DNA from: Vicinamibacterales bacterium | GTDB taxonomy: Bacteria; Acidobacteriota; Vicinamibacteria; Vicinamibacterales; UBA2999 | Reading direction: 5' to 3' | Length of the DNA: 64,000 nt | NCBI GenBank assembly: GCA_030680175.1 | Contig: JAUXWO010000075.1 | Span: forward strand, 1-64,000 | Shown here: piece by piece, positions 1 to 64,000 of the stretch | Position numbering within the stretch: position 1 is the stretch's first letter | How the letters are laid out: every line of letters starts with the position of its first letter | The notes under the pieces: generated by a model | The model's input: only the letters and a program-made list of their open reading frames with translations | What the model was told of the DNA's origin: nothing | Database searches by the model: none | Program-made: the position numbers and the translations under genes

Positions 1-8
1 TGGCGCCG

Positions 9-2351
9 TCATCGTCCGCAAGGGGCAGGTCGCGCCGTCGATCCGAGCTGCCGCAGTACGAGGCGCTCCACCTCATCGGGGTCCGGCAGCAGCCACGCCG
101 GATCCGGCGCGCGGTCCGTTTCCGGAAACCGCACCACGAACCCATCGTCGCCCCACATCGTGTCGACGTCGAGGCCGGTCTCTTCCCGCACCTTCGCCGC
201 GACGGCGATGGCCCACGGCGCGTGCACGCGCCCGCCGAGCGCCGAGACGACGGCCACGCGCCAGTCGCCGAGTTCGTCCGGGGTGCGCTCGATGAGCAGC
301 GTCCGGTCGTCGGGGACGACGCCGGCCGCCGCGGCCTGATCCGCGAGGTACTGCAGCAGGGTCTCGGCCGCACGGGCGTCGAGTCCGTGGTCCGCCTCGA
401 GCCGGGCCAGCGCGCCGGCGCGCGGCAGGCGACCCAGCTCACGGACGAGCCGTCCGATGGCGAGCCCGAGTTCGATGGGCCGGCCCGCGGACTCGCCCTT
501 CCAGAACGGCATCTTGCCGGGCTCGCCCGGCGCCGGCGACACGAGCACCCGGTCGTGCGTGATCGCCTCGATGCGCCACGTCGACGCGCCCAGCACGAAC
601 GTCTCGCCGGCGCGCGCCTCGAACACCATCTCCTCGTCGAGCTCGCCGACGCGTGCGTGCTGACGATCGGCGCCGGCGAGGAACACGCCGTAGAGGCCGC
701 GATCCGGGATCGTGCCGGCGTTGGCGATGGCGACCCGCTTCGCGCCGTCGCGCGCGGTGACCATGCCGCCGATCCGGTCCCAGGTCACACGCGGCCGCAG
801 CTCCGCGAACTCGTCCGACGGATAGCGGCCCGCGAGCATGTCGAGGACGCTGTCGAACGCGCGCCGGCCGAGCGCCGCGTACGGCGCGGCCCCGCGCACC
901 GCGGCGTACAGGCCGTCCACCGGCCAGGCGTCCATCGCGGTCATCGCCACGATCTGCTGCGCGAGCACGTCGAGCGGGTTGCGTGGATACCGTGACGGCT
1001 CCACCTCGCCCCGTTGCATCGCGCGCGACACGGCGGCGCAGGCCACGAGGTCCCCGCGGAACTTGGGGATGACGATGCCCGTGCTGACCTCGTTGACGTG
1101 GTGGCCCGCGCGTCCGATGCGCTGCAGGCCGCTCGCGACGGAGGGCGGCGCCTCGATCTGAACGACGAGGTCGATGGCGCCCATGTCGATGCCGAGCTCG
1201 AGCGACGAGGTGGCGACGAGCCCCCGCAGCTGGCCCGCCTTCAGCAGGTCCTCGATCTCCTCGCGCTGCGCCCGGGCGAGCGACCCGTGGTGCGCGCGGA
1301 CGAGGGGCGCGCCCGCCAGCTCGTTGAGCGCGCCCGCCAGGCGTTCGGCGAGCCGCCGGCTGTTGACGAAGAGGAGCGTCGAGCGGTGCGCGCGGACGAG
1401 CTCGAGCAGCCGCGGGTGGATGCTGCTCCAGATTGAGGGCGGGGCCGCCGGCCGCGAGGCCGGCCCGCTCTGGACGGCCGGATCGCCTGGCCGCGCCATG
1501 TCCTCGATGGGCACTTCCACCGTGATCGACACCTGCTTCGGCGTGCTGGCGTCGACGATGGTGACGGGGCGGTAGGTGACGGAGCCGTGGACGTCCGTGA
1601 ACTCGTCGTGGATCGCGGGCCTCGGATCCGCGGGCCTCGGATCCGGAGGCACGCGGACGCGGGACCTCGCCGCCGCTCGCGGCGGCCGGTTCGTCGCCCC
1701 GCCGAGGTACCGCGCGACCTCCTCGAGCGGACGCTGCGTGGCGGAGAGGCCGATGCGCTGCACCGGCTGGCGCGCGAGGGCCTCGAGGCGTTCGAGCGAC
1801 AACGCCAGGTGGGCGCCTCGCTTGGTGGGCACGAGCGCGTGGATCTCGTCCACGATCACCGTCTCGACCGACCGCAGGCGCTCGCGCGCCTGCGAGGTGA
1901 GCAGCAGGAACAGCGACTCGGGGGTCGTGATGAGGATGTCGGCGGCGTGCCGCTGGAACCGCGCACGGTCGGCGGGCGGGGTGTCGCCGGTGCGGATGGC
2001 GATCGACGGCCGCCTGCAGGCGACGCCCTGAGCCTCGGCGAGGCGGGCAATCCCGGCCAGCGGCGCGCGCAGGTTGCGCTCGACGTCGACGGCCAGCGCT
2101 TTGAGGGGCGAGAGGTAGAGGACCCGCGCGCCCGGGTCCGTGGCCGGCCGCGCCTCGAACATCAGGCGGTGGAGGCACCAGAGGAACGCCGCCAGCGTCT
2201 TGCCGGTGCCGGTGGGCGCGAGGATCAGCGTCGACTCGCCGCGCGCGATGGCCGGCCATCCCAGGCGCTGGGCGCGGGTCGGGCCCCCAAAGGCGTCGCG
2301 AAACCACGCCTGCACGGCCGGATGAAACAGGGAGAGCACGTCGCGCGCCAT
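9..2351 (-). CDS. lhr: Lhr-type DEAD/DEAH-box DNA helicase, C-terminally shortened
   Basis: This is a superfamily 2 ATP-dependent helicase of the Lhr family, whose members act in DNA repair. From the chosen ATG the protein is 780 aa. Walker A APTGTGKT lies at residues 45-52, the DEIH box follows near residue 165, and helicase domain 2 with the Lhr winged-helix/core region comes after. I chose the start at MARDVLSLF because upstream in-frame sequence is arginine-rich and unlike the family. The family sequence runs on past a conserved DPDEVERLVLRQLGSTA stretch, but here it continues only as RPAPCGR and stops. Full-length Lhr proteins are about 1500 aa. The break lies within 45 bases of the window edge, so a true truncation, a frameshift or an assembly junction are all possible. 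A 15-bp direct repeat at 1614-1643 encodes a DPRPA duplication. Confidence 0.85.
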   Translation of the reverse strand: MARDVLSLFHPAVQAWFRDAFGGPTRAQRLGWPAIARGESTLILAPTGTGKTLAAFLWCLHRLMFEARPATDPGARVLYLSPLKALAVDVERNLRAPLAGIARLAEAQGVACRRPSIAIRTGDTPPADRARFQRHAADILITTPESLFLLLTSQARERLRSVETVIVDEIHALVPTKRGAHLALSLERLEALARQPVQRIGLSATQRPLEEVARYLGGATNRPPRAAARSRVRVPPDPRPADPRPAIHDEFTDVHGSVTYRPVTIVDASTPKQVSITVEVPIEDMARPGDPAVQSGPASRPAAPPSIWSSIHPRLLELVRAHRSTLLFVNSRRLAERLAGALNELAGAPLVRAHHGSLARAQREEIEDLLKAGQLRGLVATSSLELGIDMGAIDLVVQIEAPPSVASGLQRIGRAGHHVNEVSTGIVIPKFRGDLVACAAVSRAMQRGEVEPSRYPRNPLDVLAQQIVAMTAMDAWPVDGLYAAVRGAAPYAALGRRAFDSVLDMLAGRYPSDEFAELRPRVTWDRIGGMVTARDGAKRVAIANAGTIPDRGLYGVFLAGADRQHARVGELDEEMVFEARAGETFVLGASTWRIEAITHDRVLVSPAPGEPGKMPFWKGESAGRPIELGLAIGRLVRELGRLPRAGALARLEADHGLDARAAETLLQYLADQAAAAGVVPDDRTLLIERTPDELGDWRVAVVSALGGRVHAPWAIAVAAKVREETGLDVDTMWGDDGFVVRFPETDRAPDPAWLLPDPDEVERLVLRQLGSTARPAPCGR

Positions 2352-2527
2352 TGGGAACCGATCGCCTGGTCGATCATACGCGGCCGGCCGCCGCCGGAAT
2401 TTCTTTTGTCTCCGGCCCGTGCGCGCCGGTCCGCCTCCGTATAATGGAGAGATACCGACCGGCGCCCGGGTCCGGCCGTCAGGCCGTCGACGCGGGCGGG
2501 ACCAGCAAGAGAGGACAGACCGCAATC

Positions 2528-2785
2528 ATGGGTGACGCCGCAGAAGGACTGATTGACGCCGACAGCCGAATCCAGGAACGCATGGAGGAGCTCGAGGAGT
2601 CGCGCCGCAACGCCAGGAAGCCGCACGCGAAGGTCGACCCCGAGAAGGCGCGGCAGCTCGAGTCGTGCCGCCTCGCGCGCACCGAGCTCGAGCAGCAGAT
2701 GGTGCTCACGACCCATCCCGTCCGGCGTGACCAGATCACGCAGGCCGTCGCCGAGCTCGACCGCCGCATCGCGCAGCTCGCCTAG
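2528..2785 (+). CDS. small helical protein of unknown function
   Basis: An 85-aa highly charged protein (MGDAAEGLIDADSRIQ start) that looks mostly helical, with a probable coiled coil at residues 10-35 and again at 50-85. I do not recognise the family. The ATG is preceded by a purine-rich AGAGAGGA ribosome-binding site. A TATAAT hexamer at 2440-2445 lies 82 bases upstream and is a plausible -10 element, though I see no good -35. The gene is divergent from the helicase and convergent with the kinase gene. Coding is supported by the RBS, by strong third-position GC, and by a complete ORF bounded by a hairpin. A small regulatory or structural protein is possible, but nothing in the sequence decides that. 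Confidence 0.6.
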   Translation: MGDAAEGLIDADSRIQERMEELEESRRNARKPHAKVDPEKARQLESCRLARTELEQQMVLTTHPVRRDQITQAVAELDRRIAQLA

Positions 2786-2791
2786 ACGTCC

Positions 2792-2819
2792 ACGCGCCGG
2801 GGCGTCCGTCCCGGCGCGT
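2792..2819. terminator. hairpin between convergent genes
   Basis: A 10-bp perfect GC-rich stem (arms 2792-2801 and 2810-2819, 8-nt loop) lies between the stop of the small helical protein and the convergent stop of the kinase gene. There is no T-run on either side, so intrinsic termination is uncertain. The location suggests a bidirectional transcript end or 3'-end stabiliser. Confidence 0.5.
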
Positions 2820-2824
2820 TCCCG

Positions 2825-5806
2825 CTACAGCGCCTTGAACAGCGCGTCGGCGAACGCCGCCGGCGTGGCCGGACGCCCGTCCGGATCGAGCGCCAGCGCG
2901 CGCATCACCAGCGGCGCGAGCGCGGCCGGCAGCGCGTCGGCCCCCGAGGGCGCGGCCGAGGCCTGCTGCAGGCCCACATCCAGCAGCGATCCGGTGCCGA
3001 ACGGCAGCGTGCCGGTCAGCGCCTCGAACGTCATCACGCCCAGGCTGTAGACGTCGGCGCGCACATCGATGGCGCCGCCGCGCAACTGCTCCGGCGCCAT
3101 GTAGGCCGGGGTGCCCACGATCGTCGCGTGCGCGGTGAACGTGGCCACCTCGTCGGTCGCGCCGTCTGCCACCTTCGCCACGCCGAAATCCAGGACCTTG
3201 GGGCCGGCGCCGCTGGCGGGCAGCAGCACGTTCTCCGGCTTCAGGTCGCGGTGCAGCACGCCCGCGTCGTGCGCGGCCTGCACGCCGCCGGCGATCGCCT
3301 GCAGCAGCGGCACCAGGCGGCCGGGCTCGAGCCGGCGCTCGCGCTTCAGCAGCCCGCGGAAGTCTTCGCCCCGCACGAACTCCATCACGAGATAGGCGGT
3401 GCCGTCCGGCAGCGTGCCGTAGTCGAACACCGCGACGATGGCGGGATGCTGGAGGCGCGCGACGATCTGCGCCTCGCGGCGGAAGCGCGCCCGCGCCTCG
3501 CTCGAGCCGAGCAGGTCAGCGCGCACGATCTTGATCGCCACATCGCGGTCGAGCCGCACATCGCGCGCGCGGAACACCGACCCCATCCCGCCGCGTCCGA
3601 CGAGCGCGTCCACGCGGTACTTGCCGTCGACGATCGGCGGCAGGCTCGGCACCGGCACGAGCCCCGCCCCATCATCGGGGCACACGAGCCGGGAGAGGTC
3701 GACGCAGCGCAGGCAGGCCGGGCAGCTCCCGAGCACGGACAGGGCCACCGTGCCCGCCGTGTCCGGCGCGGCCAGGCGCACCGTGGGGGTCGAGGCCGCC
3801 GCCGTGATCGCCGTGCCGGCCGCCGGTGCGGTGGCGCGCCGCTGCAGGCGCGTCAGGTTCAGGGCGACGCCCATCTGCGCCGCGATGGCGCTCAGCAGCT
3901 GCCGATCCTCGGCCGTGTAGGGCTCTTCCGACCGCTTCTGGCCGAGCCCGATCAGGCCGACGAGCGAGGGCGTGCCGTCACCGCCGGCGAAGATCGGCAC
4001 GAGCAGCGTCGTGCCGGTCGTGGCCAGCCACTGCCGGTCGTCGGCCGGCAGCCGCGCCGCCGGCGATCGGTCATCGTCGAGGAACACCTCGAGGGGTTCG
4101 TGCGACCACTGCAGCAGGGTGACGAGCCCGCTCCCGAGCGGCAGCGGCGCGGTTTCACGGTGCACCGACGACACGGGGACCAGGGTGTCGCCCTCGATCA
4201 CGGCGAGCACGGCGAGCGATTCGGGGGCGAGCGCGCGTTCGACGTGCGTCAGCACGAGCGACACCAGCTCGCGCGGATCCGTCTCGTACGGGACGCGGCT
4301 CGCGAGGGACAGCAGGATCTCGCGCGCGTCGTACGCCTCGCGGAAGAACCGCTGATCGAGCCACCGCTGCGCGGCGTCGCGATAGCGGATCCCGAGGCCG
4401 ACGAGGGCGAGCGTGATCACGTAGAAGAGCGGCTGGCCGAGGATGATGTCGGCGAGCGGCCGGTCGCGATTGACGATGAGCGACCAGACGAGCGCCGCGA
4501 CCGGCAGGACGATGACGGCGGAGAGCGTGCGGCGTGCCAGCGCGTACTGGAGGCCGCGCCGCAGCACCGTCCGCGGGCTGAACACGTGGCGCACCGCCAC
4601 CGCGTACGGCAGCCCGAACGCCGGGAGCAGCACGATGGCCTGGAGGAGCGCGGCCAGGGGCAGCGGCAGCGAGAGCGGCACGCCGGCGAGGCCGGCCACG
4701 AGCGGCAGGCCCTCCTTGAGCGCGTAGGCGAACACGGCGGGCACGCCCGTGAAGACGACGATCTCGATGCGCCGCCGCTCCGTGTGATCGAGCGAGTGGC
4801 GGTAGCGCTGGATGCCCTCGGCCACGATCGCGACGTTGGCGGCCAGCGCGAGGGCGAACGACGCGTCGTAGATCCAGCCGCGCGCGGCCAGCCACGCGAG
4901 CGGGCCGAGCGCGGCGTCCACGCCCAGCAGCACCAGCGCCGACACGCCCCCGACCATCAGCATCGGAAGGGCGAGGGCGGCGATGGCGGGCACGATCCAC
5001 GGCGCGCGGTCGAGGAGCGGCGCGCGGTGCGGGAAGTACAGCACCGCAAGGCCGATCACCGGGAACGCGAGCGGCGTCACGAGCCAGCCGAAGATCACGA
5101 GCAGGTCGCGGAGCACGCCCGGCAGCGCGCCTTCGGTCCCCGCGAGCGAGCCGCCGTTGCCGATGGCGGTGAAGAGGAGCGCGAGCGTCATGAGCCGCGC
5201 GGTGGCGCCGCTCGTGCCGAGGGCGATCAGCACGATCGCGCCGAGGGTGAAGGCGGCCATCTGCGCCAGCGGGCCGGCGTGCTCGGCGAGCCAGGCGCGG
5301 CGTGCGTCCGCGGGCAGCGCCCAGGCGGGCACGGGCGCGAGCGTCACCTCGCGGGGCGGGCCGCCGGCGGCGGGCGCGACGGTCATGGTGAGCGGGCGCG
5401 CGCGGTCCAGCCAGTAGCCCTCGCGCCAGAGCCGGAGTTGCGCCGCCGCCTCGTCCGGCAGCGTCGCGCCGGCGTCGAAGACGCGGCCGCGTCCATCCGC
5501 GATGCGCAGCACGGCGTCGCCGGCGGCGAGCCCGGCTCCGGCCGCGGAGCCATCCGTGGTGATCTCGAGAACCACGAGCGGCCCGGCCGCCTCGTCGAGG
5601 GCGGGCGGACGTGCGACGCGCAGCCGCCCGGGGGCGGCCAGGCCCCCCGTCATGGTGTCGCCTGAGAGCGTGAGTCCGATTCCGCCGGGCCAGAGGAACG
5701 GACGGACGAGCCCGGCGTGGAGGCCGAGGGCCAGGACGGAGAGGAGGGCGACGAGGCTGACGCCGGCAAATGCCCGGGTAAGCCTGAGGCCCGGCAGGGC
5801 AGTCAT
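2825..5806 (-). CDS. multidomain membrane Ser/Thr protein kinase (PDZ-like, polytopic membrane, GAF, zinc-ribbon-like, kinase)
   Basis: A 993-aa Hanks-type kinase with an unusual order of domains. Residues 12-33 form an N-terminal membrane anchor. Residues 40-150 resemble a PDZ domain with a GLAAGD turn, probably periplasmic. Residues 180-475 contain about eight hydrophobic segments. Residues 490-655 are a GAF-like sensor. A short CPACLRC...CPDD cysteine cluster lies at 695-711. The kinase fills residues 725-993, with glycine loop GRGGMG 738-743, lysine 759, HRDLKPEN 852-859, DFG 873-875 and APE 904-906, so all catalytic residues are present and it should be active. The likely role is transducing an envelope or small-molecule signal to cytoplasmic phosphorylation. 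The substrate and ligand cannot be read from sequence. Kinases fused to 7TM/GAF modules are frequent in Acidobacteriota and Myxococcota. Confidence 0.88.
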   Translation of the reverse strand: MTALPGLRLTRAFAGVSLVALLSVLALGLHAGLVRPFLWPGGIGLTLSGDTMTGGLAAPGRLRVARPPALDEAAGPLVVLEITTDGSAAGAGLAAGDAVLRIADGRGRVFDAGATLPDEAAAQLRLWREGYWLDRARPLTMTVAPAAGGPPREVTLAPVPAWALPADARRAWLAEHAGPLAQMAAFTLGAIVLIALGTSGATARLMTLALLFTAIGNGGSLAGTEGALPGVLRDLLVIFGWLVTPLAFPVIGLAVLYFPHRAPLLDRAPWIVPAIAALALPMLMVGGVSALVLLGVDAALGPLAWLAARGWIYDASFALALAANVAIVAEGIQRYRHSLDHTERRRIEIVVFTGVPAVFAYALKEGLPLVAGLAGVPLSLPLPLAALLQAIVLLPAFGLPYAVAVRHVFSPRTVLRRGLQYALARRTLSAVIVLPVAALVWSLIVNRDRPLADIILGQPLFYVITLALVGLGIRYRDAAQRWLDQRFFREAYDAREILLSLASRVPYETDPRELVSLVLTHVERALAPESLAVLAVIEGDTLVPVSSVHRETAPLPLGSGLVTLLQWSHEPLEVFLDDDRSPAARLPADDRQWLATTGTTLLVPIFAGGDGTPSLVGLIGLGQKRSEEPYTAEDRQLLSAIAAQMGVALNLTRLQRRATAPAAGTAITAAASTPTVRLAAPDTAGTVALSVLGSCPACLRCVDLSRLVCPDDGAGLVPVPSLPPIVDGKYRVDALVGRGGMGSVFRARDVRLDRDVAIKIVRADLLGSSEARARFRREAQIVARLQHPAIVAVFDYGTLPDGTAYLVMEFVRGEDFRGLLKRERRLEPGRLVPLLQAIAGGVQAAHDAGVLHRDLKPENVLLPASGAGPKVLDFGVAKVADGATDEVATFTAHATIVGTPAYMAPEQLRGGAIDVRADVYSLGVMTFEALTGTLPFGTGSLLDVGLQQASAAPSGADALPAALAPLVMRALALDPDGRPATPAAFADALFKAL

Positions 5807-5841
5807 GTGGAGGGCATTCTAGTTCGGCGCCGAGCCACCCC

Positions 5842-5929
5842 GGCACTTCGGCACCCCGGCACCCCGGCACTTCGGCACTTCGGCACCCCGGCATCCCGGC
5901 ACTTCGGCACCTCCGCACCTCCGCACCTA
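5842..5929. repeat. 8-bp tandem repeat array, GGCACTTC/GGCACCCC units
   Basis: Eleven consecutive 8-bp units fill most of the gap upstream of the nuo promoter. Two unit types alternate irregularly, GGCACTTC and GGCACCCC, differing by a coupled CC/TT change. The last units drift to GGCACCTC and CGCACCTC. The same two-state unit appears with a 9-bp period inside alr at 41591-41761. No ORF or hairpin explains the array. Confidence 0.85.
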
Positions 5930-5950
5930 TTTACTACTCCGCTAAGGCGT

Positions 5951-5980
5951 TTGACTGCGGCTGCGGTCGTCCATTAGCAT
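5951..5980 (+). promoter_or_regulatory. sigma70-type promoter of the nuo operon
   Basis: TTGACT at 5951-5956 and TAGCAT at 5975-5980 are separated by 18 bp in the only AT-richer stretch of this intergenic region. It starts about 80 bases before nuoA and just after the 8-bp repeat array, which fits the main promoter of the complex I operon. Confidence 0.6.
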
Positions 5981-6060
5981 TGCACCTGCACTTGCGAAAT
6001 CCTTCACAAGCTGTGATCGTCGGCGGCGCGGCGTAGGCGCGGCCTCGGAGCGGGACGGGT

Positions 6061-6478
6061 ATGGAAGGCTGGGGCGGCATCGGCGTCATGATGGCCGTGG
6101 CGATCGGGTTCGGGATCTCCTCCGTGATCCTGTCCCAGTTCCTCGGCCCCAGTAATCCCACCCCCGAGAAGGAGGCGCCGTACGAGTGCGGCGTGCCGCC
6201 GGTCGGCGACGCGCGCGAGCGCCAGTCGGTGAAGTTCTACCTCGTCGCGATGATCTTCCTCCTGTTCGACATCGAAGTCGCCTTCCTCTACCCCTGGGCC
6301 ATGGCGCTGCGCGACCTGGGCTGGTTCGGGCTGGCGCAGATCACGGTCTTCATCCTCATCCTGCTGGTCGGCTACATCTACATCTGGCGCAAGGGTGTGC
6401 TCGACTGGGGGCCGGAGAGCGACCCCGATTACCACGTGGCGAAGGTCCTCGGGCCGTCGGTCGTGAAGAGGTACCGGT

Positions 6479-6495
<17 letters not shown>
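6061..6495 (+). CDS. nuoA: NADH-quinone oxidoreductase subunit A
   Basis: A 144-aa membrane subunit of complex I with three transmembrane helices. It is part of the region joining the peripheral arm to the proton-pumping arm near the quinone site. Hallmarks are the YECG motif near residue 41, in the loop after helix 1, and [12 protein letters not shown] in helix 2. The ATG is preceded by a GGAGCGGGA ribosome-binding site. It is the first gene of the nuo operon and overlaps nuoB by 17 bases, which suggests translational coupling. The length is normal for the family (about 120-145 aa). Confidence 0.96.
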
Positions 6496-6946
<451 letters not shown>

Positions 6947-6967
6947 CAGCCGCGCGGCAGGCGCAGC

Positions 6968-6991
6968 GCCGACAGCCGACAGCCGAGAGCC
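6968..6991. repeat. AGCCGACAGCCGAGAGCC-type intergenic repeat
   Basis: A short-period run of GCCGACA/GCCGAGA units lies between nuoB and nuoC. Related runs lie at 8143-8203, 39838-39871, 43026-43060 and 54785-54850, always in gaps just upstream of a gene. It is not a hairpin and not coding. Confidence 0.7.
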
Positions 6992-7003
6992 TCAAGCATC
7001 TTC

Positions 7004-7564
7004 ATGACTGCTTCAGATATCATTGCCGCGCTTGAACCCCTGGTGCCGGGCGTCGTTTACGAGGCCGGCACGTCGAGCGACGAGTCGCGCACGCCGACGA
7101 TCCTCCTCCCCGCCGAGGCGCTGCTGGCCACGTGCGAGGCGCTGCGCTCGGGGCCGGGGCTCGAGTTCGTGGCGTTCTCGAACGTGACGGCCGTGGATTA
7201 CCATCCCGGGCGTGACCCGCGGTTCGAGGTCGTCTATCACCTCGTGTCGCCGCACCGGCGTGCGCGGGTGCGGCTGAAGGTGCGGGTGGGCGCGGACCAG
7301 TCGATCGCGTCGGTCACCTCCGTCTGGCCCGGCGCCGGCTGGCCCGAGCGCGAGGTGTTCGACCTGTTCGGCATCGTGTTCGACGGCCACGAGGATCTGC
7401 GGCGCCTGCTGATGCCCGAGGACTGGGAAGGCCATCCCCTGCGGAAGGACTACCCGGTGCAGCTCCGCAAGGAGGCCAAGACGTACATGCCGCTCCAGGT
7501 GACGGCCGAGGAGTTCCGCGCCAGCATGGAACGCGACCGCCACGTGCGGTCGAAGCCGGAGTAG
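7004..7564 (+). CDS. nuoC: NADH-quinone oxidoreductase subunit C
   Basis: A 186-aa peripheral-arm subunit (30-kDa type) that packs against NuoD at the base of the hydrophilic arm. The C-terminal half has the family signature WPGAGWPEREVFDLFGI followed by DLRRLLMPEDWEGHPLRKDY. NuoC and NuoD are separate genes here, unlike the fused NuoCD of enterobacteria, and are split by gmhA. The ATG at 7004 gives the usual N-terminus. The next gene starts 9 bases downstream. Confidence 0.96.
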   Translation: MTASDIIAALEPLVPGVVYEAGTSSDESRTPTILLPAEALLATCEALRSGPGLEFVAFSNVTAVDYHPGRDPRFEVVYHLVSPHRRARVRLKVRVGADQSIASVTSVWPGAGWPEREVFDLFGIVFDGHEDLRRLLMPEDWEGHPLRKDYPVQLRKEAKTYMPLQVTAEEFRASMERDRHVRSKPE

Positions 7565-7573
7565 CAGGCGCCG

Positions 7574-8152
7574 ATGACCGAACGCCGGCGGGCGGCGATC
7601 GATCGGGGGCTCGAGGCGGCCAGCGCCGCGCACCTCCGCCTGCGGGGGGACGGCGCCGGCCCCATCGCCGCGGCGGCGGGCGCGATTGTCGAGGCGCTCG
7701 GGCAGGGGCGGATGGTGCTGGTGTTCGGCAATGGCGGCAGCGCCGCCGATGCCCAGCACTTCGCGGCTGAACTGGCCGGCCGGTTCGTGAAGGAGCGGCG
7801 CGGGTGGCCGGCGGTGGCGCTCACGACCGACACGAGCGCGCTGACGGCGATCGGCAACGACTACGGGTTCGCGCAGGTGTTCGCGCGGCAGGTCGAGGCG
7901 CTCGGGCGGGCCGGCGACGTGGCGATCGGCATCACGACGAGCGGCGCCTCGCCGAACGTGGTGGCGGCGCTCGACGCGGCGCGCGCGCGGGGCCTGGTGA
8001 CCATCGCGCTGACGGGCCGGGACGGCGGGGCCGCGGGGCAGACGGCGGCGATCCACGTCAACGTCGCCGAGACGGTGACGGCGCGGATCCAGGAGGTGCA
8101 CATGACGGTGCTCCACCTGATCTGCGAAATCGTCGATGAAGAATTGAGCTGA
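7574..8152 (+). CDS. gmhA: D-sedoheptulose-7-phosphate isomerase (SIS domain)
   Basis: A 192-aa SIS-domain protein closely resembling GmhA/LpcA, which converts sedoheptulose 7-phosphate to D-glycero-D-manno-heptose 7-phosphate, the first step of heptose precursor synthesis for LPS or capsule. Sequence support includes the sugar-phosphate loop FGNGGSAADAQHFAAEL (residues about 51-67), a second SIS serine-rich loop ITTSGASPN, and the C-terminal RIQEVHM helix with the conserved glutamine and histidine. The length equals the family norm. It is embedded in the nuo operon between nuoC (9 bp away) and nuoD, although its pathway partner, the heptose kinase, is about 20 kb away on the other strand. 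Co-transcription with complex I is inferred. Confidence 0.93.
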   Translation: MTERRRAAIDRGLEAASAAHLRLRGDGAGPIAAAAGAIVEALGQGRMVLVFGNGGSAADAQHFAAELAGRFVKERRGWPAVALTTDTSALTAIGNDYGFAQVFARQVEALGRAGDVAIGITTSGASPNVVAALDAARARGLVTIALTGRDGGAAGQTAAIHVNVAETVTARIQEVHMTVLHLICEIVDEELS

Positions 8153-8203
8153 GAGCTGATCGCCGAAAGCTGGGAGCCGAAGGCCGACAGCCGAGAGCCG
8201 CCA
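8143..8203. repeat. AGCTGAGAGCTGA/AGCCGAAGGCC-type intergenic repeat
   Basis: A short-period repeat runs from the last codons of gmhA through most of the gap before nuoD. It uses the same AGCCGA unit as the run between nuoB and nuoC, with interspersed AGCTGA variants. The gmhA stop codon lies inside it. Confidence 0.65.
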
Positions 8204-8216
8204 GCGTAAGAACCAT

Positions 8217-9398
8217 ATGGCTGACGTCCGCACTGAAACGATGACCGTCAACATGGGGCCCCAGCACCCCAGCACGCACGGCGTGCTGCGGCTGGTGCTG
8301 GAGCTCGATGGCGAGACCGTCGTGTCCGTGTCGCCGACGATCGGCTACCTGCACACGGGCATCGAGAAGACGGCCGAGCAGAAGAAGTGGCAGCAGGTGA
8401 TCCCGCTCGTCGAGCGCATGGACTACCTCGCGGCGCAGTCCAACAGCCTCGCCTTCTGCCTGTCGGTCGAGAAGCTCCTCGACATCGAGGTGCCCGACCG
8501 CGTGCGGTGGATCCGCGTGCTCATCGCCGAGCTGCAGCGCATCAGCAGCCACCTGGTGTGGTTCGGCACGCACGCGATGGAGATTGGCGCCATCACCGGC
8601 ATGCTCTACGCGTTCCGCGAGCGCGAGCTGCTGATGAACCTCAACGAGCTGCTCGCCGGCTTCCGCTTCTTCCCGAGCTACATTCGCGTCGGCGGCCTGC
8701 GCGAGGACCTGCCGCGCGGCTACAAGGAAGCGGTCACCGCCTTCCTCGACCGCTTCCCGGGCAAGCTCGACGAGTACGAGACGCTCATCACCAAGAACCC
8801 GATCTGGCTCGACCGGACGCGGGGCGTCGGCGCCATCTCGCTCGAGGACGCGTACGCGTGGGGGCTGTTCGGCCCGATTGCGCGGGCGGCCGGCGGCGAC
8901 TACGACGTGCGGCGCGCGTTCCCGTACCTCGGCTACGAGACGTTCGACTTCGACGTGATCGGCGCCAGCAACGGCGACGTCTACGACCGCTACCTGGTGC
9001 GCGTCGCCGAGATGCGGGAGAGCGTGAAGATCTGCCGCCAGGCCCTCGAGCGCATCGACCCGGTGGGCGCGTGGGGCGTCGACGACCCGCGCATCGTGCC
9101 GCCGCCGAAGGATCGCGTGTATACCGAGATGGAAGCGCTCATCCAGCACTTCCTGATCTACTCGCAGGGGTTCAACGTGCCGGCGGGCGAGGCCTACGTG
9201 CCGGTCGAAGGCCCCCGCGGCGAGCATGGCTGCTACGTGGTGTCCGACGGCAGCAACCGCCCGTGGCGCGTGCACATGCGGTCGCCCGGGCTGATGGCCA
9301 GCCAGGCGCTGCACAAGTTCATCGTCGGCGGCATGATTGCGGACGTCATCGCGGTCATCGGATCGCTGGACGTGGTGATGGGAGACGTGGATCGATGA
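8217..9398 (+). CDS. nuoD: NADH-quinone oxidoreductase subunit D
   Basis: A 393-aa peripheral-arm subunit (49-kDa type), related to the large subunit of NiFe hydrogenases, that forms the quinone cavity with NuoB. The N-terminus has the invariant MGPQHPSTHGVLRL motif and the GYLHTGIEK sequence. The C-terminus ends in the family pattern IGSLDVVMGDVDR. The start ATG sits directly after an intergenic repeat. The stop overlaps the start of nuoEF as ATGA, so translation is coupled. Length and motifs are normal. Confidence 0.97.
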   Translation: MADVRTETMTVNMGPQHPSTHGVLRLVLELDGETVVSVSPTIGYLHTGIEKTAEQKKWQQVIPLVERMDYLAAQSNSLAFCLSVEKLLDIEVPDRVRWIRVLIAELQRISSHLVWFGTHAMEIGAITGMLYAFRERELLMNLNELLAGFRFFPSYIRVGGLREDLPRGYKEAVTAFLDRFPGKLDEYETLITKNPIWLDRTRGVGAISLEDAYAWGLFGPIARAAGGDYDVRRAFPYLGYETFDFDVIGASNGDVYDRYLVRVAEMRESVKICRQALERIDPVGAWGVDDPRIVPPPKDRVYTEMEALIQHFLIYSQGFNVPAGEAYVPVEGPRGEHGCYVVSDGSNRPWRVHMRSPGLMASQALHKFIVGGMIADVIAVIGSLDVVMGDVDR

Positions 9399-11356
9399 GC
9401 TTTCATCCGGTCATGCCGTACGGGACGGAGCGCTGGCACCGGTCGGAACGCAAGACGCTGCCCGAGGGCCCGGAGTTCCAGTTCACGGCGGAGGCCCGTG
9501 CGCGGTTCGAGGCGTTCGCGGCGCACTACGCGCCCGAGCACCGGCGGTCGGCCGTGCTGCACGCGCTCTACCTGGCGCAGGAGCAGCAGGGCTACATCTC
9601 GGCGAACGCGGTGCGCCACGTGGCGGAGGTCATCGGCTGCACGACGGCCGACGTCGAGGACGTCGTCTCCTACTACGTGATGTTCCACCGCGCGCCGGTC
9701 GGCACCTACGTGCTGCAGGTCTGCACGACGCTGTCGTGTGCGCTGGCCGGGGCCGAGCGCGTCGTGGAGGAACTCTGCGAGCTGCTGCAGATTCGCCCGG
9801 GCGAGACCGATCCCACGGGCCTCTTCACCGTCCAGAAGATGGAATGCCTCGGCGCGTGCGACCGCGCGCCGGTGATGATGGTGAACAACGAGCACTGGCA
9901 CGAGGCGCTCCAGCCCGGCCAGGCGGCCGGCCTGCTGGCGCGGATGAAGACCGACGGCGTCACGGCGCTCTCGGGCTGCCATCTCGACGTCGAGCATCAG
10001 CCCGGCGCGGGCCAGGGCCGGTCGACCACCCCGGCGCACGGGAAGGCGGCGGCGACGTACGAGCCGGTCCTGACCAAGTACGCGTTCACGCCGAACGGCT
10101 TCACGCTGGATCACTACCGCCAGCATCAGCAGGGGTACGAGGGCCTGAAGAAGGCGCTCACGCTCACGCCCGATCAGGTGATCGAGGAAGTGAAGGCGTC
10201 GGGGCTGCGCGGGCGCGGCGGCGCCGGCTTCCCGACCGGGCTCAAGTGGCAGTTCGTCGACAAGAAGTCGCCGAAGCCGAAGTACATCGTCTGCAACGCC
10301 GACGAGAGCGAGCCGGGCACCTTCAAGGATCACCTGCTGATGGAGCGGAATCCCCATCTGCTGGTCGAGGGGTGCCTCATCGGCTGCTACGCCATCGGCG
10401 CGAAGGCCGCCTACATCTACATCCGCGGCGAGTTCTACCACCTGTTCCCGGCGATGGAGCGCGCCATCGAGGAGGCGCGGCAGGCCGGGCTGCTCGGGAC
10501 GAACATCCTCGGGTCGGGCTTCGACTGCGAGGTGTACCTGCACCGCGGGGCCGGCGCGTACGAGGCGGGGGAGGAGACGGCGCTGCTCGAGTCGCTCGAG
10601 GGCAAGCGCGCGCAGCCGCGCTTCAAGCCGCCGTTCCCGGCCTCGCACGGCGCGTGGGGCTGCCCGACGGCGGTCAACAACGTCGAGACGCTCTGCAACG
10701 TGCCGATCGTGATGACGCGCGGGGCCGGCTGGTACGCCGCGCTCGGGCCGGAGAAGAACGGCGGACCGAAGCTGTTCTGCGTCAGCGGCCACGTGAAGCG
10801 TCCCGGGGTGTTCGAAGCCCCCATGCACGTGACGCTGCGCGAGCTGATCTTCGACTACGCCGGCGGCATGCGCGACGGGCACACGCTCAAGGCCGTGATC
10901 CCCGGCGGGTCGTCGGTGCCGATTCTCCTGCCGGACCAGATCGACATCCCGGCGAGCTTCGACGAGGTGGCGAAGGCGGGGTCGCTGCTCGGCTCGGCGG
11001 CCATCATGGTGCTCGACGAGACGACCGACATGGTGTGGCTCGCCGACAACCTGCTGCACTTCTACCGCCACGAGTCGTGCGGCAAGTGCACGCCCTGCCG
11101 CGAGGGCACCGACTGGCTCTGGAAGCTCCTGCAGCGCCTGCTGAAGGGCGAGGGCCGGGAGAAGGACATCGCGCTGCTCGAGAGCGTCGCGCAGCAGATC
11201 AACGGGAAGACGCTCTGCGCGTTCGGCGACGCCGCCGCGACGCCGGTGCTCACGACCATCAAGCACTTCCGCGCGGAGTTCGAGGCGTACGTGCGCGGCG
11301 AGCAGCCGCCGCCGGCCGACTACCGCGCGCGGCAGCCGGTGGGCGCGGACCACTAG
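9395..11356 (+). CDS. nuoEF: fused NADH-quinone oxidoreductase subunits E and F
   Basis: One uninterrupted 653-aa reading frame covers two complex I subunits. Residues 1-185 are NuoE, the thioredoxin-fold 2Fe-2S protein, with ligands C110, C115, C151 and C155. Residues 186-222 are a flexible linker rich in Gly, Ala and Thr. Residues 223-653 are NuoF, which binds FMN and NADH through GRGGAGFPTG (about 272-281) and holds cluster N3 via C562, C565, C568 and C608. No start codon with a ribosome-binding site precedes the NuoF part, so a true fusion is the simplest reading. It overlaps nuoD by four bases. nuoG would normally follow, but it is absent from the operon. Confidence 0.92.
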   Translation: MSFHPVMPYGTERWHRSERKTLPEGPEFQFTAEARARFEAFAAHYAPEHRRSAVLHALYLAQEQQGYISANAVRHVAEVIGCTTADVEDVVSYYVMFHRAPVGTYVLQVCTTLSCALAGAERVVEELCELLQIRPGETDPTGLFTVQKMECLGACDRAPVMMVNNEHWHEALQPGQAAGLLARMKTDGVTALSGCHLDVEHQPGAGQGRSTTPAHGKAAATYEPVLTKYAFTPNGFTLDHYRQHQQGYEGLKKALTLTPDQVIEEVKASGLRGRGGAGFPTGLKWQFVDKKSPKPKYIVCNADESEPGTFKDHLLMERNPHLLVEGCLIGCYAIGAKAAYIYIRGEFYHLFPAMERAIEEARQAGLLGTNILGSGFDCEVYLHRGAGAYEAGEETALLESLEGKRAQPRFKPPFPASHGAWGCPTAVNNVETLCNVPIVMTRGAGWYAALGPEKNGGPKLFCVSGHVKRPGVFEAPMHVTLRELIFDYAGGMRDGHTLKAVIPGGSSVPILLPDQIDIPASFDEVAKAGSLLGSAAIMVLDETTDMVWLADNLLHFYRHESCGKCTPCREGTDWLWKLLQRLLKGEGREKDIALLESVAQQINGKTLCAFGDAAATPVLTTIKHFRAEFEAYVRGEQPPPADYRARQPVGADH

Positions 11357-11389
11357 GCCGCCGGCACAGGGGATCAAGGGACGACGTCG

Positions 11390-12418
11390 ATGCTGGATGC
11401 GCAGATACTCGCCTACGCGGTGCTCGTGCTCGTGGTGTTCTTCGCGCTGCAGATTTCTGCGGCCGTGATGGTGTACGCCGAGCGCAAGGTGGCCGCCGGC
11501 ATGCAGCAGCGGCTGGGGCCGTACCTGGTCGGGCCGCGCGGGCTGCTGCAGCCGATTGCCGACATCGTCAAGCTCTTCTTCAAGGAGGAGCTGCGGCCCA
11601 AGGCGGCCGACTGGTTCCTCTTCAGCCTGGCGCCCATCATTTCGGTGGCCGCCGCCTTCGTCGCGTTCGCGCCCGTGCCGTTCGGCGCCGCGACCACGTT
11701 CTTCGGGCTGCTCGACGAGCCGCTCCCGCTGCAGATCGCCGACGTGAACGTCGCGGTGCTGGTGATCTTCGCGGTGGCGTCGATGGGCGTCTACGGGATC
11801 ATCCTGGCCGGGTGGGCGAGCAACAGCAAGTACTCGCTGCTCGGCGGCCTCCGCAGCGCCGCGCAGATGGTGAGCTACGAGCTGGCGTTCGGCATGGCGC
11901 TCGCCACCATCGTCCTGATGGCCGGGTCGCTCTCGCTGCAGGACATCGTCGCGAACCAGTCGGGCACGTGGTTCGGGTTCCTCCCGCAGTGGTACATCTT
12001 CGTGCAGCCGGTCGGGTTCCTCGTCTTCTGGATCGCGGGCATCGCCGAGACCAACCGCGCGCCGTTCGACTTCCCGGAAGCCGAGCAGGAACTGGTCGCC
12101 GGCTACCACACCGAGTACAGCAGCATGCGCTTCGCCATGTTCTTCATGGCCGAGTACATCAACATGGTCACGGTGTCGGCCGTGGTCGTGAACCTGTTCC
12201 TCGGCGGCTGGCACGGCCCCTGGCTGCCCGAGTCGCTCGGCTGGATCTGGTTCCTCGTCAAGCTGTCGGTGCTGCTCTTCATCTACCTGTGGCTGCGCTG
12301 GACGCTGCCGCGCTTCCGCTACGACCAGTTGATGGCCTTCGGCTGGAAGGTGCTGCTGCCGGTGGCCACGGTGAATCTGCTGCTGACCGCAGCGGGGGTG
12401 ATTTACTTTGGGCTCTGA
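11390..12418 (+). CDS. nuoH: NADH-quinone oxidoreductase subunit H
   Basis: A 342-aa membrane subunit with about eight helices. It connects the quinone site to the antiporter-like subunits. Recognisable motifs are YAERKVAAGMQQRLGP near residue 29, GWASNSKYSLLGGLRSAAQ, and the acidic loop AGIAETNRAPFDFPEAEQEL, which belongs to the E-channel region. An AAGGGA ribosome-binding site precedes the ATG. Its 3' end overlaps the TTG start of nuoJ. NuoI, usually encoded next, is missing here. Confidence 0.97.
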   Translation: MLDAQILAYAVLVLVVFFALQISAAVMVYAERKVAAGMQQRLGPYLVGPRGLLQPIADIVKLFFKEELRPKAADWFLFSLAPIISVAAAFVAFAPVPFGAATTFFGLLDEPLPLQIADVNVAVLVIFAVASMGVYGIILAGWASNSKYSLLGGLRSAAQMVSYELAFGMALATIVLMAGSLSLQDIVANQSGTWFGFLPQWYIFVQPVGFLVFWIAGIAETNRAPFDFPEAEQELVAGYHTEYSSMRFAMFFMAEYINMVTVSAVVVNLFLGGWHGPWLPESLGWIWFLVKLSVLLFIYLWLRWTLPRFRYDQLMAFGWKVLLPVATVNLLLTAAGVIYFGL

Positions 12419-12935
12419 TCAGCTCCTCTTTGTCGGCTTCGGGGCGCTGGCGCTCCTGGGCGCGCTCGCCGTGGTGGCGCAGCCGAACCCCGTCTACAGC
12501 GTCATCGCCCTCATCGTCTCGTTCTTCGGGCTGTCGGGCCTCTACGTGCTGCTCGAGTCGCCCTTCGTGGCCGTCGTCCAGATCATCATCTACGCCGGCG
12601 CCATCATGGTGCTGTTCCTGTTCGTGGTGATGCTACTGAACGCGACGCGCGAGGACGGCAGCGAGTGGGATCGCGCGCATCCGTACTACCGGCCGGGGCC
12701 GATGCGCCTCGGCGCGGTGCTGGCGGTCCTGTTCGGCGTTCAGATGATCTGGGCGCTGACGCGGACGGTCGGGCTCGGCGTGGGCGTCGGCGAGACGCGC
12801 CCCGCCGTCGAGAGCGTGCGGGACGTGGGCCGGGTCCTGTTCACCGACTACATGTTCGCGTTCGAAGTGACCTCGATCCTGATCCTCGCCGCGATGGTCG
12901 GGGCGGTCGTGCTCGCCAGACGGCGGGAGGAGTAA
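12408..12935 (+). CDS. nuoJ: NADH-quinone oxidoreductase subunit J
   Basis: A 175-aa membrane subunit with five predicted helices. The family motif GLYVLLESPFVAVVQIIIYA (residues about 45-64) and the following AGAIMVLFLFVVMLLN are clear. Translation appears to start at TTG inside the end of nuoH, because that codon gives the expected N-terminus and no ATG or GTG is available. A GGGGG-containing purine stretch precedes it. The stop is 4 bp from nuoK. Confidence 0.94.
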   Translation: MGSDQLLFVGFGALALLGALAVVAQPNPVYSVIALIVSFFGLSGLYVLLESPFVAVVQIIIYAGAIMVLFLFVVMLLNATREDGSEWDRAHPYYRPGPMRLGAVLAVLFGVQMIWALTRTVGLGVGVGETRPAVESVRDVGRVLFTDYMFAFEVTSILILAAMVGAVVLARRREE

Positions 12936-12939
12936 GCGG

Positions 12940-13242
12940 ATGATTCCGCTCAGCTATTACCTGGTGCTGTCGGGGGCGCTGTTCGCCATCGGAACGGCGG
13001 GCGTGTTCCTGCGGCGCAACATCATCACGCTGCTGCTGTCGGTCGAGATCATGCTGAACGCCGTGAATCTCACCTTCGTGGCCTTCGGCCGGCAGCAGGG
13101 GGTCGTCGACGGCCAGATCATCACGTTCTTCGTGATGACCGTCGCGGCGGCCGAAGCCGCCGTCGGGCTCGGCCTGGTCATCGCCCTGTTCCGCGGCCGC
13201 GAGTCGCTCAATCCCGAAGCGTTCACGGCGCTCAAGTGGTGA
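12940..13242 (+). CDS. nuoK: NADH-quinone oxidoreductase subunit K
   Basis: A 100-aa subunit related to MrpC, with three transmembrane helices and the conserved glutamates of the proton path (SVEIMLNAVNLTF and AAAEAAVGLGLVIALFR). A GGAGGAG ribosome-binding site overlaps the nuoJ stop. The length is exactly typical for the family. Confidence 0.97.
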   Translation: MIPLSYYLVLSGALFAIGTAGVFLRRNIITLLLSVEIMLNAVNLTFVAFGRQQGVVDGQIITFFVMTVAAAEAAVGLGLVIALFRGRESLNPEAFTALKW

Positions 13243-13246
13243 TGTT

Positions 13247-15247
13247 GTGCTGTCGCTGATTCCCCTGCTTCCGTTCGCCGGCTTCCTCGTCAACGCGTCG
13301 ATGGGGCGCCGCCTGCCGAAGGCGGCCTCCGGCGGCCTCGCGTCGGCGGTGATGGTCGCCTCGTTCCTCGTTGCCGTGCAGCAGGTGTGGGCGCTGGCCG
13401 CCCTGCCCGCCGGCGAGCGCGCCCTCTCGCAGACGGTCTTCACCTGGATCGCCTCCGGCGACTTCGTGATCGACCTCACGTTCCGGCTGGATCCGCTGTC
13501 GGCCGTGATGATCCTCGTCATCACGGGCATCGGCTCGCTCATCCACATCTACTCGACCGCCTACATGCACGAGGAGACCGGCAGCGAGTTCGCGCGGTAC
13601 TTCTCGTACCTGAACCTGTTCGTCTTCTTCATGCTGCTGCTCGTCCTCGGCTCGAACTTCCTCGTGATGTTCGTCGGCTGGGAGGGCGTGGGCCTCTGCT
13701 CCTACCTCCTGATCGGCTTCTACTACACGAAGAAGGCCGCCGGCGACGCCAGCAAGAAGGCGTTCATCGTCAACCGCATCGGCGACTACGCGTTCATCCT
13801 GGGGACGCTGCTGGCGCTCGTGACGTTCGGCACGCTCGACTTCCAGCAGATTGCCGGCCAGGTGGCCGCGATGCCGCCCGAGGTCACCTTCGGCACCTTC
13901 TCGCTCATCACGCTCCTGCTGTTCATCGGGGCCACGGGCAAGTCGGCGCAGATTCCCCTCTACACCTGGCTCCCCGACGCGATGGAGGGCCCGACCCCGG
14001 TCTCCGCCCTCATCCACGCGGCGACGATGGTGACGGCGGGCGTGTACATGATCGGGCGGAATGCGGTCCTGTTCGAGGCCGCGCCCCTCACGCTCACCAT
14101 CGTGGCCGTCGTCGGCGCGCTGACGGCGATCTTCGCCGGCACGATCGCCATCGCCCAGAACGACATCAAGCGCGTCCTGGCGTATTCGACCGTGTCGCAG
14201 CTCGGCTACATGTTCCTGGCGATGGGCGTCGGCGCGTTCGGCGCGGGCATCTTCCACCTGTTTACGCACGCCTTCTTCAAGGCGCTGCTGTTCCTCGGGT
14301 CGGGCGCGGTCATCCATGCCCTGCACCACGAGCAGGACATCCGCCACATGGGCGGCCTCAAGGCGAAGCTGCCCGTCACCTACTGGACGTTCCTGATCGG
14401 CTCGATCGCCATCGCGGGCGTGCCGCCGCTGGCCGGGTTCTTCTCGAAGGACGAGGTCCTCTTCTACACCTTCTACAACGGCCACCAGCTGCTGTGGGTC
14501 GTCGGCGTCATCACGTCGCTGCTGACGGCGACCTACATGTTCCGCCTGGTGTTCCTGACCTTTCATGGGGAGTATCGGGGGCCGCAGAGTGCACAAGGTG
14601 CCCAGCGTGCCCACGGTGCACATGGTGCGGCAGCGGAGCACTCTGGGCACTCCGAGCACTCCGTGCACGACGCCCCGCCCGCGATGGCGGTGGTGCTGAT
14701 CCTCCTGGCGATCGGGTCGGCGGTGGTCGGCTTCCTCGGCGTGCCGCACGCGCTCGGCGGGCACAACCAGTTCGGCGAGTGGCTGCATCCGTCGTTCGTG
14801 GCGCCGGCGGCGCACGGGATGGCCGAGGCGGCCTCCGCGGCCGATGAGGCGTCGAAGATCGCGCTCGAGCGGCTGCTGATGGCGATCTCGGTCCTGGTCG
14901 CGTTGGCGGGCATCGCGCTGGCGTTCGGCGTGTGGGTGCGGCGGCCGGAGATCGCCGACCGCGCCGCGGCGCAGTTCCCCGGGGTGCACCGCCTGCTGCT
15001 CAACAAGTACTACGTCGACGAGGCCTACGACGCGGCCGTCGTGCAGCCGATCCACCGGCTGTCGCAGGACGGGCTGTGGCGGGCGATGGACGTGAAGGTG
15101 GTCGACGGCGCGGTGAACGCCGCCGGCCAGGCCGTGGGCGGCCTGAGCGCCGTGCTGCGGCTCGTGCAGACCGGGTCGGTGCGCAGCTACGCGGCGTCGA
15201 CGTTCCTCGGCGCCGTGGTGATCCTCGGCTACTTCCTCTGGAGATAA
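13247..15247 (+). CDS. nuoL: NADH-quinone oxidoreductase subunit L
   Basis: A 666-aa antiporter-like proton-pumping subunit, the distal end of the complex I membrane arm, with a long C-terminal amphipathic helix (about residues 560-640). Motifs include GWEGVGLCSYLLIGFYY, the conserved lysine region TGKSAQIPLYTWLPDAMEGPTPVSA, and NDIKRVLAYSTVSQLGYM. Translation starts at GTG, four bases after nuoK, since the nearby ATG opens a frame that stops at once. Residues about 447-474 are an inserted run (AQGAQRAHGAHG, then EHSGHSEHS) encoded by a 9-bp repeat. It lies in a variable loop where family members differ, so function is probably intact. Confidence 0.96.
   Translation: MLSLIPLLPFAGFLVNASMGRRLPKAASGGLASAVMVASFLVAVQQVWALAALPAGERALSQTVFTWIASGDFVIDLTFRLDPLSAVMILVITGIGSLIHIYSTAYMHEETGSEFARYFSYLNLFVFFMLLLVLGSNFLVMFVGWEGVGLCSYLLIGFYYTKKAAGDASKKAFIVNRIGDYAFILGTLLALVTFGTLDFQQIAGQVAAMPPEVTFGTFSLITLLLFIGATGKSAQIPLYTWLPDAMEGPTPVSALIHAATMVTAGVYMIGRNAVLFEAAPLTLTIVAVVGALTAIFAGTIAIAQNDIKRVLAYSTVSQLGYMFLAMGVGAFGAGIFHLFTHAFFKALLFLGSGAVIHALHHEQDIRHMGGLKAKLPVTYWTFLIGSIAIAGVPPLAGFFSKDEVLFYTFYNGHQLLWVVGVITSLLTATYMFRLVFLTFHGEYRGPQSAQGAQRAHGAHGAAAEHSGHSEHSVHDAPPAMAVVLILLAIGSAVVGFLGVPHALGGHNQFGEWLHPSFVAPAAHGMAEAASAADEASKIALERLLMAISVLVALAGIALAFGVWVRRPEIADRAAAQFPGVHRLLLNKYYVDEAYDAAVVQPIHRLSQDGLWRAMDVKVVDGAVNAAGQAVGGLSAVLRLVQTGSVRSYAASTFLGAVVILGYFLWR
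14585..14668. repeat. in-frame 9-bp repeat insertion in nuoL
   Basis: About nine imperfect 9-bp units of the type GGTGCCCAC and, in the second half, the opposite-sense GGGCACTCC type encode an Ala-Gly-His then His-Ser-Glu rich loop. Unit length is a multiple of three, so the reading frame is preserved. It is related in sequence to the GGCAC arrays at 5842-5929 and 41591-41761. Confidence 0.7.
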
Positions 15248-15255
15248 AGGACGCC

Positions 15256-16833
15256 GTGACTGGCTTGCCGCTGCTCTCGATCCTGATCGCGCTGCCGCTC
15301 CTCGCGGCCGGCCTGCTGCTCTTCGTCGACAACCGCGACGGCGCGCGGGACGGCCTGGTGCGCGGCGTGGGCCTGGGGGCGTCGCTGCTCGTGTTCGTGC
15401 TGACGCTCGGCCTGTGGGCCGGCTTCGACCCGTCGGCCACGGCCGCCGAGTTCCAGTTCGTCGAGCGCCACGCCTGGATTCCCGCCTTCGGCATCGACTA
15501 CTACCTCGGGATCGACGGCATCAGCCTGCTGCTGATCGTGCTGACGGGCTTCCTGACGCCCATCGCGCTGCTGACGGCCTGGGAGTCGGTGCACATGAAG
15601 GTGAAGGAGTTCGTCGCCTTCATGCTGGCGCTCGAGGCCGCCATGATCGGCGTCTTCGCGTCGCTCGACGTGTTCCTCTTCTACGTCTTCTGGGACTTCA
15701 TGCTCATCCCGATGTACTTCCTCATCGGGGTGTGGGGCTACGAGCGCCGGATCTACGCCGCCATCAAGTTCATGCTCTACACGATGGCGGGGAGCGTCCT
15801 GATGCTCATCGCCATCATCGGACTCTCGTGGCTGCACTACACGGTCACGGGCGAGTACACCTTCGACCTGCTGAAGCTCTATGCGCTGGAGGTGCCCGCG
15901 CACCTGCAGTACTGGTTCTTCCTGGCGTTCGCGCTGGCGTTCGCCATCAAGGTGCCGCTCTTCCCGTTCCACACGTGGCTGCCGGATGCCCACGTCGAGG
16001 CGCCGACGCCCGGCTCGGTCATCCTGGCCGGCGTGCTGCTGAAGATGGGCACCTACGGGCTCATCCGCTTCGCCTTCCCGCTCTTCCCCGAGGCCGCGCT
16101 CTACTTCGCGCCGCTCCTCGCCACGCTCGCCGTCATCGCGATCGTCTATGGCGCGCTCGTCGCGATGGTGCAGCCCGACATGAAGAAGCTCGTGGCCTAC
16201 TCGTCGGTGAGCCACATGGGCTTCATCGTGCTCGGGATCGCCGCGATGAACGTGCAGGGCGTGCAGGGCGCCGTCTACCAGATGCTGGCGCACGGCGTCG
16301 CCACGGGCGGGCTCTTCGCGCTCGTCGGCATGCTGTCGGACCGGCGGCACACGCGCCTCATCAGCGAGTTTGGCGGCCTGAAGGCGGTGATGCCGCGGCT
16401 GACCGCCGCCTTCGTCATCATCATGCTGGCCTCGGTCGGCCTGCCCGGGCTGAACGGGTTCGTCGGCGAGTTCCTGATCATGGTCGGGGCCTTCCGGTGG
16501 GCGCCGGGCTACGTGGTCGTGGCCGGGCTCGGCGTGATCCTGTCGGCCGTCTACATGCTGTGGATGTTCCAGCGCGTGTTCCTCGGCGAGATCACGCACG
16601 AGGAAAACCGGTCGCAGCCCGACCTGACCGTCCGCGAATGGGCCGTCATCGGCCCGCTCTGCGCGATGGCCATCGTCATGGGCGTCGTGCCAAACGTGTT
16701 TCTCAAGCCGATGGAGCCGGCCGTGACGCGCCTGGTCGAGCGGATGGAGCGGCACCAGCCGATGCGGGTGGAGGGCACGGCGCCGCCGCGCCTCGAGGTG
16801 GCCGCCGCTCCGGCGCGTGAGGCGCGCGAGTAA
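15256..16833 (+). CDS. nuoM: NADH-quinone oxidoreductase subunit M
   Basis: A 525-aa antiporter-like proton-pumping subunit with about 14 helices. Key regions are the glutamate helix MLALEAAMIGVFASLDVFLF, the lysine and proline helix KVPLFPFHTWLPDAHVEAPT, and the later DMKKLVAYSSVSHMGF. I placed the start at the GTG at 15256, eight bases after the nuoL stop and behind a GATAAAGGA ribosome-binding site. This gives the normal length. Upstream in-frame sequence belongs to nuoL in another frame. nuoN follows after two bases. Confidence 0.95.
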   Translation: MTGLPLLSILIALPLLAAGLLLFVDNRDGARDGLVRGVGLGASLLVFVLTLGLWAGFDPSATAAEFQFVERHAWIPAFGIDYYLGIDGISLLLIVLTGFLTPIALLTAWESVHMKVKEFVAFMLALEAAMIGVFASLDVFLFYVFWDFMLIPMYFLIGVWGYERRIYAAIKFMLYTMAGSVLMLIAIIGLSWLHYTVTGEYTFDLLKLYALEVPAHLQYWFFLAFALAFAIKVPLFPFHTWLPDAHVEAPTPGSVILAGVLLKMGTYGLIRFAFPLFPEAALYFAPLLATLAVIAIVYGALVAMVQPDMKKLVAYSSVSHMGFIVLGIAAMNVQGVQGAVYQMLAHGVATGGLFALVGMLSDRRHTRLISEFGGLKAVMPRLTAAFVIIMLASVGLPGLNGFVGEFLIMVGAFRWAPGYVVVAGLGVILSAVYMLWMFQRVFLGEITHEENRSQPDLTVREWAVIGPLCAMAIVMGVVPNVFLKPMEPAVTRLVERMERHQPMRVEGTAPPRLEVAAAPAREARE

Positions 16834-16835
16834 TC

Positions 16836-18275
16836 ATGGGTACCAGTGCTTTCGACGCCGTCATCCCCGTCATCTGCGTCACGCTCGCCGGCCTCGTCGT
16901 GCTGCTGGCCGAGTCGTTCCGCAAGAAGCAGGAGCGCATGCCGCTCGGCGGCCTCGCGCTCATCGGCCTGATCGGCGCGGTCATCGCCTGCGTCCTGCTG
17001 TGGGACCGCAACGCGACGAGCTTCGGCATGGTCACCGCCGACAACTACGCGCTCTTCGTCAACCTGATCATCCTCACCGTCGGCATCCTGACCGTCGTCT
17101 TCTCGCAGCACACGGTCGAGCGGGACGGCCTGCCCGCCGGCGAGTACTACGCGCTGCTGCTCTTCGCGATCGTCGGCATGATGCTGATGGTGCAGGCCAC
17201 GGACCTGCTCCTCGTCTTCCTCGCGCTGGAGACGATGTCGATTGCGGTGTACGTGCTGACGGGCATCCGGTTCAACGACGCGCGGGGGACGGAAGCGGCG
17301 TTCAAGTACTTCCTGCTCGGCGCCTTCGCCAGCGCGTTCCTCCTCTACGGCATTGCGTTCCTGTTCGGCGTGACCGGGACGACCAGCCTCGACGGCATCG
17401 GCACGGTCGTGGCGGCGCAGTCGATGAGCGGCAACCCGATGATCCTCGCCGCGATCGCGCTGCTGATCGTCGGCTTCGGCTTCAAGGTGGGGGTCGTGCC
17501 GTTCCACCAGTGGTCGCCCGACGCCTACGAGGGGGCGCCGGCGCTCGTCACGGGCTTCATGTCCACGGGCGTGAAGGCGGCGGCGATGGCCGCGTTCGCC
17601 CGGATCTTCCTGTCGTCGCTCGAGCCGATGATCACCGACTGGGCGCCCGTGCTCTGGGGCGTGGCCGCAATCACGATGATCCTCGGCACGGTGGTCGGCG
17701 TGGCGCAGACGAACCTGAAGCGGATGCTCGCCTACTCGAGCATCGCGCACGCGGGCTACCTGCTGGTGGGCATCGTCGCCGGCAACGAGGTGGGGAAGGC
17801 CGCCATCCTGTTCTATCTGGCCGCCTACGCCCTGACCAACGTGGCCGGCTTCGCCATCATCGGCCTGCTCGGGACGAAGGCGGCGCCGAACGACGACCTG
17901 CGCGACTACGCCGGGCTGTGGCACACCCACCCGGCGCTGGCGGGGCTGATGACGATCGTGCTGCTGTCGCTCGGGGGCTTCCCGCCGACGGCCGGCTTCA
18001 TCGCGAAGTGGTACATCTTCAGCGCGGCCGTCGGATCGGGCTACTACTGGCTGGCGATCATCGGCTTCCTGTCGAGCGTCGTCTCCGTCTTCTTCTACCT
18101 GCGCATCGTCGTGATGATGTTCATGACGGAGCGGGACGCGCGTCCGGTGCCGCTGCCGGTGGCGGCGAGCGCGATGGCGGGCCTCGCCGTGACGGTGGCC
18201 GCGATCCTGTATCTGGGCATCCTGCCGTCGCGCGTAATCGACCTGGCGGCCGCCTCCATCAGCACGGTCTTCTAG
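16836..18275 (+). CDS. nuoN: NADH-quinone oxidoreductase subunit N
   Basis: A 479-aa antiporter-like subunit that ends the operon. Motifs include LALETMSIAVYVLTG, KVGVVPFHQWSPDAYEGAPA and NLKRMLAYSSIAHAGYLL. The final residues are followed by a TAG whose last G starts a 147-bp palindromic element, so the element abuts or has replaced the original 3' end. Length is normal (about 480 aa). No further nuo genes follow, so the missing G and I subunits must be encoded elsewhere if this complex oxidises NADH. Confidence 0.96.
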   Translation: MGTSAFDAVIPVICVTLAGLVVLLAESFRKKQERMPLGGLALIGLIGAVIACVLLWDRNATSFGMVTADNYALFVNLIILTVGILTVVFSQHTVERDGLPAGEYYALLLFAIVGMMLMVQATDLLLVFLALETMSIAVYVLTGIRFNDARGTEAAFKYFLLGAFASAFLLYGIAFLFGVTGTTSLDGIGTVVAAQSMSGNPMILAAIALLIVGFGFKVGVVPFHQWSPDAYEGAPALVTGFMSTGVKAAAMAAFARIFLSSLEPMITDWAPVLWGVAAITMILGTVVGVAQTNLKRMLAYSSIAHAGYLLVGIVAGNEVGKAAILFYLAAYALTNVAGFAIIGLLGTKAAPNDDLRDYAGLWHTHPALAGLMTIVLLSLGGFPPTAGFIAKWYIFSAAVGSGYYWLAIIGFLSSVVSVFFYLRIVVMMFMTERDARPVPLPVAASAMAGLAVTVAAILYLGILPSRVIDLAAASISTVF

Positions 18276-18421
18276 GGGTCTGGCACCGTGACATCGAAAA
18301 CCGCGCAGTCTCTGCGTACGCCCCCTGTGGAAAACTCGGCGTAAGTGCCGGTCGGCGAGCGCACGTCCACACCGCAGTACGCAGAAACTGCGCGGTTTTC
18401 GATGTCACGGTGCCAGACCCC
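18275..18421. repeat. 45-bp inverted repeat element between nuoN and a convergent kinase gene
   Basis: Two 45-bp arms (18275-18319 and 18377-18421) are reverse complements with a single mismatch and enclose a 57-base centre without an ORF. The arms begin GGGGTCTGGCACCGTG. The left arm touches the nuoN stop. The right arm encodes the last residues (LRGLAP) and the TGA of the convergent gene. It could be a MITE-like or REP-derived element that also works as a bidirectional transcription end. No transposase is present. Confidence 0.9.
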
Positions 18422-19949
18422 TCAGCACCCTGGCCTCGGTCTCGTCAGGCGTGCCGCTGGCATCCACCCGAATCCAGTCGACAGGGCCCGTCCCCTCGGC
18501 CAGTTGCTGCTCGAGCACGGCGCGGGTGGCGTCAGATGCATCACCCCGGCGTGCGGCGATTCGGGCGGCCAGCGCTTCGCCTGGCGCCTCGAGCCACAGC
18601 CCGACAAACGGCACTCCGGCCCTGCGCGCCACATCGGCCACCGCCGCCCGGTCTTCCGGCCGGGCCCAGACGGCATCACCCACGACCGCGGAGCCGTGGC
18701 CGAGGGCCGTCATGGCCTGCGTGCAGAGCGCGCCGTAGACGCGGGCGTTGGCGGCCGCGCCATAGGCGTCGGCTCCAAGCCGTGCCTCGACGTCGACCCC
18801 GTGCAGCACCTTGCGCAGCACGTCGCTTCGGAGGACGAGGGCGCCCGGCGGCACGCCGAGTGACGGGGCGAGCCGCGTCGCCTGTGTCGACTTGCCGGAG
18901 CCAGACAGCCCGCCAATCGCCACGAGCACCGGGGGCGCCGGGGTGAGCAGCCGCAGCGCCATCTGCAGGTACCCGCTCGCGAGCCGTTCGAGGTCGTCGC
19001 GCCCGCCGGCCTCGCGTTGCAGGCGGGCGGCGGTGGCGCTCGTCTTGGCCCGGATCGCGGCGCGGCACGAGAGAAAGAAGGGGATGAGCGGCAGCGCGTC
19101 GAGGTCGCCCGTGGCCGCGAGGTAGTGGCTGAACACGACATTGGCGTGGACCGGCAGGCCCCGGTGGATCAGGTCCATCACCAGGAACGCCAGGTCGTAC
19201 GCCACGTCGATCGACGACAGCTCGTCGTTGAACTCGATGCCATCGAACAGCACCGGCGTCCCGTCGAGCAGCACCACGTTGCGGAGGTGCAGGTCGCCAT
19301 GGCACTCCCTGACGAAGCCCGCCTCGCGCCGGCGGTCGAGCCGCGCCGCGTGACGTGCCAGGGCGGCGAGGCCCGCGTGCGTGACCTGCGCGCTCGCCTC
19401 CGCGTCGAGCGCACCGGCCTCGGCGGCGAACGCGCGCGCGTTGCCGTCGACGACCCATCGCATGCCCGCGGCCCCGCCATGATCGCGTCGGGGCGTGGCG
19501 CTGGCATGCAGGCGGGCCACCGCCCGAGCCAGGCCGGGCATCCACGCGAGGTCCAGGGCCCCGCGGGCGGCCAGCTTGTCAAAGAGCGCCTCCTGCGGGA
19601 ACCGCCGCATGACGACGACCCAGTCGACGGGGGCGCCGCCGCCATCGAAAGCCAGTGTGCCGTCCGCCTCGCGGGTGACCGCCGAGACCCCGAGATACAG
19701 ATCAGGCGCCAGCCGGCGGTTGAGGCGGTATTCCGCCTCGCAGGCCTGGCGACGGCGCGCCACGGTCGAGAAGTCGAGGTAGTCGTACCGCACGGCGCGC
19801 TTCAGCTTGCAGGCGCGTTCGCCGGCGAGGAAGACCGACGCGCTGTGCGTGTCGATGCGCGTCACCTCCGGCGCCCCGGGGTAGCTGGACGGCTGCGAAA
19901 GCCAGTCGAGCACCACCGTCTGGTCGTCGTCGTGCTGGGAGGGGGCCAT
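18405..19949 (-). CDS. bifunctional APH-like phosphotransferase / P-loop kinase
   Basis: A 514-aa protein joining two domains. Residues about 30-300 resemble aminoglycoside/choline-type kinases, with catalytic HGDLHLRN at 217-224 and metal-binding FDGIEFND at 235-242. Residues about 340-510 are a zeta-toxin/gluconate-kinase-like P-loop domain with GGLSGSGKST at 346-355 and a later ARPEDR segment. Proteins with this fusion are widespread and annotated generically. The substrate is unknown and resistance to aminoglycosides should not be assumed. The last six residues and the stop codon are supplied by a palindromic element, so the native C-terminus may have been slightly altered. It is divergent from the small 2TM gene. 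Confidence 0.82.
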   Translation of the reverse strand: MAPSQHDDDQTVVLDWLSQPSSYPGAPEVTRIDTHSASVFLAGERACKLKRAVRYDYLDFSTVARRRQACEAEYRLNRRLAPDLYLGVSAVTREADGTLAFDGGGAPVDWVVVMRRFPQEALFDKLAARGALDLAWMPGLARAVARLHASATPRRDHGGAAGMRWVVDGNARAFAAEAGALDAEASAQVTHAGLAALARHAARLDRRREAGFVRECHGDLHLRNVVLLDGTPVLFDGIEFNDELSSIDVAYDLAFLVMDLIHRGLPVHANVVFSHYLAATGDLDALPLIPFFLSCRAAIRAKTSATAARLQREAGGRDDLERLASGYLQMALRLLTPAPPVLVAIGGLSGSGKSTQATRLAPSLGVPPGALVLRSDVLRKVLHGVDVEARLGADAYGAAANARVYGALCTQAMTALGHGSAVVGDAVWARPEDRAAVADVARRAGVPFVGLWLEAPGEALAARIAARRGDASDATRAVLEQQLAEGTGPVDWIRVDASGTPDETEARVLRGLAP

Positions 19950-19996
19950 GCCCCATCATCGCTCCAACCCGCTCTCCGCGCTCGGGGAACCGCCGG

Positions 19997-20027
19997 TTGA
20001 ACCTGACCGCCAGCGGGTGCGTAGAAT
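19997..20027 (+). promoter_or_regulatory. sigma70-like promoter of the 2TM protein gene
   Basis: TTGAAC at 19997-20002 and TAGAAT at 20022-20027 with a 19-bp spacer lie 20 bases before the GTG start of the 2TM protein and behind an AGGGAGG ribosome-binding site. The spacer is slightly long but both hexamers are good. Confidence 0.5.
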
Positions 20028-20047
20028 ACGGCAGGGAGGCGGACACC

Positions 20048-20275
20048 GTGCAGACCCTCGGCGCGATCAAGTTCCTGTTCATGGGGCCCGTGATTCTGCT
20101 GTTCCTGGTGGTCATCAACATCATGACCTCCCCCGGGCACTGGTGGGTGCAGTGGGCCGCTCTCGGCATCGGCATCGCCTGGGTGATCAGCCTGTTCCGC
20201 GTGATCAAGGCCGCGATCGTGCTCGGGGGCCTCGCCGCGCTCATCGCCTACGTCGCCAACCGCGATCGCGGGTGA
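20048..20275 (+). CDS. small 2TM-type membrane protein
   Basis: A 75-aa protein with two or three hydrophobic segments (residues 8-26, 37-52 and 55-69). The HWWVQWAALGIGIAW stretch resembles the 2TM domain found near sensor kinases and in small membrane proteins. I chose the GTG at 20048 because AGGGAGG lies at the right distance and the more upstream ATG would precede the promoter. The TGA stop is the first three bases of a repeat that also ends alr 22 kb away. Function unknown. Confidence 0.6.
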   Translation: MQTLGAIKFLFMGPVILLFLVVINIMTSPGHWWVQWAALGIGIAWVISLFRVIKAAIVLGGLAALIAYVANRDRG

Positions 20276-20349
20276 TCACGTACAAACACGAAGGTCACGT
20301 CCGCCTCCGCGGCCGGAGGCCGCCGGCGTGACGTGACCTTCGTGTTTGT
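20273..20349. repeat. inverted ACGAAGG repeat module, second copy at alr
   Basis: Positions 20273-20322 match 42788-42837 at 48 of 50 bases, starting exactly with the TGA stop of the host gene in both cases. Here the module closes into a hairpin with perfect 20-bp arms (20282-20301 and 20330-20349) ending in ACAAACACGAAGG and its complement. It lies between convergent genes (2TM and selA), so it may terminate both, but there is no T-run. Confidence 0.85.
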
Positions 20350-20355
20350 CCGTCG

Positions 20356-21726
20356 CTATCGCAGCGCGTTGACGATCGTGTCGTCCTCGCCGGGCGCGAC
20401 GGTTCGCAGGTCGAGGACCACGCGGTCGTCGACGATGCGGGCGATGATCGGCGGGCGCCCCCCGCGGAGACGCCCTTCCAGCGCGTCGGCGCTCAGGCCC
20501 GCGCGCGACACCGCGACGAGGCGCGTCGGCAGTTCCAGCCCGGGTGCGCTGCCGCCGCCCACCGCGGATCCGCCCTCCAGGACCTCGACAGACCAGCCCG
20601 CCGCCGCGAGGGTCGCGGCCAGCGCGCGCGCCCGTGCCTCGATGGCCGCCACCGGCATGGCGATCATCCGCGCCACCGGCACGGTGTCCGCGGCGCGGCC
20701 GGCGAGGTGCTCGAGGAGCGTCGCCTCGAGCGCGGCGAGCGTGAGCTTGTCGACGCGCAGGGCGCGCATCAGTGGGTGCGCGCGCAGCCGGTCCACGAGC
20801 GCCCGCCGCCCGGCGAGGATCCCCGCCTGCGGGCCGCCCAGGATCTTGTCGCCGCTGAAGCAGACGAGATCGACGCCGGCCTCGAGTGAGGCGCGGACGG
20901 GTGGTTCAAACGCCCACCCGTCCTGCAGGTTGCCGCTTCCGAGATCCTCGGCGACCGGCACACCCACGGCGCGGCCTGCCTCGACGAGGGCGGGCAGCGA
21001 TGGCCGCTCCGTGAAGCCCTCGACCCTGAAGTTCGAGGGATGCACCCGCAGGATGAGCGCCGTCTTCGGTCCGGCGGCCACGGTGTAGTCGCTGACGCGC
21101 GTGCGGTTGGTGGTGCCGACCTCGCGCAGCGTGGCGCCCGACTGCGCCATGACGTCCGGCACGCGGAAGCCGCCGCCGATCTCGACGAGCTCGCCCCGCG
21201 AGATCAGCACCTCCCGTCCGCTCGCCAGGCCCGCCAGCATCAGCATCGTCGCCGCCGCGTTGTTGTTGACGACGACGGCGGCCTCGGCGCCGGTGGCGAG
21301 GGTCAGGAGGCGCTCGGCATGGACGGTGCGGGAGCCGCGCGCGCCGCGCTCGAGGTCGTACTCGAGGTTCGAGTAGCCCTGCGCGACGGCGACGAGGTGC
21401 GCGAGGGCCGCGGGGGCGAGGGGGGCCCGTCCGAGGTTGGTGTGCACGATGACGCCGGTCGCGTTGATGACCGGCACGAGCGAGCCCCGCATGTCGCGCG
21501 CGAGTACGCTGGTGGCCGCCGCCTCGATGGCACGTGCCGCCGCCTCGGGCGAGTCCGGGGCGCCTGGGCCGCCGTCTGTGAGCGTGCGGCGTACGGTCAC
21601 CGCGCCGTCCCGCAGCGCCTCGAGCGTGGATCCTGCCCCGTACGCCCGCTCGAGCGCCTGCACGGCCGGGCGCTGCCGGATCTGGTCGATCGAGGGAATC
21701 ACCCTGAAGTCAGGCACGGCACCCAT
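20356..21726 (-). CDS. selA: L-seryl-tRNA(Sec) selenium transferase
   Basis: A 456-aa PLP enzyme that converts Ser-tRNA(Sec) to Sec-tRNA(Sec) using selenophosphate. Support: the N-terminal IPSIDQIRQRPAVQAL helix, VINATGVIVHTNLGRAPL, VNNNAAATMLML, and the PLP lysine in CFSGDKILGGPQAGIL (about residue 295). Length is normal. Its usual partner selB and tRNA-Sec are not adjacent. The neighbours are unrelated. The enzyme implies that the organism encodes selenoproteins. SelA-like paralogs without a selenium role exist, so the call rests on overall similarity. Confidence 0.9.
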   Translation of the reverse strand: MGAVPDFRVIPSIDQIRQRPAVQALERAYGAGSTLEALRDGAVTVRRTLTDGGPGAPDSPEAAARAIEAAATSVLARDMRGSLVPVINATGVIVHTNLGRAPLAPAALAHLVAVAQGYSNLEYDLERGARGSRTVHAERLLTLATGAEAAVVVNNNAAATMLMLAGLASGREVLISRGELVEIGGGFRVPDVMAQSGATLREVGTTNRTRVSDYTVAAGPKTALILRVHPSNFRVEGFTERPSLPALVEAGRAVGVPVAEDLGSGNLQDGWAFEPPVRASLEAGVDLVCFSGDKILGGPQAGILAGRRALVDRLRAHPLMRALRVDKLTLAALEATLLEHLAGRAADTVPVARMIAMPVAAIEARARALAATLAAAGWSVEVLEGGSAVGGGSAPGLELPTRLVAVSRAGLSADALEGRLRGGRPPIIARIVDDRVVLDLRTVAPGEDDTIVNALR

Positions 21727-21799
21727 GGTAGGCCACCGGGCGCCGTGGGTGCCACCGATCCGCGAGGCGCCTGACGGCCCCCTCTGGCACCCGGAGCCA

Positions 21800-21808
21800 T
21801 GTTACGAT
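21800..21808 (+). promoter_or_regulatory. extended -10 promoter immediately upstream of the 21818 gene
   Basis: TGTTACGAT at 21800-21808 fits an extended -10 element. Its expected start of transcription falls only a few bases before the ATG at 21818, leaving no room for a ribosome-binding site and suggesting a leaderless transcript. Confidence 0.4.
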
Positions 21809-21817
21809 CCGTGATTC

Positions 21818-22231
21818 ATGTCCACGACCGAACGGAAGCACCGCCCCCTCGAGCGCTTCTGGCCGTACCAGGAACTTGTCGAAGAGCCGACGGCGGAGGA
21901 ACTCGCGGCGATCGATCCGGAACTGCACGCGGCGCTCTTCGGCGCGCGCGATCTGCCGTTCTCGATCACGGTGGTCTTCGGCGTGTTCGACGGCCCCGGG
22001 TATCCGGCCGCCGTCGCACTCGCGAAGGCCTCGGCCGAGTATCGCGAGACCGGCCGTGACGACGCGGTGCGGCATCGGGCGCGGTACTTCTCGCCGGAGG
22101 CGGGCCGGCTGCGCGACCTCTGGGTGCACGTCGGCGAGGCGCCGGGCGTGGAGGTGCTGATCGACGACCGGCCGGTGCCGCACGCGCGCGAGCTGTGGCT
22201 CCCGCTCCTCTGGTTCACGCTGCTGCGGTGA
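21818..22231 (+). CDS. conserved-looking hypothetical protein
   Basis: A 137-aa soluble protein rich in Glu, Ala and aromatic residues (FWPYQELVEEPTAEELAAI near the start, HARELWLPLLWFTLLR at the end). I do not recognise the family. It has no signal peptide, membrane helix or known catalytic motif. It is followed after four bases by the MXAN_5187-type gene, so the two are probably one operon. Coding is supported by codon bias and by a plausible extended -10 promoter directly upstream of the ATG. Confidence 0.65.
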   Translation: MSTTERKHRPLERFWPYQELVEEPTAEELAAIDPELHAALFGARDLPFSITVVFGVFDGPGYPAAVALAKASAEYRETGRDDAVRHRARYFSPEAGRLRDLWVHVGEAPGVEVLIDDRPVPHARELWLPLLWFTLLR

Positions 22232-22235
22232 GGCC

Positions 22236-22859
22236 GTGGCCCCCAAGACCGAGATCGATCGGGAGCTGATGCAACTCGAGTCGGACATGAAGCGGCTCGA
22301 GGGTGAGTACACCATGTACTTCGCCGGCCGGCTGCCGCGTCCGCCGTGGGAGTCCCGGTCGCGGGTCGATGCGCTCGTGAAGCGGATCGATCGCCTGCAC
22401 ATCCACAACACCGCCGAGCGCTTTCGCTTCAGCACGCTGCAGACGCGCTACTCGACGTTCTGCGATCTCTGGGAGCGCGCGCTGCGCGCCAAGGAAGAGG
22501 GGCGGCCGATTCCCGGGCGCCTCCGGGCGGGAGGGGCGTCCGCGCCCGAGGCGCCGGCGGCGCCGGTCACGCCGGCCGAGGCGGCCCGCGGGCGCAAGGA
22601 CGACCTGATGCACGTCGCCAGCTTCCGCAACCCCGCGACGGAGCCGGACAAGGTGAAGGAGCTCTACGAGCGCGTCGCCGAAGCGCGGCGCGCCACGGGC
22701 GAGCCCGCCGTGCCCTTCGAGCGGTTCCGCGATCTGGTGCAGCACCAGGTCGCCAAGCTCGGGCAGGGCGGCGAGGTCGCCTTCAAGGTGGCGCTCAAGG
22801 ATGGCAAGGTGAACCTGACGTCGCGGGCCATCAAGGCCAGGGATGACGAGGGCGGATGA
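22236..22859 (+). CDS. MXAN_5187 C-terminal-domain-like protein
   Basis: A 207-aa protein starting at GTG. Residues 1-90 form a helical region (ELMQLESDMKRLEGEYTMYF, then RIDRLHIHNTAERFRF and LQTRYSTFCDLWERAL) that matches, from memory, the domain annotated after Myxococcus MXAN_5187. A Pro/Ala-rich linker spans residues about 95-125. The C-terminal segment ends VAFKVALKDGKVNLTSRAIK, a small beta-rich tail also seen in that family. In Myxococcota related proteins occur near type IV pilus or signalling genes, but their role is not established. It is coupled to the preceding hypothetical gene. Confidence 0.6.
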   Translation: MAPKTEIDRELMQLESDMKRLEGEYTMYFAGRLPRPPWESRSRVDALVKRIDRLHIHNTAERFRFSTLQTRYSTFCDLWERALRAKEEGRPIPGRLRAGGASAPEAPAAPVTPAEAARGRKDDLMHVASFRNPATEPDKVKELYERVAEARRATGEPAVPFERFRDLVQHQVAKLGQGGEVAFKVALKDGKVNLTSRAIKARDDEGG

Positions 22860-22940
22860 GGCGGGGGGGATGCGGTGCGGCGGGGAGCGGCGAGGCCGTC
22901 GTGCCGGGTCGCGACCGACCCGGCACCGGCTGCAAGTGGT

Positions 22941-23144
22941 TCAGACGATGGTGACGTTGCCGGCCTGGGGGCCCTTCGGACCATCAACGATTTCGAATTC
23001 GACCGGCTGGCCCTCCTCGAGGGAGCGGAAGCCCGAGCCCTGGATCGCCGAGTAGTGCACGAAGACATCGCTGCCTCCGTCGCGCTCGATGAACCCGTAG
23101 CCCTTGGCGTTATTGAACCACTTGACCTTGCCTGTGATGCGCAT
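22941..23144 (-). CDS. csp: cold-shock domain protein
   Basis: A 67-aa single cold-shock domain with both RNA-binding motifs, KGYGFIE (residues 14-20) and VFVHYSAI (27-34). It should bind single-stranded RNA or DNA, act as an RNA chaperone and oppose terminator hairpins. An AGGAAG ribosome-binding site precedes the ATG. The gene has an approximately 130-base leader between a near-consensus promoter and the ORF, and that leader contains an intrinsic terminator. This suggests autoregulation by attenuation. Confidence 0.97.
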
Positions 23145-23226
23145 CGTTCTTCTTCCTGGCTTGCTGTGGCGGAGCCACCTGACCGATCGAGTCCCGAATC
23201 ATCCACGGATGAGCCGGGGTCCTACA

Positions 23227-23273
23227 AAAAAAGGCCGCGCTCGCGGCCTTCCGCGTGTCCCTCGGGAGGGACC
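23227..23273 (-). terminator. leader terminator / attenuator upstream of csp
   Basis: Read on the minus strand, a 6-bp hairpin (23273-23258) is followed by a GC-rich hairpin with 9-base complementary arms (23251-23243 and 23240-23232) and seven T residues (23233-23227). This is a textbook intrinsic terminator, lying between the csp promoter and the csp start codon, 82 bases before the ATG. No other minus-strand gene lies upstream for it to terminate, so an attenuator or a short stable RNA is implied. Confidence 0.8.
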
Positions 23274-23281
23274 GCAACGGG

Positions 23282-23310
23282 ATGATATCGGCCCGCCATC
23301 CGGGTGTCAA
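23282..23310 (-). promoter_or_regulatory. near-consensus sigma70 promoter of csp
   Basis: On the minus strand TTGACA (23310-23305) and TATCAT (23287-23282) are separated by exactly 17 bp, the best promoter match in the window. Transcription would start near 23275, just before the two leader hairpins, and run towards csp. Confidence 0.8.
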
Positions 23311-23387
23311 TTGTCGAGTCCCCTTTCGCGTGCGAAACGGGGAGGTTTCTCCGAATCTTCGCCATCCTTCTTCCTGAGTGAGTGCCC

Positions 23388-25007
23388 ATGCGACGCGCAA
23401 TTCTGAGTGTTTCCGACAAGACGGGCCTCGTGGCCCTCGGCCAGGGCCTCGCGGCCCGTGGTTTTGAACTCGTGTCCACCGGCGGCACCGCGCGCGCCCT
23501 CGCCGACGCGGGGCTGCCCGTCGTCAACGTCTCGGACGTGACGGGATTCCCCGAGATGATGGACGGGCGGGTGAAGACCCTGCATCCGCTGGTGCACGGC
23601 GGCATCCTGGCGCGCCGCGATCACGACGAGGATCTGGCCGCGGCCCGTGCGCACGGCATCGGCCTGGTCGACCTCGTTGTCGTCAACCTGTATCCGTTCG
23701 TCGAGACGGCGGCGACGCCCGGCGTGGCGTTTCCCGATCTGATCGAGCAGATCGATATCGGCGGCCCGAGCCTCGTCCGGGCGGCGGCGAAGAACTTCCG
23801 CGACGTCCTCGTGGTCGTATCGCCCGAAGACTATGCCGGCGTGCTCGAGGCCCTCGACCGCGAGGACGGGCCGACGGTGGCGTTCCGCTTCGAGCTGGCG
23901 CGGAAGGCGTTCGCGCACACGGGCGAGTACGACACCGCGATTGCGTCGACGCTTGCGGATGTGTCGGTGGAGGGCGAGGCGTTCGTGCGCGAGGCGGGCG
24001 AGGTGTTCGCGCCGTCGCGCCTGCATGTCGACGCGCGCAAGATCCGCGACCTCCGCTACGGCGAGAACCCGCACCAGCCGGCCGCGTGGTACGCCGTCGG
24101 CGAGCCGGCGACCGGTCTTGGCGCACCGCAGGTGCTGCAGGGCAAGGAGCTGTCGTACACGAACCTGCTCGACCTCGACGCGGCCGCGCGCATCGTCCTG
24201 GAGTTCGACGAGCCGGCGGCCTCCGTCATCAAGCACACCAACCCGTGCGGCGCGGCCACCGGCGCGACGATCGCCGAGGCCTACGTGCGCGCGCGCGAAG
24301 CCGATGCCCTCGCCGCCTTCGGCGGCATCGTCGGGTTGAACCGCGCGATCGATGAGGACACGGCCCGGGCGATCGTGTCGACCTTCATCGAGGCGGTGAT
24401 CGCGCCCGGCGTCGACGAGGCGGCGCGGGCGATCCTGGCGGCCAAGGCGAACATGCGTGTCGTGGTGGCGGATGTGCGCGGCCTGGGCGAGACGGGCGGC
24501 GCCGCCATCTGGCGCCGGGACATGCGGTCGGTGCTCGGCGCGTTGCTCGTGCAGGAGCGCGACCAGGTGGTGGAGGCGCGGACGGCGTGGCCCGGCGAGG
24601 GGCTGACGGTCGTGACGAAGCGGCAGCCGACGGCGGCGGAGTGGCAGGCGCTCGGCTTCGCATGGCGCGTGATGGCGCACGTGAAGTCGAACACGGTGAT
24701 CTTCACCGACGCCGTGCGTACGCTGGCGGTCGGCGCGGGCCAGATGAGCCGCGTGGATGCGGTGAAGGTGGCCGCGGCGAAGGCCGCCGGCTGGAAGCTG
24801 GAGGAGGGCCAGCGCCCGCTGGCCGGATCGGTCGCCGCGTCGGACGCGTTCTTCCCGTTCCGCGACGGCCTCGACGCGGTGGCCGCGGCCGGCGCGACGG
24901 CGGTGGTGCAACCGGGCGGCTCCGTGCGCGACGCCGAAGTGATCGCGGCGGCCGACGAGCACGGCCTGGCGATGGTGTTCACGGGGAAGCGGCACTTCCG
25001 GCACTAG
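23388..25007 (+). CDS. purH: bifunctional AICAR transformylase / IMP cyclohydrolase
   Basis: A 539-aa enzyme for the last two steps of IMP synthesis. The N-terminal MGS-fold cyclohydrolase domain (residues 1-200) shows SVSDKTGLV, STGGTARAL, and GRVKTLHPLVHGG. The C-terminal transformylase domain contains RYGENPHQ, IKHTNPCGAA and the terminal GKRHFRH. I prefer the ATG at 23388 to the GTG six bases upstream because MRRAILSVSDKTG is the family start. It stands alone, divergent from csp, with which it shares the upstream region. Confidence 0.97.
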   Translation: MRRAILSVSDKTGLVALGQGLAARGFELVSTGGTARALADAGLPVVNVSDVTGFPEMMDGRVKTLHPLVHGGILARRDHDEDLAAARAHGIGLVDLVVVNLYPFVETAATPGVAFPDLIEQIDIGGPSLVRAAAKNFRDVLVVVSPEDYAGVLEALDREDGPTVAFRFELARKAFAHTGEYDTAIASTLADVSVEGEAFVREAGEVFAPSRLHVDARKIRDLRYGENPHQPAAWYAVGEPATGLGAPQVLQGKELSYTNLLDLDAAARIVLEFDEPAASVIKHTNPCGAATGATIAEAYVRAREADALAAFGGIVGLNRAIDEDTARAIVSTFIEAVIAPGVDEAARAILAAKANMRVVVADVRGLGETGGAAIWRRDMRSVLGALLVQERDQVVEARTAWPGEGLTVVTKRQPTAAEWQALGFAWRVMAHVKSNTVIFTDAVRTLAVGAGQMSRVDAVKVAAAKAAGWKLEEGQRPLAGSVAASDAFFPFRDGLDAVAAAGATAVVQPGGSVRDAEVIAAADEHGLAMVFTGKRHFRH

Positions 25008-25045
25008 CTGCACCCAGCCCGAGGCGTCGGGGGACGGGCCGCTTC

Positions 25046-25076
25046 TGAACACGAAGGTTACGACGGCCACGAAGAA
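25046..25076. repeat. degenerate ACGAAGG repeat downstream of purH
   Basis: The purH downstream gap (25008-25200) holds one diverged copy of the ACACGAAGG...GGCCACGAAGAA motif seen at 20273, 42788 and 44168. The rest of the gap shows no ORF, tRNA or hairpin that I can support. Confidence 0.55.
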
Positions 25077-25200
25077 CAGGGCGGGGGGCCATCCGAACCG
25101 GCGTCGGACGACGGCCGTTGCTGTCGCTGCACGTTCCTGGCGCCGACGCGTACGCGAAGAAGTGGAGCCAGCTGGATCGCGCTGGCCGGCGACACGCCCG

Positions 25201-25470
25201 TCAGGAGCCGGCCTTCTCCTCGACGCGCGGCGCGGCCTCGCGCGCGCGGCTCGCGATCGACTGCAGCGACGGCGTCGTCAGCGCCGTGAACTCCCGCGCG
25301 TCGGTGTCGTAGCTGCCGACCTTCCTCCCCTGCTGCACCTGCTCGGCGGCATAGTGCAGCAGCGCCAGCGCATCGAGGACGACGTCCTTCGGCGAACACT
25401 GCATCTCGTCGACGAGCTGCGTGAAGATCTGCTCGGCGCTGCCGGTGAGTCGCAGCTGCACGCGGGTCAT
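25201..25470 (-). CDS. small ribbon-helix-helix-like regulator
   Basis: An 89-aa protein. Residues 1-8 (MTRVQLRL) could be the beta strand, and SPKDVVLDALALLHYAAEQVQQGRKVGSYD resembles the helix-turn-helix and tail of CopG/RHH-type antitoxins and repressors. A GGAGG ribosome-binding site precedes the ATG. No toxin gene is adjacent on the same strand, so an antitoxin role is not supported. An inverted repeat overlaps its extended -10 promoter, as expected for autorepression. The family call is by pattern only. Confidence 0.55.
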   Translation of the reverse strand: MTRVQLRLTGSAEQIFTQLVDEMQCSPKDVVLDALALLHYAAEQVQQGRKVGSYDTDAREFTALTTPSLQSIASRAREAAPRVEEKAGS

Positions 25471-25505
25471 GGTGCCTCCCTGACGCTCATTCTGACTCCG
25501 TCTCG

Positions 25506-25530
25506 AAGCCAATATTAGCATGCTTGGCTT
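25506..25530 (-). promoter_or_regulatory. extended -10 promoter with overlapping inverted-repeat operator
   Basis: On the minus strand TGCTAATAT (25520-25512) is an extended -10 element. It is flanked by a perfect 7-bp inverted repeat, AAGCCAA at 25506-25512 and TTGGCTT at 25524-25530, spaced by 11 bases. A further GAAGCC-type half site follows at about 25545. The arrangement suits repression by the small RHH-like product of the gene it drives. Confidence 0.55.
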
Positions 25531-25659
25531 CATTTGAAGTCACGCGAAGCCATATTGTCTCAATTCAGCCTTTTCCATGCGGGGCAGCCTGGGATCTTCC
25601 GTGCAGCTCAGTGAAGATGAGCTGCCGGCGGGAGGATACTGACGCCGGACGCCAGGCAC

Positions 25660-25836
25660 ATGACGGAAGGTCGCCCGCCGCGCCGCGAGCCAGGGAGCGT
25701 GCGCCAGGACGCGCCCGAGGAGATGCCCGGGCACGACCCGGTGGCGGAGTCCCCGGTCGTGGAGATCGAGGCCGATGAGGACTTCACCCGGCGCATCCGC
25801 GTGAGCCGTCCGGTCCGTGTCGGAGCCGGTCCGTGA
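25660..25836 (+). CDS. small protein, possible relative of the downstream gene
   Basis: A 58-aa ORF (MTEGRPPRREPGSVRQ start) with a proline- and charge-rich N-terminus and a C-terminal VVEIEADEDFTRRIRVSRP. That end resembles the N-terminus of the following protein, VEIDLEIDEDFRVRIRTESP. Its TGA overlaps the GTG start of the next gene as GTGA, a typical coupled arrangement. No strong ribosome-binding site precedes the ATG. I infer a real coding gene from the overlap, the codon pattern and the shared motif. Function unknown. Confidence 0.5.
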   Translation: MTEGRPPRREPGSVRQDAPEEMPGHDPVAESPVVEIEADEDFTRRIRVSRPVRVGAGP

Positions 25837-26192
25837 CCCGCAAGGGACGCGTCGAGATCGACCTGGAGATCGACGAGGACTTCCGCGTCCGAATCCGCAC
25901 CGAGTCCCCCCGGGAAGCCATCGAAGTGGTGAACGCCATGATGAAGGAAGCTGAGCGCCGGCGCATGCGGCGCACGTTCTTCGCCGCCGCCCATGTCGTC
26001 GTCTTCGGGGTCGCGGCCCTGTCGGTGGCCGGCATGGTGGCCCACGTGTTGAACCTGCGGCCGATGAACGTCCTGTTCCTCGCGGGCATGGGCGCCTGGA
26101 CGGTCGGGACCGTCATCTATCTCTACTTCGTGATCATCAGGGACGTCTTCGGGCTCACCGTCAAGGTCCCCACTCCACCAACTCACAACTAG
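25833..26192 (+). CDS. two-helix membrane protein of unknown function
   Basis: A 119-aa protein starting at GTG. Residues 5-45 are charged and amphipathic (VEIDLEIDEDFRVRI and EAIEVVNAMMKEAERRR), and residues 49-73 and 76-105 are strong transmembrane segments. It looks like a small cytoplasmic head on a helical hairpin anchor. Translational coupling to the 58-aa ORF upstream and shared sequence between the two suggest they work together. The downstream gene is an unrelated SDR enzyme. Confidence 0.65.
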   Translation: MTRKGRVEIDLEIDEDFRVRIRTESPREAIEVVNAMMKEAERRRMRRTFFAAAHVVVFGVAALSVAGMVAHVLNLRPMNVLFLAGMGAWTVGTVIYLYFVIIRDVFGLTVKVPTPPTHN

Positions 26193-26308
26193 CGTCGCCG
26201 CCCCTGGTGAACCTCGCCACCGGGGGCGATCTCCTGATATATCAACAGGGGGCCAACGCGGCTCGGCCGCCGCGAGTGACTCCGGCGTGCCGCGGGCAGG
26301 AGGGTTGT

Positions 26309-27241
26309 GTGACGAAGGCACTTGAAGGCAAGGTCGCGGTCGTGGCGGGCGCGACCCGCGGGGCGGGACGCGGGATCGCGACGGCGCTCGGGGAAGCCGG
26401 CGCGACCGTCTACTGCACCGGCCGCAGCGTCCCGGGCAGCCCGGGGATGAAGGGCCGCGCGGAGACGATTCAGGAGACGGCCGCGATCGTCACGGCGCGC
26501 GGCGGCCACGGCATCGCCGTGCAGGTCGATCACACGGTGCCGTCGCAGGTCGCGCGCCTGTTCGAGCAGGTCGGAGCCTGCGACATCCTCGTCAACGACA
26601 TCTGGGGCGGCGACGACCTCGTCGAATGGGGGAAGACGCTCTGGGAAACGAAGCTCGAGGACGGGCTGACGCTCATCGATCGCGCCATCAAGACCCACAT
26701 CATCACCAGCTACCACGGGCTCCCGCGCCTCCGGCCGGGCGGGCTCGTCGTCGAGATCACGGACGGCGACGGGTACTTCTACCGCGGCCACTTCTTCTAC
26801 GACCTCGTGAAGACCACGGTCATCCGCATGGCGTTCGCGCTGTCGCAGGACCTGCGGGCGCGCGGCATTCCGGCCGTGGCGGTGACGCCGGGCTTCCTCC
26901 GCTCCGAGTGGATGCTCGAACACTTCGGCGTGACGGAGGCGAACTGGCGTGACGCGGCCGTGAAGGCGCCCGAGTTCATCGCGTCCGAGACGCCGCTTTT
27001 CGTCGGGCGGTGCATCGCCGCGCTCGCGGCCGACCCGAACGTCGCCGCGAAGAACGGGCGCGTCTTCGCGTCGTGGGACCTGGCCGAGGAATACGGCGTC
27101 GACGATGCGGACGGCACGCGGCCGCACTTCCTGCGCTGGCTGCAGGCGAATCAGCCCGGGATGGCGGCGGGCATGAAGAAGGCCGACGAGGGGTTCTACG
27201 CCTACTGGGGGGCGATGCCGTACGGCATGCCCGGCTCGTAG
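26309..27241 (+). CDS. SDR-family oxidoreductase
   Basis: A 310-aa short-chain dehydrogenase/reductase with a Rossmann fold. The cofactor loop is GATRGAGRGIA (about residues 14-24), and the arginine after TVYCTGRS hints at NADPH. The catalytic YDLVK supplies Tyr and Lys. The serine expected 13 residues before the tyrosine is replaced by threonine in EITDGDG. Starting at GTG 26309 gives the normal N-terminus and a GGAGGG ribosome-binding site. The family resembles DHRS1-type SDRs of unknown substrate. It is monocistronic by spacing. Confidence 0.83.
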   Translation: MTKALEGKVAVVAGATRGAGRGIATALGEAGATVYCTGRSVPGSPGMKGRAETIQETAAIVTARGGHGIAVQVDHTVPSQVARLFEQVGACDILVNDIWGGDDLVEWGKTLWETKLEDGLTLIDRAIKTHIITSYHGLPRLRPGGLVVEITDGDGYFYRGHFFYDLVKTTVIRMAFALSQDLRARGIPAVAVTPGFLRSEWMLEHFGVTEANWRDAAVKAPEFIASETPLFVGRCIAALAADPNVAAKNGRVFASWDLAEEYGVDDADGTRPHFLRWLQANQPGMAAGMKKADEGFYAYWGAMPYGMPGS

Positions 27242-27262
27242 CGCCGCGGCGCCCCCGGGCGT

Positions 27263-28522
27263 TCAGCTCTCGGCGGTGCGCGCGACGAGCGCGCGCACGT
27301 CGCTGCCCGATGGGGACTGGAAGACGCGCAGATCGAACTGCGGCACGACGGCGAGGACATGGTCGAAGATGTCCGCCTGGATGCCCTCGTAGTTGGCCCA
27401 CGCCTGGTCGCGGCTGAAGACGTAGATCTCGAGCGGCAACCCTTCCGCCGTCGGCGCCAGCTGGCGCACGAGGAACGTCATGTCCTGGTGGACCATCGGA
27501 TGACGCCGCAGGTACGCGATCACGTACGCGCGGAACGTGCCGATGTTCGTGAGCCGGCGGCCGTTGACCGGGCTTGACGCATCCACGTGGTGCTCGTGGT
27601 TCCACGCGTCGATCTCCTCGCGCCGTTCGGCCAGGTAGTCGGCCATGAACTGGATCCGGCTGAACCGCTCCAGCATCGCCTCGTCGCAGAACGTGATGGA
27701 CGTCATGTCCAGGTAGATGGCGCGCTTGATGCGCCGCCCTCCGGACTGCTCCATCCCCCGCCAGTTCTTGAACGACTCGCTGATCAGGGCATAGGTCGGG
27801 ATCGTCGTGATCGTCTTGTCCCAGTTCTGGACCTTGACGGTGGTCAGCGCCACCTCGATCACGTCGCCGTCGGCGCCGTACTTCGGCATCTCGATCCAGT
27901 CGCCGGTCGCCACCATCTGGTTCGCCGAGAGCTGGACGCCCGCGACGAACCCGAGAATCGGGTCCTTGAAGACCAGCATCAGCACCGCGGTCATCGCGCC
28001 GAGGCCGCTGAAGAGCAGCACGGGCGACTTGCCGATGATGAGGGAGAGCACGGCGATCGCGAGGAGCCCGAACAGGATGATCTTGGCGACCTGCACGAAG
28101 CTCTTCACCGGCAGGTCGCGCCCCGCGCGCGACGTCAACGCGATGTCCTCGATCGCGTCGAGCAGGCTCGAGACCGTCCACGCCGCGGCGACGAACATGT
28201 AGATGAGGCAGGCCTGCCGGACCAGCGCCATCCACGAGACGTAGTCCGCCAGCACCAGCGGCGCGAAGTGGTAGATGACGAGGGCGGGCGCCAGGTGCGA
28301 GAGGCGGTGGAACACGCGCCGCTGCACCAGCCGGTCGTCCCACGAGGAGCGTGACCGCTCGGTCCACTGCTGCAGCGCCCGGACGACGACCTGCTTGGCC
28401 ACGACGTTGGCCAGCACCGCCAGCATCACGACGCCCGTGATGGCGATCGCCAGCACCAGGAGATCGGCGCCCTCGCGGTCGCCGGCCCACGCCACCAGTC
28501 CTCCGTACAGCTCTGCGAACAC
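27263..28522 (-). CDS. YbdG-type MscS mechanosensitive channel
   Basis: A 419-aa inner-membrane channel like the E. coli miniconductance channel YbdG (415 aa). Five hydrophobic segments lie between residues 20 and 190. The pore-lining and beta-domain entry is LFSGLGAMTAVLMLVFKDPILGFVAG, and a soluble beta domain with IEMPKYGADGDV and TTIPTYALISESFKNW follows. Translation starts at GTG. It is the last gene of the leftward glycan cluster, 37 bases after the heptose kinase gene, so it may be co-transcribed, although its job (osmotic release of solutes) is separate. Confidence 0.92.
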   Translation of the reverse strand: MFAELYGGLVAWAGDREGADLLVLAIAITGVVMLAVLANVVAKQVVVRALQQWTERSRSSWDDRLVQRRVFHRLSHLAPALVIYHFAPLVLADYVSWMALVRQACLIYMFVAAAWTVSSLLDAIEDIALTSRAGRDLPVKSFVQVAKIILFGLLAIAVLSLIIGKSPVLLFSGLGAMTAVLMLVFKDPILGFVAGVQLSANQMVATGDWIEMPKYGADGDVIEVALTTVKVQNWDKTITTIPTYALISESFKNWRGMEQSGGRRIKRAIYLDMTSITFCDEAMLERFSRIQFMADYLAERREEIDAWNHEHHVDASSPVNGRRLTNIGTFRAYVIAYLRRHPMVHQDMTFLVRQLAPTAEGLPLEIYVFSRDQAWANYEGIQADIFDHVLAVVPQFDLRVFQSPSGSDVRALVARTAES

Positions 28523-28559
28523 CGCCGTGCCCTCCTCTGAGGGGGCCGCCGCGGCGGCC

Positions 28560-29567
28560 CTACTCGAACTTCTGCATCAACTCCCCGGCGCTCACCGTGG
28601 CGGGGCCGAACTTCGCCACGACGATGCCCGCCGCTTCATTGGCGAGCCGCACGGCCTGTGACGCCTGCGCGCCGGCCGCGAGCGCGAGCGCGAGCGTGGC
28701 AATCACCGTGTCGCCCGCGCCGGTCACGTCCGACACCTCCCGCGCCGTCGCGGGCAGGTAGCCGTCCACGCCGTCGATCGACAGCCACATGCCGTGCTCG
28801 CCGCGCGTGATCAGCACGCCGTCGCACCGCGCGCGCTGCTTGAACACCTGCGCGGCCCGCTGCGCGTCGTCGTGCGACTTGATGCGCATGTGCGTGGTCG
28901 TCTCCGCCTCGTGGCTGTTGGGCGTCACGAGCGTGGCGCCCGTGTAGTAGTCGATGTGCGGGATCTTGGGATCGACCAGCACCGGAATCGCGCGCTCCTG
29001 GCCGAACGCCACGATGTGCGCCACGAGCCGGCGCGTGACGGCGCCCTTCAGGTAGTCGGAGATCACGATGACGCCGGCGTCGGCGGCCCGCGCCATCACC
29101 TGCGCCATCAGCGCGTCCTCGACCGCCTCGGTGATCTCCTGGTCGGTCTCGTAGTCCACCCGTGCCACCTGCTGGTTGCGCATCGTCACCAGCCGCACCT
29201 TGAGCGTCGTGCGCCGCGACGGGTCCGTGACGATCCCGGCGGCGCCCAGGTCGCGCGCGCGCAGGTCGGCCACGAGCCGGTCGCCGACGATGTCCTTGCC
29301 GACGACGCCGATGAGATCCACCCGGGCGCCGAGCGCGCGGACGTTGTGCGCCACGTTGGCGGCCCCGCCGAGGCGGTGCTGCTCGTGGTCGAACTCGATG
29401 ACGGGCACGGGCGCCTCGGGCGAGATCCGGTGCACGTGGCCGAACAGGAACTGGTCGAGCATCAGGTCGCCGACGATGACGACCTTCGTCGCGGGGAAGG
29501 CGGCGATGAGCCGGCGCGCATCATCGGGGGCCAGAGGCGGCAGCAGGCGCGGGTCGCGCACGGTCAC
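28560..29567 (-). CDS. hldE: D-glycero-beta-D-manno-heptose-7-phosphate kinase
   Basis: A 335-aa PfkB/ribokinase-fold enzyme matching the N-terminal kinase domain of HldE/RfaE (also named hldA when separate). It phosphorylates heptose 7-phosphate at position 1. Support: VVIVGDLMLDQFLFG, the substrate region RLGGAANVAHNVRALGA, and the catalytic loop DVTGAGDTVIATL near the C-terminus. The C-terminal nucleotidyltransferase of bifunctional HldE is absent. Translation starts at GTG overlapping the upstream stop as GTGA. It follows gmhA in the pathway, although gmhA is 20 kb away in the nuo operon. Confidence 0.93.
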   Translation of the reverse strand: MTVRDPRLLPPLAPDDARRLIAAFPATKVVIVGDLMLDQFLFGHVHRISPEAPVPVIEFDHEQHRLGGAANVAHNVRALGARVDLIGVVGKDIVGDRLVADLRARDLGAAGIVTDPSRRTTLKVRLVTMRNQQVARVDYETDQEITEAVEDALMAQVMARAADAGVIVISDYLKGAVTRRLVAHIVAFGQERAIPVLVDPKIPHIDYYTGATLVTPNSHEAETTTHMRIKSHDDAQRAAQVFKQRARCDGVLITRGEHGMWLSIDGVDGYLPATAREVSDVTGAGDTVIATLALALAAGAQASQAVRLANEAAGIVVAKFGPATVSAGELMQKFE

Positions 29568-30739
29568 GGCAGGCCTCCGTCGCGGTCGGCCGCGAAGGGC
29601 AGGGTGAGGAGCACGAGGAACAGCATCAGGAACTCCGAGTCGCCGAAGTTGTACTCGAACTGGCCGGCCGTGATCATCGCCGCGATGGTGCCGAGGGCGG
29701 TGGCGGCGAGCGCCTTGTGGCGGGTGCGCCGCATGTGGACCCACGCGCCGGCCGTGGCCGCGCCAAGGAACGCGCACCAGAGCAGCAGCGCCGGCAGGCC
29801 GCGCTCCGCCGCGATCTGCATCGGCACGTTGTGCAGATGAGGGTTGGTGTCCTGCACGGCGGTCGCCACGCGGTACTCGGGATACACGGCCTGGATCATG
29901 TCCGGCCCGACCCCCGTGAGCGGGTAGTCGCGGACGATCGCCGCGCCGGCCTGCAGCATCGCCACGCGGTCGCGGTTGGTCGGGTCGTTCAGGTCGAACA
30001 TCGAGTAGACGCGGTCCGTGAGGTCGGCCGGCGCCAGCGCCACCATCGCGGCGATCACGATCGGCAGCGCGCCGACGAGGCGGAAGTCCTTGAGCAGCAG
30101 GAGCACCGCCGCGCCGGCCGAGACGCCCACCCACGCGCTCCGCGTGAACGTCAGCACGAGCCCGACGAGGAGCGCCGGCATCACGACGAGCGCCCACGCG
30201 CGGTCGCGGCTGTCGTAGAGCAGGCGGGCGATCGCGGCGCAGATGACGAGCATCAGCGTGCCCGAGTACGTCATCCAGTGCGACAGCGTGCCCTGGGGCC
30301 GGCGGCCGAGGTGGTCGTAGTTGAGCACGCCGTACTGGACGATGCCGACCAGGGCGCTCGCCGCCCCCACCGTCAGGATGACGCTGACGACGGTGCGGGC
30401 ACGGGCGCCGCGCGCGAAGTCGTAGACGACGGGGACGATCAGGAAGAGGACGAGCTGCTTGCAATCCTCCACGCTGACGGCCGGGTCGCGCGAGAAGGTG
30501 GCGGCCAGCAGGGAGGCGGCCGCGTACGCCAGCAGCGGCCAGAAGAAGCGCGGCGTCTCGAACGGCCGTGGCTGCAGCAGGAACGAGGCGAACCAGCAGA
30601 GGAGCGCGGTGGCGAACAGGATCTGCGCGGCCGCGATCGACAGCTGGACGGCCGCCACCATCCCGAGCAGGGCCAGCACGCCGGCCTGTTCGACCTGTTC
30701 GCGTCTCGTCGTGCCGATCGTCAGCGGGATGGTAGGCAT
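29564..30739 (-). CDS. O-antigen ligase / polymerase-like membrane protein
   Basis: A 391-aa polytopic protein with about eleven hydrophobic segments and a large periplasmic loop containing TNPHLHNVPMQIAAERGLPAL, the signature of the Wzy_C/WaaL family (LHNxxL motif with the catalytic histidine). It either attaches O-antigen or another glycan to the lipid A core, or polymerises it. Its place between a heptosyltransferase and a heptose kinase favours ligase activity. ATG start is clear. The stop overlaps the next gene by four bases. Confidence 0.85.
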   Translation of the reverse strand: MPTIPLTIGTTRREQVEQAGVLALLGMVAAVQLSIAAAQILFATALLCWFASFLLQPRPFETPRFFWPLLAYAAASLLAATFSRDPAVSVEDCKQLVLFLIVPVVYDFARGARARTVVSVILTVGAASALVGIVQYGVLNYDHLGRRPQGTLSHWMTYSGTLMLVICAAIARLLYDSRDRAWALVVMPALLVGLVLTFTRSAWVGVSAGAAVLLLLKDFRLVGALPIVIAAMVALAPADLTDRVYSMFDLNDPTNRDRVAMLQAGAAIVRDYPLTGVGPDMIQAVYPEYRVATAVQDTNPHLHNVPMQIAAERGLPALLLWCAFLGAATAGAWVHMRRTRHKALAATALGTIAAMITAGQFEYNFGDSEFLMLFLVLLTLPFAADRDGGLP

Positions 30740-30768
30740 GGGCGCTTTCGGCGATGCACAGTCAGCGA

Positions 30769-31860
30769 TCAGGGTTCGGTTCCCGGCGGTCGGCTCTCAG
30801 CGCTCAGCGTGGCCCGCGCGGCGGCCTTCAGCACCGCCTCCGGTGTGATGCGTGTCAGGCAGCGGAAGTCGCCCGGCACGCAGTGCCGCTGGTGGCACGG
30901 GCGGCAGGGCAGCGGACCCGCATCCACCGCCACCGCCGGCACCGCCGGGTCCCGCCACGGCATCGACCGATCGGGCAGCGTCGGGCCGAAGAGCGCCACG
31001 ATCGGCGTGCGCGTGGCCGAGGCAATGTGCAGCGGTCCGCTGTCGCCGCCGATGTAGAGCGCCGCGCGGCCCACGAGCGCCCGCAGTTCCGACAAATCGA
31101 ATTCGCCGCAGCGCACGATGGACGAGGCGTGCGCACCGGCGCGCCCTTCGGCGTCGCGCGCCACCTGGTCGGCGGCGTCGGCTTCCGAGGGGCCTGACGA
31201 GATGATAATGCGCCGGCGGCCATCTTCGGCGGCGAGTGTCGCCGCCACCTCGGCGAACGATGCGCGCGGCCACCGGCGGAAGGGGTTGCTGGCGCTCACG
31301 TGCAGCACGACCAGCGGGGCGTACGGCGGGATGCCGGCCGCCGTCAGCCGCTGCGCGACCCGGCGCGCGGCGGCCGGGTCCTCGGGGATCTCGACGGGGT
31401 GCGCCGCCGGGTCCGCGGGCCCCACGCCGAGGGGGCCGAGCAGGTCCCACTGGTTCAGCACCGAGTGGCGTGGCGGCACGAGCGACCGTGTCCACGGCAG
31501 CCGCGTGGTGTAGGCGAGCCGGCGCCCGGGCAGGGCGTAGCCGACGCGCAGCGGCGCCCCGGTCGCCCACGTCAGCCAGGCGCTGCGCGGCCCCCCGTGA
31601 AAGTCGACGACCGCATCGAAGCGCGCCGCGCGCAGGCGCCGGGCCAGCCACGCGTCATAGGCCACCCGCGCCAGCCCGCGGGGTCTGGCCGCGACGATGA
31701 TCTCGTCGAGGTGCGGGTTGTGGCGGACGATCGGCTCGGCGGCCGCCTCGACCAGGTACGTCAGGCGCGCCTTGGGGTGGCGCTGGCGCAAGGCGGCGAT
31801 GGCCGGCGTGGTGAACACCACGTCGCCGATCATCCGCAGCCGGATGAGGAGGATGTTCAG
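30769..31860 (-). CDS. GT9 family glycosyltransferase (heptosyltransferase-like)
   Basis: A 363-aa ADP-heptose:LPS heptosyltransferase-type enzyme. The N-terminus NILLIRLRMIGDVVFTTPAI is the canonical GT9 start, and residues GGDSGPLHIASATRTPIVAL with FGPT form the sugar-nucleotide site. A second cysteine-rich segment, CRPCHQRHC, lies near the end, as in several GT9 members. The only start that keeps the first beta strand is CTG at 31860, overlapping the previous stop as CTGA. The first internal ATG would remove it. The acceptor is likely a lipid A core or similar glycan. Confidence 0.9.
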   Translation of the reverse strand: MNILLIRLRMIGDVVFTTPAIAALRQRHPKARLTYLVEAAAEPIVRHNPHLDEIIVAARPRGLARVAYDAWLARRLRAARFDAVVDFHGGPRSAWLTWATGAPLRVGYALPGRRLAYTTRLPWTRSLVPPRHSVLNQWDLLGPLGVGPADPAAHPVEIPEDPAAARRVAQRLTAAGIPPYAPLVVLHVSASNPFRRWPRASFAEVAATLAAEDGRRRIIISSGPSEADAADQVARDAEGRAGAHASSIVRCGEFDLSELRALVGRAALYIGGDSGPLHIASATRTPIVALFGPTLPDRSMPWRDPAVPAVAVDAGPLPCRPCHQRHCVPGDFRCLTRITPEAVLKAAARATLSAESRPPGTEP

Positions 31861-32027
31861 GGCTCGACCGTGGCTTCGTCGATCAGCATCACCGGGATGT
31901 CGTCCTTGATCGGGTAGACGCGGTGGCACTGGGCGCACTTCAGGGCCGTGCCGTCCTTGACGAGCGTGACGGGGGTCTTGCAGGCGGGGCAGGCGAGGAT
32001 CTCGAGCAGTTCCGGGTCAACGGGCAT
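31857..32027 (-). CDS. Trm112-like zinc-ribbon small protein
   Basis: A 56-aa protein of the Trm112/YcaR type with two CxxC-style pairs (CPACK and CAQCH) that should bind one zinc, plus the DPELLEIL N-terminus and IPVMLIDEA C-terminus. In bacteria such proteins commonly sit in lipid A or LPS operons (ycaR next to lpxK/kdsB). Here it is first in a glycan operon and overlaps the GT9 gene by four bases. The molecular role is unproven. Confidence 0.88.
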   Translation of the reverse strand: MPVDPELLEILACPACKTPVTLVKDGTALKCAQCHRVYPIKDDIPVMLIDEATVEP

Positions 32028-32079
32028 GGGGCCTCCGGGTGGCGGCTCGGGCGCCACCGCCGACGTGGGTGTGCCGTCA

Positions 32080-32088
32080 AATATAGCA
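32080..32088 (-). promoter_or_regulatory. extended -10 promoter of the glycan cluster
   Basis: On the minus strand TGCTATATT (32088-32080) is an extended -10 element about 53 bases before the Trm112-like start, in the AT-richest part of the divergent gap. The -35 region is weak, as allowed for TGn promoters. Confidence 0.55.
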
Positions 32089-32148
32089 GACCGCCATCGC
32101 CGCGACGGGAGGGCCTGTCCTTGGTGGCCCGGGAGGATATGTGAAAAG

Positions 32149-34143
32149 ATGCCGGTAATGCCGCACGCGCGCCTCGTGCTCCTGCTTGTGGGTCTGCTCG
32201 TTCCCGTCCCTGTCGTTCGCGCGCAGACGCCTGCGGCGCCCGCCACGCCGGCGGCGCGGCCGGCCGGCGGCCTCGAGGCCTACTACCAGTTCATGCTCGC
32301 CCGGCGCCTGGACGGCGAGGGCCATCACGCCGCCGCGCTGGCCGCGCTCGAACGTGCCCGCACGCTCGACCCCTCGTCGGCCGAGATCGTGGCCGAGATC
32401 GCCGCCCATCATGCGCGGCAGAATCGCGCGGCCGAGGCCGTGACCGCCGCCGAAGCGGCGCTCGTGATCGACCCGGCGAACGGCGAGGCCAACCGCGTCC
32501 TCGGCCTCGTCTACGCCGCCTATGCCGAAGGCGTCGTCCCGCCGCCGCCGGGCACACGGGAGGCCGACTGGTTGCCGCGCGCGATCGCGCGGCTGAAGGC
32601 GATCGAGGGCACGCCCGCGATGGCCACCGAACTCGGGCTGCAGCTCACACTCGGCCGGCTGTACGTGCGCGCGGGACAGGCCGACGAGGCCGTGGCCGTC
32701 CTCGACGCCGTCGCGTCGCAGGCGCCGTACCTGACCGAGCCGTTCCTGCTGCTGGCCGAGGCGCACACCGCGCGCAACCGGATCACCGAGGCGACGGAGG
32801 CGATGGGCGGCGCGGCCCGGGCGAACCCGCGCTACTACGCCACGCTGGGCGATCTGTTCGAGCAGCAGCGCCGCTGGCCGGAGGCGGCCGAGGCCTACCA
32901 GCGCGCGCTCGACGAATCGCGCGGCCAGAACCGTGACGTGCGCCTGCGCCTGGCGGCGGCGCTGCTGAACGTGCCGGAGGGCGCCGGCAGCGCGCGCGCC
33001 GAGGCGCTGCTCACCGAGCATCTGGCCGCCAACGGCAGCGACGGCCGCGCGCTCTACCTGCTCGCCCAGGCCTACCGCGTGCAGGGCAACACCCAGTCGG
33101 CCGAGGCCACCGCGCGCCGGCTGCTCGCGCTCGACCCGACCAACGTGTCGGCGCTCTACGTGCTGTCGCTCTCCCTCTTCGATCGGCACGACTACCAGGG
33201 CGTCGTCGACACGCTCGAGCCGTTTGCGGGCGACGCGGCGGCACGCAGCCAGGGCCGCGAGGGCGACGGAGCGCTGCTGCTCGCCCAGCTCGGCACGGCG
33301 CACCAGCGCCTCGGCGCGCACGACGCGGCGGTGATGGCCTTCCGGCGCGGGCGCGAGCTGCGTCCCGACATGGTCGACTACGCCAGCTACGTCGTGCAGG
33401 CGCTCATCGCCGCGGGCCGCGTCGACGAAGCCGAAACCGAGGCGGCACGCGCGCTCGAGCAGTTCCCGCGGAGCCTGCGGCTGCGGCAGCTGCGCGCGCA
33501 GGCGCTCGTGCGCGGCGGGCGCGCCGACGACGGGCTCGCCATCATGGAGGATCTGGCGGCGAGCCGGCCGGGCGACCGTGATGCGCTCTTCGCGCTCGTC
33601 GATGCCTACACCGAGGCGAAGCGGTTCGACGCCGCCGTGGCGCGCCTCGATCAGGCGATCGCCGCCGCCCCGGACGTCATCGACTTCCACTTCAAGCTCG
33701 GCGCCGTGCAGGAGAGCGCGGGACGGGTCCCCGAAGCGGAGCGCGCGTTCCGCGCGGTGCTCACGCGCGATCCGCTGCACGCCCCGGCGCTCAACTATCT
33801 CGGCTACATGCTCGCCGACCGCGGCCTCCGGCTGCCCGAGGCGCTCGCCCTGATCGAACGCGCGCTCGTGGTCGATCCGGAGAATCCGTCGTACCTCGAC
33901 AGCCTGGGGTGGACGCTCTTCAAGATGGGCCGCGTGCAGGAGGCCGAGGCGCCGCTGCGGAAGGCGGCGGCCGTCATGACGGACAGCTCCGTCGTGCAGG
34001 ACCATCTGGGCGATCTACTCGCGCGCCGCCGGCAGTGGGCCGCGGCCGTCGAGGCCTGGGAACGCGCGCTGGCCGGTGACCGGGAGTCGGTGGACGTGGC
34101 GGCGATCGAGCGCAAGATCCGCGACGCCCGCCGCCGCCGATGA
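32149..34143 (+). CDS. exported TPR protein
   Basis: A 664-aa protein with a signal peptide (residues 1-26, hydrophobic ARLVLLLVGLLVPVPVV, cleavage probably after VRA) followed by tetratricopeptide repeats across residues 45-655, many ending in the usual A-x-x-x-P pattern. TPR proteins with this size and location work as scaffolds in the periplasm. It overlaps lolB by ATGA and sits immediately upstream of it, so a role in outer-membrane lipoprotein or envelope assembly is plausible by context only. I chose the ATG at 32149 because GGAGG lies 12 bases before it. Confidence 0.85.
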   Translation: MPVMPHARLVLLLVGLLVPVPVVRAQTPAAPATPAARPAGGLEAYYQFMLARRLDGEGHHAAALAALERARTLDPSSAEIVAEIAAHHARQNRAAEAVTAAEAALVIDPANGEANRVLGLVYAAYAEGVVPPPPGTREADWLPRAIARLKAIEGTPAMATELGLQLTLGRLYVRAGQADEAVAVLDAVASQAPYLTEPFLLLAEAHTARNRITEATEAMGGAARANPRYYATLGDLFEQQRRWPEAAEAYQRALDESRGQNRDVRLRLAAALLNVPEGAGSARAEALLTEHLAANGSDGRALYLLAQAYRVQGNTQSAEATARRLLALDPTNVSALYVLSLSLFDRHDYQGVVDTLEPFAGDAAARSQGREGDGALLLAQLGTAHQRLGAHDAAVMAFRRGRELRPDMVDYASYVVQALIAAGRVDEAETEAARALEQFPRSLRLRQLRAQALVRGGRADDGLAIMEDLAASRPGDRDALFALVDAYTEAKRFDAAVARLDQAIAAAPDVIDFHFKLGAVQESAGRVPEAERAFRAVLTRDPLHAPALNYLGYMLADRGLRLPEALALIERALVVDPENPSYLDSLGWTLFKMGRVQEAEAPLRKAAAVMTDSSVVQDHLGDLLARRRQWAAAVEAWERALAGDRESVDVAAIERKIRDARRRR

Positions 34144-34931
34144 CGACACGCCGCTTCCGGGCGTGCGCGCTGGCCGCCATCGTGTCCCTGGCGGCCGGGT
34201 GCGCCGCGCGGGCGCCGGCGCGTCCCGGGGCCAGTACCACGAGCGATCCGTCGGCGGTGGCGCGGTTCGCCGAGGCGACGCCCTGGTGTCCGGGACTCCG
34301 GACGCTGACAGGCGAACTGCGGCTGGCCGGCCGGGTCGGCGGCGAGCGTGTGCGCGCGCGGCTCATCGCCGGGTTCGCGGCGCCGGCCTCCCTCCGCCTC
34401 GAGGCGGTCGCGCCCTTTGGTCCGCCGGGCTTCATCCTCGCGGGGCGCGCGGACCGTGCCACGCTGATCTTCCCGCGCGAGCGGCAGGTGCTCGACGATG
34501 CCGCGGTGCCGGACGTGCTCGAGGCGCTGGCCGGCCTGACGCTCGGGGCCGCGGATCTGCGCCGCGTCGTCTCGGGCTGCGTGGGTGACGAGGCCGCGAC
34601 GGACGGCCAGAATCACGGGGGCGGCTGGACGAGCGTGGCCGTCGGCGATCGACGCGCGTACCTGCGATCGCGCGACGGGCGCGTGGTGATCGTCGCGGCC
34701 GACTACGCCGGGTGGCAGCTCGATTACAGCGCGCACGCCGGCGGCATCCCGCGCACGGTGCGCGTGCGCCGCGTGGCGACGGGCGTCGATCTGACCGCCG
34801 AGATTGCCTCGCTCGAAATGAACGTGGACGTGCCCGACGCGGCCTTCGACATCGACGTGCCGGCGAGCGCCGTGTCCATCACCCTGGATGACCTCCGCGC
34901 CGCGAGCCCCCTCCATGCCCGTGACCCCTGA
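34140..34931 (+). CDS. lolB: LolB-like outer-membrane lipoprotein
   Basis: A 263-aa lipoprotein with signal peptide and lipobox SLAAGC (cysteine 21), followed by a Pro/Ala/Ser linker. The central beta-rich region includes LTGELRLAGRVGGERVRARLIAGF and ASLRLEAVAPFGPPGFIL, typical of the LolB/DUF4292 half-barrel that accepts lipoproteins from LolA and inserts them in the outer membrane. The position before ispE, prs, rplY and pth matches the lolB-ispE-prs-pth order of proteobacteria and supports the call. Overlaps TPR gene and ispE, so translation is probably coupled. Confidence 0.75.
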   Translation: MTTRRFRACALAAIVSLAAGCAARAPARPGASTTSDPSAVARFAEATPWCPGLRTLTGELRLAGRVGGERVRARLIAGFAAPASLRLEAVAPFGPPGFILAGRADRATLIFPRERQVLDDAAVPDVLEALAGLTLGAADLRRVVSGCVGDEAATDGQNHGGGWTSVAVGDRRAYLRSRDGRVVIVAADYAGWQLDYSAHAGGIPRTVRVRRVATGVDLTAEIASLEMNVDVPDAAFDIDVPASAVSITLDDLRAASPLHARDP

Positions 34932-35844
34932 CACCCTGACGATCGCCGCGTGCGCGAAGATCAACCTGGACCTCCGGATCCTCGGCGTCCGCGCCGACGG
35001 GTTCCACGACCTGCGCACCGTGTTCCAGACGCTCGCGCTGCACGACGTCGTGACGATCACGCGGCGGCGGGGCGCGTTCACGATCACGTGCTCGGACCCG
35101 GAGATCCCGGTCGATCGCCGCAACCTCGTGTGGCGCGCGGCATCCCTCCTGTGGCGGCTGGCGCGACGGCCGGGCGCGGCGCCGAAGGATGTCGCCATCC
35201 ATCTCGAGAAGCGGATTCCGGCGCAGGCCGGGCTCGGCGGCGGCAGTGCCGACGCCGCCGCCACGCTGATCGGTCTGGCCTCGCTCTGGGCGCTGGATGT
35301 CGATGTCGTCACGCTGAGCCGGCTGGCCGCGCGGCTGGGGGCGGACGTGCCGTTCTTCCTCGTGGGCGGCACGGCGCTCGGGCTGGGGCGCGGCGACGAC
35401 ATCTATCCGCTCGTGGATCTGCCGCGGTCCCACGTCGTCGTGGCCCGCCCGGGGTTCGGGGTGTCGACCGTGGAGGCGTACGGCTGGTACGACGCCGACG
35501 CCCGGCCCCGGCGCGAACCGCCGGTCCGGCCGGTCCCCGCGCACTGGCCTGCCTGGACGCGCGGGCTCCGCAACGACCTCGAACCGCCCGTCGTCCGGCG
35601 CCACCCGACCGTCGGCCGGATCAAGACGGTCCTGCTCGACGGCGGGGCGGCGGTCGCCGCCATGTCCGGCAGCGGGTCGGCGGTGTTTGGGGTGTTTTCG
35701 GCCCGTCCGGACGCCGATCGGGCGGCCCGTGCGGTGGCGGATCGTGGCTGGGCGGCCGTCACCACCCGCACGTTGACCCGCGCCGACTACCAGCGCCTGC
35801 TGGCCCGTCAGCTTGCCGGACCCCGGACCACTCGTATAGACTAA
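34915..35844 (+). CDS. ispE: 4-diphosphocytidyl-2-C-methyl-D-erythritol kinase
   Basis: A 309-aa GHMP kinase of the MEP isoprenoid pathway. It phosphorylates CDP-ME. The N-terminal AKINLDLRILGVRADGFHDL, ATP loop PAQAGLGGGSADAAATLIGL, and C-terminal AMSGSGSAVFGVF motifs are all present. Start options are the ATGs at 34888 and 34915 and a GTG at 34921. The second ATG gives the shortest sensible leader and overlaps lolB. With ispDF at 48570 three of the MEP steps are encoded in this window. Confidence 0.95.
   Translation: MPVTPDTLTIAACAKINLDLRILGVRADGFHDLRTVFQTLALHDVVTITRRRGAFTITCSDPEIPVDRRNLVWRAASLLWRLARRPGAAPKDVAIHLEKRIPAQAGLGGGSADAAATLIGLASLWALDVDVVTLSRLAARLGADVPFFLVGGTALGLGRGDDIYPLVDLPRSHVVVARPGFGVSTVEAYGWYDADARPRREPPVRPVPAHWPAWTRGLRNDLEPPVVRRHPTVGRIKTVLLDGGAAVAAMSGSGSAVFGVFSARPDADRAARAVADRGWAAVTTRTLTRADYQRLLARQLAGPRTTRID
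35813..35840 (+). promoter_or_regulatory. promoter of tRNA-Gln and prs
   Basis: TTGCCG at 35813-35818 and TATAGA at 35835-35840 have a 16-bp spacer and overlap the ispE stop. It lies 65 bases upstream of the tRNA-Gln gene and would provide separate transcription of tRNA and prs. Confidence 0.5.
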
Positions 35845-35905
35845 GGGTTTGCACCGAGTCGGTTGGGGCCCACCTGCCGTGGGGACAGGCCCGGTGTGCC
35901 CGTGG

Positions 35906-35980
35906 TGGGGCGTGGCCAAGCGGTAAGGCGCGGGGCTTTGGACCCCGTATTCGAAGGTTCGAATCCTTCCGCCCCAACCA
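35906..35980 (+). tRNA. tRNA-Gln (anticodon TTG)
   Basis: A 75-nt cloverleaf with acceptor pair TGGGGCG/CGCCCCA, D-arm GGCCAAGCGGTAAGGC, anticodon loop CTTTGGA giving TTG, and T-arm GGTTCGAATCC. The 3' CCA is encoded. It reads CAA and, by wobble, CAG. Confidence 0.98.
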
Positions 35981-36050
35981 ACTCTTTCGCCGGCCGCGCG
36001 CGCGGGGCCGGACAACGCTTCGAACTGGACGAGGACAGGCCGCCTACACG

Positions 36051-37004
36051 ATGCGACCGACGGGCTTTGGGGATCTGAAGATATTCGCCGGCAGCGCGCA
36101 CCCGCAGCTCTCGCGAGAGATCGCGGAGTTTCTGGGCGTGCCGCTCGGGCAGGCGCGTCTGCGGCGCTTCCCTGATACGGAAGTGTCGTTCCAGATCGAC
36201 GAGAACATCCGCGGCACGGACGTGTTCATCGTGCAGCCGACGTCGGCCCCGGTCGATCAGCACCTGATGGAGCTGATGATCATGACCGATGCGTTCCGCC
36301 GGTCGTCGGCGGCGCGCATCACGGCGGTGCTGCCGTATTACGGCTACGCCCGGCAGGACCGCAAGGACAAGCCGCGCGTGCCGATTTCGGCCAAGCTCGT
36401 GGCGAACGTGCTGAGCGCGTCGGGCGCGAACCGCGTGCTCACGATGGACCTGCACAAGGCGCAGATCCAGGGGTTCTTCGACATCCCGGTGGACCATCTG
36501 TTCGCGGCCCCGGTGATCATCGACTACCTGGCGCGCCAGGACTTCGGGGCGCTGACGATCGTGGCGCCGGATGCCGGCGGCGCGGAGCGCGCGCGCGCCT
36601 ATGCCAAGCGGCTCGGCGCCGAGCTGGCGGTGATCGACAAGCGCCGGTCCGACGATGGCACGGCGGAGGTGATGAACGTGATCGGCGACATCGAGGGCCG
36701 CACGTGCGTCATCGCCGACGACATCATCGACACGGCGGGTACGATTCAGAAGGCCGCGCAGGCGCTCCGGAACGAGGGCGCGACGCGCGTGCTCGCGTGC
36801 GCGGTGCACGGCGTCCTGTCGGGCCCGGCGCTCGAGCGCATCGAGCAGGCGCCGCTCGACAAGCTGATCGTCACCAACACGATCCCGCTGGCCGCGGATC
36901 GGGCGCCGGTCGGCAAGATTCACGTGCTGTCGGTGGCGCGGCTGCTCGGGCAGGCGATTCGCAGCATTCACGAGGAAACGTCGGTTTCGTCATTGTTCGT
37001 CTAA
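36051..37004 (+). CDS. prs: ribose-phosphate pyrophosphokinase
   Basis: A 317-aa enzyme making PRPP from ribose 5-phosphate and ATP, for purines, pyrimidines, histidine and tryptophan. Motifs: DLKIFAGSAHP, the catalytic flexible loop RQDRKDKPRVPISAKLVAN, TMDLHKAQIQGFF, and PRPP-binding DDIIDTAGTI. Length is typical. It starts ATG at 36051 after a tRNA gene, and rplY follows after 15 bases. Confidence 0.98.
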   Translation: MRPTGFGDLKIFAGSAHPQLSREIAEFLGVPLGQARLRRFPDTEVSFQIDENIRGTDVFIVQPTSAPVDQHLMELMIMTDAFRRSSAARITAVLPYYGYARQDRKDKPRVPISAKLVANVLSASGANRVLTMDLHKAQIQGFFDIPVDHLFAAPVIIDYLARQDFGALTIVAPDAGGAERARAYAKRLGAELAVIDKRRSDDGTAEVMNVIGDIEGRTCVIADDIIDTAGTIQKAAQALRNEGATRVLACAVHGVLSGPALERIEQAPLDKLIVTNTIPLAADRAPVGKIHVLSVARLLGQAIRSIHEETSVSSLFV

Positions 37005-37019
37005 GGCAGGGAAAGAGTC

Positions 37020-37736
37020 ATGGAAGCGACACTCGCGGCGGTCAAGCGGAGCACCACCGGCAAGAATGAGGCGCGGCGCCTGCGCGCGGCAGGGCAGCTG
37101 CCCGCGGTCGTCTACGGCGCGCAGAAGGCCGGCGATGCCGTCGAGCCCCAGCCGGTGGCGGTCGACCCGAAGGCGCTGATGAAGATCATGCGCTCGGAGT
37201 CGGGCATCAACACCCTCATCACGCTGTCGGTGGACGGCGGCGGCAGCCAGACGGTCCTCGTGAAGGACTACCTGGTGGATCCGGTCACGAGCCACCTGCT
37301 GCACGCCGACTTCTATCGCATCAACATGGATCGCCGGCTCACCGTGACCGTGCCGGTCCTGCTGAAGGGCGAGGCCAAGGGCGTCAAGGTGCAGGGCGGC
37401 ATCGTCGAGTTCCTGCACCGCGATGTGAAGGTCGAAGTGCTCCCGTCCGAGATTCCGGACCACATCGAGATCGACATCAGCGACCTCGCCCTCGGCCAGT
37501 CGGTGCACATGCGCGACGTGGCGGTGGACGTGAAGTGGGTGCCGGTCGATGGCCCCGATCTGATGATCGTCCACATCGTCGCGCCGAAGGTGGCCGAGGC
37601 CGCGGCGGCCGAGGCGGGCCCGGCGGCGGCGGCCGAACCCGAGGTGGCCAAGAAGGGCAAGACGCCCGACGCCAAGGCCGCCGACGCCAAGGACGCCAAG
37701 AAGGACGTCAAGAAGGACAGCAAGGACAAGAAGTAG
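37020..37736 (+). CDS. rplY: 50S ribosomal protein bL25, long CTC form
   Basis: A 238-aa 5S rRNA-binding protein of the CTC (general stress) type, with an N-terminal L25 domain (residues 1-95), a C-terminal TL5 beta domain (96-190) and a lysine- and alanine-rich disordered tail from about residue 193. Tails of this kind vary greatly between species. Located between prs and pth as in many bacteria. Confidence 0.95.
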   Translation: MEATLAAVKRSTTGKNEARRLRAAGQLPAVVYGAQKAGDAVEPQPVAVDPKALMKIMRSESGINTLITLSVDGGGSQTVLVKDYLVDPVTSHLLHADFYRINMDRRLTVTVPVLLKGEAKGVKVQGGIVEFLHRDVKVEVLPSEIPDHIEIDISDLALGQSVHMRDVAVDVKWVPVDGPDLMIVHIVAPKVAEAAAAEAGPAAAAEPEVAKKGKTPDAKAADAKDAKKDVKKDSKDKK

Positions 37737-37760
37737 TCCGCGGGTCCCGATCGCCACGCA

Positions 37761-38354
37761 ATGAAGCTTCTGGCCGGCCTCGGCAATCCGGGGCCGCGAT
37801 ACCGCGACACCCGCCACAACGCGGGCTTCCTGGTGATCGACGCGCTGGCGTCGCGCTGGGGCGTCGATGGACAGTGGCGCGAGCAGCAGCAGGCGCTGGC
37901 GATCAAGACGGTCTTTGCCGGCACGCCCGTGGTGCTGGCCAAGCCGATGACCTTCATGAACCTGAGCGGCCAGGCGGTGGCCGGGCTCGCCGGGTTCTAC
38001 AAGATCGATCCCGCCGACGTCCTCGTGATCGTCGACGAGGTGGCGCTGCCGGTCGGGCGCCTGCGGGCGCGGCCCGAGGGGAGCGCCGGCGGGCACAACG
38101 GGCTGAAGTCCGTGGCCGAGGCCCTCGGCACGCAGGCGTATCCGCGCCTGCGCATCGGGGTCGGGCGCGGCGACACGCGACGGGAGCTGGCGGACCACGT
38201 GCTGGGCCGCTTCGACCCCGACGAGCGTGAGGCACTGGAGGCGGCCGTACTGCGGGCCGCCGAGGCCGTCGAGGTCTTCGTGACCGGCGGCATCGGACGC
38301 GTGATGAACGCGTTCAACGCAGCGAACGAGAAGGACCCGGGACCGGTCGGGTGA
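37761..38354 (+). CDS. pth: peptidyl-tRNA hydrolase
   Basis: A 197-aa hydrolase that releases peptides from stalled peptidyl-tRNA. Recognisable motifs are LLAGLGNPGPRYRDTRHNAGF with the catalytic histidine, KPMTFMNLSGQAV, and GSAGGHNGLKSV. Length is normal. The ATG lies 24 bases after rplY, so it is likely co-transcribed with prs and rplY. Confidence 0.97.
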   Translation: MKLLAGLGNPGPRYRDTRHNAGFLVIDALASRWGVDGQWREQQQALAIKTVFAGTPVVLAKPMTFMNLSGQAVAGLAGFYKIDPADVLVIVDEVALPVGRLRARPEGSAGGHNGLKSVAEALGTQAYPRLRIGVGRGDTRRELADHVLGRFDPDEREALEAAVLRAAEAVEVFVTGGIGRVMNAFNAANEKDPGPVG

Positions 38355-38442
38355 CCGGAACGGGGGACTCCTTGCCACTACGACGGTGGCCATCGCCGGG
38401 GCGGGCGCGACGCCGGCTTCGACGGGTCCACAAGGAGACGTG

Positions 38443-38895
38443 ATGAGTCAACGCAAGTACGAGCTCGTGTATCTCTTCAAGCCGGAGACACCCGAGCAGA
38501 CGATGACCGACATGCACACGCAGGTCGAGACCATCGTGGCCCGGCTGGGCGGCACGATCGAGAAGACCGAGAACTGGGGCCGGCGGAAGCTGGCCTACGA
38601 GATCGGGCACCACAAGGAGGGCGTGTACGTCCTCGAGGTCATCCTCGGCGGCGGCGAGCTCATGAAGGAGCTGGATCGCCGGCTGAAGGTGTCCGACGAC
38701 CTGATGCGCCACCTGATCTGCCGCGTGGACGAGGACGAGACCGTCGCGGAGCGCTCGCGCAGCAAGCGGGTCGAGGGGTCACGGCGCCGCCGCATCGCGC
38801 GCGGCCTGCCGCCGGATCGCCAGCCCGGCGAGGGTCCCGGCAACACGGACGGCGACGATGACCGTGACGACATGTCGCACGGGGGGGAGAACTAG
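38443..38895 (+). CDS. rpsF: 30S ribosomal protein bS6
   Basis: A 150-aa small-subunit protein that pairs with bS18 on the 16S platform. The core (residues 1-105) shows [32 protein letters not shown] and [11 protein letters not shown] basic segment ([17 protein letters not shown]) and an acidic tail extend it beyond the usual 95-135 aa. Acidic tails occur in E. coli S6, where RimK adds glutamates, but here the terminus is GEN and no such modification can be claimed. AAGGAG precedes the ATG. Confidence 0.96.
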
Positions 38896-38897
38896 CC

Positions 38898-39203
38898 ATG
38901 GCATTTGGACAGAAGCGGAGCGGTCCCGGCGGCGCCCGCGGTCGCGGCGCGGCGAAGGGGGCGGATGCCAAGGGCGGCCAGCGGCGTGGCCTCTTCCGGC
39001 GCAAGAAGGTCTGCAAGTTCTGCGCGGAGAAGATCGACGACATCAACTACAAGGACGCGCGGCTGCTGAGCGGCTTCGTGCCCGAGCGCGGGAAGGTGCT
39101 GCCGCGGCGCATCTCCGGCACCTGCGCCCTGCACCAGCGCAAGCTGCGCGTGGCGATCATGCGCGCGCGGCAGCTCGCGCTGCTGCCGTACGTGACGGAG
39201 TAA
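38898..39203 (+). CDS. rpsR: 30S ribosomal protein bS18
   Basis: A 101-aa protein. The conserved domain starts at [18 protein letters not shown] and continues with [20 protein letters not shown]. The N-terminal 35 residues are Gly/Arg/Lys rich. The CxxC pair plus a later cysteine suggests a zinc-type C+ paralog. The start is two bases after rpsF, so the two are co-translated. Confidence 0.97.
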
Positions 39204-39216
39204 GGGGAAGCCGACC

Positions 39217-39711
39217 ATGGAAGTCATCCTCAGAGACCACGTGGAGCACCTCGGCGACCGCGGCGAGATCGTGAAGGTCGCCGACGGCTACGCCCGCAAC
39301 TACCTGCTGCCGCGGAAGCTGGCGCTGCCGGCCACGCCGGCCAACAAGAACTGGGTCGCGCGCGAGCGGAAGATCGCCGAGGCCCGGGAGAGCGAGCAGC
39401 GCGCCGCCGCGCAGGGCGTGGCCACACGCCTGGCCGCGCTCGACATCACCATCATCCGGCGCGTGGGCGAGAACGACCAGCTGTACGGCTCGGTCACCAA
39501 CGCCGACATCGCCGAGGTCATCCTGGCGCAGGGGTTCGAGCTGGACCGCCGCAAGATCCTGCTGCCGGACCCGATCAAGGCGCTCGGCGAGTACACCGTG
39601 CCCGTGAAGCTGCATCGCGACGTGACGGCGCAGCTCAAGGTCGTGGTGGGCCGCGAGGGCGGCGAGCCCCTGAAGGCCGCCCCCGCCGAGCCCGCGCCCG
39701 CCGCCGAGTAG
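39217..39711 (+). CDS. rplI: 50S ribosomal protein bL9
   Basis: A 164-aa large-subunit protein with the usual two-domain dumbbell: N-domain MEVILRDHVEHLGDRGEIV...NYLLPRKLA (residues 1-50), a central helix, and C-domain with LYGSVTNADIAEVI and KALGEYTVPVKLH. The last 15 residues are Ala/Pro/Glu-rich. It ends the rpsF-rpsR-rplI operon and is followed by a strong hairpin. Confidence 0.97.
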   Translation: MEVILRDHVEHLGDRGEIVKVADGYARNYLLPRKLALPATPANKNWVARERKIAEARESEQRAAAQGVATRLAALDITIIRRVGENDQLYGSVTNADIAEVILAQGFELDRRKILLPDPIKALGEYTVPVKLHRDVTAQLKVVVGREGGEPLKAAPAEPAPAAE

Positions 39712-39743
39712 TTCGGGCGCACACGCGCACGACATCGTCATCC

Positions 39744-39775
39744 GGGCCCCGGCGGTCAGCTGACCGCCGGGGCCC
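39744..39775 (+). terminator. hairpin after rplI
   Basis: A 32-base perfect palindrome of 16-base arms centred at 39759/39760, followed by GTTGTTTGT. The stem is very GC-rich and the tail only moderately U-rich. It lies in the right place to end the ribosomal operon before dnaB. Confidence 0.75.
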
Positions 39776-39837
39776 GTTGTTTGTACGTGAGTTCCTCCGG
39801 GCGGATCGGTATGATCCGCCAGTGGGTTGCCGGCACG

Positions 39838-39871
39838 CGCCGGGAGCCGGGAGCCGAACGCCGACCGCTGT
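39838..39871. repeat. AGCCGGGAGCCGAA-type intergenic repeat before dnaB
   Basis: A short-period GCCGGGA/GCCGAAC run of the AGCCGA family covers the gap between the rplI terminator region and dnaB. A TATGAT hexamer at 39810-39815 upstream may be the -10 element of dnaB, but no matching -35 is visible. Confidence 0.55.
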
Positions 39872-39889
39872 CCGCGATTCCCACCTGTG

Positions 39890-41251
39890 ATGTCCGAGTC
39901 CACCGTCGCCCCCGCGCAGCGCACCCTGCCGCACAACCTGGACGCCGAGCGTTCGGTGCTCGGCGCGATCCTGATCGACAACGGCATGTTCGACACGGCC
40001 ATCGAGGTCGTGCGTCCGGAGGCGTTCTTCCGCGACGCGCACCGCCGGCTGTTCGAGAAGATGGTGGCGCTGGCCGAGCGGCGCGAGCCGATCGACCTGC
40101 TGACGCTCACCGAGGAGCTCGCGCGGTCGGGCGAGCTCGAGGAGGTGGGCGGGCCGGCCTACATCAGCTCGCTGGTCGACGGCGTGCCGCGGGCGACCAA
40201 CGTCGAGTACTACGCGAAGATCGTCAAGGAGAAGGCGACCCTCCGCAACCTGATCTTCTCGGCCAACAAGATCCTCTCGAACGCGTACGAGGCCGACCAG
40301 GAGGCCGACCTGATCCTCGACGAGGCCGAGAGCGCGATCTTCTCGGTCGCCGAGGACCGCGTGAAGGCGGGCTTCGTCCCGATGCGGGACCTCGTGCGCG
40401 ACAGCTTCCCGAAGATCGAGAAGCTGTTCGAGCACCAGAGCTACATCACCGGCGTCGGCACGCACCTGCCGGACCTCGACCGCATGACGCGCGGCTTCCA
40501 GCCGGGCGACCTCGTCATCGTCGCCGCCCGCCCGTCGATGGGGAAGACGAGCCTCGTGCTGAACTTCTGCCAGCACGTGGCCACGCACGGCGGCGTGGCG
40601 GGCCTCTTCAGCCTGGAAATGTCGAAGGAATCGCTCTTCATGCGCATGCTCGCGTCGGAGGCGAAGATCGACAGCTACCGGCTGCTGAGCGGCCAGATCG
40701 GGCAGCGCGAGTACGGCAGCATCACGCAGGCGCTCGACTCGCTCGCCGAGGCGCAGCTGTTCGTCGACGACACGGCCGGCATCGGCGTGCTCGAGATGCG
40801 CGCGAAGGCCCGCCGGCTGCAGGCCGAGCACGGCCTGAGCGTGCTGGCAATCGACTACGTGCAGTTGATGACGGGGCGTGGCCGCTTCGAGAACCGCACG
40901 CTGGAGCTGGCGTCGATCTCGCGCAACCTGAAGGGCCTGGCGAAGGAGCTGAACGTGCCGATCCTGCTGCTGTCGCAGCTGTCGCGCGCCCCGGAGGCGC
41001 GGTCCGACAAGCGCCCGCAGCTCTCGGACCTGCGCGAATCGGGCGCCCTCGAGCAGGACGCCGACGTCGTCATCCTCATCTTCCGCGAGGAGATGTACAA
41101 GGCCGACAAGAGCGAGCCGAGCGAGATCGACGGCGTGGCGGAGCTCATCATCGCCAAGCAGAGAAACGGCCCGACCGGGCAGGTCAAGACCGCGTTCCTC
41201 GCCGGCCAGACGAAGTTCATGCCGCTGGCCAGGGATGTGGGGGAAGGGTAG
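39890..41251 (+). CDS. dnaB: replicative DNA helicase DnaB
   Basis: A 453-aa hexameric helicase that unwinds DNA at the replication fork. The N-terminal domain (residues 10-150) interacts with primase, and the RecA-like C-domain has Walker A AARPSMGKTSLVLN, followed by LFSLEMSKES, AIDYVQLM (Walker B), and LLLSQLSRAPE. I chose the ATG at 39890 because MSESTVAPAQRTLPHNLDAE is the normal start and the ORF upstream holds a repeat. No intein or insertion is present. Confidence 0.97.
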   Translation: MSESTVAPAQRTLPHNLDAERSVLGAILIDNGMFDTAIEVVRPEAFFRDAHRRLFEKMVALAERREPIDLLTLTEELARSGELEEVGGPAYISSLVDGVPRATNVEYYAKIVKEKATLRNLIFSANKILSNAYEADQEADLILDEAESAIFSVAEDRVKAGFVPMRDLVRDSFPKIEKLFEHQSYITGVGTHLPDLDRMTRGFQPGDLVIVAARPSMGKTSLVLNFCQHVATHGGVAGLFSLEMSKESLFMRMLASEAKIDSYRLLSGQIGQREYGSITQALDSLAEAQLFVDDTAGIGVLEMRAKARRLQAEHGLSVLAIDYVQLMTGRGRFENRTLELASISRNLKGLAKELNVPILLLSQLSRAPEARSDKRPQLSDLRESGALEQDADVVILIFREEMYKADKSEPSEIDGVAELIIAKQRNGPTGQVKTAFLAGQTKFMPLARDVGEG

Positions 41252-41261
41252 CGATCTCGTG

Positions 41262-41320
41262 ATGTGATGATGTGGTGATGTGGTGATGTAGTGATCGGAT
41301 GTCGTGATGTGAGATGTGGG
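41262..41320. repeat. GTGATGTG-type tandem repeat downstream of dnaB
   Basis: Eight- and nine-base units of GTGATGTG, GTGATGTA and GTGATGTC follow the dnaB stop. The array is AT-richer than its surroundings and not coding. Confidence 0.7.
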
Positions 41321-41385
41321 GAGCTTCGGCCGGCATCTATCTTCTGATCTGTGGCGCCCCGGCAACGCGACCCGTAATTTCTCGC

Positions 41386-41488
41386 AACGACCCACGACCC
41401 ACGACCCACGACCCACTGCCCACGACCCATTACCCACTACCCACTACCCACTACCTACTACCCACTACCCACCACCCACGACCTCCAC
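41386..41488. repeat. CCCACTAC/CCCACGAC tandem array upstream of alr
   Basis: Thirteen or so seven- to eight-base units, chiefly CCCACGA, CCCACTA and CCTACTA, fill the gap before alr. The core phrase recurs almost word for word at 51408-51497 before rlmB, 10 kb away. It is strongly pyrimidine-biased on this strand and lacks hairpins. Confidence 0.85.
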
Positions 41489-41500
41489 CCGGCCCCTGCC

Positions 41501-42790
41501 ATGATTCGCTGCACTGCGGCCCACGTTGACCTTGCGGCTCTCGCGGCGAACTACCGCGCGGTGGCCGCGATGCTTGCCGCGGAAGCACCAGCCACCCCGG
41601 GCACCTTGGGCACCCGTGGCACCCCGGGCACCCCGGGCACTTCGGGCACTTCGGGCACTTCGGGCACCCCGGGCACCCCGGGCACCCCGGGCACTTCGGG
41701 CACTTCGGGCACTTCGGGCACCCCGGGCACTTCGGGCACCCCGGGCACTTCGGGCACTTCGATCATCGCCGTCGTCAAAGCCAATGCCTACGGGCATGGG
41801 GCGGTGCCGGTGGCGCGCGCGCTCGAGGAGGCCGGCGCGCGGTGGCTGGCGGTGGCGGACATCGAGGAGGGCATGGAACTGCGCGAGGCGGGCGTGCGCG
41901 CGCGCATCCTCGTGTTCGGGGCGCTCAGCGTGAGCGCACTCGATGGCGTCTTCACGCACGACCTCACGCCCACGCTCTCCAGCCCGTCGGCGGCCCGTGC
42001 GCTCGAGACCGCGGCCGCGGCGCGCGGCACCCGCATCCGCTGCCACCTGAAGATCGACACCGGCATGCACCGGCTCGGCTTCCGCCACGAGAACCTGCCG
42101 TGGACGGCGCCGGCGCTCATCGCGAGCCCGCACCTCGAGATCGAGGCCGTCTCGACGCACTTCGGCACGGCGGACGATCCGGAGCATCCGCTCTTCGAGT
42201 CCCAGCGCGTGGCCTTCGAGGCGGCCAGCGTGGCCCTCGCCGGCCTGGGGGCGGCGCCGCGCGCACGCCACGCGGCAAACAGCGCCGCGCTGCTGCGCGA
42301 CTCGCGGACGTGGTACGACTTCGTCCGGCCGGGCCTGCTGCTGTACGGCGTCACACCGCCACCGCTTCACTCGACGCTTGCGCTGCGCCCGGTGATGACG
42401 CTCACGAGCCGGATCGTGGCGGTCAAGGGGCTGCGCGCGGGCGAGACCGCCGGCTACGGCGCCCGCTTCGAGGCGTCCTGTGCGACGACGATGGCGGTGG
42501 TGCCGGCGGGGTATGCGGACGGCCTGGACCGGCGCCTCGAGGGCCGCGGGTCGGTGCTGGTGCGCGGCGTCCGCGCCCCGATCGTCGGCGCCGTCAGCAT
42601 GGACATGCTGACGATCGACGTGACCGGCATCGACGGCGTGTCGCCAGGCGACGAGGTGGTGTTCCTGGGGTCGCAGGGCGAGGGCGCGCTGCAGACGATC
42701 GACGCGCGCGAGATGGCGTCGTGGATCGGCACGATCCCGTACGAGATCCTCTGCCGGCTTGGCGCCCGGGTCGCGAGGCAGTACCGCTGA
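41501..42790 (+). CDS. alr: alanine racemase with an inserted repeat loop
   Basis: A 429-aa PLP enzyme that makes D-alanine for peptidoglycan. Residues 88-101 include [13 protein letters not shown] with lysine 93 as the PLP anchor. The C-domain shows [12 protein letters not shown], the catalytic tyrosine region and SMDMLTIDV. Residues 31-87 are a 57-aa run of GTP/GTS triplets encoded by nineteen 9-bp units, inserted where family members have a short loop between the first helix and the PLP strand. The rest of the protein is intact and all active-site parts are present, so activity is likely, but it is worth testing. The TGA stop starts a repeat shared with the 2TM gene. Confidence 0.9.
41591..41761. 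repeat. nineteen 9-bp repeat units inside alr
   Basis: Units are almost all GGCACCCCG or GGCACTTCG, differing by a linked CC/TT change, and encode (Gly-Thr-Pro) or (Gly-Thr-Ser). The multiple-of-three period keeps the frame, whereas the sister array at 5842-5929 between genes has an 8-bp period. Confidence 0.95.
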
Positions 42791-43060
42791 TCACGGACAA
42801 ACACGAAGGCCACGTCCGCCTCCGCGGCCGGAGGCCGCTACGGCGTGACCTCGCCGAAGCTCGCCTGATACTGGGGCGAGCGGAGGCGGGAAGGTCACGA
42901 AGACGCACGAAGAAGTCAGCACAAGGTCGGGCGTCACGACCGGCCTGGTCCGCTACGGCTCCTGTCACGTACAAACACGAAGGACACGAAGGCCACGAAG
43001 GGGATCGGTGGGCGGAGACCGGTGGCTGAGCCGAAAGCCGAAAGCTGAAAGCCGACCGCT
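42788..43060. repeat. ACGAAGG repeat modules and AGCCGAAAGC run downstream of alr
   Basis: This 302-base gap holds no gene. It starts at the alr TGA with a 50-base stretch matching 20273-20322 (48 of 50). Further motifs are an inverted CCGCCTCCGC pair (42816-42825 and 42880-42889), an ACGAAGACGCACGAAG unit near 42897, a second ACAAACACGAAGG unit at 42971, and an AGCCGAAAGCCGAAAGC run at 43026-43060. An extended -10 for ilvE closes the gap. Confidence 0.75.
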
Positions 43061-43077
43061 CCCCCCGCCCACGGCCC

Positions 43078-43086
43078 TGCTATGAT
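43078..43086 (+). promoter_or_regulatory. extended -10 promoter of ilvE, apparently leaderless
   Basis: TGCTATGAT at 43078-43086 is an extended -10 element ending six bases before the ilvE ATG at 43093. The predicted transcription start coincides with the start codon, and no ribosome-binding site fits between them. Confidence 0.5.
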
Positions 43087-43092
43087 TCCCCC

Positions 43093-44151
43093 ATGCCTGC
43101 GACCATTCCCGTGACCCGGACGTCCGCCTCCCGCCTGACGCCGCAACTGCGCGACACCGCGCCATTTGGCGCCGTCTTCAGCGACCACGTGCTCGTGTCG
43201 GACTTCGCCGACGGCCAGTGGGGCGAGCCGCGCATCGTGCCGTACGGGCCGCAGGCGCTGCCGGTGGCGCCCGCCGTGGCGCACTACGGCCAGGGCATCT
43301 TCGAGGGGCTGAAGGCGTACCCGCAGGAGGGCGGCGGTGTGGCGGTGTTCCGCGTGGACGCGAACCACGCGCGCATGAACCGCACGACCGCCCGGATGGC
43401 GATGCCCGAGATCCCGGCCTCGATCTTCATCGACGGCACGCTGGCGCTCGTGGCGCTCGACCGCGACTGGATTCCCGCGACGCCCGGCAGCGCGCTGTAC
43501 ATCCGGCCCGTGATGTTCGCCACGGGCGAGCCGCTCGGCGTGCGGCCGTCGGATCACTACCGCTTCGTGATCGAGACGTGCCCGAGCGGGCCGTACTTCT
43601 CCGGCGCGGTCGACCTGCTCGCCGAGGAGACCTACGTGCGCGCGTTTCCGGGCGGCACGGGCGAGGCCAAGTGCGCCGGCAACTACGCGGGCAGCCTCGT
43701 GGCCGCGCGCGAGGCCCAGGCACGCGGCTTCCACAACGTGATCTGGCTCGACGGGATCGAGCGGCGCTACGTCGAGGAGGCGGGTCTGATGAACATCGTG
43801 TTCGTCATCGACGGCACGGTCGTGACGCCGCCGCTCGGCGGCACGATCCTGCCCGGCATCACCCGCGCCAGCATTCTCACGCTGCTCCGGGATGCGGGCG
43901 TGCCGGTCGAGGAGCGCCGCATCGCCATCGACGAGGTCTTCGAGGCGCACGCGGCCGGACGGCTGCACGCGGCCGCCGGCGTCGGCACCGCCGCGACCAT
44001 TGCCCCCATCGGCCGCCTGCGCCACCGGGATCGCGAGATCGTCGTCGCGCCGATCACCCCCGAGTCGCCGCTCGGCCGCGTCGGCGCGGAACTCGAGGCG
44101 ATCCGCACCGGGAAGGCCCCCGACCGCCACGCCTGGATGCGCGCGGTATAG
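43093..44151 (+). CDS. ilvE: branched-chain amino acid aminotransferase
   Basis: A 352-aa fold-type IV PLP aminotransferase catalysing the last step of Leu, Ile and Val synthesis. Features: YGQGIFEGLKAY near residue 75, PLP lysine in GGTGEAKCAGNYAGSL, the acidic motif YVEEAGLMNIVFV, and GTILPGITRASIL. It resembles type II BCATs. No linked ilv or leu genes are present, so it is likely monocistronic. It begins at ATG directly behind a TGn-extended -10 box. Confidence 0.95.
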   Translation: MPATIPVTRTSASRLTPQLRDTAPFGAVFSDHVLVSDFADGQWGEPRIVPYGPQALPVAPAVAHYGQGIFEGLKAYPQEGGGVAVFRVDANHARMNRTTARMAMPEIPASIFIDGTLALVALDRDWIPATPGSALYIRPVMFATGEPLGVRPSDHYRFVIETCPSGPYFSGAVDLLAEETYVRAFPGGTGEAKCAGNYAGSLVAAREAQARGFHNVIWLDGIERRYVEEAGLMNIVFVIDGTVVTPPLGGTILPGITRASILTLLRDAGVPVEERRIAIDEVFEAHAAGRLHAAAGVGTAATIAPIGRLRHRDREIVVAPITPESPLGRVGAELEAIRTGKAPDRHAWMRAV

Positions 44152-44167
44152 CGCTGCCACGCGCGAC

Positions 44168-44377
44168 CACGTACGAACACGAAGGACACGAAGGCCACGA
44201 AGAGCACCAGACTCTCTTCAGGGATCTTCGTATCCGACGTTGGGCGTCGAGTCCGTGGCTCGCGCTGACCCGCAACTGACCGGGAGGCGGCCGCGATCAT
44301 GCGAGATCAAGAAGCAGATGGAACGTCGTGCGTGTCTTCGTGGCCTTCGTGTCCTTCGTGTTTGTCCGTGAACGTCT
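44168..44377. repeat. pair of inverted ACGAAGG arrays between ilvE and radA
   Basis: The left array (44168-44206) reads ACGAACACGAAGGACACG then AAGGCCACGAAGAGCAC. The right array (44330-44377) is its inverted counterpart and ends ten bases before radA. The 120 bases between them contain no ORF I can support. Such outward-facing inverted arrays look like the ends of a small mobile or foldback element. Confidence 0.75.
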
Positions 44378-44386
44378 GAACCTGCC

Positions 44387-45790
44387 ATGAAACAACCCAG
44401 GCCGGTGTTCGTCTGCCAGCAGTGCGACGCGCAGTCGCCGAAGTGGCAGGGGCGCTGCACCGAGTGCGGCGCGTGGAACTCCCTCGTCGAGGAGCGTCCC
44501 ACCGAGGCCGGGCCGGCGGCGGGGGGCACGGCCAGCCTCGCCGGGCACCGCTATGCGCTGCCGGGGTCGGCGGGGCAGGGCGCGCGCAAGTACGCCGACA
44601 TCACGGCCGAGAACGCCGCGCGTCTCACGACCGGGATCGGCGAGTTCGATCGCGTCCTTGGCGGGGGCATCGTGCCGGGCTCCCTCGTGCTGCTCGGCGG
44701 CGAGCCCGGCATCGGCAAGTCCACGCTCCTGTTGCAGGCCGCGGCCAACTTCGCCGTCACGCACGGCCCCGTCCTCTATGCCTCGGGTGAAGAGTCCGAG
44801 CACCAGATCAAGTCGCGGGGCGATCGGCTCGGCGTCGGCGACGCGCCGCTCTACCTGATGGCCGAGACCTGCATCGAGCGCATCCTCGAGGAGATCGGCC
44901 GGATCCATCCGGCGATGCTCGTCATCGACTCCGTGCAGACGGTCTTCTCGCTCAAGTTCCAGTCCGCGCCGGGCAGCATCGGCCAGGTCCGCGAGGCCGC
45001 CACGCAGTTTCTCTTCACGGCCAAGGGGCACAACCTGCCCACCTTCCTCGTCGGGCACGTCACGAAGGAGGGGAGCCTCGCCGGCCCCAAGGCGCTCGAG
45101 CACGTCGTCGACACGGTGCTGTACTTCGAGGGCGAGCGCCACCACTCGCACCGCGTCGTGCGCGCGGTCAAGAACCGGTTCGGCGCCATCAGCGAACTCG
45201 GGGTGTTCGAGATGACGGGCACGGGCCTGGTCCCCGTGCCGAATCCGTCGGCGATGTTCCTGGCCGAGCGGAGCGTCGCCACGCCGGGATCTGCCGTGCT
45301 GTGCTGCGTCGAGGGGTCGCGGCCGCTGCTCGTCGAGGTGCAGGCGCTCGTGAGCACGAGCGCGTACGGGATGCCGCGGCGCATGGCGGTCGGCATCGAC
45401 CAGAACCGGCTCTCGCTGCTGCTCGCCGTGCTCGAGAAGCGCGCGGGCCTGCTCGTCGGCGGCGACGATGTGTTCGTCAACATCGCCGGGGGCATGAGCC
45501 TCGACGAACCCGCGGCCGATCTCGCCATCGTCGGCGCCCTGGCGTCGAGCCTGCGCAACCGGCCGCTGCCGCCCGGCACGGCCGTCTTCGGCGAAGTGGG
45601 CCTCGGCGGGGAAGTCCGCGGGGTGCCGCAGGCCCCGCTGCGCATCCGCGAAGCGCAGCAGATGGGGTTCACCCGCGTCGTGATGCCCGCGGCCAACGTG
45701 GATCCGGCCCTGGAGCGCGGCGGCGAGGGCGCGATCGAGCTCGTCGGGATCCGCCACGTGGGAGAGGCGCTCGACCACTTGCTGGCTTGA
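44387..45790 (+). CDS. radA: DNA repair protein RadA
   Basis: A 467-aa ATPase that promotes branch migration in recombination. Order: an N-terminal zinc finger CQQC...CTEC, a RecA-like ATPase with Walker A GEPGIGKST and the RadA-specific KNRFG motif, and a Lon-protease-like C-domain ending in VGEALDHLL. Length is typical. The gene starts the radA-PIN/TRAM-ispDF-gltX-rlmB segment that mirrors the Firmicutes order. Confidence 0.96.
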   Translation: MKQPRPVFVCQQCDAQSPKWQGRCTECGAWNSLVEERPTEAGPAAGGTASLAGHRYALPGSAGQGARKYADITAENAARLTTGIGEFDRVLGGGIVPGSLVLLGGEPGIGKSTLLLQAAANFAVTHGPVLYASGEESEHQIKSRGDRLGVGDAPLYLMAETCIERILEEIGRIHPAMLVIDSVQTVFSLKFQSAPGSIGQVREAATQFLFTAKGHNLPTFLVGHVTKEGSLAGPKALEHVVDTVLYFEGERHHSHRVVRAVKNRFGAISELGVFEMTGTGLVPVPNPSAMFLAERSVATPGSAVLCCVEGSRPLLVEVQALVSTSAYGMPRRMAVGIDQNRLSLLLAVLEKRAGLLVGGDDVFVNIAGGMSLDEPAADLAIVGALASSLRNRPLPPGTAVFGEVGLGGEVRGVPQAPLRIREAQQMGFTRVVMPAANVDPALERGGEGAIELVGIRHVGEALDHLLA

Positions 45791-45854
45791 CCTTCCGCCC
45801 CTCGCGGCTCTAAGGTTCAGGTATTCATCCCGGCGAACCTCTGGAGCGTCATAC

Positions 45855-46994
45855 ATGGCCTGGTTCCTCCTGGCCCGGCTGCTGTTTGTCGGGGCCGTCG
45901 GCTACAGCGCGTTTCTCCTCAGTCCGGTCGCGGGCAACCCCGCCGCGAGCGTCGCGTTCGGACTGCTGCTCGCGGGCCTCGCCGTGGCCCTCGAACTGCA
46001 GCTGCGCGACACCCCCGTCACCCACATGCTCGGCGCCCTTGTCGGCGGCGCCATCGGGCTCGCCATCGCCAAGGGCATCGGCGCGGCCGTGTTCTGGGCC
46101 GATCCCGGCGACGAGCGGGTCGCGTTCCTGCACAGCTTCGTCCTGCTCCTGCTGCCGTATCTCGGGCTGGTCGTCGGCGGCCGCAAGGGCGAGTGGCTCG
46201 AGCCGGCGCGGCTCGTCACGCTCTTTCGCGCGGCGGGCCCCGAGCGCCGGTACAAGATCCTCGACACGTCGGTCATCATCGACGGCCGCATCGCCGACAT
46301 CTGCGAGACGAGCTTCATCGACGGCACGCTCGTGATCCCGCAGTTCGTGCTCAAGGAACTGCAGCTCGTGGCCGATTCGGCCGATTCGATGAAGCGCAAT
46401 CGCGGCCGCCGCGGCCTCGACATCCTCCAGAAGGTCCAGAAGATGTCGGGCGTCGAGGTGATCGTCTCGGACGTCGATTTCCCGGAAGTGAAGGAAGTCG
46501 ACCTGAAGCTGATCGAGCTGGCGCGCACCCTCACCGGCAAGATCGTCACCAACGACTTCAACCTGAACAAGGTCGCGCAGCTCCGCGGCGTCCAGGTGCT
46601 GAACATCAACGACCTCGCCAACGCGCTCAAGCCGGTCGTGCTGCCGGGCGAGATCATGAAGGTGTTCATCCTGAAGGAAGGCAAGGAGTACAACCAGGGG
46701 GTCGCGTATCTCGACGACGGCACGATGGTGGTCGTGGACAACGCGCGCAAGATGATCAGCAAGACCATCGACGTGGTCGTCACGAGCGTGCTCCAGACCA
46801 CGGCGGGCAAGATGATCTTCGGGCGGTACATCGACCCGAGCGCCGCCGCGCAGGCGCAGCAGTCGACGGGGCACGGCGATCGCGACGAGAGCCGGCCGCG
46901 GTCCCGGCACGCCGCGCAGCCGCAAATGGGACCCGCGGCGTCCGGTCCGGCCGCCGTGGCGGCGCCGGTGGCGCCGCCCGCCAACGGCACGTGA
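45855..46994 (+). CDS. membrane PIN/TRAM domain protein (YacL type)
   Basis: A 379-aa protein: four N-terminal membrane helices (residues 5-110), a PIN nuclease domain (133-255) that begins KILDTSVIIDGRIADIC with conserved aspartates D137, D143 and D147, a TRAM domain (about 262-325), and a disordered Gln/Pro/Ala tail. PIN/TRAM proteins are thought to bind or cut RNA at the membrane. In Bacillus the equivalent yacL follows radA, and the same neighbour order holds here. The stop overlaps plsC by four bases. Confidence 0.94.
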   Translation: MAWFLLARLLFVGAVGYSAFLLSPVAGNPAASVAFGLLLAGLAVALELQLRDTPVTHMLGALVGGAIGLAIAKGIGAAVFWADPGDERVAFLHSFVLLLLPYLGLVVGGRKGEWLEPARLVTLFRAAGPERRYKILDTSVIIDGRIADICETSFIDGTLVIPQFVLKELQLVADSADSMKRNRGRRGLDILQKVQKMSGVEVIVSDVDFPEVKEVDLKLIELARTLTGKIVTNDFNLNKVAQLRGVQVLNINDLANALKPVVLPGEIMKVFILKEGKEYNQGVAYLDDGTMVVVDNARKMISKTIDVVVTSVLQTTAGKMIFGRYIDPSAAAQAQQSTGHGDRDESRPRSRHAAQPQMGPAASGPAAVAAPVAPPANGT

Positions 46995-47719
46995 TCCCCT
47001 CGTGGCACTGGTGGCGGACGGTGGTGTTCCTGATCCCCGCCATCTCGATCTACACCATCGTCTTCGGCACGCTGTCGATCGTGTCGAGCCTGTTCGACCG
47101 GCGAGGCCACTTCGCGCACCGGTGCGCGCAGATGTGGTCGTGGCTCATCCTGGCGACGACGCACGTCGAGGTGGACGTCGAGGGGCTGGAGCACCTGGCC
47201 CCCGGGCGCACCTACGTCTTCGTCGCGAACCACCAGTCCATCTACGACATCCCGGTCATCTTCTCCGCGCTCCCGTATCAGCTGCGCATCATCGCCAAGG
47301 ACTCCCTCGGGACGTTTCCGTTTCTTGGCGCCCATCTGCGGCGCACCGGGCACCTGCTGGTGAACCGGCGGCGGCCCGACCACGCCGCCATGTTCGCCTG
47401 GGCCAATGCGCTGACGGGCAAGGGGCTGTCGCTCATCATCTTTCCCGAGGGCACGCGCAGCGCGGACGGCACCGTCGGCCTCTTCAAGGGCGGCAGCTTC
47501 GTGCCGGCCATGCACGCGGGCCTGCCCGTTGTCCCGTTGTCGGTGGCCGGCAGCCGCCACGTCATGCGCAAGGGGGAGCTGACGACGCGCCCGGGGCGCG
47601 TCCGGCTCATCGTGCATCCGCCGATTCCGGTCGAGCGCCAGCCGTCGCCGGCGGTGGACGAGGTCCGGGCGCTCGCGTCGCGCGTGCGGGCCATCGTGGC
47701 CGGGGGGCTCTCGGATTAG
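46991..47719 (+). CDS. plsC: 1-acyl-sn-glycerol-3-phosphate acyltransferase
   Basis: A 242-aa integral membrane acyltransferase that makes phosphatidic acid. The catalytic NHQSIYDIPV and FPEGTRSADG motifs are clear. An N-terminal hydrophobic anchor (residues 7-30) precedes them. Translation starts at GTG, overlapping the PIN/TRAM stop as GTGA, so the gene is coupled to that operon. Upstream in-frame sequence belongs to another gene and was excluded. Confidence 0.94.
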   Translation: MIPSWHWWRTVVFLIPAISIYTIVFGTLSIVSSLFDRRGHFAHRCAQMWSWLILATTHVEVDVEGLEHLAPGRTYVFVANHQSIYDIPVIFSALPYQLRIIAKDSLGTFPFLGAHLRRTGHLLVNRRRPDHAAMFAWANALTGKGLSLIIFPEGTRSADGTVGLFKGGSFVPAMHAGLPVVPLSVAGSRHVMRKGELTTRPGRVRLIVHPPIPVERQPSPAVDEVRALASRVRAIVAGGLSD

Positions 47720-47818
47720 CCGGCCGGGCCTCCTTCAGTCGAGACACCCCGGCCGCGGAGGGCCCGCGGGGCGCCGGCCATACCCGCCATCGGGGCGGAC
47801 CCGATACAATGGCGGGCT

Positions 47819-48457
47819 GTGGAGGCCCGACTGACGCTCGCGCCGGAACTCGCCTCGATCGTGCGTCCCGCCGTGCTCTGGTGGGCCGGTGCGGTGGTCA
47901 TCGAGCATGAGCCGCGCCTGGATCCCCTGCTGCGCGACGCCGAGTACCGTGTGCGCGCGAATCCGCCGTCGGAATCCGCCGAGGTGCGCACGATGTACAA
48001 GCGTGTCGGGATCGACCCGACCAAGACGCGTCCGTCCAACGAGGCGCTGCTGCGCCGCGTGCGCAAGGGACAGTCGCTGCCCCGCGTCAACGCGCTGGTC
48101 GACATCGTCAACTGGTGCTCGGTCGAGTTCCAGCTGCCCTACGGCCTCTACGATCTGGCGCAGGTGCGCGGCGCCGTGACGATGCGCCTCGGGCAGCCGG
48201 GCGAGGAGTACGCCGGCATCCGCAAGGACGCCGTGCACGTCGGCGGACGCATCACGCTCGTCGACGACGAGGGGCCGTTCGGCAACCCGACATCGGACTC
48301 GGCGCGCACGATGGTCACCGCGGCCACCACCGACGCGCTCGTGGTCGTCTACGCGCCGGCCGGGACCGAGGCGGGCCGGCTGGGCCACGTGCTCGACACC
48401 ACGGCATCGCGGATCACCGGCATCGCGGGTGGCCGCGAGACCGCGCGGCAACTGTAG
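47819..48457 (+). CDS. B3/B4 domain protein (tRNA-synthetase-like editing domain)
   Basis: A 212-aa stand-alone version of the B3/B4 fold of phenylalanyl-tRNA synthetase beta, with RMTMYKRVGIDP-type segment (VRTMYKRVGIDPTKTRPSNE), NALVDIVNWCSVEFQLPYG, and a DSARTMVTAATTDALVVV tail. Such proteins are predicted trans-editing or tRNA-binding factors. The start is GTG. TACAAT at 47805-47810 lies just upstream, so a leaderless transcript is possible. Substrate unknown. Confidence 0.85.
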   Translation: MEARLTLAPELASIVRPAVLWWAGAVVIEHEPRLDPLLRDAEYRVRANPPSESAEVRTMYKRVGIDPTKTRPSNEALLRRVRKGQSLPRVNALVDIVNWCSVEFQLPYGLYDLAQVRGAVTMRLGQPGEEYAGIRKDAVHVGGRITLVDDEGPFGNPTSDSARTMVTAATTDALVVVYAPAGTEAGRLGHVLDTTASRITGIAGGRETARQL

Positions 48458-48569
48458 TGGGAGTGCCGTGGACAGTCCACTACCGGGCCGCCCGTTGGAC
48501 GGCCCGCGGCATCGCGGCTGAGCAGAGGCGCCGGTAGTGCCTCTGCAGTCGAGACCGACCACTGGGACG

Positions 48570-49763
48570 ATGTTTGCTGTTGCGATCGTGGCCGCGGGAG
48601 GACAGGGCGTGCGTCTCGGCGCGGGCCGGCCCAAGCAGTTCCTCGAGATTGGCGGGCGCACGATGCTCGAGGTGACGGTTGACGCGCTGGCGGCGTGTCC
48701 CGGCATCCGCGAGATCGTCGTGGCGCTGCCGGCGGCCGAGGCGGCCGCGCCGCCGCCGTCGCTGCTGGCCGCCCGCGCGATGCCGGTGCGGATCGTGGCA
48801 GGCGGGGCGCGCCGGCAGGACTCGGTGGCGAATGCGTTCGCGGCCGTGGACCCGCGGGCCACCATCGTCGCGGTGCACGATGCGGCGCGGCCGTTCGTGA
48901 GCGTGGCACTGGTGGCGCGCACGCTGGCCGCGGCCGAGACGCACGGCGCCGCCATCGCGGCGCTGCCCGTGCGCGACACGGTGAAGCAGGGCGGGGCCGT
49001 CGGGACGGCGGGCGCACGCGTGATCGCGGCGACGCTGCCGCGCGAGGCCATCTTCCTCGCCCAGACGCCGCAGGCGTTCCGGCGCGAGGTGCTGGCGCGC
49101 GCGATCGCGGAGGGCGGGACCGGCGACGCGACCGACGAGGCGATGCTGGCGGAACGCGCGGGCATCCCGGTGCACCTCGTGGAGGGCGACCCCGCGAACA
49201 TCAAGGTGACGACGATGGATGATCTGGAGGACGCCAGGTCCCGGCAGGGCGCGCGGACGGGCCCCGGACGCGCGGCGCCGGGGATGCGCGTCGGGCACGG
49301 CTACGACCTGCACCGGCTGGTGGAGGGGCGGCCGCTGGTGCTGGCCGGCGTGCCGATTCCCTTCGAGCGCGGCCTCGACGGCCACTCCGACGCCGACATC
49401 GTCTGCCACGCGGTGACCGATGCGGTGCTCGGCGCGGCCGGCCTCGGGGACATCGGCCGGCTGTATCCCGACACGGACGCGGAGTGGAAGGACGCCGACT
49501 CCATCGCGTTGCTCGAGGGGGCGATGGCCCGCGTGCGCGAGGCCGGCTTCGCCATCGGCAACGTGGACGTGACCGTGATCGCCGAGCGCCCGAAGCTCGT
49601 GCCGCACCTCGAGGTGATGCGCGCCCGCCTCGCCGCCGCCCTCGGCTGCCCGCCCACCGCGGTCAGCTTGAAGGGGAAGACGAACGAAGGCGTCGACAGC
49701 ATGGGCCGCCGGGAGTCGATGGCCTGCCACGCCGTGGTGCTGCTTGTGGGGGGAAGCGGGTAG
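48570..49763 (+). CDS. ispDF: bifunctional IspD-IspF of the MEP pathway
   Basis: A 397-aa fusion: residues 1-225 are the MEP cytidylyltransferase IspD (AIVAAGGQGVRLGAGRPKQF, VHDAARPFVS, LAQTPQAFRREVL). Residues about 241-397 are the cyclodiphosphate synthase IspF (MRVGHGYDLHRLVEGRPLVL, GHSDADIVCHAVTDAVLGAA, metal-binding aspartate and histidine, and KTNEGVDSMGR). IspDF fusions occur in several phyla, including Campylobacter and alphaproteobacteria. I chose the ATG at 48570 because the upstream part is not family-like. Together with ispE the window encodes three of the steps. Confidence 0.95.
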   Translation: MFAVAIVAAGGQGVRLGAGRPKQFLEIGGRTMLEVTVDALAACPGIREIVVALPAAEAAAPPPSLLAARAMPVRIVAGGARRQDSVANAFAAVDPRATIVAVHDAARPFVSVALVARTLAAAETHGAAIAALPVRDTVKQGGAVGTAGARVIAATLPREAIFLAQTPQAFRREVLARAIAEGGTGDATDEAMLAERAGIPVHLVEGDPANIKVTTMDDLEDARSRQGARTGPGRAAPGMRVGHGYDLHRLVEGRPLVLAGVPIPFERGLDGHSDADIVCHAVTDAVLGAAGLGDIGRLYPDTDAEWKDADSIALLEGAMARVREAGFAIGNVDVTVIAERPKLVPHLEVMRARLAAALGCPPTAVSLKGKTNEGVDSMGRRESMACHAVVLLVGGSG

Positions 49764-49771
49764 CGGGGGCG

Positions 49772-49852
49772 TTGTTCGCCATTCGCCGTTCGCCGTTCGC
49801 TGTTCGCCATTCGCTATTCGCTGTTCCCCGATCCCTGATCCCTGATCCCCGA
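49772..49852. repeat. TTCGCCATTCGC and GATCCCTGATCCC arrays before gltX
   Basis: Eight units of TTCGC[CAT][AG]T-like sequence followed by two or three GATCCCT units run to within six bases of the gltX ATG, leaving no canonical ribosome-binding site. The region is pyrimidine-rich and non-coding. Confidence 0.75.
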
Positions 49853-49858
49853 AGTGCC

Positions 49859-51400
49859 ATGCGTCTGAGATTCGCTCCCTCGCCGACCGGCCACCTGCAC
49901 GTGGGCAATGCGCGCACGGCGCTCTTCAACTGGCTGATGGCCCGTCAGAGCGGCGGCACGCTGCTGCTGCGCATCGAGGACACCGACGCCGAGCGGTCCA
50001 CGCCGGAATCGGAGCGGGCCATCCAGGAGGATCTCCGCTGGATGGGGCTCTCCTGGGATGAGGGCGTCGAGGTGGGCGGGACGCATGGGCCCTATCGCCA
50101 GTCGGAACGTCTCGAGATCTACCGCGCGCACGCGGCGCAGCTGCTCGAGTCGCGCCACGCGTACCGGTGCTTCTGTGCGGCGTCGACGCTGGAGGCCGAC
50201 CGGAAGGCGGCGCTCGCCGCCGGGCGTCCGCCGAAGTACGCCGGCCGCTGCCGCGACATCGCGCCCGAGGCGGCGGCGCGCCGGGTCGAGGCCGGCGAGC
50301 CCGCCGTGATTCGCCTGCGCGTGCCCGTGGGCCGCGAGGTGACCTTCGTCGATCTCGTCCGCGGCCCCGTCACGTTCCACACCGAGGTGATCGGCGATCC
50401 CGTGCTCGTGCGCTCCGACGGCTCGCCCGCCTACAACTTCGCCGTCGTCGTGGACGATGGGCTGATGGGGATTACGGCGGTGGTGCGCGGGGAGGATCAC
50501 ATCTCGAACACGCCGCGGCAGATCCTGCTCTACGAAGCGTTCGGCTGGACGCCGCCGCGCTTCGCGCACCTCTCGCTGGTGATGGGGCCCGACCACACGC
50601 CGCTGTCGAAGCGGCACGGCGTGACGTCGGTGGCCGAGTTCAAGGCCAAGGGCTACCTGCCGGAGGCGCTCGTCAACTACCTCGCGCTGATCGGCTGGTC
50701 GCCGGGCGGCGACGACGAACTGCTGCCGCTCGAGGCGCTGGCGGCGCGGTTCGACATCGCCGCCGTCTCGCACAGCGCGGGGGTGTTCGACGAGGACAAG
50801 CTTGCGTGGGTCAATCGCCACTACCTGAAGGCGGCGGCGCCCGCGCGCCTGGTCGACCTCAGCCTGCCGTTCCTCGAGGCGGCGGGGTACGTGCCGGAGC
50901 CGCCGGGCGCCGAGGCGCGCGCGTGGCTCGAGATGGCCGTGCCGCAGGCAGCGGCCTCCGTGGACCGGCTGGCGCAGGTGCCCGAGCGGCTGCGGCTCGT
51001 GTTCGACTTCGATGCGGCCCGCACGTGCGCGGATGCCGTGCTGGCGCAGGAGCTGGCGGAGCCGGCCGCGCGCGCGGTGACGATGGCGCTGGCGGAGGCG
51101 CTGGCGGACGCGCCGCGTCTCTCGGACCGCGAGCAGTTCCGCGCGATCGCCGCGCGCGTGAAGGAGCGCAGTGGCCAGAAGGGCCGCGCGCTCTTCCATC
51201 CGATTCGCGTGGCCCTCACCGGGGCGGCGGAGGGGCCGGAACTGGATCTGCTCGTGCCCGCGATCGACCGCGCGGCGGAGCTGCCGGAGGGGAGCGGCCT
51301 GGCCCGGGTGATGGGGTGCCGCGAGCGCGCGACCGAGCTGGCGCGCCTGCTCGGGCAATCGGCCTCAACGGGTCACCCCGGCCCGCGCGCCCAGTCGTAA
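49859..51400 (+). CDS. gltX: glutamyl-tRNA synthetase
   Basis: A 513-aa class I aminoacyl-tRNA synthetase that charges tRNA-Glu (and perhaps tRNA-Gln if amidation is used). The HIGH-type motif is PTGHLHVGNA, and the KMSKS-type motif is LSKRHG. Residues FCAASTLEADRKAAL with YAGRCRD form the zinc/insertion region. The ATG is the only one fitting MRLRFAPSPTG. Gln-tRNA synthetase or GatCAB is not in this window, so discrimination cannot be judged. Confidence 0.96.
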   Translation: MRLRFAPSPTGHLHVGNARTALFNWLMARQSGGTLLLRIEDTDAERSTPESERAIQEDLRWMGLSWDEGVEVGGTHGPYRQSERLEIYRAHAAQLLESRHAYRCFCAASTLEADRKAALAAGRPPKYAGRCRDIAPEAAARRVEAGEPAVIRLRVPVGREVTFVDLVRGPVTFHTEVIGDPVLVRSDGSPAYNFAVVVDDGLMGITAVVRGEDHISNTPRQILLYEAFGWTPPRFAHLSLVMGPDHTPLSKRHGVTSVAEFKAKGYLPEALVNYLALIGWSPGGDDELLPLEALAARFDIAAVSHSAGVFDEDKLAWVNRHYLKAAAPARLVDLSLPFLEAAGYVPEPPGAEARAWLEMAVPQAAASVDRLAQVPERLRLVFDFDAARTCADAVLAQELAEPAARAVTMALAEALADAPRLSDREQFRAIAARVKERSGQKGRALFHPIRVALTGAAEGPELDLLVPAIDRAAELPEGSGLARVMGCRERATELARLLGQSASTGHPGPRAQS

Positions 51401-51407
51401 CAGCACG

Positions 51408-51497
51408 TCCACGACCCACTACCCACTACCTACTACCCACTACCCACTACCCACCACCCACGACCCACGACCCACTACCCACGACCTACTACCCACC
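51408..51497. repeat. CCCACTAC tandem array abutting the rlmB start codon
   Basis: About twelve units of CCCACTAC, CCCACGAC and CCTACTAC run straight into the ATG of rlmB. A core of more than 30 bases is identical to the array before alr at 41386-41488. No purine-rich ribosome-binding site is present between array and start. Confidence 0.85.
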
Positions 51498-52223
51498 ATG
51501 ATCATCTACGGCATCCACCCCGTCGCCGAAGCGCTGAAGTCGGGCCGCGTGCGCGAAGTGCGCGTCAGCGGGTCTGGCAACGAGCGGGTGCGCGCGCTGC
51601 TGGCGGAGGCGGAGGCGCTCGGCATCCGCATTCGCCGTGTGGCGCCGGACGTGCTGGCGCGCGCGGCCGGGGGCGGCGTGCACCAGGGCGTGGTGGCCGA
51701 CGTGGGTGCGGCCGAGACGATCGGGCTGGAGGATCTGGTGGCCGGGGGCGAGGGCGTGCCGCTCATCGTCGTGCTCGACGGCGTGGAGGACCCGCACAAT
51801 CTGGGCGCCATCCTGCGGTCGGTGGACGCGGCCGGGGCGACGGGGATCGTGCGGCAGACGCGGCGGGCGGCGCCGCTCGACGGCGCGGCGGCCAAGGCCT
51901 CGGCCGGCGCGGTGCATCACGTGCGGGTGGCGGACGTGGTGAACGTGGCGCGGGCGGTGGAGGACCTCAAGGCGGCGGGGGTCTGGACGGTGGGACTCGA
52001 CGCCGAGGGCGAGATCCCGTATCATGATGTGGATCTGACCTTGCCGACGGCGGTCGTTCTGGGGGCCGAGGGCCACGGACTCCGTCGTCTGGTGCGGGAG
52101 CGCTGTGATGTGCGGGCGGCCATTCCGATGGCCGGCCACGTCGGCAGCCTCAATGTTTCGGTGGCGGCGGCCGTGGTCCTGTTCGAGGCCGTACGCCAGC
52201 GCCGAAGCCGGGGGAGGTCCTAG
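51498..52223 (+). CDS. rlmB: 23S rRNA 2'-O-ribose methyltransferase (RlmB/TrmH family)
   Basis: A 241-aa SPOUT methyltransferase. It probably methylates G2251 of 23S rRNA, or a related site. Motif 1 VEDPHNLGAILRSVDAAG, motif 2 VVLGAEGHGLRRL, and motif 3 IPMAGHVGSLNVSVAAA match the SpoU/TrmH family, and an N-terminal substrate-binding L30e-like domain covers residues 1-75. In Bacillus yacO (rlmB) holds the same place in the order gltX-...-rlmB-...-rpmG-secE-nusG. Confidence 0.94.
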   Translation: MIIYGIHPVAEALKSGRVREVRVSGSGNERVRALLAEAEALGIRIRRVAPDVLARAAGGGVHQGVVADVGAAETIGLEDLVAGGEGVPLIVVLDGVEDPHNLGAILRSVDAAGATGIVRQTRRAAPLDGAAAKASAGAVHHVRVADVVNVARAVEDLKAAGVWTVGLDAEGEIPYHDVDLTLPTAVVLGAEGHGLRRLVRERCDVRAAIPMAGHVGSLNVSVAAAVVLFEAVRQRRSRGRS

Positions 52224-52228
52224 GGATT

Positions 52229-52258
52229 TCAGATTGCAGATTGCAGGTGGCAGATTCT
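52229..52258. repeat. GATTGCAGATTGCAG-type repeat after rlmB
   Basis: GATTTCAGATTGCAGATTGC-type units follow the rlmB stop by a few bases. Another copy is between rplJ and rplL at 57668-57703. Confidence 0.7.
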
Positions 52259-52361
52259 TCACGGTGAAGGTCAGCGAACTGCGGGCTGTGAACTGGGTCG
52301 CCGAGGGCCGCCAGGACTCCGGAGGAGAAGAATGGATGCACCTACCAGAGATTTCCGGCCC

Positions 52362-52391
52362 TTGCGTGTCTGGCATGGGTCGTGCTACCAT
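52362..52391 (+). promoter_or_regulatory. promoter of the tRNA-tuf cluster
   Basis: TTGCGT at 52362-52367 and TGCTACCAT at 52383-52391 (TACCAT at 52386) with an 18-bp spacer, 15 bases upstream of the first tRNA-Thr. It carries an extended -10, and fits the promoter that drives the tRNA run towards tuf. Confidence 0.5.
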
Positions 52392-52405
52392 CCCTGTTTT
52401 GTCTG

Positions 52406-52482
52406 GCTGGCGTAGCTCAGTCCGGTAGAGCGGCTGATTTGTAATCAGCGGGTCGGGGGTTCAAATCCCTCCGCCAGCTCCA
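52406..52482 (+). tRNA. tRNA-Thr (anticodon TGT)
   Basis: A 77-nt cloverleaf with acceptor GCTGGCG/CGCCAGC, D-loop AGCTCAGTCCGGTAGAGC, anticodon loop TTTGTAA giving TGT, T-arm GGGGGTTCAAATCCCTC and encoded CCA. It reads ACA and ACG by wobble. Confidence 0.98.
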
Positions 52483-52622
52483 CGCGGGCGCGGGCGCGGC
52501 TTCTGCGGGGGCGGGCACTCTTCCACGGCAGAACGACGAAGGCAGCGCAGTATCACCGCGCCGCGGCGAGGCTCGACGGGGGTGTCGCTCGGGGCGGGTA
52601 TTTCGGGACGGAACGTCGGTTT

Positions 52623-52709
52623 GGGCAGGTGGCGGAGCGGTCAATCGCAGCAGACTGTAAATCTGCCGTCCTAGTGGCTACGGAGGTTCGAATCCTCCCC
52701 TGCCCACCA
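52623..52709 (+). tRNA. tRNA-Tyr (anticodon GTA)
   Basis: An 87-nt class II tRNA with acceptor GGGCAGG/CCTGCCC, anticodon loop CTGTAAA giving GTA, a long variable arm (CCGTCCTAGTGGCTACGG), and a T-arm GAGGTTCGAATCCTC. CCA is encoded. Confidence 0.98.
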
Positions 52710-52717
52710 TTCGACTC

Positions 52718-52820
52718 GCCCTGAGCCTTCGGCTCAGGGCTCGCTCATGGCAAGCCTTGAATGGCAAGCCCTGATGGGCGAGGGAAGAAGTCGGGGCTCG
52801 CTGATGGCAAGCCCTGATGG
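52718..52820. repeat. hairpin and triple ATGGCAAGCC repeat between tRNA-Tyr and tRNA-Gly
   Basis: A perfect 10-bp stem of GCCCTGAGCC (52718-52727 and 52731-52740, 3-nt loop) follows tRNA-Tyr. Then come three ATGGCAAGCC units at 52747, 52761 and 52804. The remaining bases to the tRNA-Gly gene show no ORF. The hairpin may mark RNA processing or termination, or belong to a REP-like repeat. Confidence 0.65.
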
Positions 52821-52902
52821 GGGAGCGTCGAGGAGCGAGGGCGCGCTGACAGCGGGCTTGCCCGCCGAAGCGCCGAGTGAGCGCCAGAGGCGAGGCGCGA
52901 AG

Positions 52903-52977
52903 GCGGGAGTAACTCAGTGGTAGAGTCACAGCCTTCCAAGCTGTTGGTCGCGGGTTCGATCCCCGTCTCCCGCTCCA
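52903..52977 (+). tRNA. tRNA-Gly (anticodon TCC)
   Basis: A 75-nt cloverleaf with acceptor GCGGGAG/CTCCCGC, D-loop AACTCAGTGGTAGAGT, anticodon loop CTTCCAA giving TCC, T-arm CGGGTTCGATCCCCG, and CCA encoded. It reads GGA and GGG by wobble. Confidence 0.98.
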
Positions 52978-53166
52978 GTGTTCGCCCGGCCGTCCGGCGG
53001 CACGGCTGAGGGCGGCGTCGGGATGCGCCGGGTGCGCCGTAGGGCGTGCCGGGTGTTCGGGCCGGCTTTCGGGTGCGCGCGTGCGGACCCTGAGGGCGGG
53101 ACGGCGGGGGCCGGCGCGGCCCGCGCCAGAGTGCGGGCCGACACGTCGGCCGGGGCAAGAGCGAAG

Positions 53167-53242
<76 letters not shown>

Positions 53243-53323
53243 GGATCGTTAGAACGGCAATCAACCTCCGACGCCGGCACGGGGCCGGGTCGTCAGTCCG
53301 CGAGAAGCGAGCGAACTCAAGTC

Positions 53324-54523
<1,200 letters not shown>

Positions 54524-54613
54524 CACGCGTTCGCCGTGGACAGGGTGCCAGTGCGCGGGAGGCCGCTTCCGCGCACTGGGCCGTGACCGCCGGCAACGGC
54601 TGAGACGTGAGCC

Positions 54614-54763
54614 ATGAGAGACATCATTCAGATGGCGTGTGGTGAGTGCAAGCGCCGGAACTACAGCACCACCAAGAACAAGAAGAAGACGACGGAGCGG
54701 CTCGAACTGAGCAAGTACTGCCGGTTCTGCCGGAAGCACACGCCGCACAAGGAACAGAAGTAG
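54614..54763 (+). CDS. rpmG: 50S ribosomal protein bL33 (zinc form)
   Basis: A 49-aa protein too short for many gene finders. It has CGEC (C9, C12) and CRFC (C36, C39), the zinc-ribbon ligands of the C+ bL33 type, with a lysine-rich middle ([20 protein letters not shown]). The sequence start [12 protein letters not shown] is normal. Located between tuf and tRNA-Trp/secE as in many bacteria. Confidence 0.95.
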
Positions 54764-54784
54764 GCCCGGCGTTGCCGGGCGCTC

Positions 54785-54850
54785 CCGGCTGTCAGCGACC
54801 AGCGATCGGCGCGTGAGCCGGGAGCCAGCCGCGGAGAGCCGAGAGCCAGG
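54785..54850. repeat. AGCCGGGAGCCAGCC-type repeat before tRNA-Trp
   Basis: The rpmG to tRNA-Trp gap carries CAGCGACCAGCGATCG and GAGCCGGGAGCCAGCC-like units ending GAGAGCCGAGAGCC. It belongs to the same AGCCGA family as the runs at 6968, 8143, 39838 and 43026. Confidence 0.6.
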
Positions 54851-54871
54851 GCGGGCGAAGCGAGTCAGTTC

Positions 54872-54947
54872 AGGCCAGTAGCTCAACTGGTAGAGCACCG
54901 GTCTCCAAAACCGGGGGTTGGGGGTTCGAGTCCCTCCTGGCCTGCCA
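54872..54947 (+). tRNA. tRNA-Trp (anticodon CCA)
   Basis: A 76-nt cloverleaf with acceptor AGGCCAG/CTGGCCT, D-loop AGCTCAACTGGTAGAGC, anticodon loop CTCCAAA giving CCA, T-arm GGGGTTCGAGTCCCT, and an encoded 3' CCA. Located between rpmG and secE, the usual place. Confidence 0.98.
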
Positions 54948-55038
54948 GTCATCCGCCGGCGCACGCCGTCGTCCGCCGGGCGACGGCAGGGGCGCCGGCC
55001 GCGCCAGAGTCAGCGCCGTCGGCCAGGGGGCCGCGGCC

Positions 55039-55341
55039 GTGTCGGGGAACCGCATCGTGAAGACCGAGACGATCGACGACGTCAAAGGACAGCCGCCCGC
55101 CACGACCGGCGAGGGGGGGCCGCGGCTCGCGCCCGTCCGCTGGTGGGGGCGCGCGGGGGAGTTCCTCGGCGAGGTCCGCAGCGAGCTGAAGCGCGTCACG
55201 TGGCCCACCCGGACCGAGGTCTACGCGACCACGATCGTCGTCATCGTGACGTCGGTGTTCTTCGGGCTCTACCTGTTCGGGATCGATCTGGTCCTCAACG
55301 CGATCGTCCAGCGCATCTTCTCGCGCTTTGGTGCGGCATGA
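55039..55341 (+). CDS. secE: preprotein translocase subunit SecE
   Basis: A 100-aa subunit of the SecYEG channel. Only one transmembrane helix is present, at the C-terminus (residues about 62-82), preceded by the conserved cytoplasmic [20 protein letters not shown] segment. The first 35 residues are variable and Gly/Pro rich. It starts at GTG. Overlaps nusG by four bases (ATGA). Confidence 0.93.
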
Positions 55342-55880
55342 CCGAAGGGCTGAGCAAGCACTGGTACATCGTGCACACCTACTCGGGGTTCGAGAAGAAG
55401 GTGGCCGAGTCGCTGGGGCAGCGGGTCCAGGCCTACGGGCTGCAGGACGAGATTGGCGAGATTCTCATCCCGACCGAGGATGTCGTGGAGATGCGCGGCG
55501 GCCGCAAGGTGGTCAGCTCCAAGCGCTTCTTTCCCGGCTACATCCTCGTCGAGATGACCATGACCGACAACGCGTGGCACGTCGTCAAGAACACGCCGAA
55601 GGTCACCGGGTTCGTGGGCGCCGGCGCGAAGCCGATGCCGCTCAGCGCGGATGAGGTCGAGCAGATTCTCGACCAGGTGAAGACGGCCGCCGAGAAGCCC
55701 AAGCCGAAGTACTCCTTCGAGAAGGGCGACGCCGTCCGGATCAACGAGGGGCCGTTCACCAGCTTCAACGGCGTGGTCGACGAGGTCAACCACGACAAGA
55801 ACACGTTGAAGGTCATGGTGACGATCTTCGGCCGCTCGACCCCCGTCGAGCTGGACTTCCTCCAGGTGGAGAAGCTCTAG
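55338..55880 (+). CDS. nusG: transcription antitermination factor NusG
   Basis: A 180-aa factor with an NGN domain ([38 protein letters not shown]) and a C-terminal KOW domain ([21 protein letters not shown]). It contacts the RNA polymerase clamp and also Rho or ribosomal S10. The ATG overlaps the secE stop. Length and motifs are normal. Confidence 0.97.
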
Positions 55881-55928
55881 CCCCGGTGGCCGGAGCCGAG
55901 CAGTAGCGGAAAGTCGAGAGCAGCAGAG

Positions 55929-56354
55929 ATGGCGAAGAAGATTCAGGGAATGGTGAAGCTCCAGATCCCGGCGGGCAAGGCCACGCCGGCCCCGCCCGTG
56001 GGCACGGCCCTCGGCCCGCACGGGGTCAACATCATGGACTTCTGCAAGGCCTTCAACGCGCGGACGGCGAAGGACGACGGGCTCATCATTCCGGCGGTCG
56101 TGACGATCTACTCCGATCGCTCGTACACGTTCGTGACGAAGACGCCCCCGGCCTCCGTGCTGCTCAAGCGCGCGGCCAACGTGGCGAAGGGTTCGGCCGA
56201 ACCCAACAAGTCGAAGGTGGGGACGGTCACGCTGAAGCAGGTCGAGGAGATCGCCCGGCTGAAGCTCGTCGACCTGAACACGCAGTCGGTCGAGTCGGCC
56301 ATCAAGAGCGTGTCGGGCACGGCGCGCTCGATGGGGCTCGACGTCATTCAGTAG
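55929..56354 (+). CDS. rplK: 50S ribosomal protein uL11
   Basis: A 141-aa protein binding the 23S rRNA GTPase centre. It shows [25 protein letters not shown] at the start (the thiostrepton region) and [19 protein letters not shown] at the end. Normal length. It follows nusG by 48 bases. Confidence 0.98.
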
Positions 56355-56421
56355 GCGGGGATTCCGCAGTGAAAGACGTGGGAGGACGCTCCGGCGTCCG
56401 CTGGTACCACGGAGGAGGCAC

Positions 56422-57126
56422 ATGAGAACACGCGGCAAGAATTACACGGCGGCCAAGGCCAAGGTCGAAGACCGCGCCTATGGCCTGGACGAGGCGCTGC
56501 CGCTCGTGCAGCAGCTCAAGTTCGCCAAGTTCGACGAAACCGTCGCCCTGTCGATCCGGCTGGGCGTCGATCCGAAGCACGCCGACCAGATGGTCCGGGG
56601 CACCGTGGTGCTCCCGCACGGGCTGGGCAAGACCAAGCGCGTGCTGGTGATCGCCGGGCCGGACAAGCAGCGCGAGGCCACGGAGGCCGGCGCGGATCTG
56701 GTGGGCGGCGACGAACTGGTGGACAAGATTCAGGGCGGCTGGATGGACTTCGATGCCGTCGTCGCCACGCCCGACATGATGCGGGTCGTCGGCAAGCTCG
56801 GCAAGGTGCTCGGGCCCCGCGGCCTGATGCCGAACCCGAAGACGGGCACGGTCACGACCGACGTGGCCAAAGCCGTCCAGGAGATTCAGGCCGGCAAGGT
56901 GGAGTTCCGGGTGGACAAGGGCGGCATCGTGCACGCCCCGGTGGGGAAGACGTCGTTCCCGCCGCAGAACCTGATCGACAACGCGACCGCGCTCCTCGAC
57001 AGCATCATGAAGGCGAAGCCGTCGGCGGCGAAGGGCAAGTACCTCCGCAGCATCACGGTGTCGTCGACGATGGGGCCGGGCGTGCTGGTGGACGAATCCC
57101 GCGTGGAAGCCGCGGTCAAGCGCTAG
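56422..57126 (+). CDS. rplA: 50S ribosomal protein uL1
   Basis: A 234-aa protein of the L1 stalk. Motifs: [43 protein letters not shown] and [26 protein letters not shown] ribosome-binding site precedes the ATG. As in other bacteria it may autoregulate its operon, but I cannot identify the mRNA mimic by eye. Confidence 0.98.
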
Positions 57127-57145
57127 GCGCGGGAGAAGACGAACC

Positions 57146-57667
57146 ATGGCAGTCACACGAGCCGACAAGGAAACCGAGCTGCAGTTGCTCGAGGGCATGT
57201 TCCAGGGCGCGGACGCGGCGATTCTCGTCGACTACCGCGGCGTGAACGTGCCGCAGGTCACCGAGCTGCGCGTCGCGCTGACGAAGGCGAACGCCCGCTA
57301 CCGGGTGGTCAAGAACACCATCGCGCGGCGCGCGCTCAAGGGCACCGCGTTCGAGGTGCTCACCGAGCACTTCGCGGGCACGACGGGGGTGGCGTACACC
57401 GACAGCGATCCGGTCGCGATGGCGAAGACGCTGACCACCTTCATGAAGGCCACGCCCGCCCTGACGATCAAGGCGGCGGTGGTGCAGGGGGTGGCGTTGC
57501 CGGCGGCCGGCGTCGCCGACCTCGCGAACCTCCCGGGCAAGCCGGAACTCTACGCCCAGCTGCTGAGCGTGATGCAGGCGCCGATGGTCAACCTGGTGCG
57601 CGTGCTGAACGCCGTGCCGCGTGACCTGATGAGCGTGCTGGCGCAGGCCGAGCAGCAGAGGTCCTGA
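57146..57667 (+). CDS. rplJ: 50S ribosomal protein uL10
   Basis: A 173-aa base of the L7/L12 stalk. MAVTRADKETELQLLEGMFQGADAAILVDYRG is the family N-terminus and the C-terminal helix (NLVRVLNAVPRDLMSVLAQA) holds bL12 dimers. The usual structured rplJ leader is not visible, as the gap to rplA is only 19 bases. Confidence 0.97.
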   Translation: MAVTRADKETELQLLEGMFQGADAAILVDYRGVNVPQVTELRVALTKANARYRVVKNTIARRALKGTAFEVLTEHFAGTTGVAYTDSDPVAMAKTLTTFMKATPALTIKAAVVQGVALPAAGVADLANLPGKPELYAQLLSVMQAPMVNLVRVLNAVPRDLMSVLAQAEQQRS

Positions 57668-57703
57668 TCGCAGATTGCAGGGTGCAGATTGCAGGGTGAC
57701 GCA
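57668..57703. repeat. GATTGCAGGGTGCAG-type repeat between rplJ and rplL
   Basis: Units of CAGATTGCAGG and GCAGGGTG follow the rplJ stop, related to the copy at 52229-52258. A TTTTTTTT run at 57737-57744 lies further on, but no strong hairpin precedes it. Confidence 0.65.
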
Positions 57704-57762
57704 CGCACTGCGGTCTGACAGTTGATGGACGCGGACTTTTTTTCGAAGAGCAGGAGAGAGCA

Positions 57763-58152
57763 ATGGCCGAAGTGACGCAGCAGCAGGTGGTGGACTACAT
57801 CAAGGGCATCAGCGTGATGGAGCTGTCGCAGCTCGTCAAGGCGCTGGAGACCGAACTCGGCGTGTCGGCCGCGGCCGCGATGCCGATGATGGGCATGCCG
57901 ATGATGGGTGGCGGCGGCGCGGCCGCGGCCGTCGAGGAGAAGACCGAGTTCGACGTGGTCCTGACCGACATCGGCGGGAACAAGATCAACGTCATCAAGG
58001 TCGTCCGCGAAGTCACCAGCCTCGGGCTGAAGGAAGCCAAGGATCTCGTCGAGAGCGCGCCGAAGCCGATCAAGGAAGCGGTGACGAAGGACGAGGCCGA
58101 GGCCATCAAGAAGAAGTTCGAAGAGGCCGGCGCGAAGGTCGAGATCAAGTAG
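57763..58152 (+). CDS. rplL: 50S ribosomal protein bL12
   Basis: A 129-aa stalk protein. N-terminal dimer region [25 protein letters not shown], a short alanine- and glycine-rich hinge with several methionines ([13 protein letters not shown]), and the C-domain [20 protein letters not shown]...[20 protein letters not shown] that recruits translation GTPases. A GGAGAGAG ribosome-binding site is present. Slightly longer hinge than in E. coli (121 aa). Confidence 0.98.
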
Positions 58153-58174
58153 CGCGCCCGTCGGGACGTTCGAG

Positions 58175-58270
58175 GATCAGGGGGCCGGGATTCCAGGAGC
58201 CGGGCCCCACTGATCTCAAAGTCCAAACGTCCAGAGTTCAAGGTTCAAAGGCGGGGCCCCCCGGCCCCGC
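58175..58270. other. hairpin-rich rplL-rpoB gap with a CCAAA/TTCAAAG repeat
   Basis: The 186-base gap contains an imperfect GC hairpin near 58180-58208, an AAAGTCCAAACGTCCAGAG...TTCAAAG run at 58219-58250, and a clean GCGGGGC stem (58251-58257 with 58264-58270). In E. coli this gap holds an attenuator that lowers rpoBC transcription relative to rplJL. A similar role here is inferred only from position and the hairpins, since no T-run follows. Confidence 0.5.
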
Positions 58271-58338
58271 ACCCTTTGGGCGATGGACTCTGAGCTTTGC
58301 ACTTCACATTCGGGCTTCTGGCAGCCAGGCCGCGAGCA

Positions 58339-64000
<5,662 letters not shown>

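Follow-up and report, generated by a model that had tools for sequence, protein, structure and literature searches.

The gene at positions 2825 to 5806 (minus strand) of the window, which is the whole 64,000-nucleotide stretch of DNA analysed here, probably encodes a membrane receptor kinase, in which a ComP-type sensor half is joined to a Hanks-type Ser/Thr kinase and the signal passes via a membrane bundle and a GAF domain. The ComP layout is known on histidine kinases, and here the same layout has a Hanks kinase as its output. The reading frame starts with ATG and contains no internal stops, and the stop-to-stop frame, at 997 codons, is just 4 codons longer. From the N- to the C-terminus, the predicted order, as shown by model or homology, runs from helix 1 through the PDZ and the nine-helix bundle to the GAF, the four cysteines and, last, a complete kinase. 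It is plausible that at least two sensory modules converge on this kinase. The whole-chain model had a pTM of 0.52, and the placement of the domains is therefore uncertain. The features are:

2825..5806, minus strand: whole gene, ComP-like sensor / Ser/Thr protein kinase (993 aa)
5696..5776, minus strand: transmembrane (TM) helix 1 (aa 11-37), N-terminus predicted inside, from an AF2 helix and a hydropathy peak
5312..5695, minus strand: extracytoplasmic PDZ domain (aa 38-165, core 78-156), from model and family profile, side predicted
4340..5311, minus strand: nine-helix membrane domain (aa 166-489, TM2-TM10), from AF2 helices and conserved positions
3830..4327, minus strand: GAF domain (aa 494-659), from Pfam GAF_2 and the alpha/beta layout in the model
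3743..3826, minus strand: low-confidence linker (aa 661-688), pLDDT under 50
3674..3724, minus strand: four-cysteine stretch C695-x2-C698-x2-C701-x7-C709 (aa 695-711), putative zinc knuckle, from sequence
2831..3622, minus strand: Hanks-type Ser/Thr kinase domain (aa 729-992), from Pfam Pkinase

The kinase domain matched Pfam Pkinase (PF00069) over aa 730-984 with E 2e-46. Judged by its motifs, the catalytic domain is complete, with the VAIK Lys, HRD, DFG and APE all present, and K759, E778, H852-R853-D854, N859, D873, G875 and P905-E906 were invariant in 25 aligned rows, with F874 nearly invariant in the same rows. The kinase fold is shared with the PknB/Stk1 PASTA kinases (VIA Z 30.9 to M. 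tuberculosis PknB, 40% identity), but unlike these the protein has an N-terminal sensor with ten helices, and no Pfam match to PASTA repeats was found in its 993 residues. The score with NF033483, which represents PknB/Stk1 PASTA kinases, was 273 bits, below the cut-off of 450, and the match covered only aa 725-990. Ahead of the kinase, the cysteine cluster that had been noticed from the sequence alone does directly precede an intact catalytic domain. A similar cysteine pattern was present in 15 of 22 rows listed and in 16 of the 19 kinase rows of another set, a Pfam Zn_ribbon_3 match was obtained in 1 of 21 rows, and the pattern is missing in the orthologs of genus g2.

Both proposed sensory folds were recovered. 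The GAF domain scored above the Pfam cut-offs for GAF_2 (aa 508-649, E 4e-9, 37.3 bits against 28.6) and for GAF (32 bits against 22.4), and is predicted to lie inside. For the PDZ domain, no Pfam PDZ match at E<=1 was obtained in the protein itself, but among relatives the equivalent region matched Pfam PDZ_6 for 13 of the 25 kinase-set rows and PDZ_2 for 31 of the 51 rows in a second set. A profile of 61 PDZ regions, including this protein's own, matched the PDZ domains of DegP, DegQ, RseP and DegS, with a best E of 1.7e-26 (DegP); ahead of the PDZ alignment, 17 loci that lacked a usable PDZ region were set aside, and of the 80 rows left, 60 were taken. Because kinases filled the fold comparison of the whole chain with the PDB, the PDZ was modelled alone (aa 36-166), which gave a block with pLDDT 67-97 from aa 76 onward. 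All 50 matches listed for this model by Foldseek and VIA-align were PDZ-bearing or GRASP (PDZ-like) entries. The best Foldseek match had E 5e-3 at probability 1.00, with none of the 50 listed at E<=0.001, and the best VIA-align Z was 8.3 over 76 residues (2.2 A), to be read against best Z values of 7 to 8 for models without a clear match. These fold matches are modest in score, and the PDZ claim rests on the profile search. Querying the PDB with this one N-terminal sequence returned weak matches only (E 0.02 to 0.6). The sequence-only reading had proposed a PDZ-like domain outside and a GAF domain, with structure prediction as the check; the fold of the first agrees with model and family profile, its outside location is predicted, and the models of the PDZ alone and of the whole chain, taken together, contain both folds, so that the refutation proposed with that reading, models in which either fold is missing, did not come about.

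The AF2 helices of the membrane domain span aa 166-195, 201-218, 230-257 and 271-293 (TM2-TM5) and aa 310-337, 341-373, 382-404, 411-445 and 459-489 (TM6-TM10), where segments 382-392 and 394-404 were counted as a single helix, and the domain ends in the linker motif D-Q-R-F-F-R-E-A-Y-D-A. Instead of the roughly eight membrane helices counted earlier, the model predicts ten, one before the PDZ and nine after. Within the membrane part, conservation reached at least 75% of 75 rows at positions 254-259, 344-353, 396-407, 416-424 and 484-498, which in the model lie at the cytosolic ends of helices, or close to them, and in the linker that follows. With 5-residue margins, K/R counts were 2, 1, 2, 4 and 2 in the inner loops, 1, 1, 0 and 2 in the short outer loops, and 14 in the large PDZ loop, a distribution that weakly backs the predicted topology. 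BaComP is described as having ten helices, the first two of which are joined by a loop of PDZ fold (PMC9620489), and one helix before the PDZ and nine after it are given as characteristic of ComP-like kinases (PMC3353171). The protein thus resembles ComP-type histidine kinases in having one helix, a PDZ-fold outer loop, nine helices and, ahead of the catalytic part, an alpha/beta region in the cytosol, but differs in its output, a Hanks Ser/Thr kinase after four cysteines, with HisKA and HATPase_c both absent by Pfam scan. We use "ComP-like" for this layout, which sets a predicted model against published descriptions, and not for sequence homology to Bacillus ComP.

Relatives in the Acidobacteriota carry the same sensor half on a Ser/Thr kinase, a SpoIIE/PP2C phosphatase, a PAS-HisKA histidine kinase and, in L148 only, a GGDEF output, from which we argue that the sensor half is a self-standing receptor module. 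Among kinase-type relatives the same domain order recurs in other genomes of the phylum, as a search proposed with the sequence-only reading was meant to establish, and restriction of the architecture to the family of the source genome was rejected, as same-order kinases occur in other families and orders. Twenty regions were chosen from 47 matches listed, mostly those with longer frames, and 20 regions of another set were chosen likewise; because the regions were hand-picked, the 19 kinases among 21 proteins are not a frequency. The SpoIIE output stood beside the shared sensor half in 46 of the 51 rows of the second set. These SpoIIE/PP2C relatives have the PDZ, the helices, an FFREAYDA-type linker and the GAF, but a phosphatase in place of the kinase, and their records come from Acidobacteriaceae, Bryobacterales, Blastocatellia, Vicinamibacteria and others, with one from Zixiibacteriota. 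The source genome itself encodes a PDZ-GAF-PAS-HisKA histidine kinase of the same order (L086), with both PDZ and GAF above the Pfam cut-offs, whose sensor half is homologous (26.6% identity over 199 residues, E 6e-11) but whose output is PAS and HisKA/HATPase. Counterparts of L086, 54-69% identical, were present in 12 of the 20 regions fetched, and proteins of this type are perhaps what a census of microbial PDZ proteins entered under ComP for Acidobacteria, with 8 proteins from 6 genomes in its Table 1 (PMC6411480).

On a 117-row tree, in which 6 rows had no output label and L079 and L128 were excluded as long branches, the four outputs need 3 changes, the minimum possible; a 99-row tree had 7 rows without a label. 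Both trees were made by a quick method, with L145 included in the Pfam scan but outside the tree. Output labels in the trees were motif-based and were checked by Pfam in three aligned sets, leaving motif-only labels for L021, L116, L121, L122, L126, L128 and the fetched histidine kinases except L086. Searches of a plasmid collection with the sensor half of this protein or of L086 returned nothing, and the sensor half of L078 had a single short match in each of nine E. coli records, to rseP in those that list a gene.

Conservation was uneven along the chain. Among six orthologs of one genus, mean identity was 78% for helices 2-10, 77% for the GAF and 76% for the kinase, but 48% for the PDZ core, the lowest of the folded domains; 14 residues of the core are missing in 4 of the 6, and most of the PDZ is gone from ortholog L018. 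By family profile, the PDZ was absent from 12 of 47 kinase-type rows (rows intact at the N-terminus), compared with 2 of 47 SpoIIE rows and 0 of 12 histidine-kinase rows. Because the PDZ is so poorly conserved and so often absent in kinase-type rows, the earlier suggestion that it senses misfolded envelope proteins found no support, as such a sensor would be expected to retain its PDZ. It is quite unlikely, then, that the protein is an envelope stress sensor whose PDZ, like that of DegS, recognises misfolded outer-membrane or periplasmic proteins by their C-termini and activates the kinase, with the GAF taking a second signal, although the PDZs nearest by profile belong to DegP, DegQ, RseP and DegS. 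The rapid divergence of the PDZ in the kinase group, with its deletions and losses, could also mean that it is decaying and functionless in this branch, leaving a kinase controlled by GAF and membrane only. We regard this as unlikely, since this protein's PDZ is predicted to be folded, G96 and D97 are retained in more than 80% of 75 rows, and the three-row SpoIIE set has a similar PDZ/bundle divergence ratio (2.04 vs 2.13, from three pairs only), for which reason rapid change alone was rejected as proof of decay. Ratios in the other sets were lower (1.36 in histidine kinases, 1.21 and 1.08), though a fall is expected at their larger overall divergence.

Because the bundle, GAF and kinase stay conserved while the PDZ varies, we infer that the main sensor of this receptor kinase is the membrane bundle, that the GAF couples the signal or brings in a second one, and that the PDZ is an exchangeable ligand module. 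The nine-helix bundle would sense an extracellular or membrane-borne ligand, and the PDZ, where present, may present or tune a peptide-like ligand. The signal would leave via the bundle's conserved cytosolic face and the continuous helix 459-489 to reach the GAF, which may serve as a dimer coupler or add a cytosolic small-molecule input, and which could govern the proximity or orientation of two kinase domains. These would autophosphorylate and then phosphorylate cytosolic proteins.

Heads of the ComP type are familiar from peptide-pheromone histidine kinases, and in the PDZ census ComP is given as the sole signalling class among the classified PDZ families (PMC6411480). We found no description of a PDZ sensor on a Ser/Thr kinase in the titles and abstract openings listed from the open-access literature, and the word PDZ is absent from the available portion of a paper on kinase architectures (PMC1262709). 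Ser/Thr kinases, PP2C phosphatases and a GGDEF protein that share the ComP layout make up a concrete receptor set for testing ligands and outputs. The nine-helix bundle is the part to study, because in a scan of 97 proteins no recognised membrane-domain family, among those listed (for the second set, 25 of 26 families), had matches in two or more of them; HisKA_7TM, MtrF and MASE4 gave one match each. More tentatively, and with some doubt, this domain might be the unnamed receptor domain, usually with an outer PDZ, of a ComP-like receptor family of Acidobacteriota, reading peptide- or lipid-like cell-cell or membrane signals into a Ser/Thr kinase, PP2C phosphatase, histidine kinase or diguanylate cyclase, in which case kinase and phosphatase members could oppose each other on one signal.

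The kinase gene and nuoA, of the nuo (complex I) operon, stand back to back, and a divergent nuo neighbour was also found in 6 of 10 ortholog loci examined (L101 and L104 being too short to show one), with 254 bases between the starts here and about 50 in L094. This arrangement would suit a respiration reporter: quinone redox state or membrane potential would be sensed by the bundle, and complex I or electron flow would be tuned in response by the kinase. However, all six loci come from a single genus within the same family, so that a gene order kept by descent accounts equally well for the adjacency; moreover, in L100 the adjoining gene is ftsH, and L016 has no nuo match within about 1 kb of upstream sequence. 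A role in reporting respiration is accordingly improbable. The ftsH gene of L100 might instead point to envelope stress, but the neighbours identified (nuo, an lhr-type helicase and a small ORF) give no hint of it. A promoter and terminator scan returned nothing for the kinase gene and one plus-strand promoter-like site, at 5951-5980, directed towards nuoA.

The kinase gene has 993 codons and runs on the minus strand from 5806 to 2825, and its ATG lies 4 codons inside a 997-codon stop-to-stop frame. In a Pfam comparison of the window protein, aa 730-984 matched the protein kinase family (E 2e-46) and aa 508-649 the GAF family (E 4e-9), both above cut-off, and no PDZ match was found at E<=1. 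An AlphaFold2 model was built from an alignment of 25 kinase-type rows (mean pLDDT 82.8, pTM 0.52). The parts of the chain, the first five taken from this model, are as follows.

aa 11-37, helix 1
aa 45-156, beta/alpha domain (the PDZ region)
between aa 166 and 489, nine membrane helices
aa 494-659, alpha/beta GAF domain
aa 661-688, low-confidence stretch, after which the kinase comes next
aa 695, 698, 701 and 709, four cysteines directly before the kinase

The sequence-only reading had the domains in this order, as the model does, and counted about eight membrane helices, a number that the model raises to ten.

As judged by sequence profile and structural model, the PDZ domain is real by both its fold and its family. 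The PDZ regions of 60 relatives were aligned with that of the window protein, leaving out loci without a usable PDZ region, and the resulting 61-row profile matched 428 PDB sequences at E<=0.01, the best 60 of which were DegP (E 1.7e-26), DegQ, RseP, DegS, HtrA and others. After residues 36-166 were modelled alone (pLDDT 79), PDZ-bearing entries made up all 50 of the Foldseek matches listed, with RseP PDZ1 as the best (E 5e-3, probability 1.00) and none of the 50 at E<=0.001. The 50 matches listed by VIA-align were PDZ or GRASP, headed by CtpA with a Z of 8.3 (76 residues, 2.2 A), which is middling by the tool's own standard; the PDZ claim is carried by the sequence profile, not by Z alone. 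The PDZ fold proposed earlier was borne out by the profile, which matches DegP-type PDZs, and by the model, which matches PDZ entries. Pfam itself detected PDZ_6 in 13 of 25 kinase-set rows (several of the 25 are N-terminally cut), PDZ_2 in 31 of the 51 rows of the second, mostly SpoIIE, set, and PDZ_6 in 13 of the 21 rows of a third set.

According to excerpts of published work, a PDZ domain with one helix before it and nine after it is characteristic of ComP-like kinases (PMC3353171), and Bacillus amyloliquefaciens ComP is predicted to have ten helices, the loop from helix 1 to helix 2 having a PDZ fold (PMC9620489). In excerpts of a PDZ census, the classified PDZ families include a single signalling class, ComP, with 8 ComP proteins in 6 Acidobacteria genomes (PMC6411480). 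The layout of the window protein is like that of ComP, but its output differs. Judged by this analogy of layout, the protein resembles ComP, a likeness rather than a membership, and may be regarded as a ComP-type receptor variant. In the open-access literature searched, judged by titles and the starts of abstracts, no description of a PDZ sensor on a Ser/Thr kinase was found.

The best structural match of the kinase was M. tuberculosis PknB (Z 30.9, 255 residues, 2.2 A, 40% identity), and its catalytic residues vary little or not at all across the 25 rows; the NCBIfam PASTA kinase cut-off was not reached by the window protein (273 vs 450 bits). The four-cysteine stretch is a putative zinc-binding site. 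Of the 19 kinase proteins in the third set, 16 show a similar pattern, C-x2-C-G-x-C then another C. A script printed 22 of 33 eligible rows, the other 11 not matching its glycine-loop expression, and inspection by eye recognised the pattern in 15 of these 22, the window protein among them. The window protein has L where others have G, and the pattern is absent from all six orthologs of genus g2, a genus of the same family. Near this stretch, the ortholog of genome G023 (L104, the same as L010) is split into two open frames at about 2140-2330, which points to a genuine frameshift or else to a fault in the assembly.

Close orthologs (46-60% identity over the best sensor-half segment) were found in 10 of the 98 family and order relatives searched, own genome apart, and in 3 of 296 other genomes, of 297 drawn from the phylum. 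Distant relatives of the sensor half (helix 1, PDZ, nine-helix bundle and GAF) are common, being present in 89 of 99 genomes, own counted, at E<=1e-3, and, with the stricter cut-off of 1e-25, in 40 of the 297 phylum genomes. Outputs among the 51 proteins of the second set were SpoIIE (46), protein kinase (2) and HisKA/HATPase (1), and in the third set kinase (19), SpoIIE (1) and GGDEF (1), the latter counts not being a frequency, as the 21 proteins came from 20 regions hand-picked among 47 phylum matches with longer frames favoured. The PDZ/bundle/GAF/kinase architecture recurs in the phylum. The window genome itself holds a second copy of the sensor half on a PAS-HisKA-HATPase histidine kinase (L086); of another 20 regions retrieved, 12 hold counterparts 54-69% identical to it. 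One of 21 proteins scanned, L148 1343-4036 on the minus strand, carries the PDZ/membrane/GAF sensor half on a GGDEF diguanylate cyclase domain.

Two trees were made by a quick method, with outputs labelled by motif. In the first (bundle-GAF region, 99 rows), three outputs require 2 changes, and the kinases lie on one side of an unstarred branch (support 91). The second tree, which includes the third set (117 rows), requires 3 changes for its four outputs, which is the minimum; a branch with support 100 separates the histidine kinases from the other rows, and a starred set (support 96) consists of 50 kinases, 2 unlabelled rows and the GGDEF protein. Since so few output changes are needed, outputs were rarely exchanged in this sample. 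The contig of L065 (4447-10087, plus strand) carries two adjacent SpoIIE-type relatives, of which the second is short and lacks a PDZ by profile.

Among the six g2 orthologs, mean identity is 48% in both the PDZ core and the linker 660-689, and 78% in helices 2-10, 77% in the GAF domain and 76% in the kinase. Fourteen PDZ residues are missing in 4 of the 6, and in L018, a relative from another family, the PDZ is reduced to a remnant with the rest of the chain kept. PDZ presence was scored with the 61-region profile, which rows used in it match by construction. By this measure 35 of 47 kinase-type rows with intact N-terminus have a PDZ, as do 45 of 47 SpoIIE rows, all 12 histidine kinases and the one GGDEF protein. 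Among the kinases the PDZ is therefore optional, and with the other outputs it is almost always there; some of the 12 PDZ-less kinase-type rows are short frames of 542-735 codons, maybe broken. These profile counts strengthen the case against a fixed PDZ input. The earlier interpretation is supported in part: the PDZ fold, GAF and kinase stand, and the PDZ as a sensor of misfolded envelope proteins is not supported. Seven kinase-type loci with frames of 832-982 codons have no PDZ by profile (L023, L032, L037, L102, L126, L133 and L135), and the first five cluster in the 99-row tree.

The ratio of PDZ to bundle divergence was 2.13 in the own ortholog group and 2.04 in the SpoIIE set (three rows only); sets of greater divergence, in which the ratio declines of its own accord, gave 1.36, 1.21 and 1.08. 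These ratios cannot tell PDZ decay from change along with a ligand. Membrane-part positions that are conserved in 75% or more of 75 rows lie at the cytosolic ends of helices or close to them, and in the linker that follows helix 10 (D484, F487, R489, Y492, D493). We suggest that the nine-helix bundle may be the main sensor, and that the signal would pass via its cytosolic face into the GAF domain.

The kinase gene and nuoA stand back to back in the window genome and at 6 of 10 ortholog loci, all six from g2. At L100 ftsH takes the place of nuo, at L016 no nuo match was found in about 1 kb upstream of the kinase gene, and the sequences of L101 and L104 stop before the nuo position. On the other side lies a small frame.

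2528-2785, plus strand, 85-codon ORF between the kinase gene and an lhr-type helicase

This ORF, with no Pfam match at E<=0.01, is kept at 9 of 10 ortholog loci (54-67% identity), and the helicase beyond it at 8 of 10; at L097 about 6 kb of sequence gave no match to the helicase, and the L016 sequence stops before the helicase position. The gene at 7574-8152 (plus strand), which we take to be a sugar-isomerase-like gene between nuoC and nuoD within the nuo operon, was matched at the same place in the six ortholog loci having nuo. Between the kinase start and nuoA, a tandem repeat of 8 bases in 11.6 copies occupies 5836-5928, periods of 24 and 32 also fitting, and L106, a locus of the same genome, has a run reading CPGCPRCP in one frame.

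Follow-up and report, generated by a model that had tools for sequence, protein, structure and literature searches.

A probable transcription attenuator in the leader of a cold-shock gene of Vicinamibacterales

Layout of the csp leader

We analysed a 64,000-nt stretch of DNA from a bacterium of the order Vicinamibacterales, phylum Acidobacteriota (the window), in which csp, encoding a cold-shock domain protein, lies on the minus strand between a convergent gene whose product carries an MXAN_5187 C-terminal domain (22236-22859, plus strand) and the divergent purH (23382-25007, plus strand). Neighbouring sequence similar to that of the window is also found beside csp in many relatives. Elsewhere, the window carries five clustered tRNA genes (52406-54944, plus strand) and a further tRNA at 35906-35977.

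Reading the minus strand from 23310 to 22941, we found the promoter, hairpin 1 (H1), the terminator hairpin with its seven T and the start of csp where a preliminary description had placed them (Table 1). H1 begins at or near the predicted transcription start (about 23275), and the terminator is a GC hairpin of 8-10 bp overall with an 8-bp core (AAGGCCGC/GCGGCCUU). The seven-U run is the predicted 3' end of a terminated RNA that, counted from the predicted start, would span about 23275-23226, in agreement with the length of about 50 nt proposed earlier.

Table 1. Features of the csp leader in the window and the evidence for each.
Feature	Position	Strand	Evidence
Sigma70-type promoter, TTGACA-17-TATCAT	23282..23310	-	11/12 consensus matches; conserved in nearly all orthologous leaders
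-35 box, TTGACA	23310-23305	-	sequence; 17-nt spacer to -10
-10 box, TATCAT	23287-23282	-	sequence
H1, GCGGUCCCU-CCCG-AGGGACACGC	23253..23275	-	fold; family z; compensatory changes in distant families
Terminator hairpin, AAGGCCGC-GAGC-GCGGCCUU	23231..23250	-	fold; 101/116 orthologues; loop GAGC
Seven-U run	23226..23232	-	sequence; 6-9 T in 101 orthologues
Hairpin 3 (H3), read-through mRNA only	23193..23218	-	fold; post-terminator z over the order
Hairpin 4 (H4), GUGGC-UCC-GCCAC, read-through region	23166..23178	-	fold; kept by all 16 aligned relatives
Shine-Dalgarno-like AGGAAG	23152..23157	-	sequence; AGGAA beside ATG conserved in nearer relatives
csp, 67-aa cold-shock domain protein	22941..23144	-	CspB relatives; CspE identity; ATG at 23144

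A scan of both strands of the window returned a single promoter with at least 10 of 12 consensus matches, and it is this promoter that the csp leader terminator follows. Its 11 matches compare with 0.1 such sites expected from shuffles of 2.5 kb, none of ten whole-window shuffles produced a promoter and terminator pair, and shuffling the 166-nt region 5000 times gave a comparable terminator in 24 cases. The terminator is listed by our own scan and was not listed by a separate, simple terminator scan. From the predicted start to the U-tract, the RNA folds with -31.3 kcal/mol (z = -4.1 versus shuffles), and the full 131-nt leader is mildly unusual (z = -1.4). Since the full-leader value is only -1.4, the folding evidence rests on the 5' half together with conservation.

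Two trivial origins were rejected. Chance is ruled out by the shuffles and by conservation, and the hairpin is not the terminator of a neighbouring gene, since purH upstream is divergent and the promoter sits between purH and the hairpin.

Conservation within and beyond the order

We compared 116 orthologous csp leaders from 15 families of Vicinamibacterales, through which the Csp orthologues are about 83-97% identical. Of these leaders, 108 retain a T-rich tract, with six or more T among eight nucleotides, and in 101 a perfect hairpin is followed directly by 6-9 consecutive T, with a median stem energy of -13.7 kcal/mol. In nearly all of these 101 leaders, the distance from the -10 box to the start of the T-run is 43-61 nt, and most exceptions have a longer stretch between promoter and terminator with the terminator retained. 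Extra sequence of this sort, sometimes with an extra hairpin, was seen in L034, L036, L046, L181, L184, L188 and L236. The fixed geometry in 101 of the 116 orthologues, together with the lack of room for another promoter in several genomes, strongly supports an attenuator in the csp leader, as first suggested for the window alone. Judged by this distribution, the layout is ancient within Vicinamibacterales.

Losses of the terminator are confined to family f3 (presumably Luteitalea genomes, with Luteitalea pratensis for one that is terminator-less), most or all of family f4 and scattered genomes; in one leader (L006), the stem is present and the T-run is broken. In f3 and most of f4, csp is present without a recognisable terminator. 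Hence, the terminator is dispensable.

To search whole genomes, we used a covariance model built from the window's subgroup of leaders. It found exactly one significant place in the window's own genome and one match each in 28 of 40 genomes, all 28 of which abut csp. Copies at other genes were not found with this model, the second match in the own genome having E = 0.23. Hence, the element is a csp leader and not a genome-wide family of terminators.

Besides the terminator, the leader keeps other helices. When families were compared, the H1 region folded better than shuffles (mean z -1.6), as did the stretch after the terminator over the order (mean z -1.65). Aligning all leaders with MAFFT left too many gaps for joint scoring of H1, H3 and H4, so subgroups were aligned instead. 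Among 16 close relatives, 98.7% of the paired cells hold standard pairs, with two-sided changes in only two pairs; H4 is present in all 16, with a GC to AU replacement in two. Among 19 distant leaders, two-sided changes occur in seven pairs versus 3.7 in shuffles, and pairing is lost when the partner is slid. These covariation counts support the helices, with the caveat that related rows inflate such counts. The sequence of H1 differs strongly between families, and an apical GGCGGGCC segment of H1 is common to several of them (seen in L011, L043, L048, L050 and L183); it is possibly a protein site.

Outside this set, a strict terminator lies within 200 nt upstream of csp in 11 of 97 other csp loci, a count that includes two from Vicinamibacterales itself (L101 and L102); the background rate is 0.013 per 185 nt. 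In five loci from other classes of Acidobacteriota (L071, L078, L090, L111 and L155), one from Methylomirabilota (L108) and two from Gemmatimonadota (L133 and L134), the terminator lies about 60-115 nt upstream of the ATG; in several of these, a promoter-like stretch precedes it. Common descent is not visible in their sequences, and they may be convergent.

A further group of leaders, those of second csp paralogues in other families (L057-L062), has a distinct common motif, GUAGUCGG...CUCCGA, ahead of which two of them (L061 and L062) carry a GGCCUGG/CCAGGCC hairpin and four U. This motif looks like a second conserved kind of csp leader.

Read-through and what might set it

We asked whether csp is transcribed through the terminator. 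The distance from the U-tract to the ATG is at most 45 nt in 17 of the 101 leaders and 23-24 nt in five, and no promoter-like site with more than 7 of 12 matches was found downstream of the U-tract in any of the 101. Hence, several genomes leave no space for a separate downstream promoter for csp; in the others, such a promoter is unsupported by the sequence. The preliminary description would have been contradicted by transcription starting downstream of the hairpins, and both the scan and the short gaps point the other way. The same two results tell against a separate gene for an sRNA of about 50 nt with csp served by its own promoter further down. A promoter and a terminator alone do resemble a small RNA gene, but H1 also lacks the sequence conservation expected of a trans-acting RNA, and we regard this reading as barely credible. 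As read from the DNA, csp must be reached only by read-through of the leader terminator. A promoter followed by an intrinsic terminator, both ahead of csp, is the arrangement of an attenuator, and the csp leader is very probably one.

We looked for the known types of switch that could govern such a terminator. Pairing of an upstream segment with the 5' arm of the terminator was at shuffle level over the 101 leaders (mean z -0.02), and the sequence following the U-tract was no better than shuffles as an alternative partner for the terminator arm (mean z -0.15). A terminator/antiterminator RNA switch was rejected on the first of these values, the complementarity not exceeding chance. A leader-peptide attenuator was rejected as well: a translatable short ORF before the terminator was not found, a start with a Shine-Dalgarno sequence being present in 1 of 101 leaders. 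Rfam families gave no match in the csp leader even at a lax threshold, apart from chance-level ones; the cspA thermoregulator (RF01766) gave none up to E = 10, nor any in related loci at the gathering score. A Shine-Dalgarno sequence opened by cold was not indicated either, as its predicted median accessibility declines a little with cold, from 0.58 to 0.50.

With neither a leader peptide, nor an Rfam match, nor enrichment of an antiterminator, a classical RNA switch is unlikely. A self-switching RNA, whether a thermosensor or riboswitch that exchanges terminator for antiterminator or a leader-peptide attenuator, could draw on the H1 GCGG, which could pair with the terminator CCGC in the window's subgroup (z -1.3 in the window). 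Over the 101 leaders, such complementarity is at shuffle level, and we consider the reading very improbable. By default, the csp leader must, on its sequence, terminate transcription. Since a classical switch is unlikely, read-through would be set by a trans-acting factor or by none, the latter amounting to a fixed leak.

With a fixed leak, an unregulated, leaky terminator behind a strong promoter would give steady, low csp expression, and the short RNA would be waste or a mild decoy for Csp through its U-tail. In keeping with this, the csp leader has no alternative structure or recognisable sensor, and the hairpin and U-run are of similar strength across the 101 leaders. A weaker promoter would, however, do equally well, and the conservation of H1, H3 and H4 hints at a role beyond that of a valve. 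A leaky terminator as the whole explanation is unlikely.

We judge it similarly unlikely that the terminator answers to a factor or condition other than Csp, such as NusA/NusG, a ribosomal protein, the speed of the polymerase in the cold or a protein that reads H1. In favour, H1 has been retained despite lying clear of the terminator, and its apical GGCGGGCC recurs in several families; but no known binding motif was identified, and the strong divergence of H1 sequence between families speaks against this reading.

Csp as the candidate factor, and known systems

The protein encoded by csp is itself of the kind that could act here. Among proteins of solved structure, bacterial CspB proteins match it best (E 7e-29), and over the domain it shares 64% identity with CspE of E. 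coli. As expected of a CspA-type protein, it aligns with CspB and CspE over 62-64 residues and has both RNA-binding motifs, KGYGFIE and DVFVHY; against the E. coli-type CspE equivalog of NCBIfam, it scored 105.9 bits, below the cut-off of 120. Its Y16, F28 and H30 stand at the positions of F17, F30 and H32 in CspE. These aromatic and histidine positions matter in CspE. In E. coli, antiterminator activity is known for CspA, CspC and CspE (PMC4347634), and CspD overproduction raises read-through, including at leader terminators such as tnaC and those of riboswitch leaders (PMC9765468). Hence, Csp is our leading candidate. Relief of the terminator by Csp would fit both E. coli Csp antitermination and the presence of the aromatic and histidine residues; we put it at a little short of an even chance.

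We propose that polymerase would start at TTGACA/TATCAT and soon meet a strong intrinsic terminator, so that most transcripts would stop as an RNA of about 50 nt and csp mRNA would arise by read-through only. Csp or a Csp paralogue would bind the nascent leader and weaken the terminator hairpin. H1 might cap the RNA at its 5' end or serve as a platform for binding; H3 and H4 might shape the read-through mRNA. The terminator hairpin is predicted to strengthen from -16.2 kcal/mol at 37 degrees C to -21.7 kcal/mol at 15 degrees C. Being more stable in the cold, it would make csp harder to transcribe unaided, and melting by Csp would compensate: with enough free Csp, autogenous antitermination would give more csp transcription, offsetting the cold-stabilised hairpin. 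Against this account, positive feedback alone has no brake, autoregulation of csp elsewhere is often negative, the terminator is missing from f3 and most of f4, and its presence in the deeper classes is only sporadic (the 11 of 97 loci above).

Negative autoregulation is common among RNA-binding proteins, which we count for the opposite reading, that Csp would favour pausing or termination when it binds the leader, and that excess Csp would thus shut csp off. PDB record 3i2z likewise names a Csp-family protein 'RNA chaperone, negative regulator of cspA transcription'. In the cases tested, however, Csp-family proteins lowered intrinsic termination and did not raise it (PMC9765468), and we find negative feedback decidedly improbable.

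A fuller version of the antitermination proposal would join autogenous Csp antitermination throughout the order, a large excess of the terminated RNA of about 50 nt, whose U-tail Csp can bind, as a decoy that meters free Csp, and independent versions of the circuit at the scattered csp-leader terminators of other Acidobacteriota, Methylomirabilota and Gemmatimonadota. We would rate this combination as rather improbable, if slightly less so than negative feedback. Overall, the attenuator reading is well supported, and Csp feedback appears a reasonable proposal.

If Csp does control the terminator, a cold-shock feedback circuit would be encoded in the DNA as one terminator, and the leader would offer a clean system for testing what Csp antitermination is for. 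The csp leader is also a candidate regulatory RNA for Vicinamibacterales, a large order of soil and water bacteria whose gene regulation has hardly been studied. In the open literature searched, no paper describes this element or reports an intrinsic terminator placed in the leader of a csp gene. Naville and Gautheret, in surveying premature terminators, make no mention of csp and state that hardly any attenuators from Acidobacteria have been assigned functions (PMC2965389). The csp leader is a new leader family with a type of mechanism that is already known.

Several known systems resemble it in part. The cspA thermoregulator (RF01766) of E. coli and Agrobacterium is likewise a structured cold-shock 5' UTR (Agrobacterium, PMC3738593), but it is a long fold of about 160-230 nt that acts on translation and stability, and the csp leader does not match it. 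In leaders of the Bgl/Sac (LicT) type, a promoter-proximal intrinsic terminator is relieved by an RNA-binding protein (PMC4347634), as we propose here; there, the antiterminator hairpin overlaps the terminator, whereas the csp leader has no enriched overlap. Transcription of csp genes is also stopped early in E. coli, in the 5' UTR or the ORF of cspB and cspG, but that termination is Rho-dependent (PMC7815308), whereas the csp leader has an intrinsic hairpin and U-run. Another is E. coli antitermination by CspA, CspC, CspE and CspD, with which the present case has in common the protein family and early intrinsic terminators as targets; the E. coli targets are other genes and sRNAs, whereas here the terminator lies in csp's own leader, where Csp is proposed to act.
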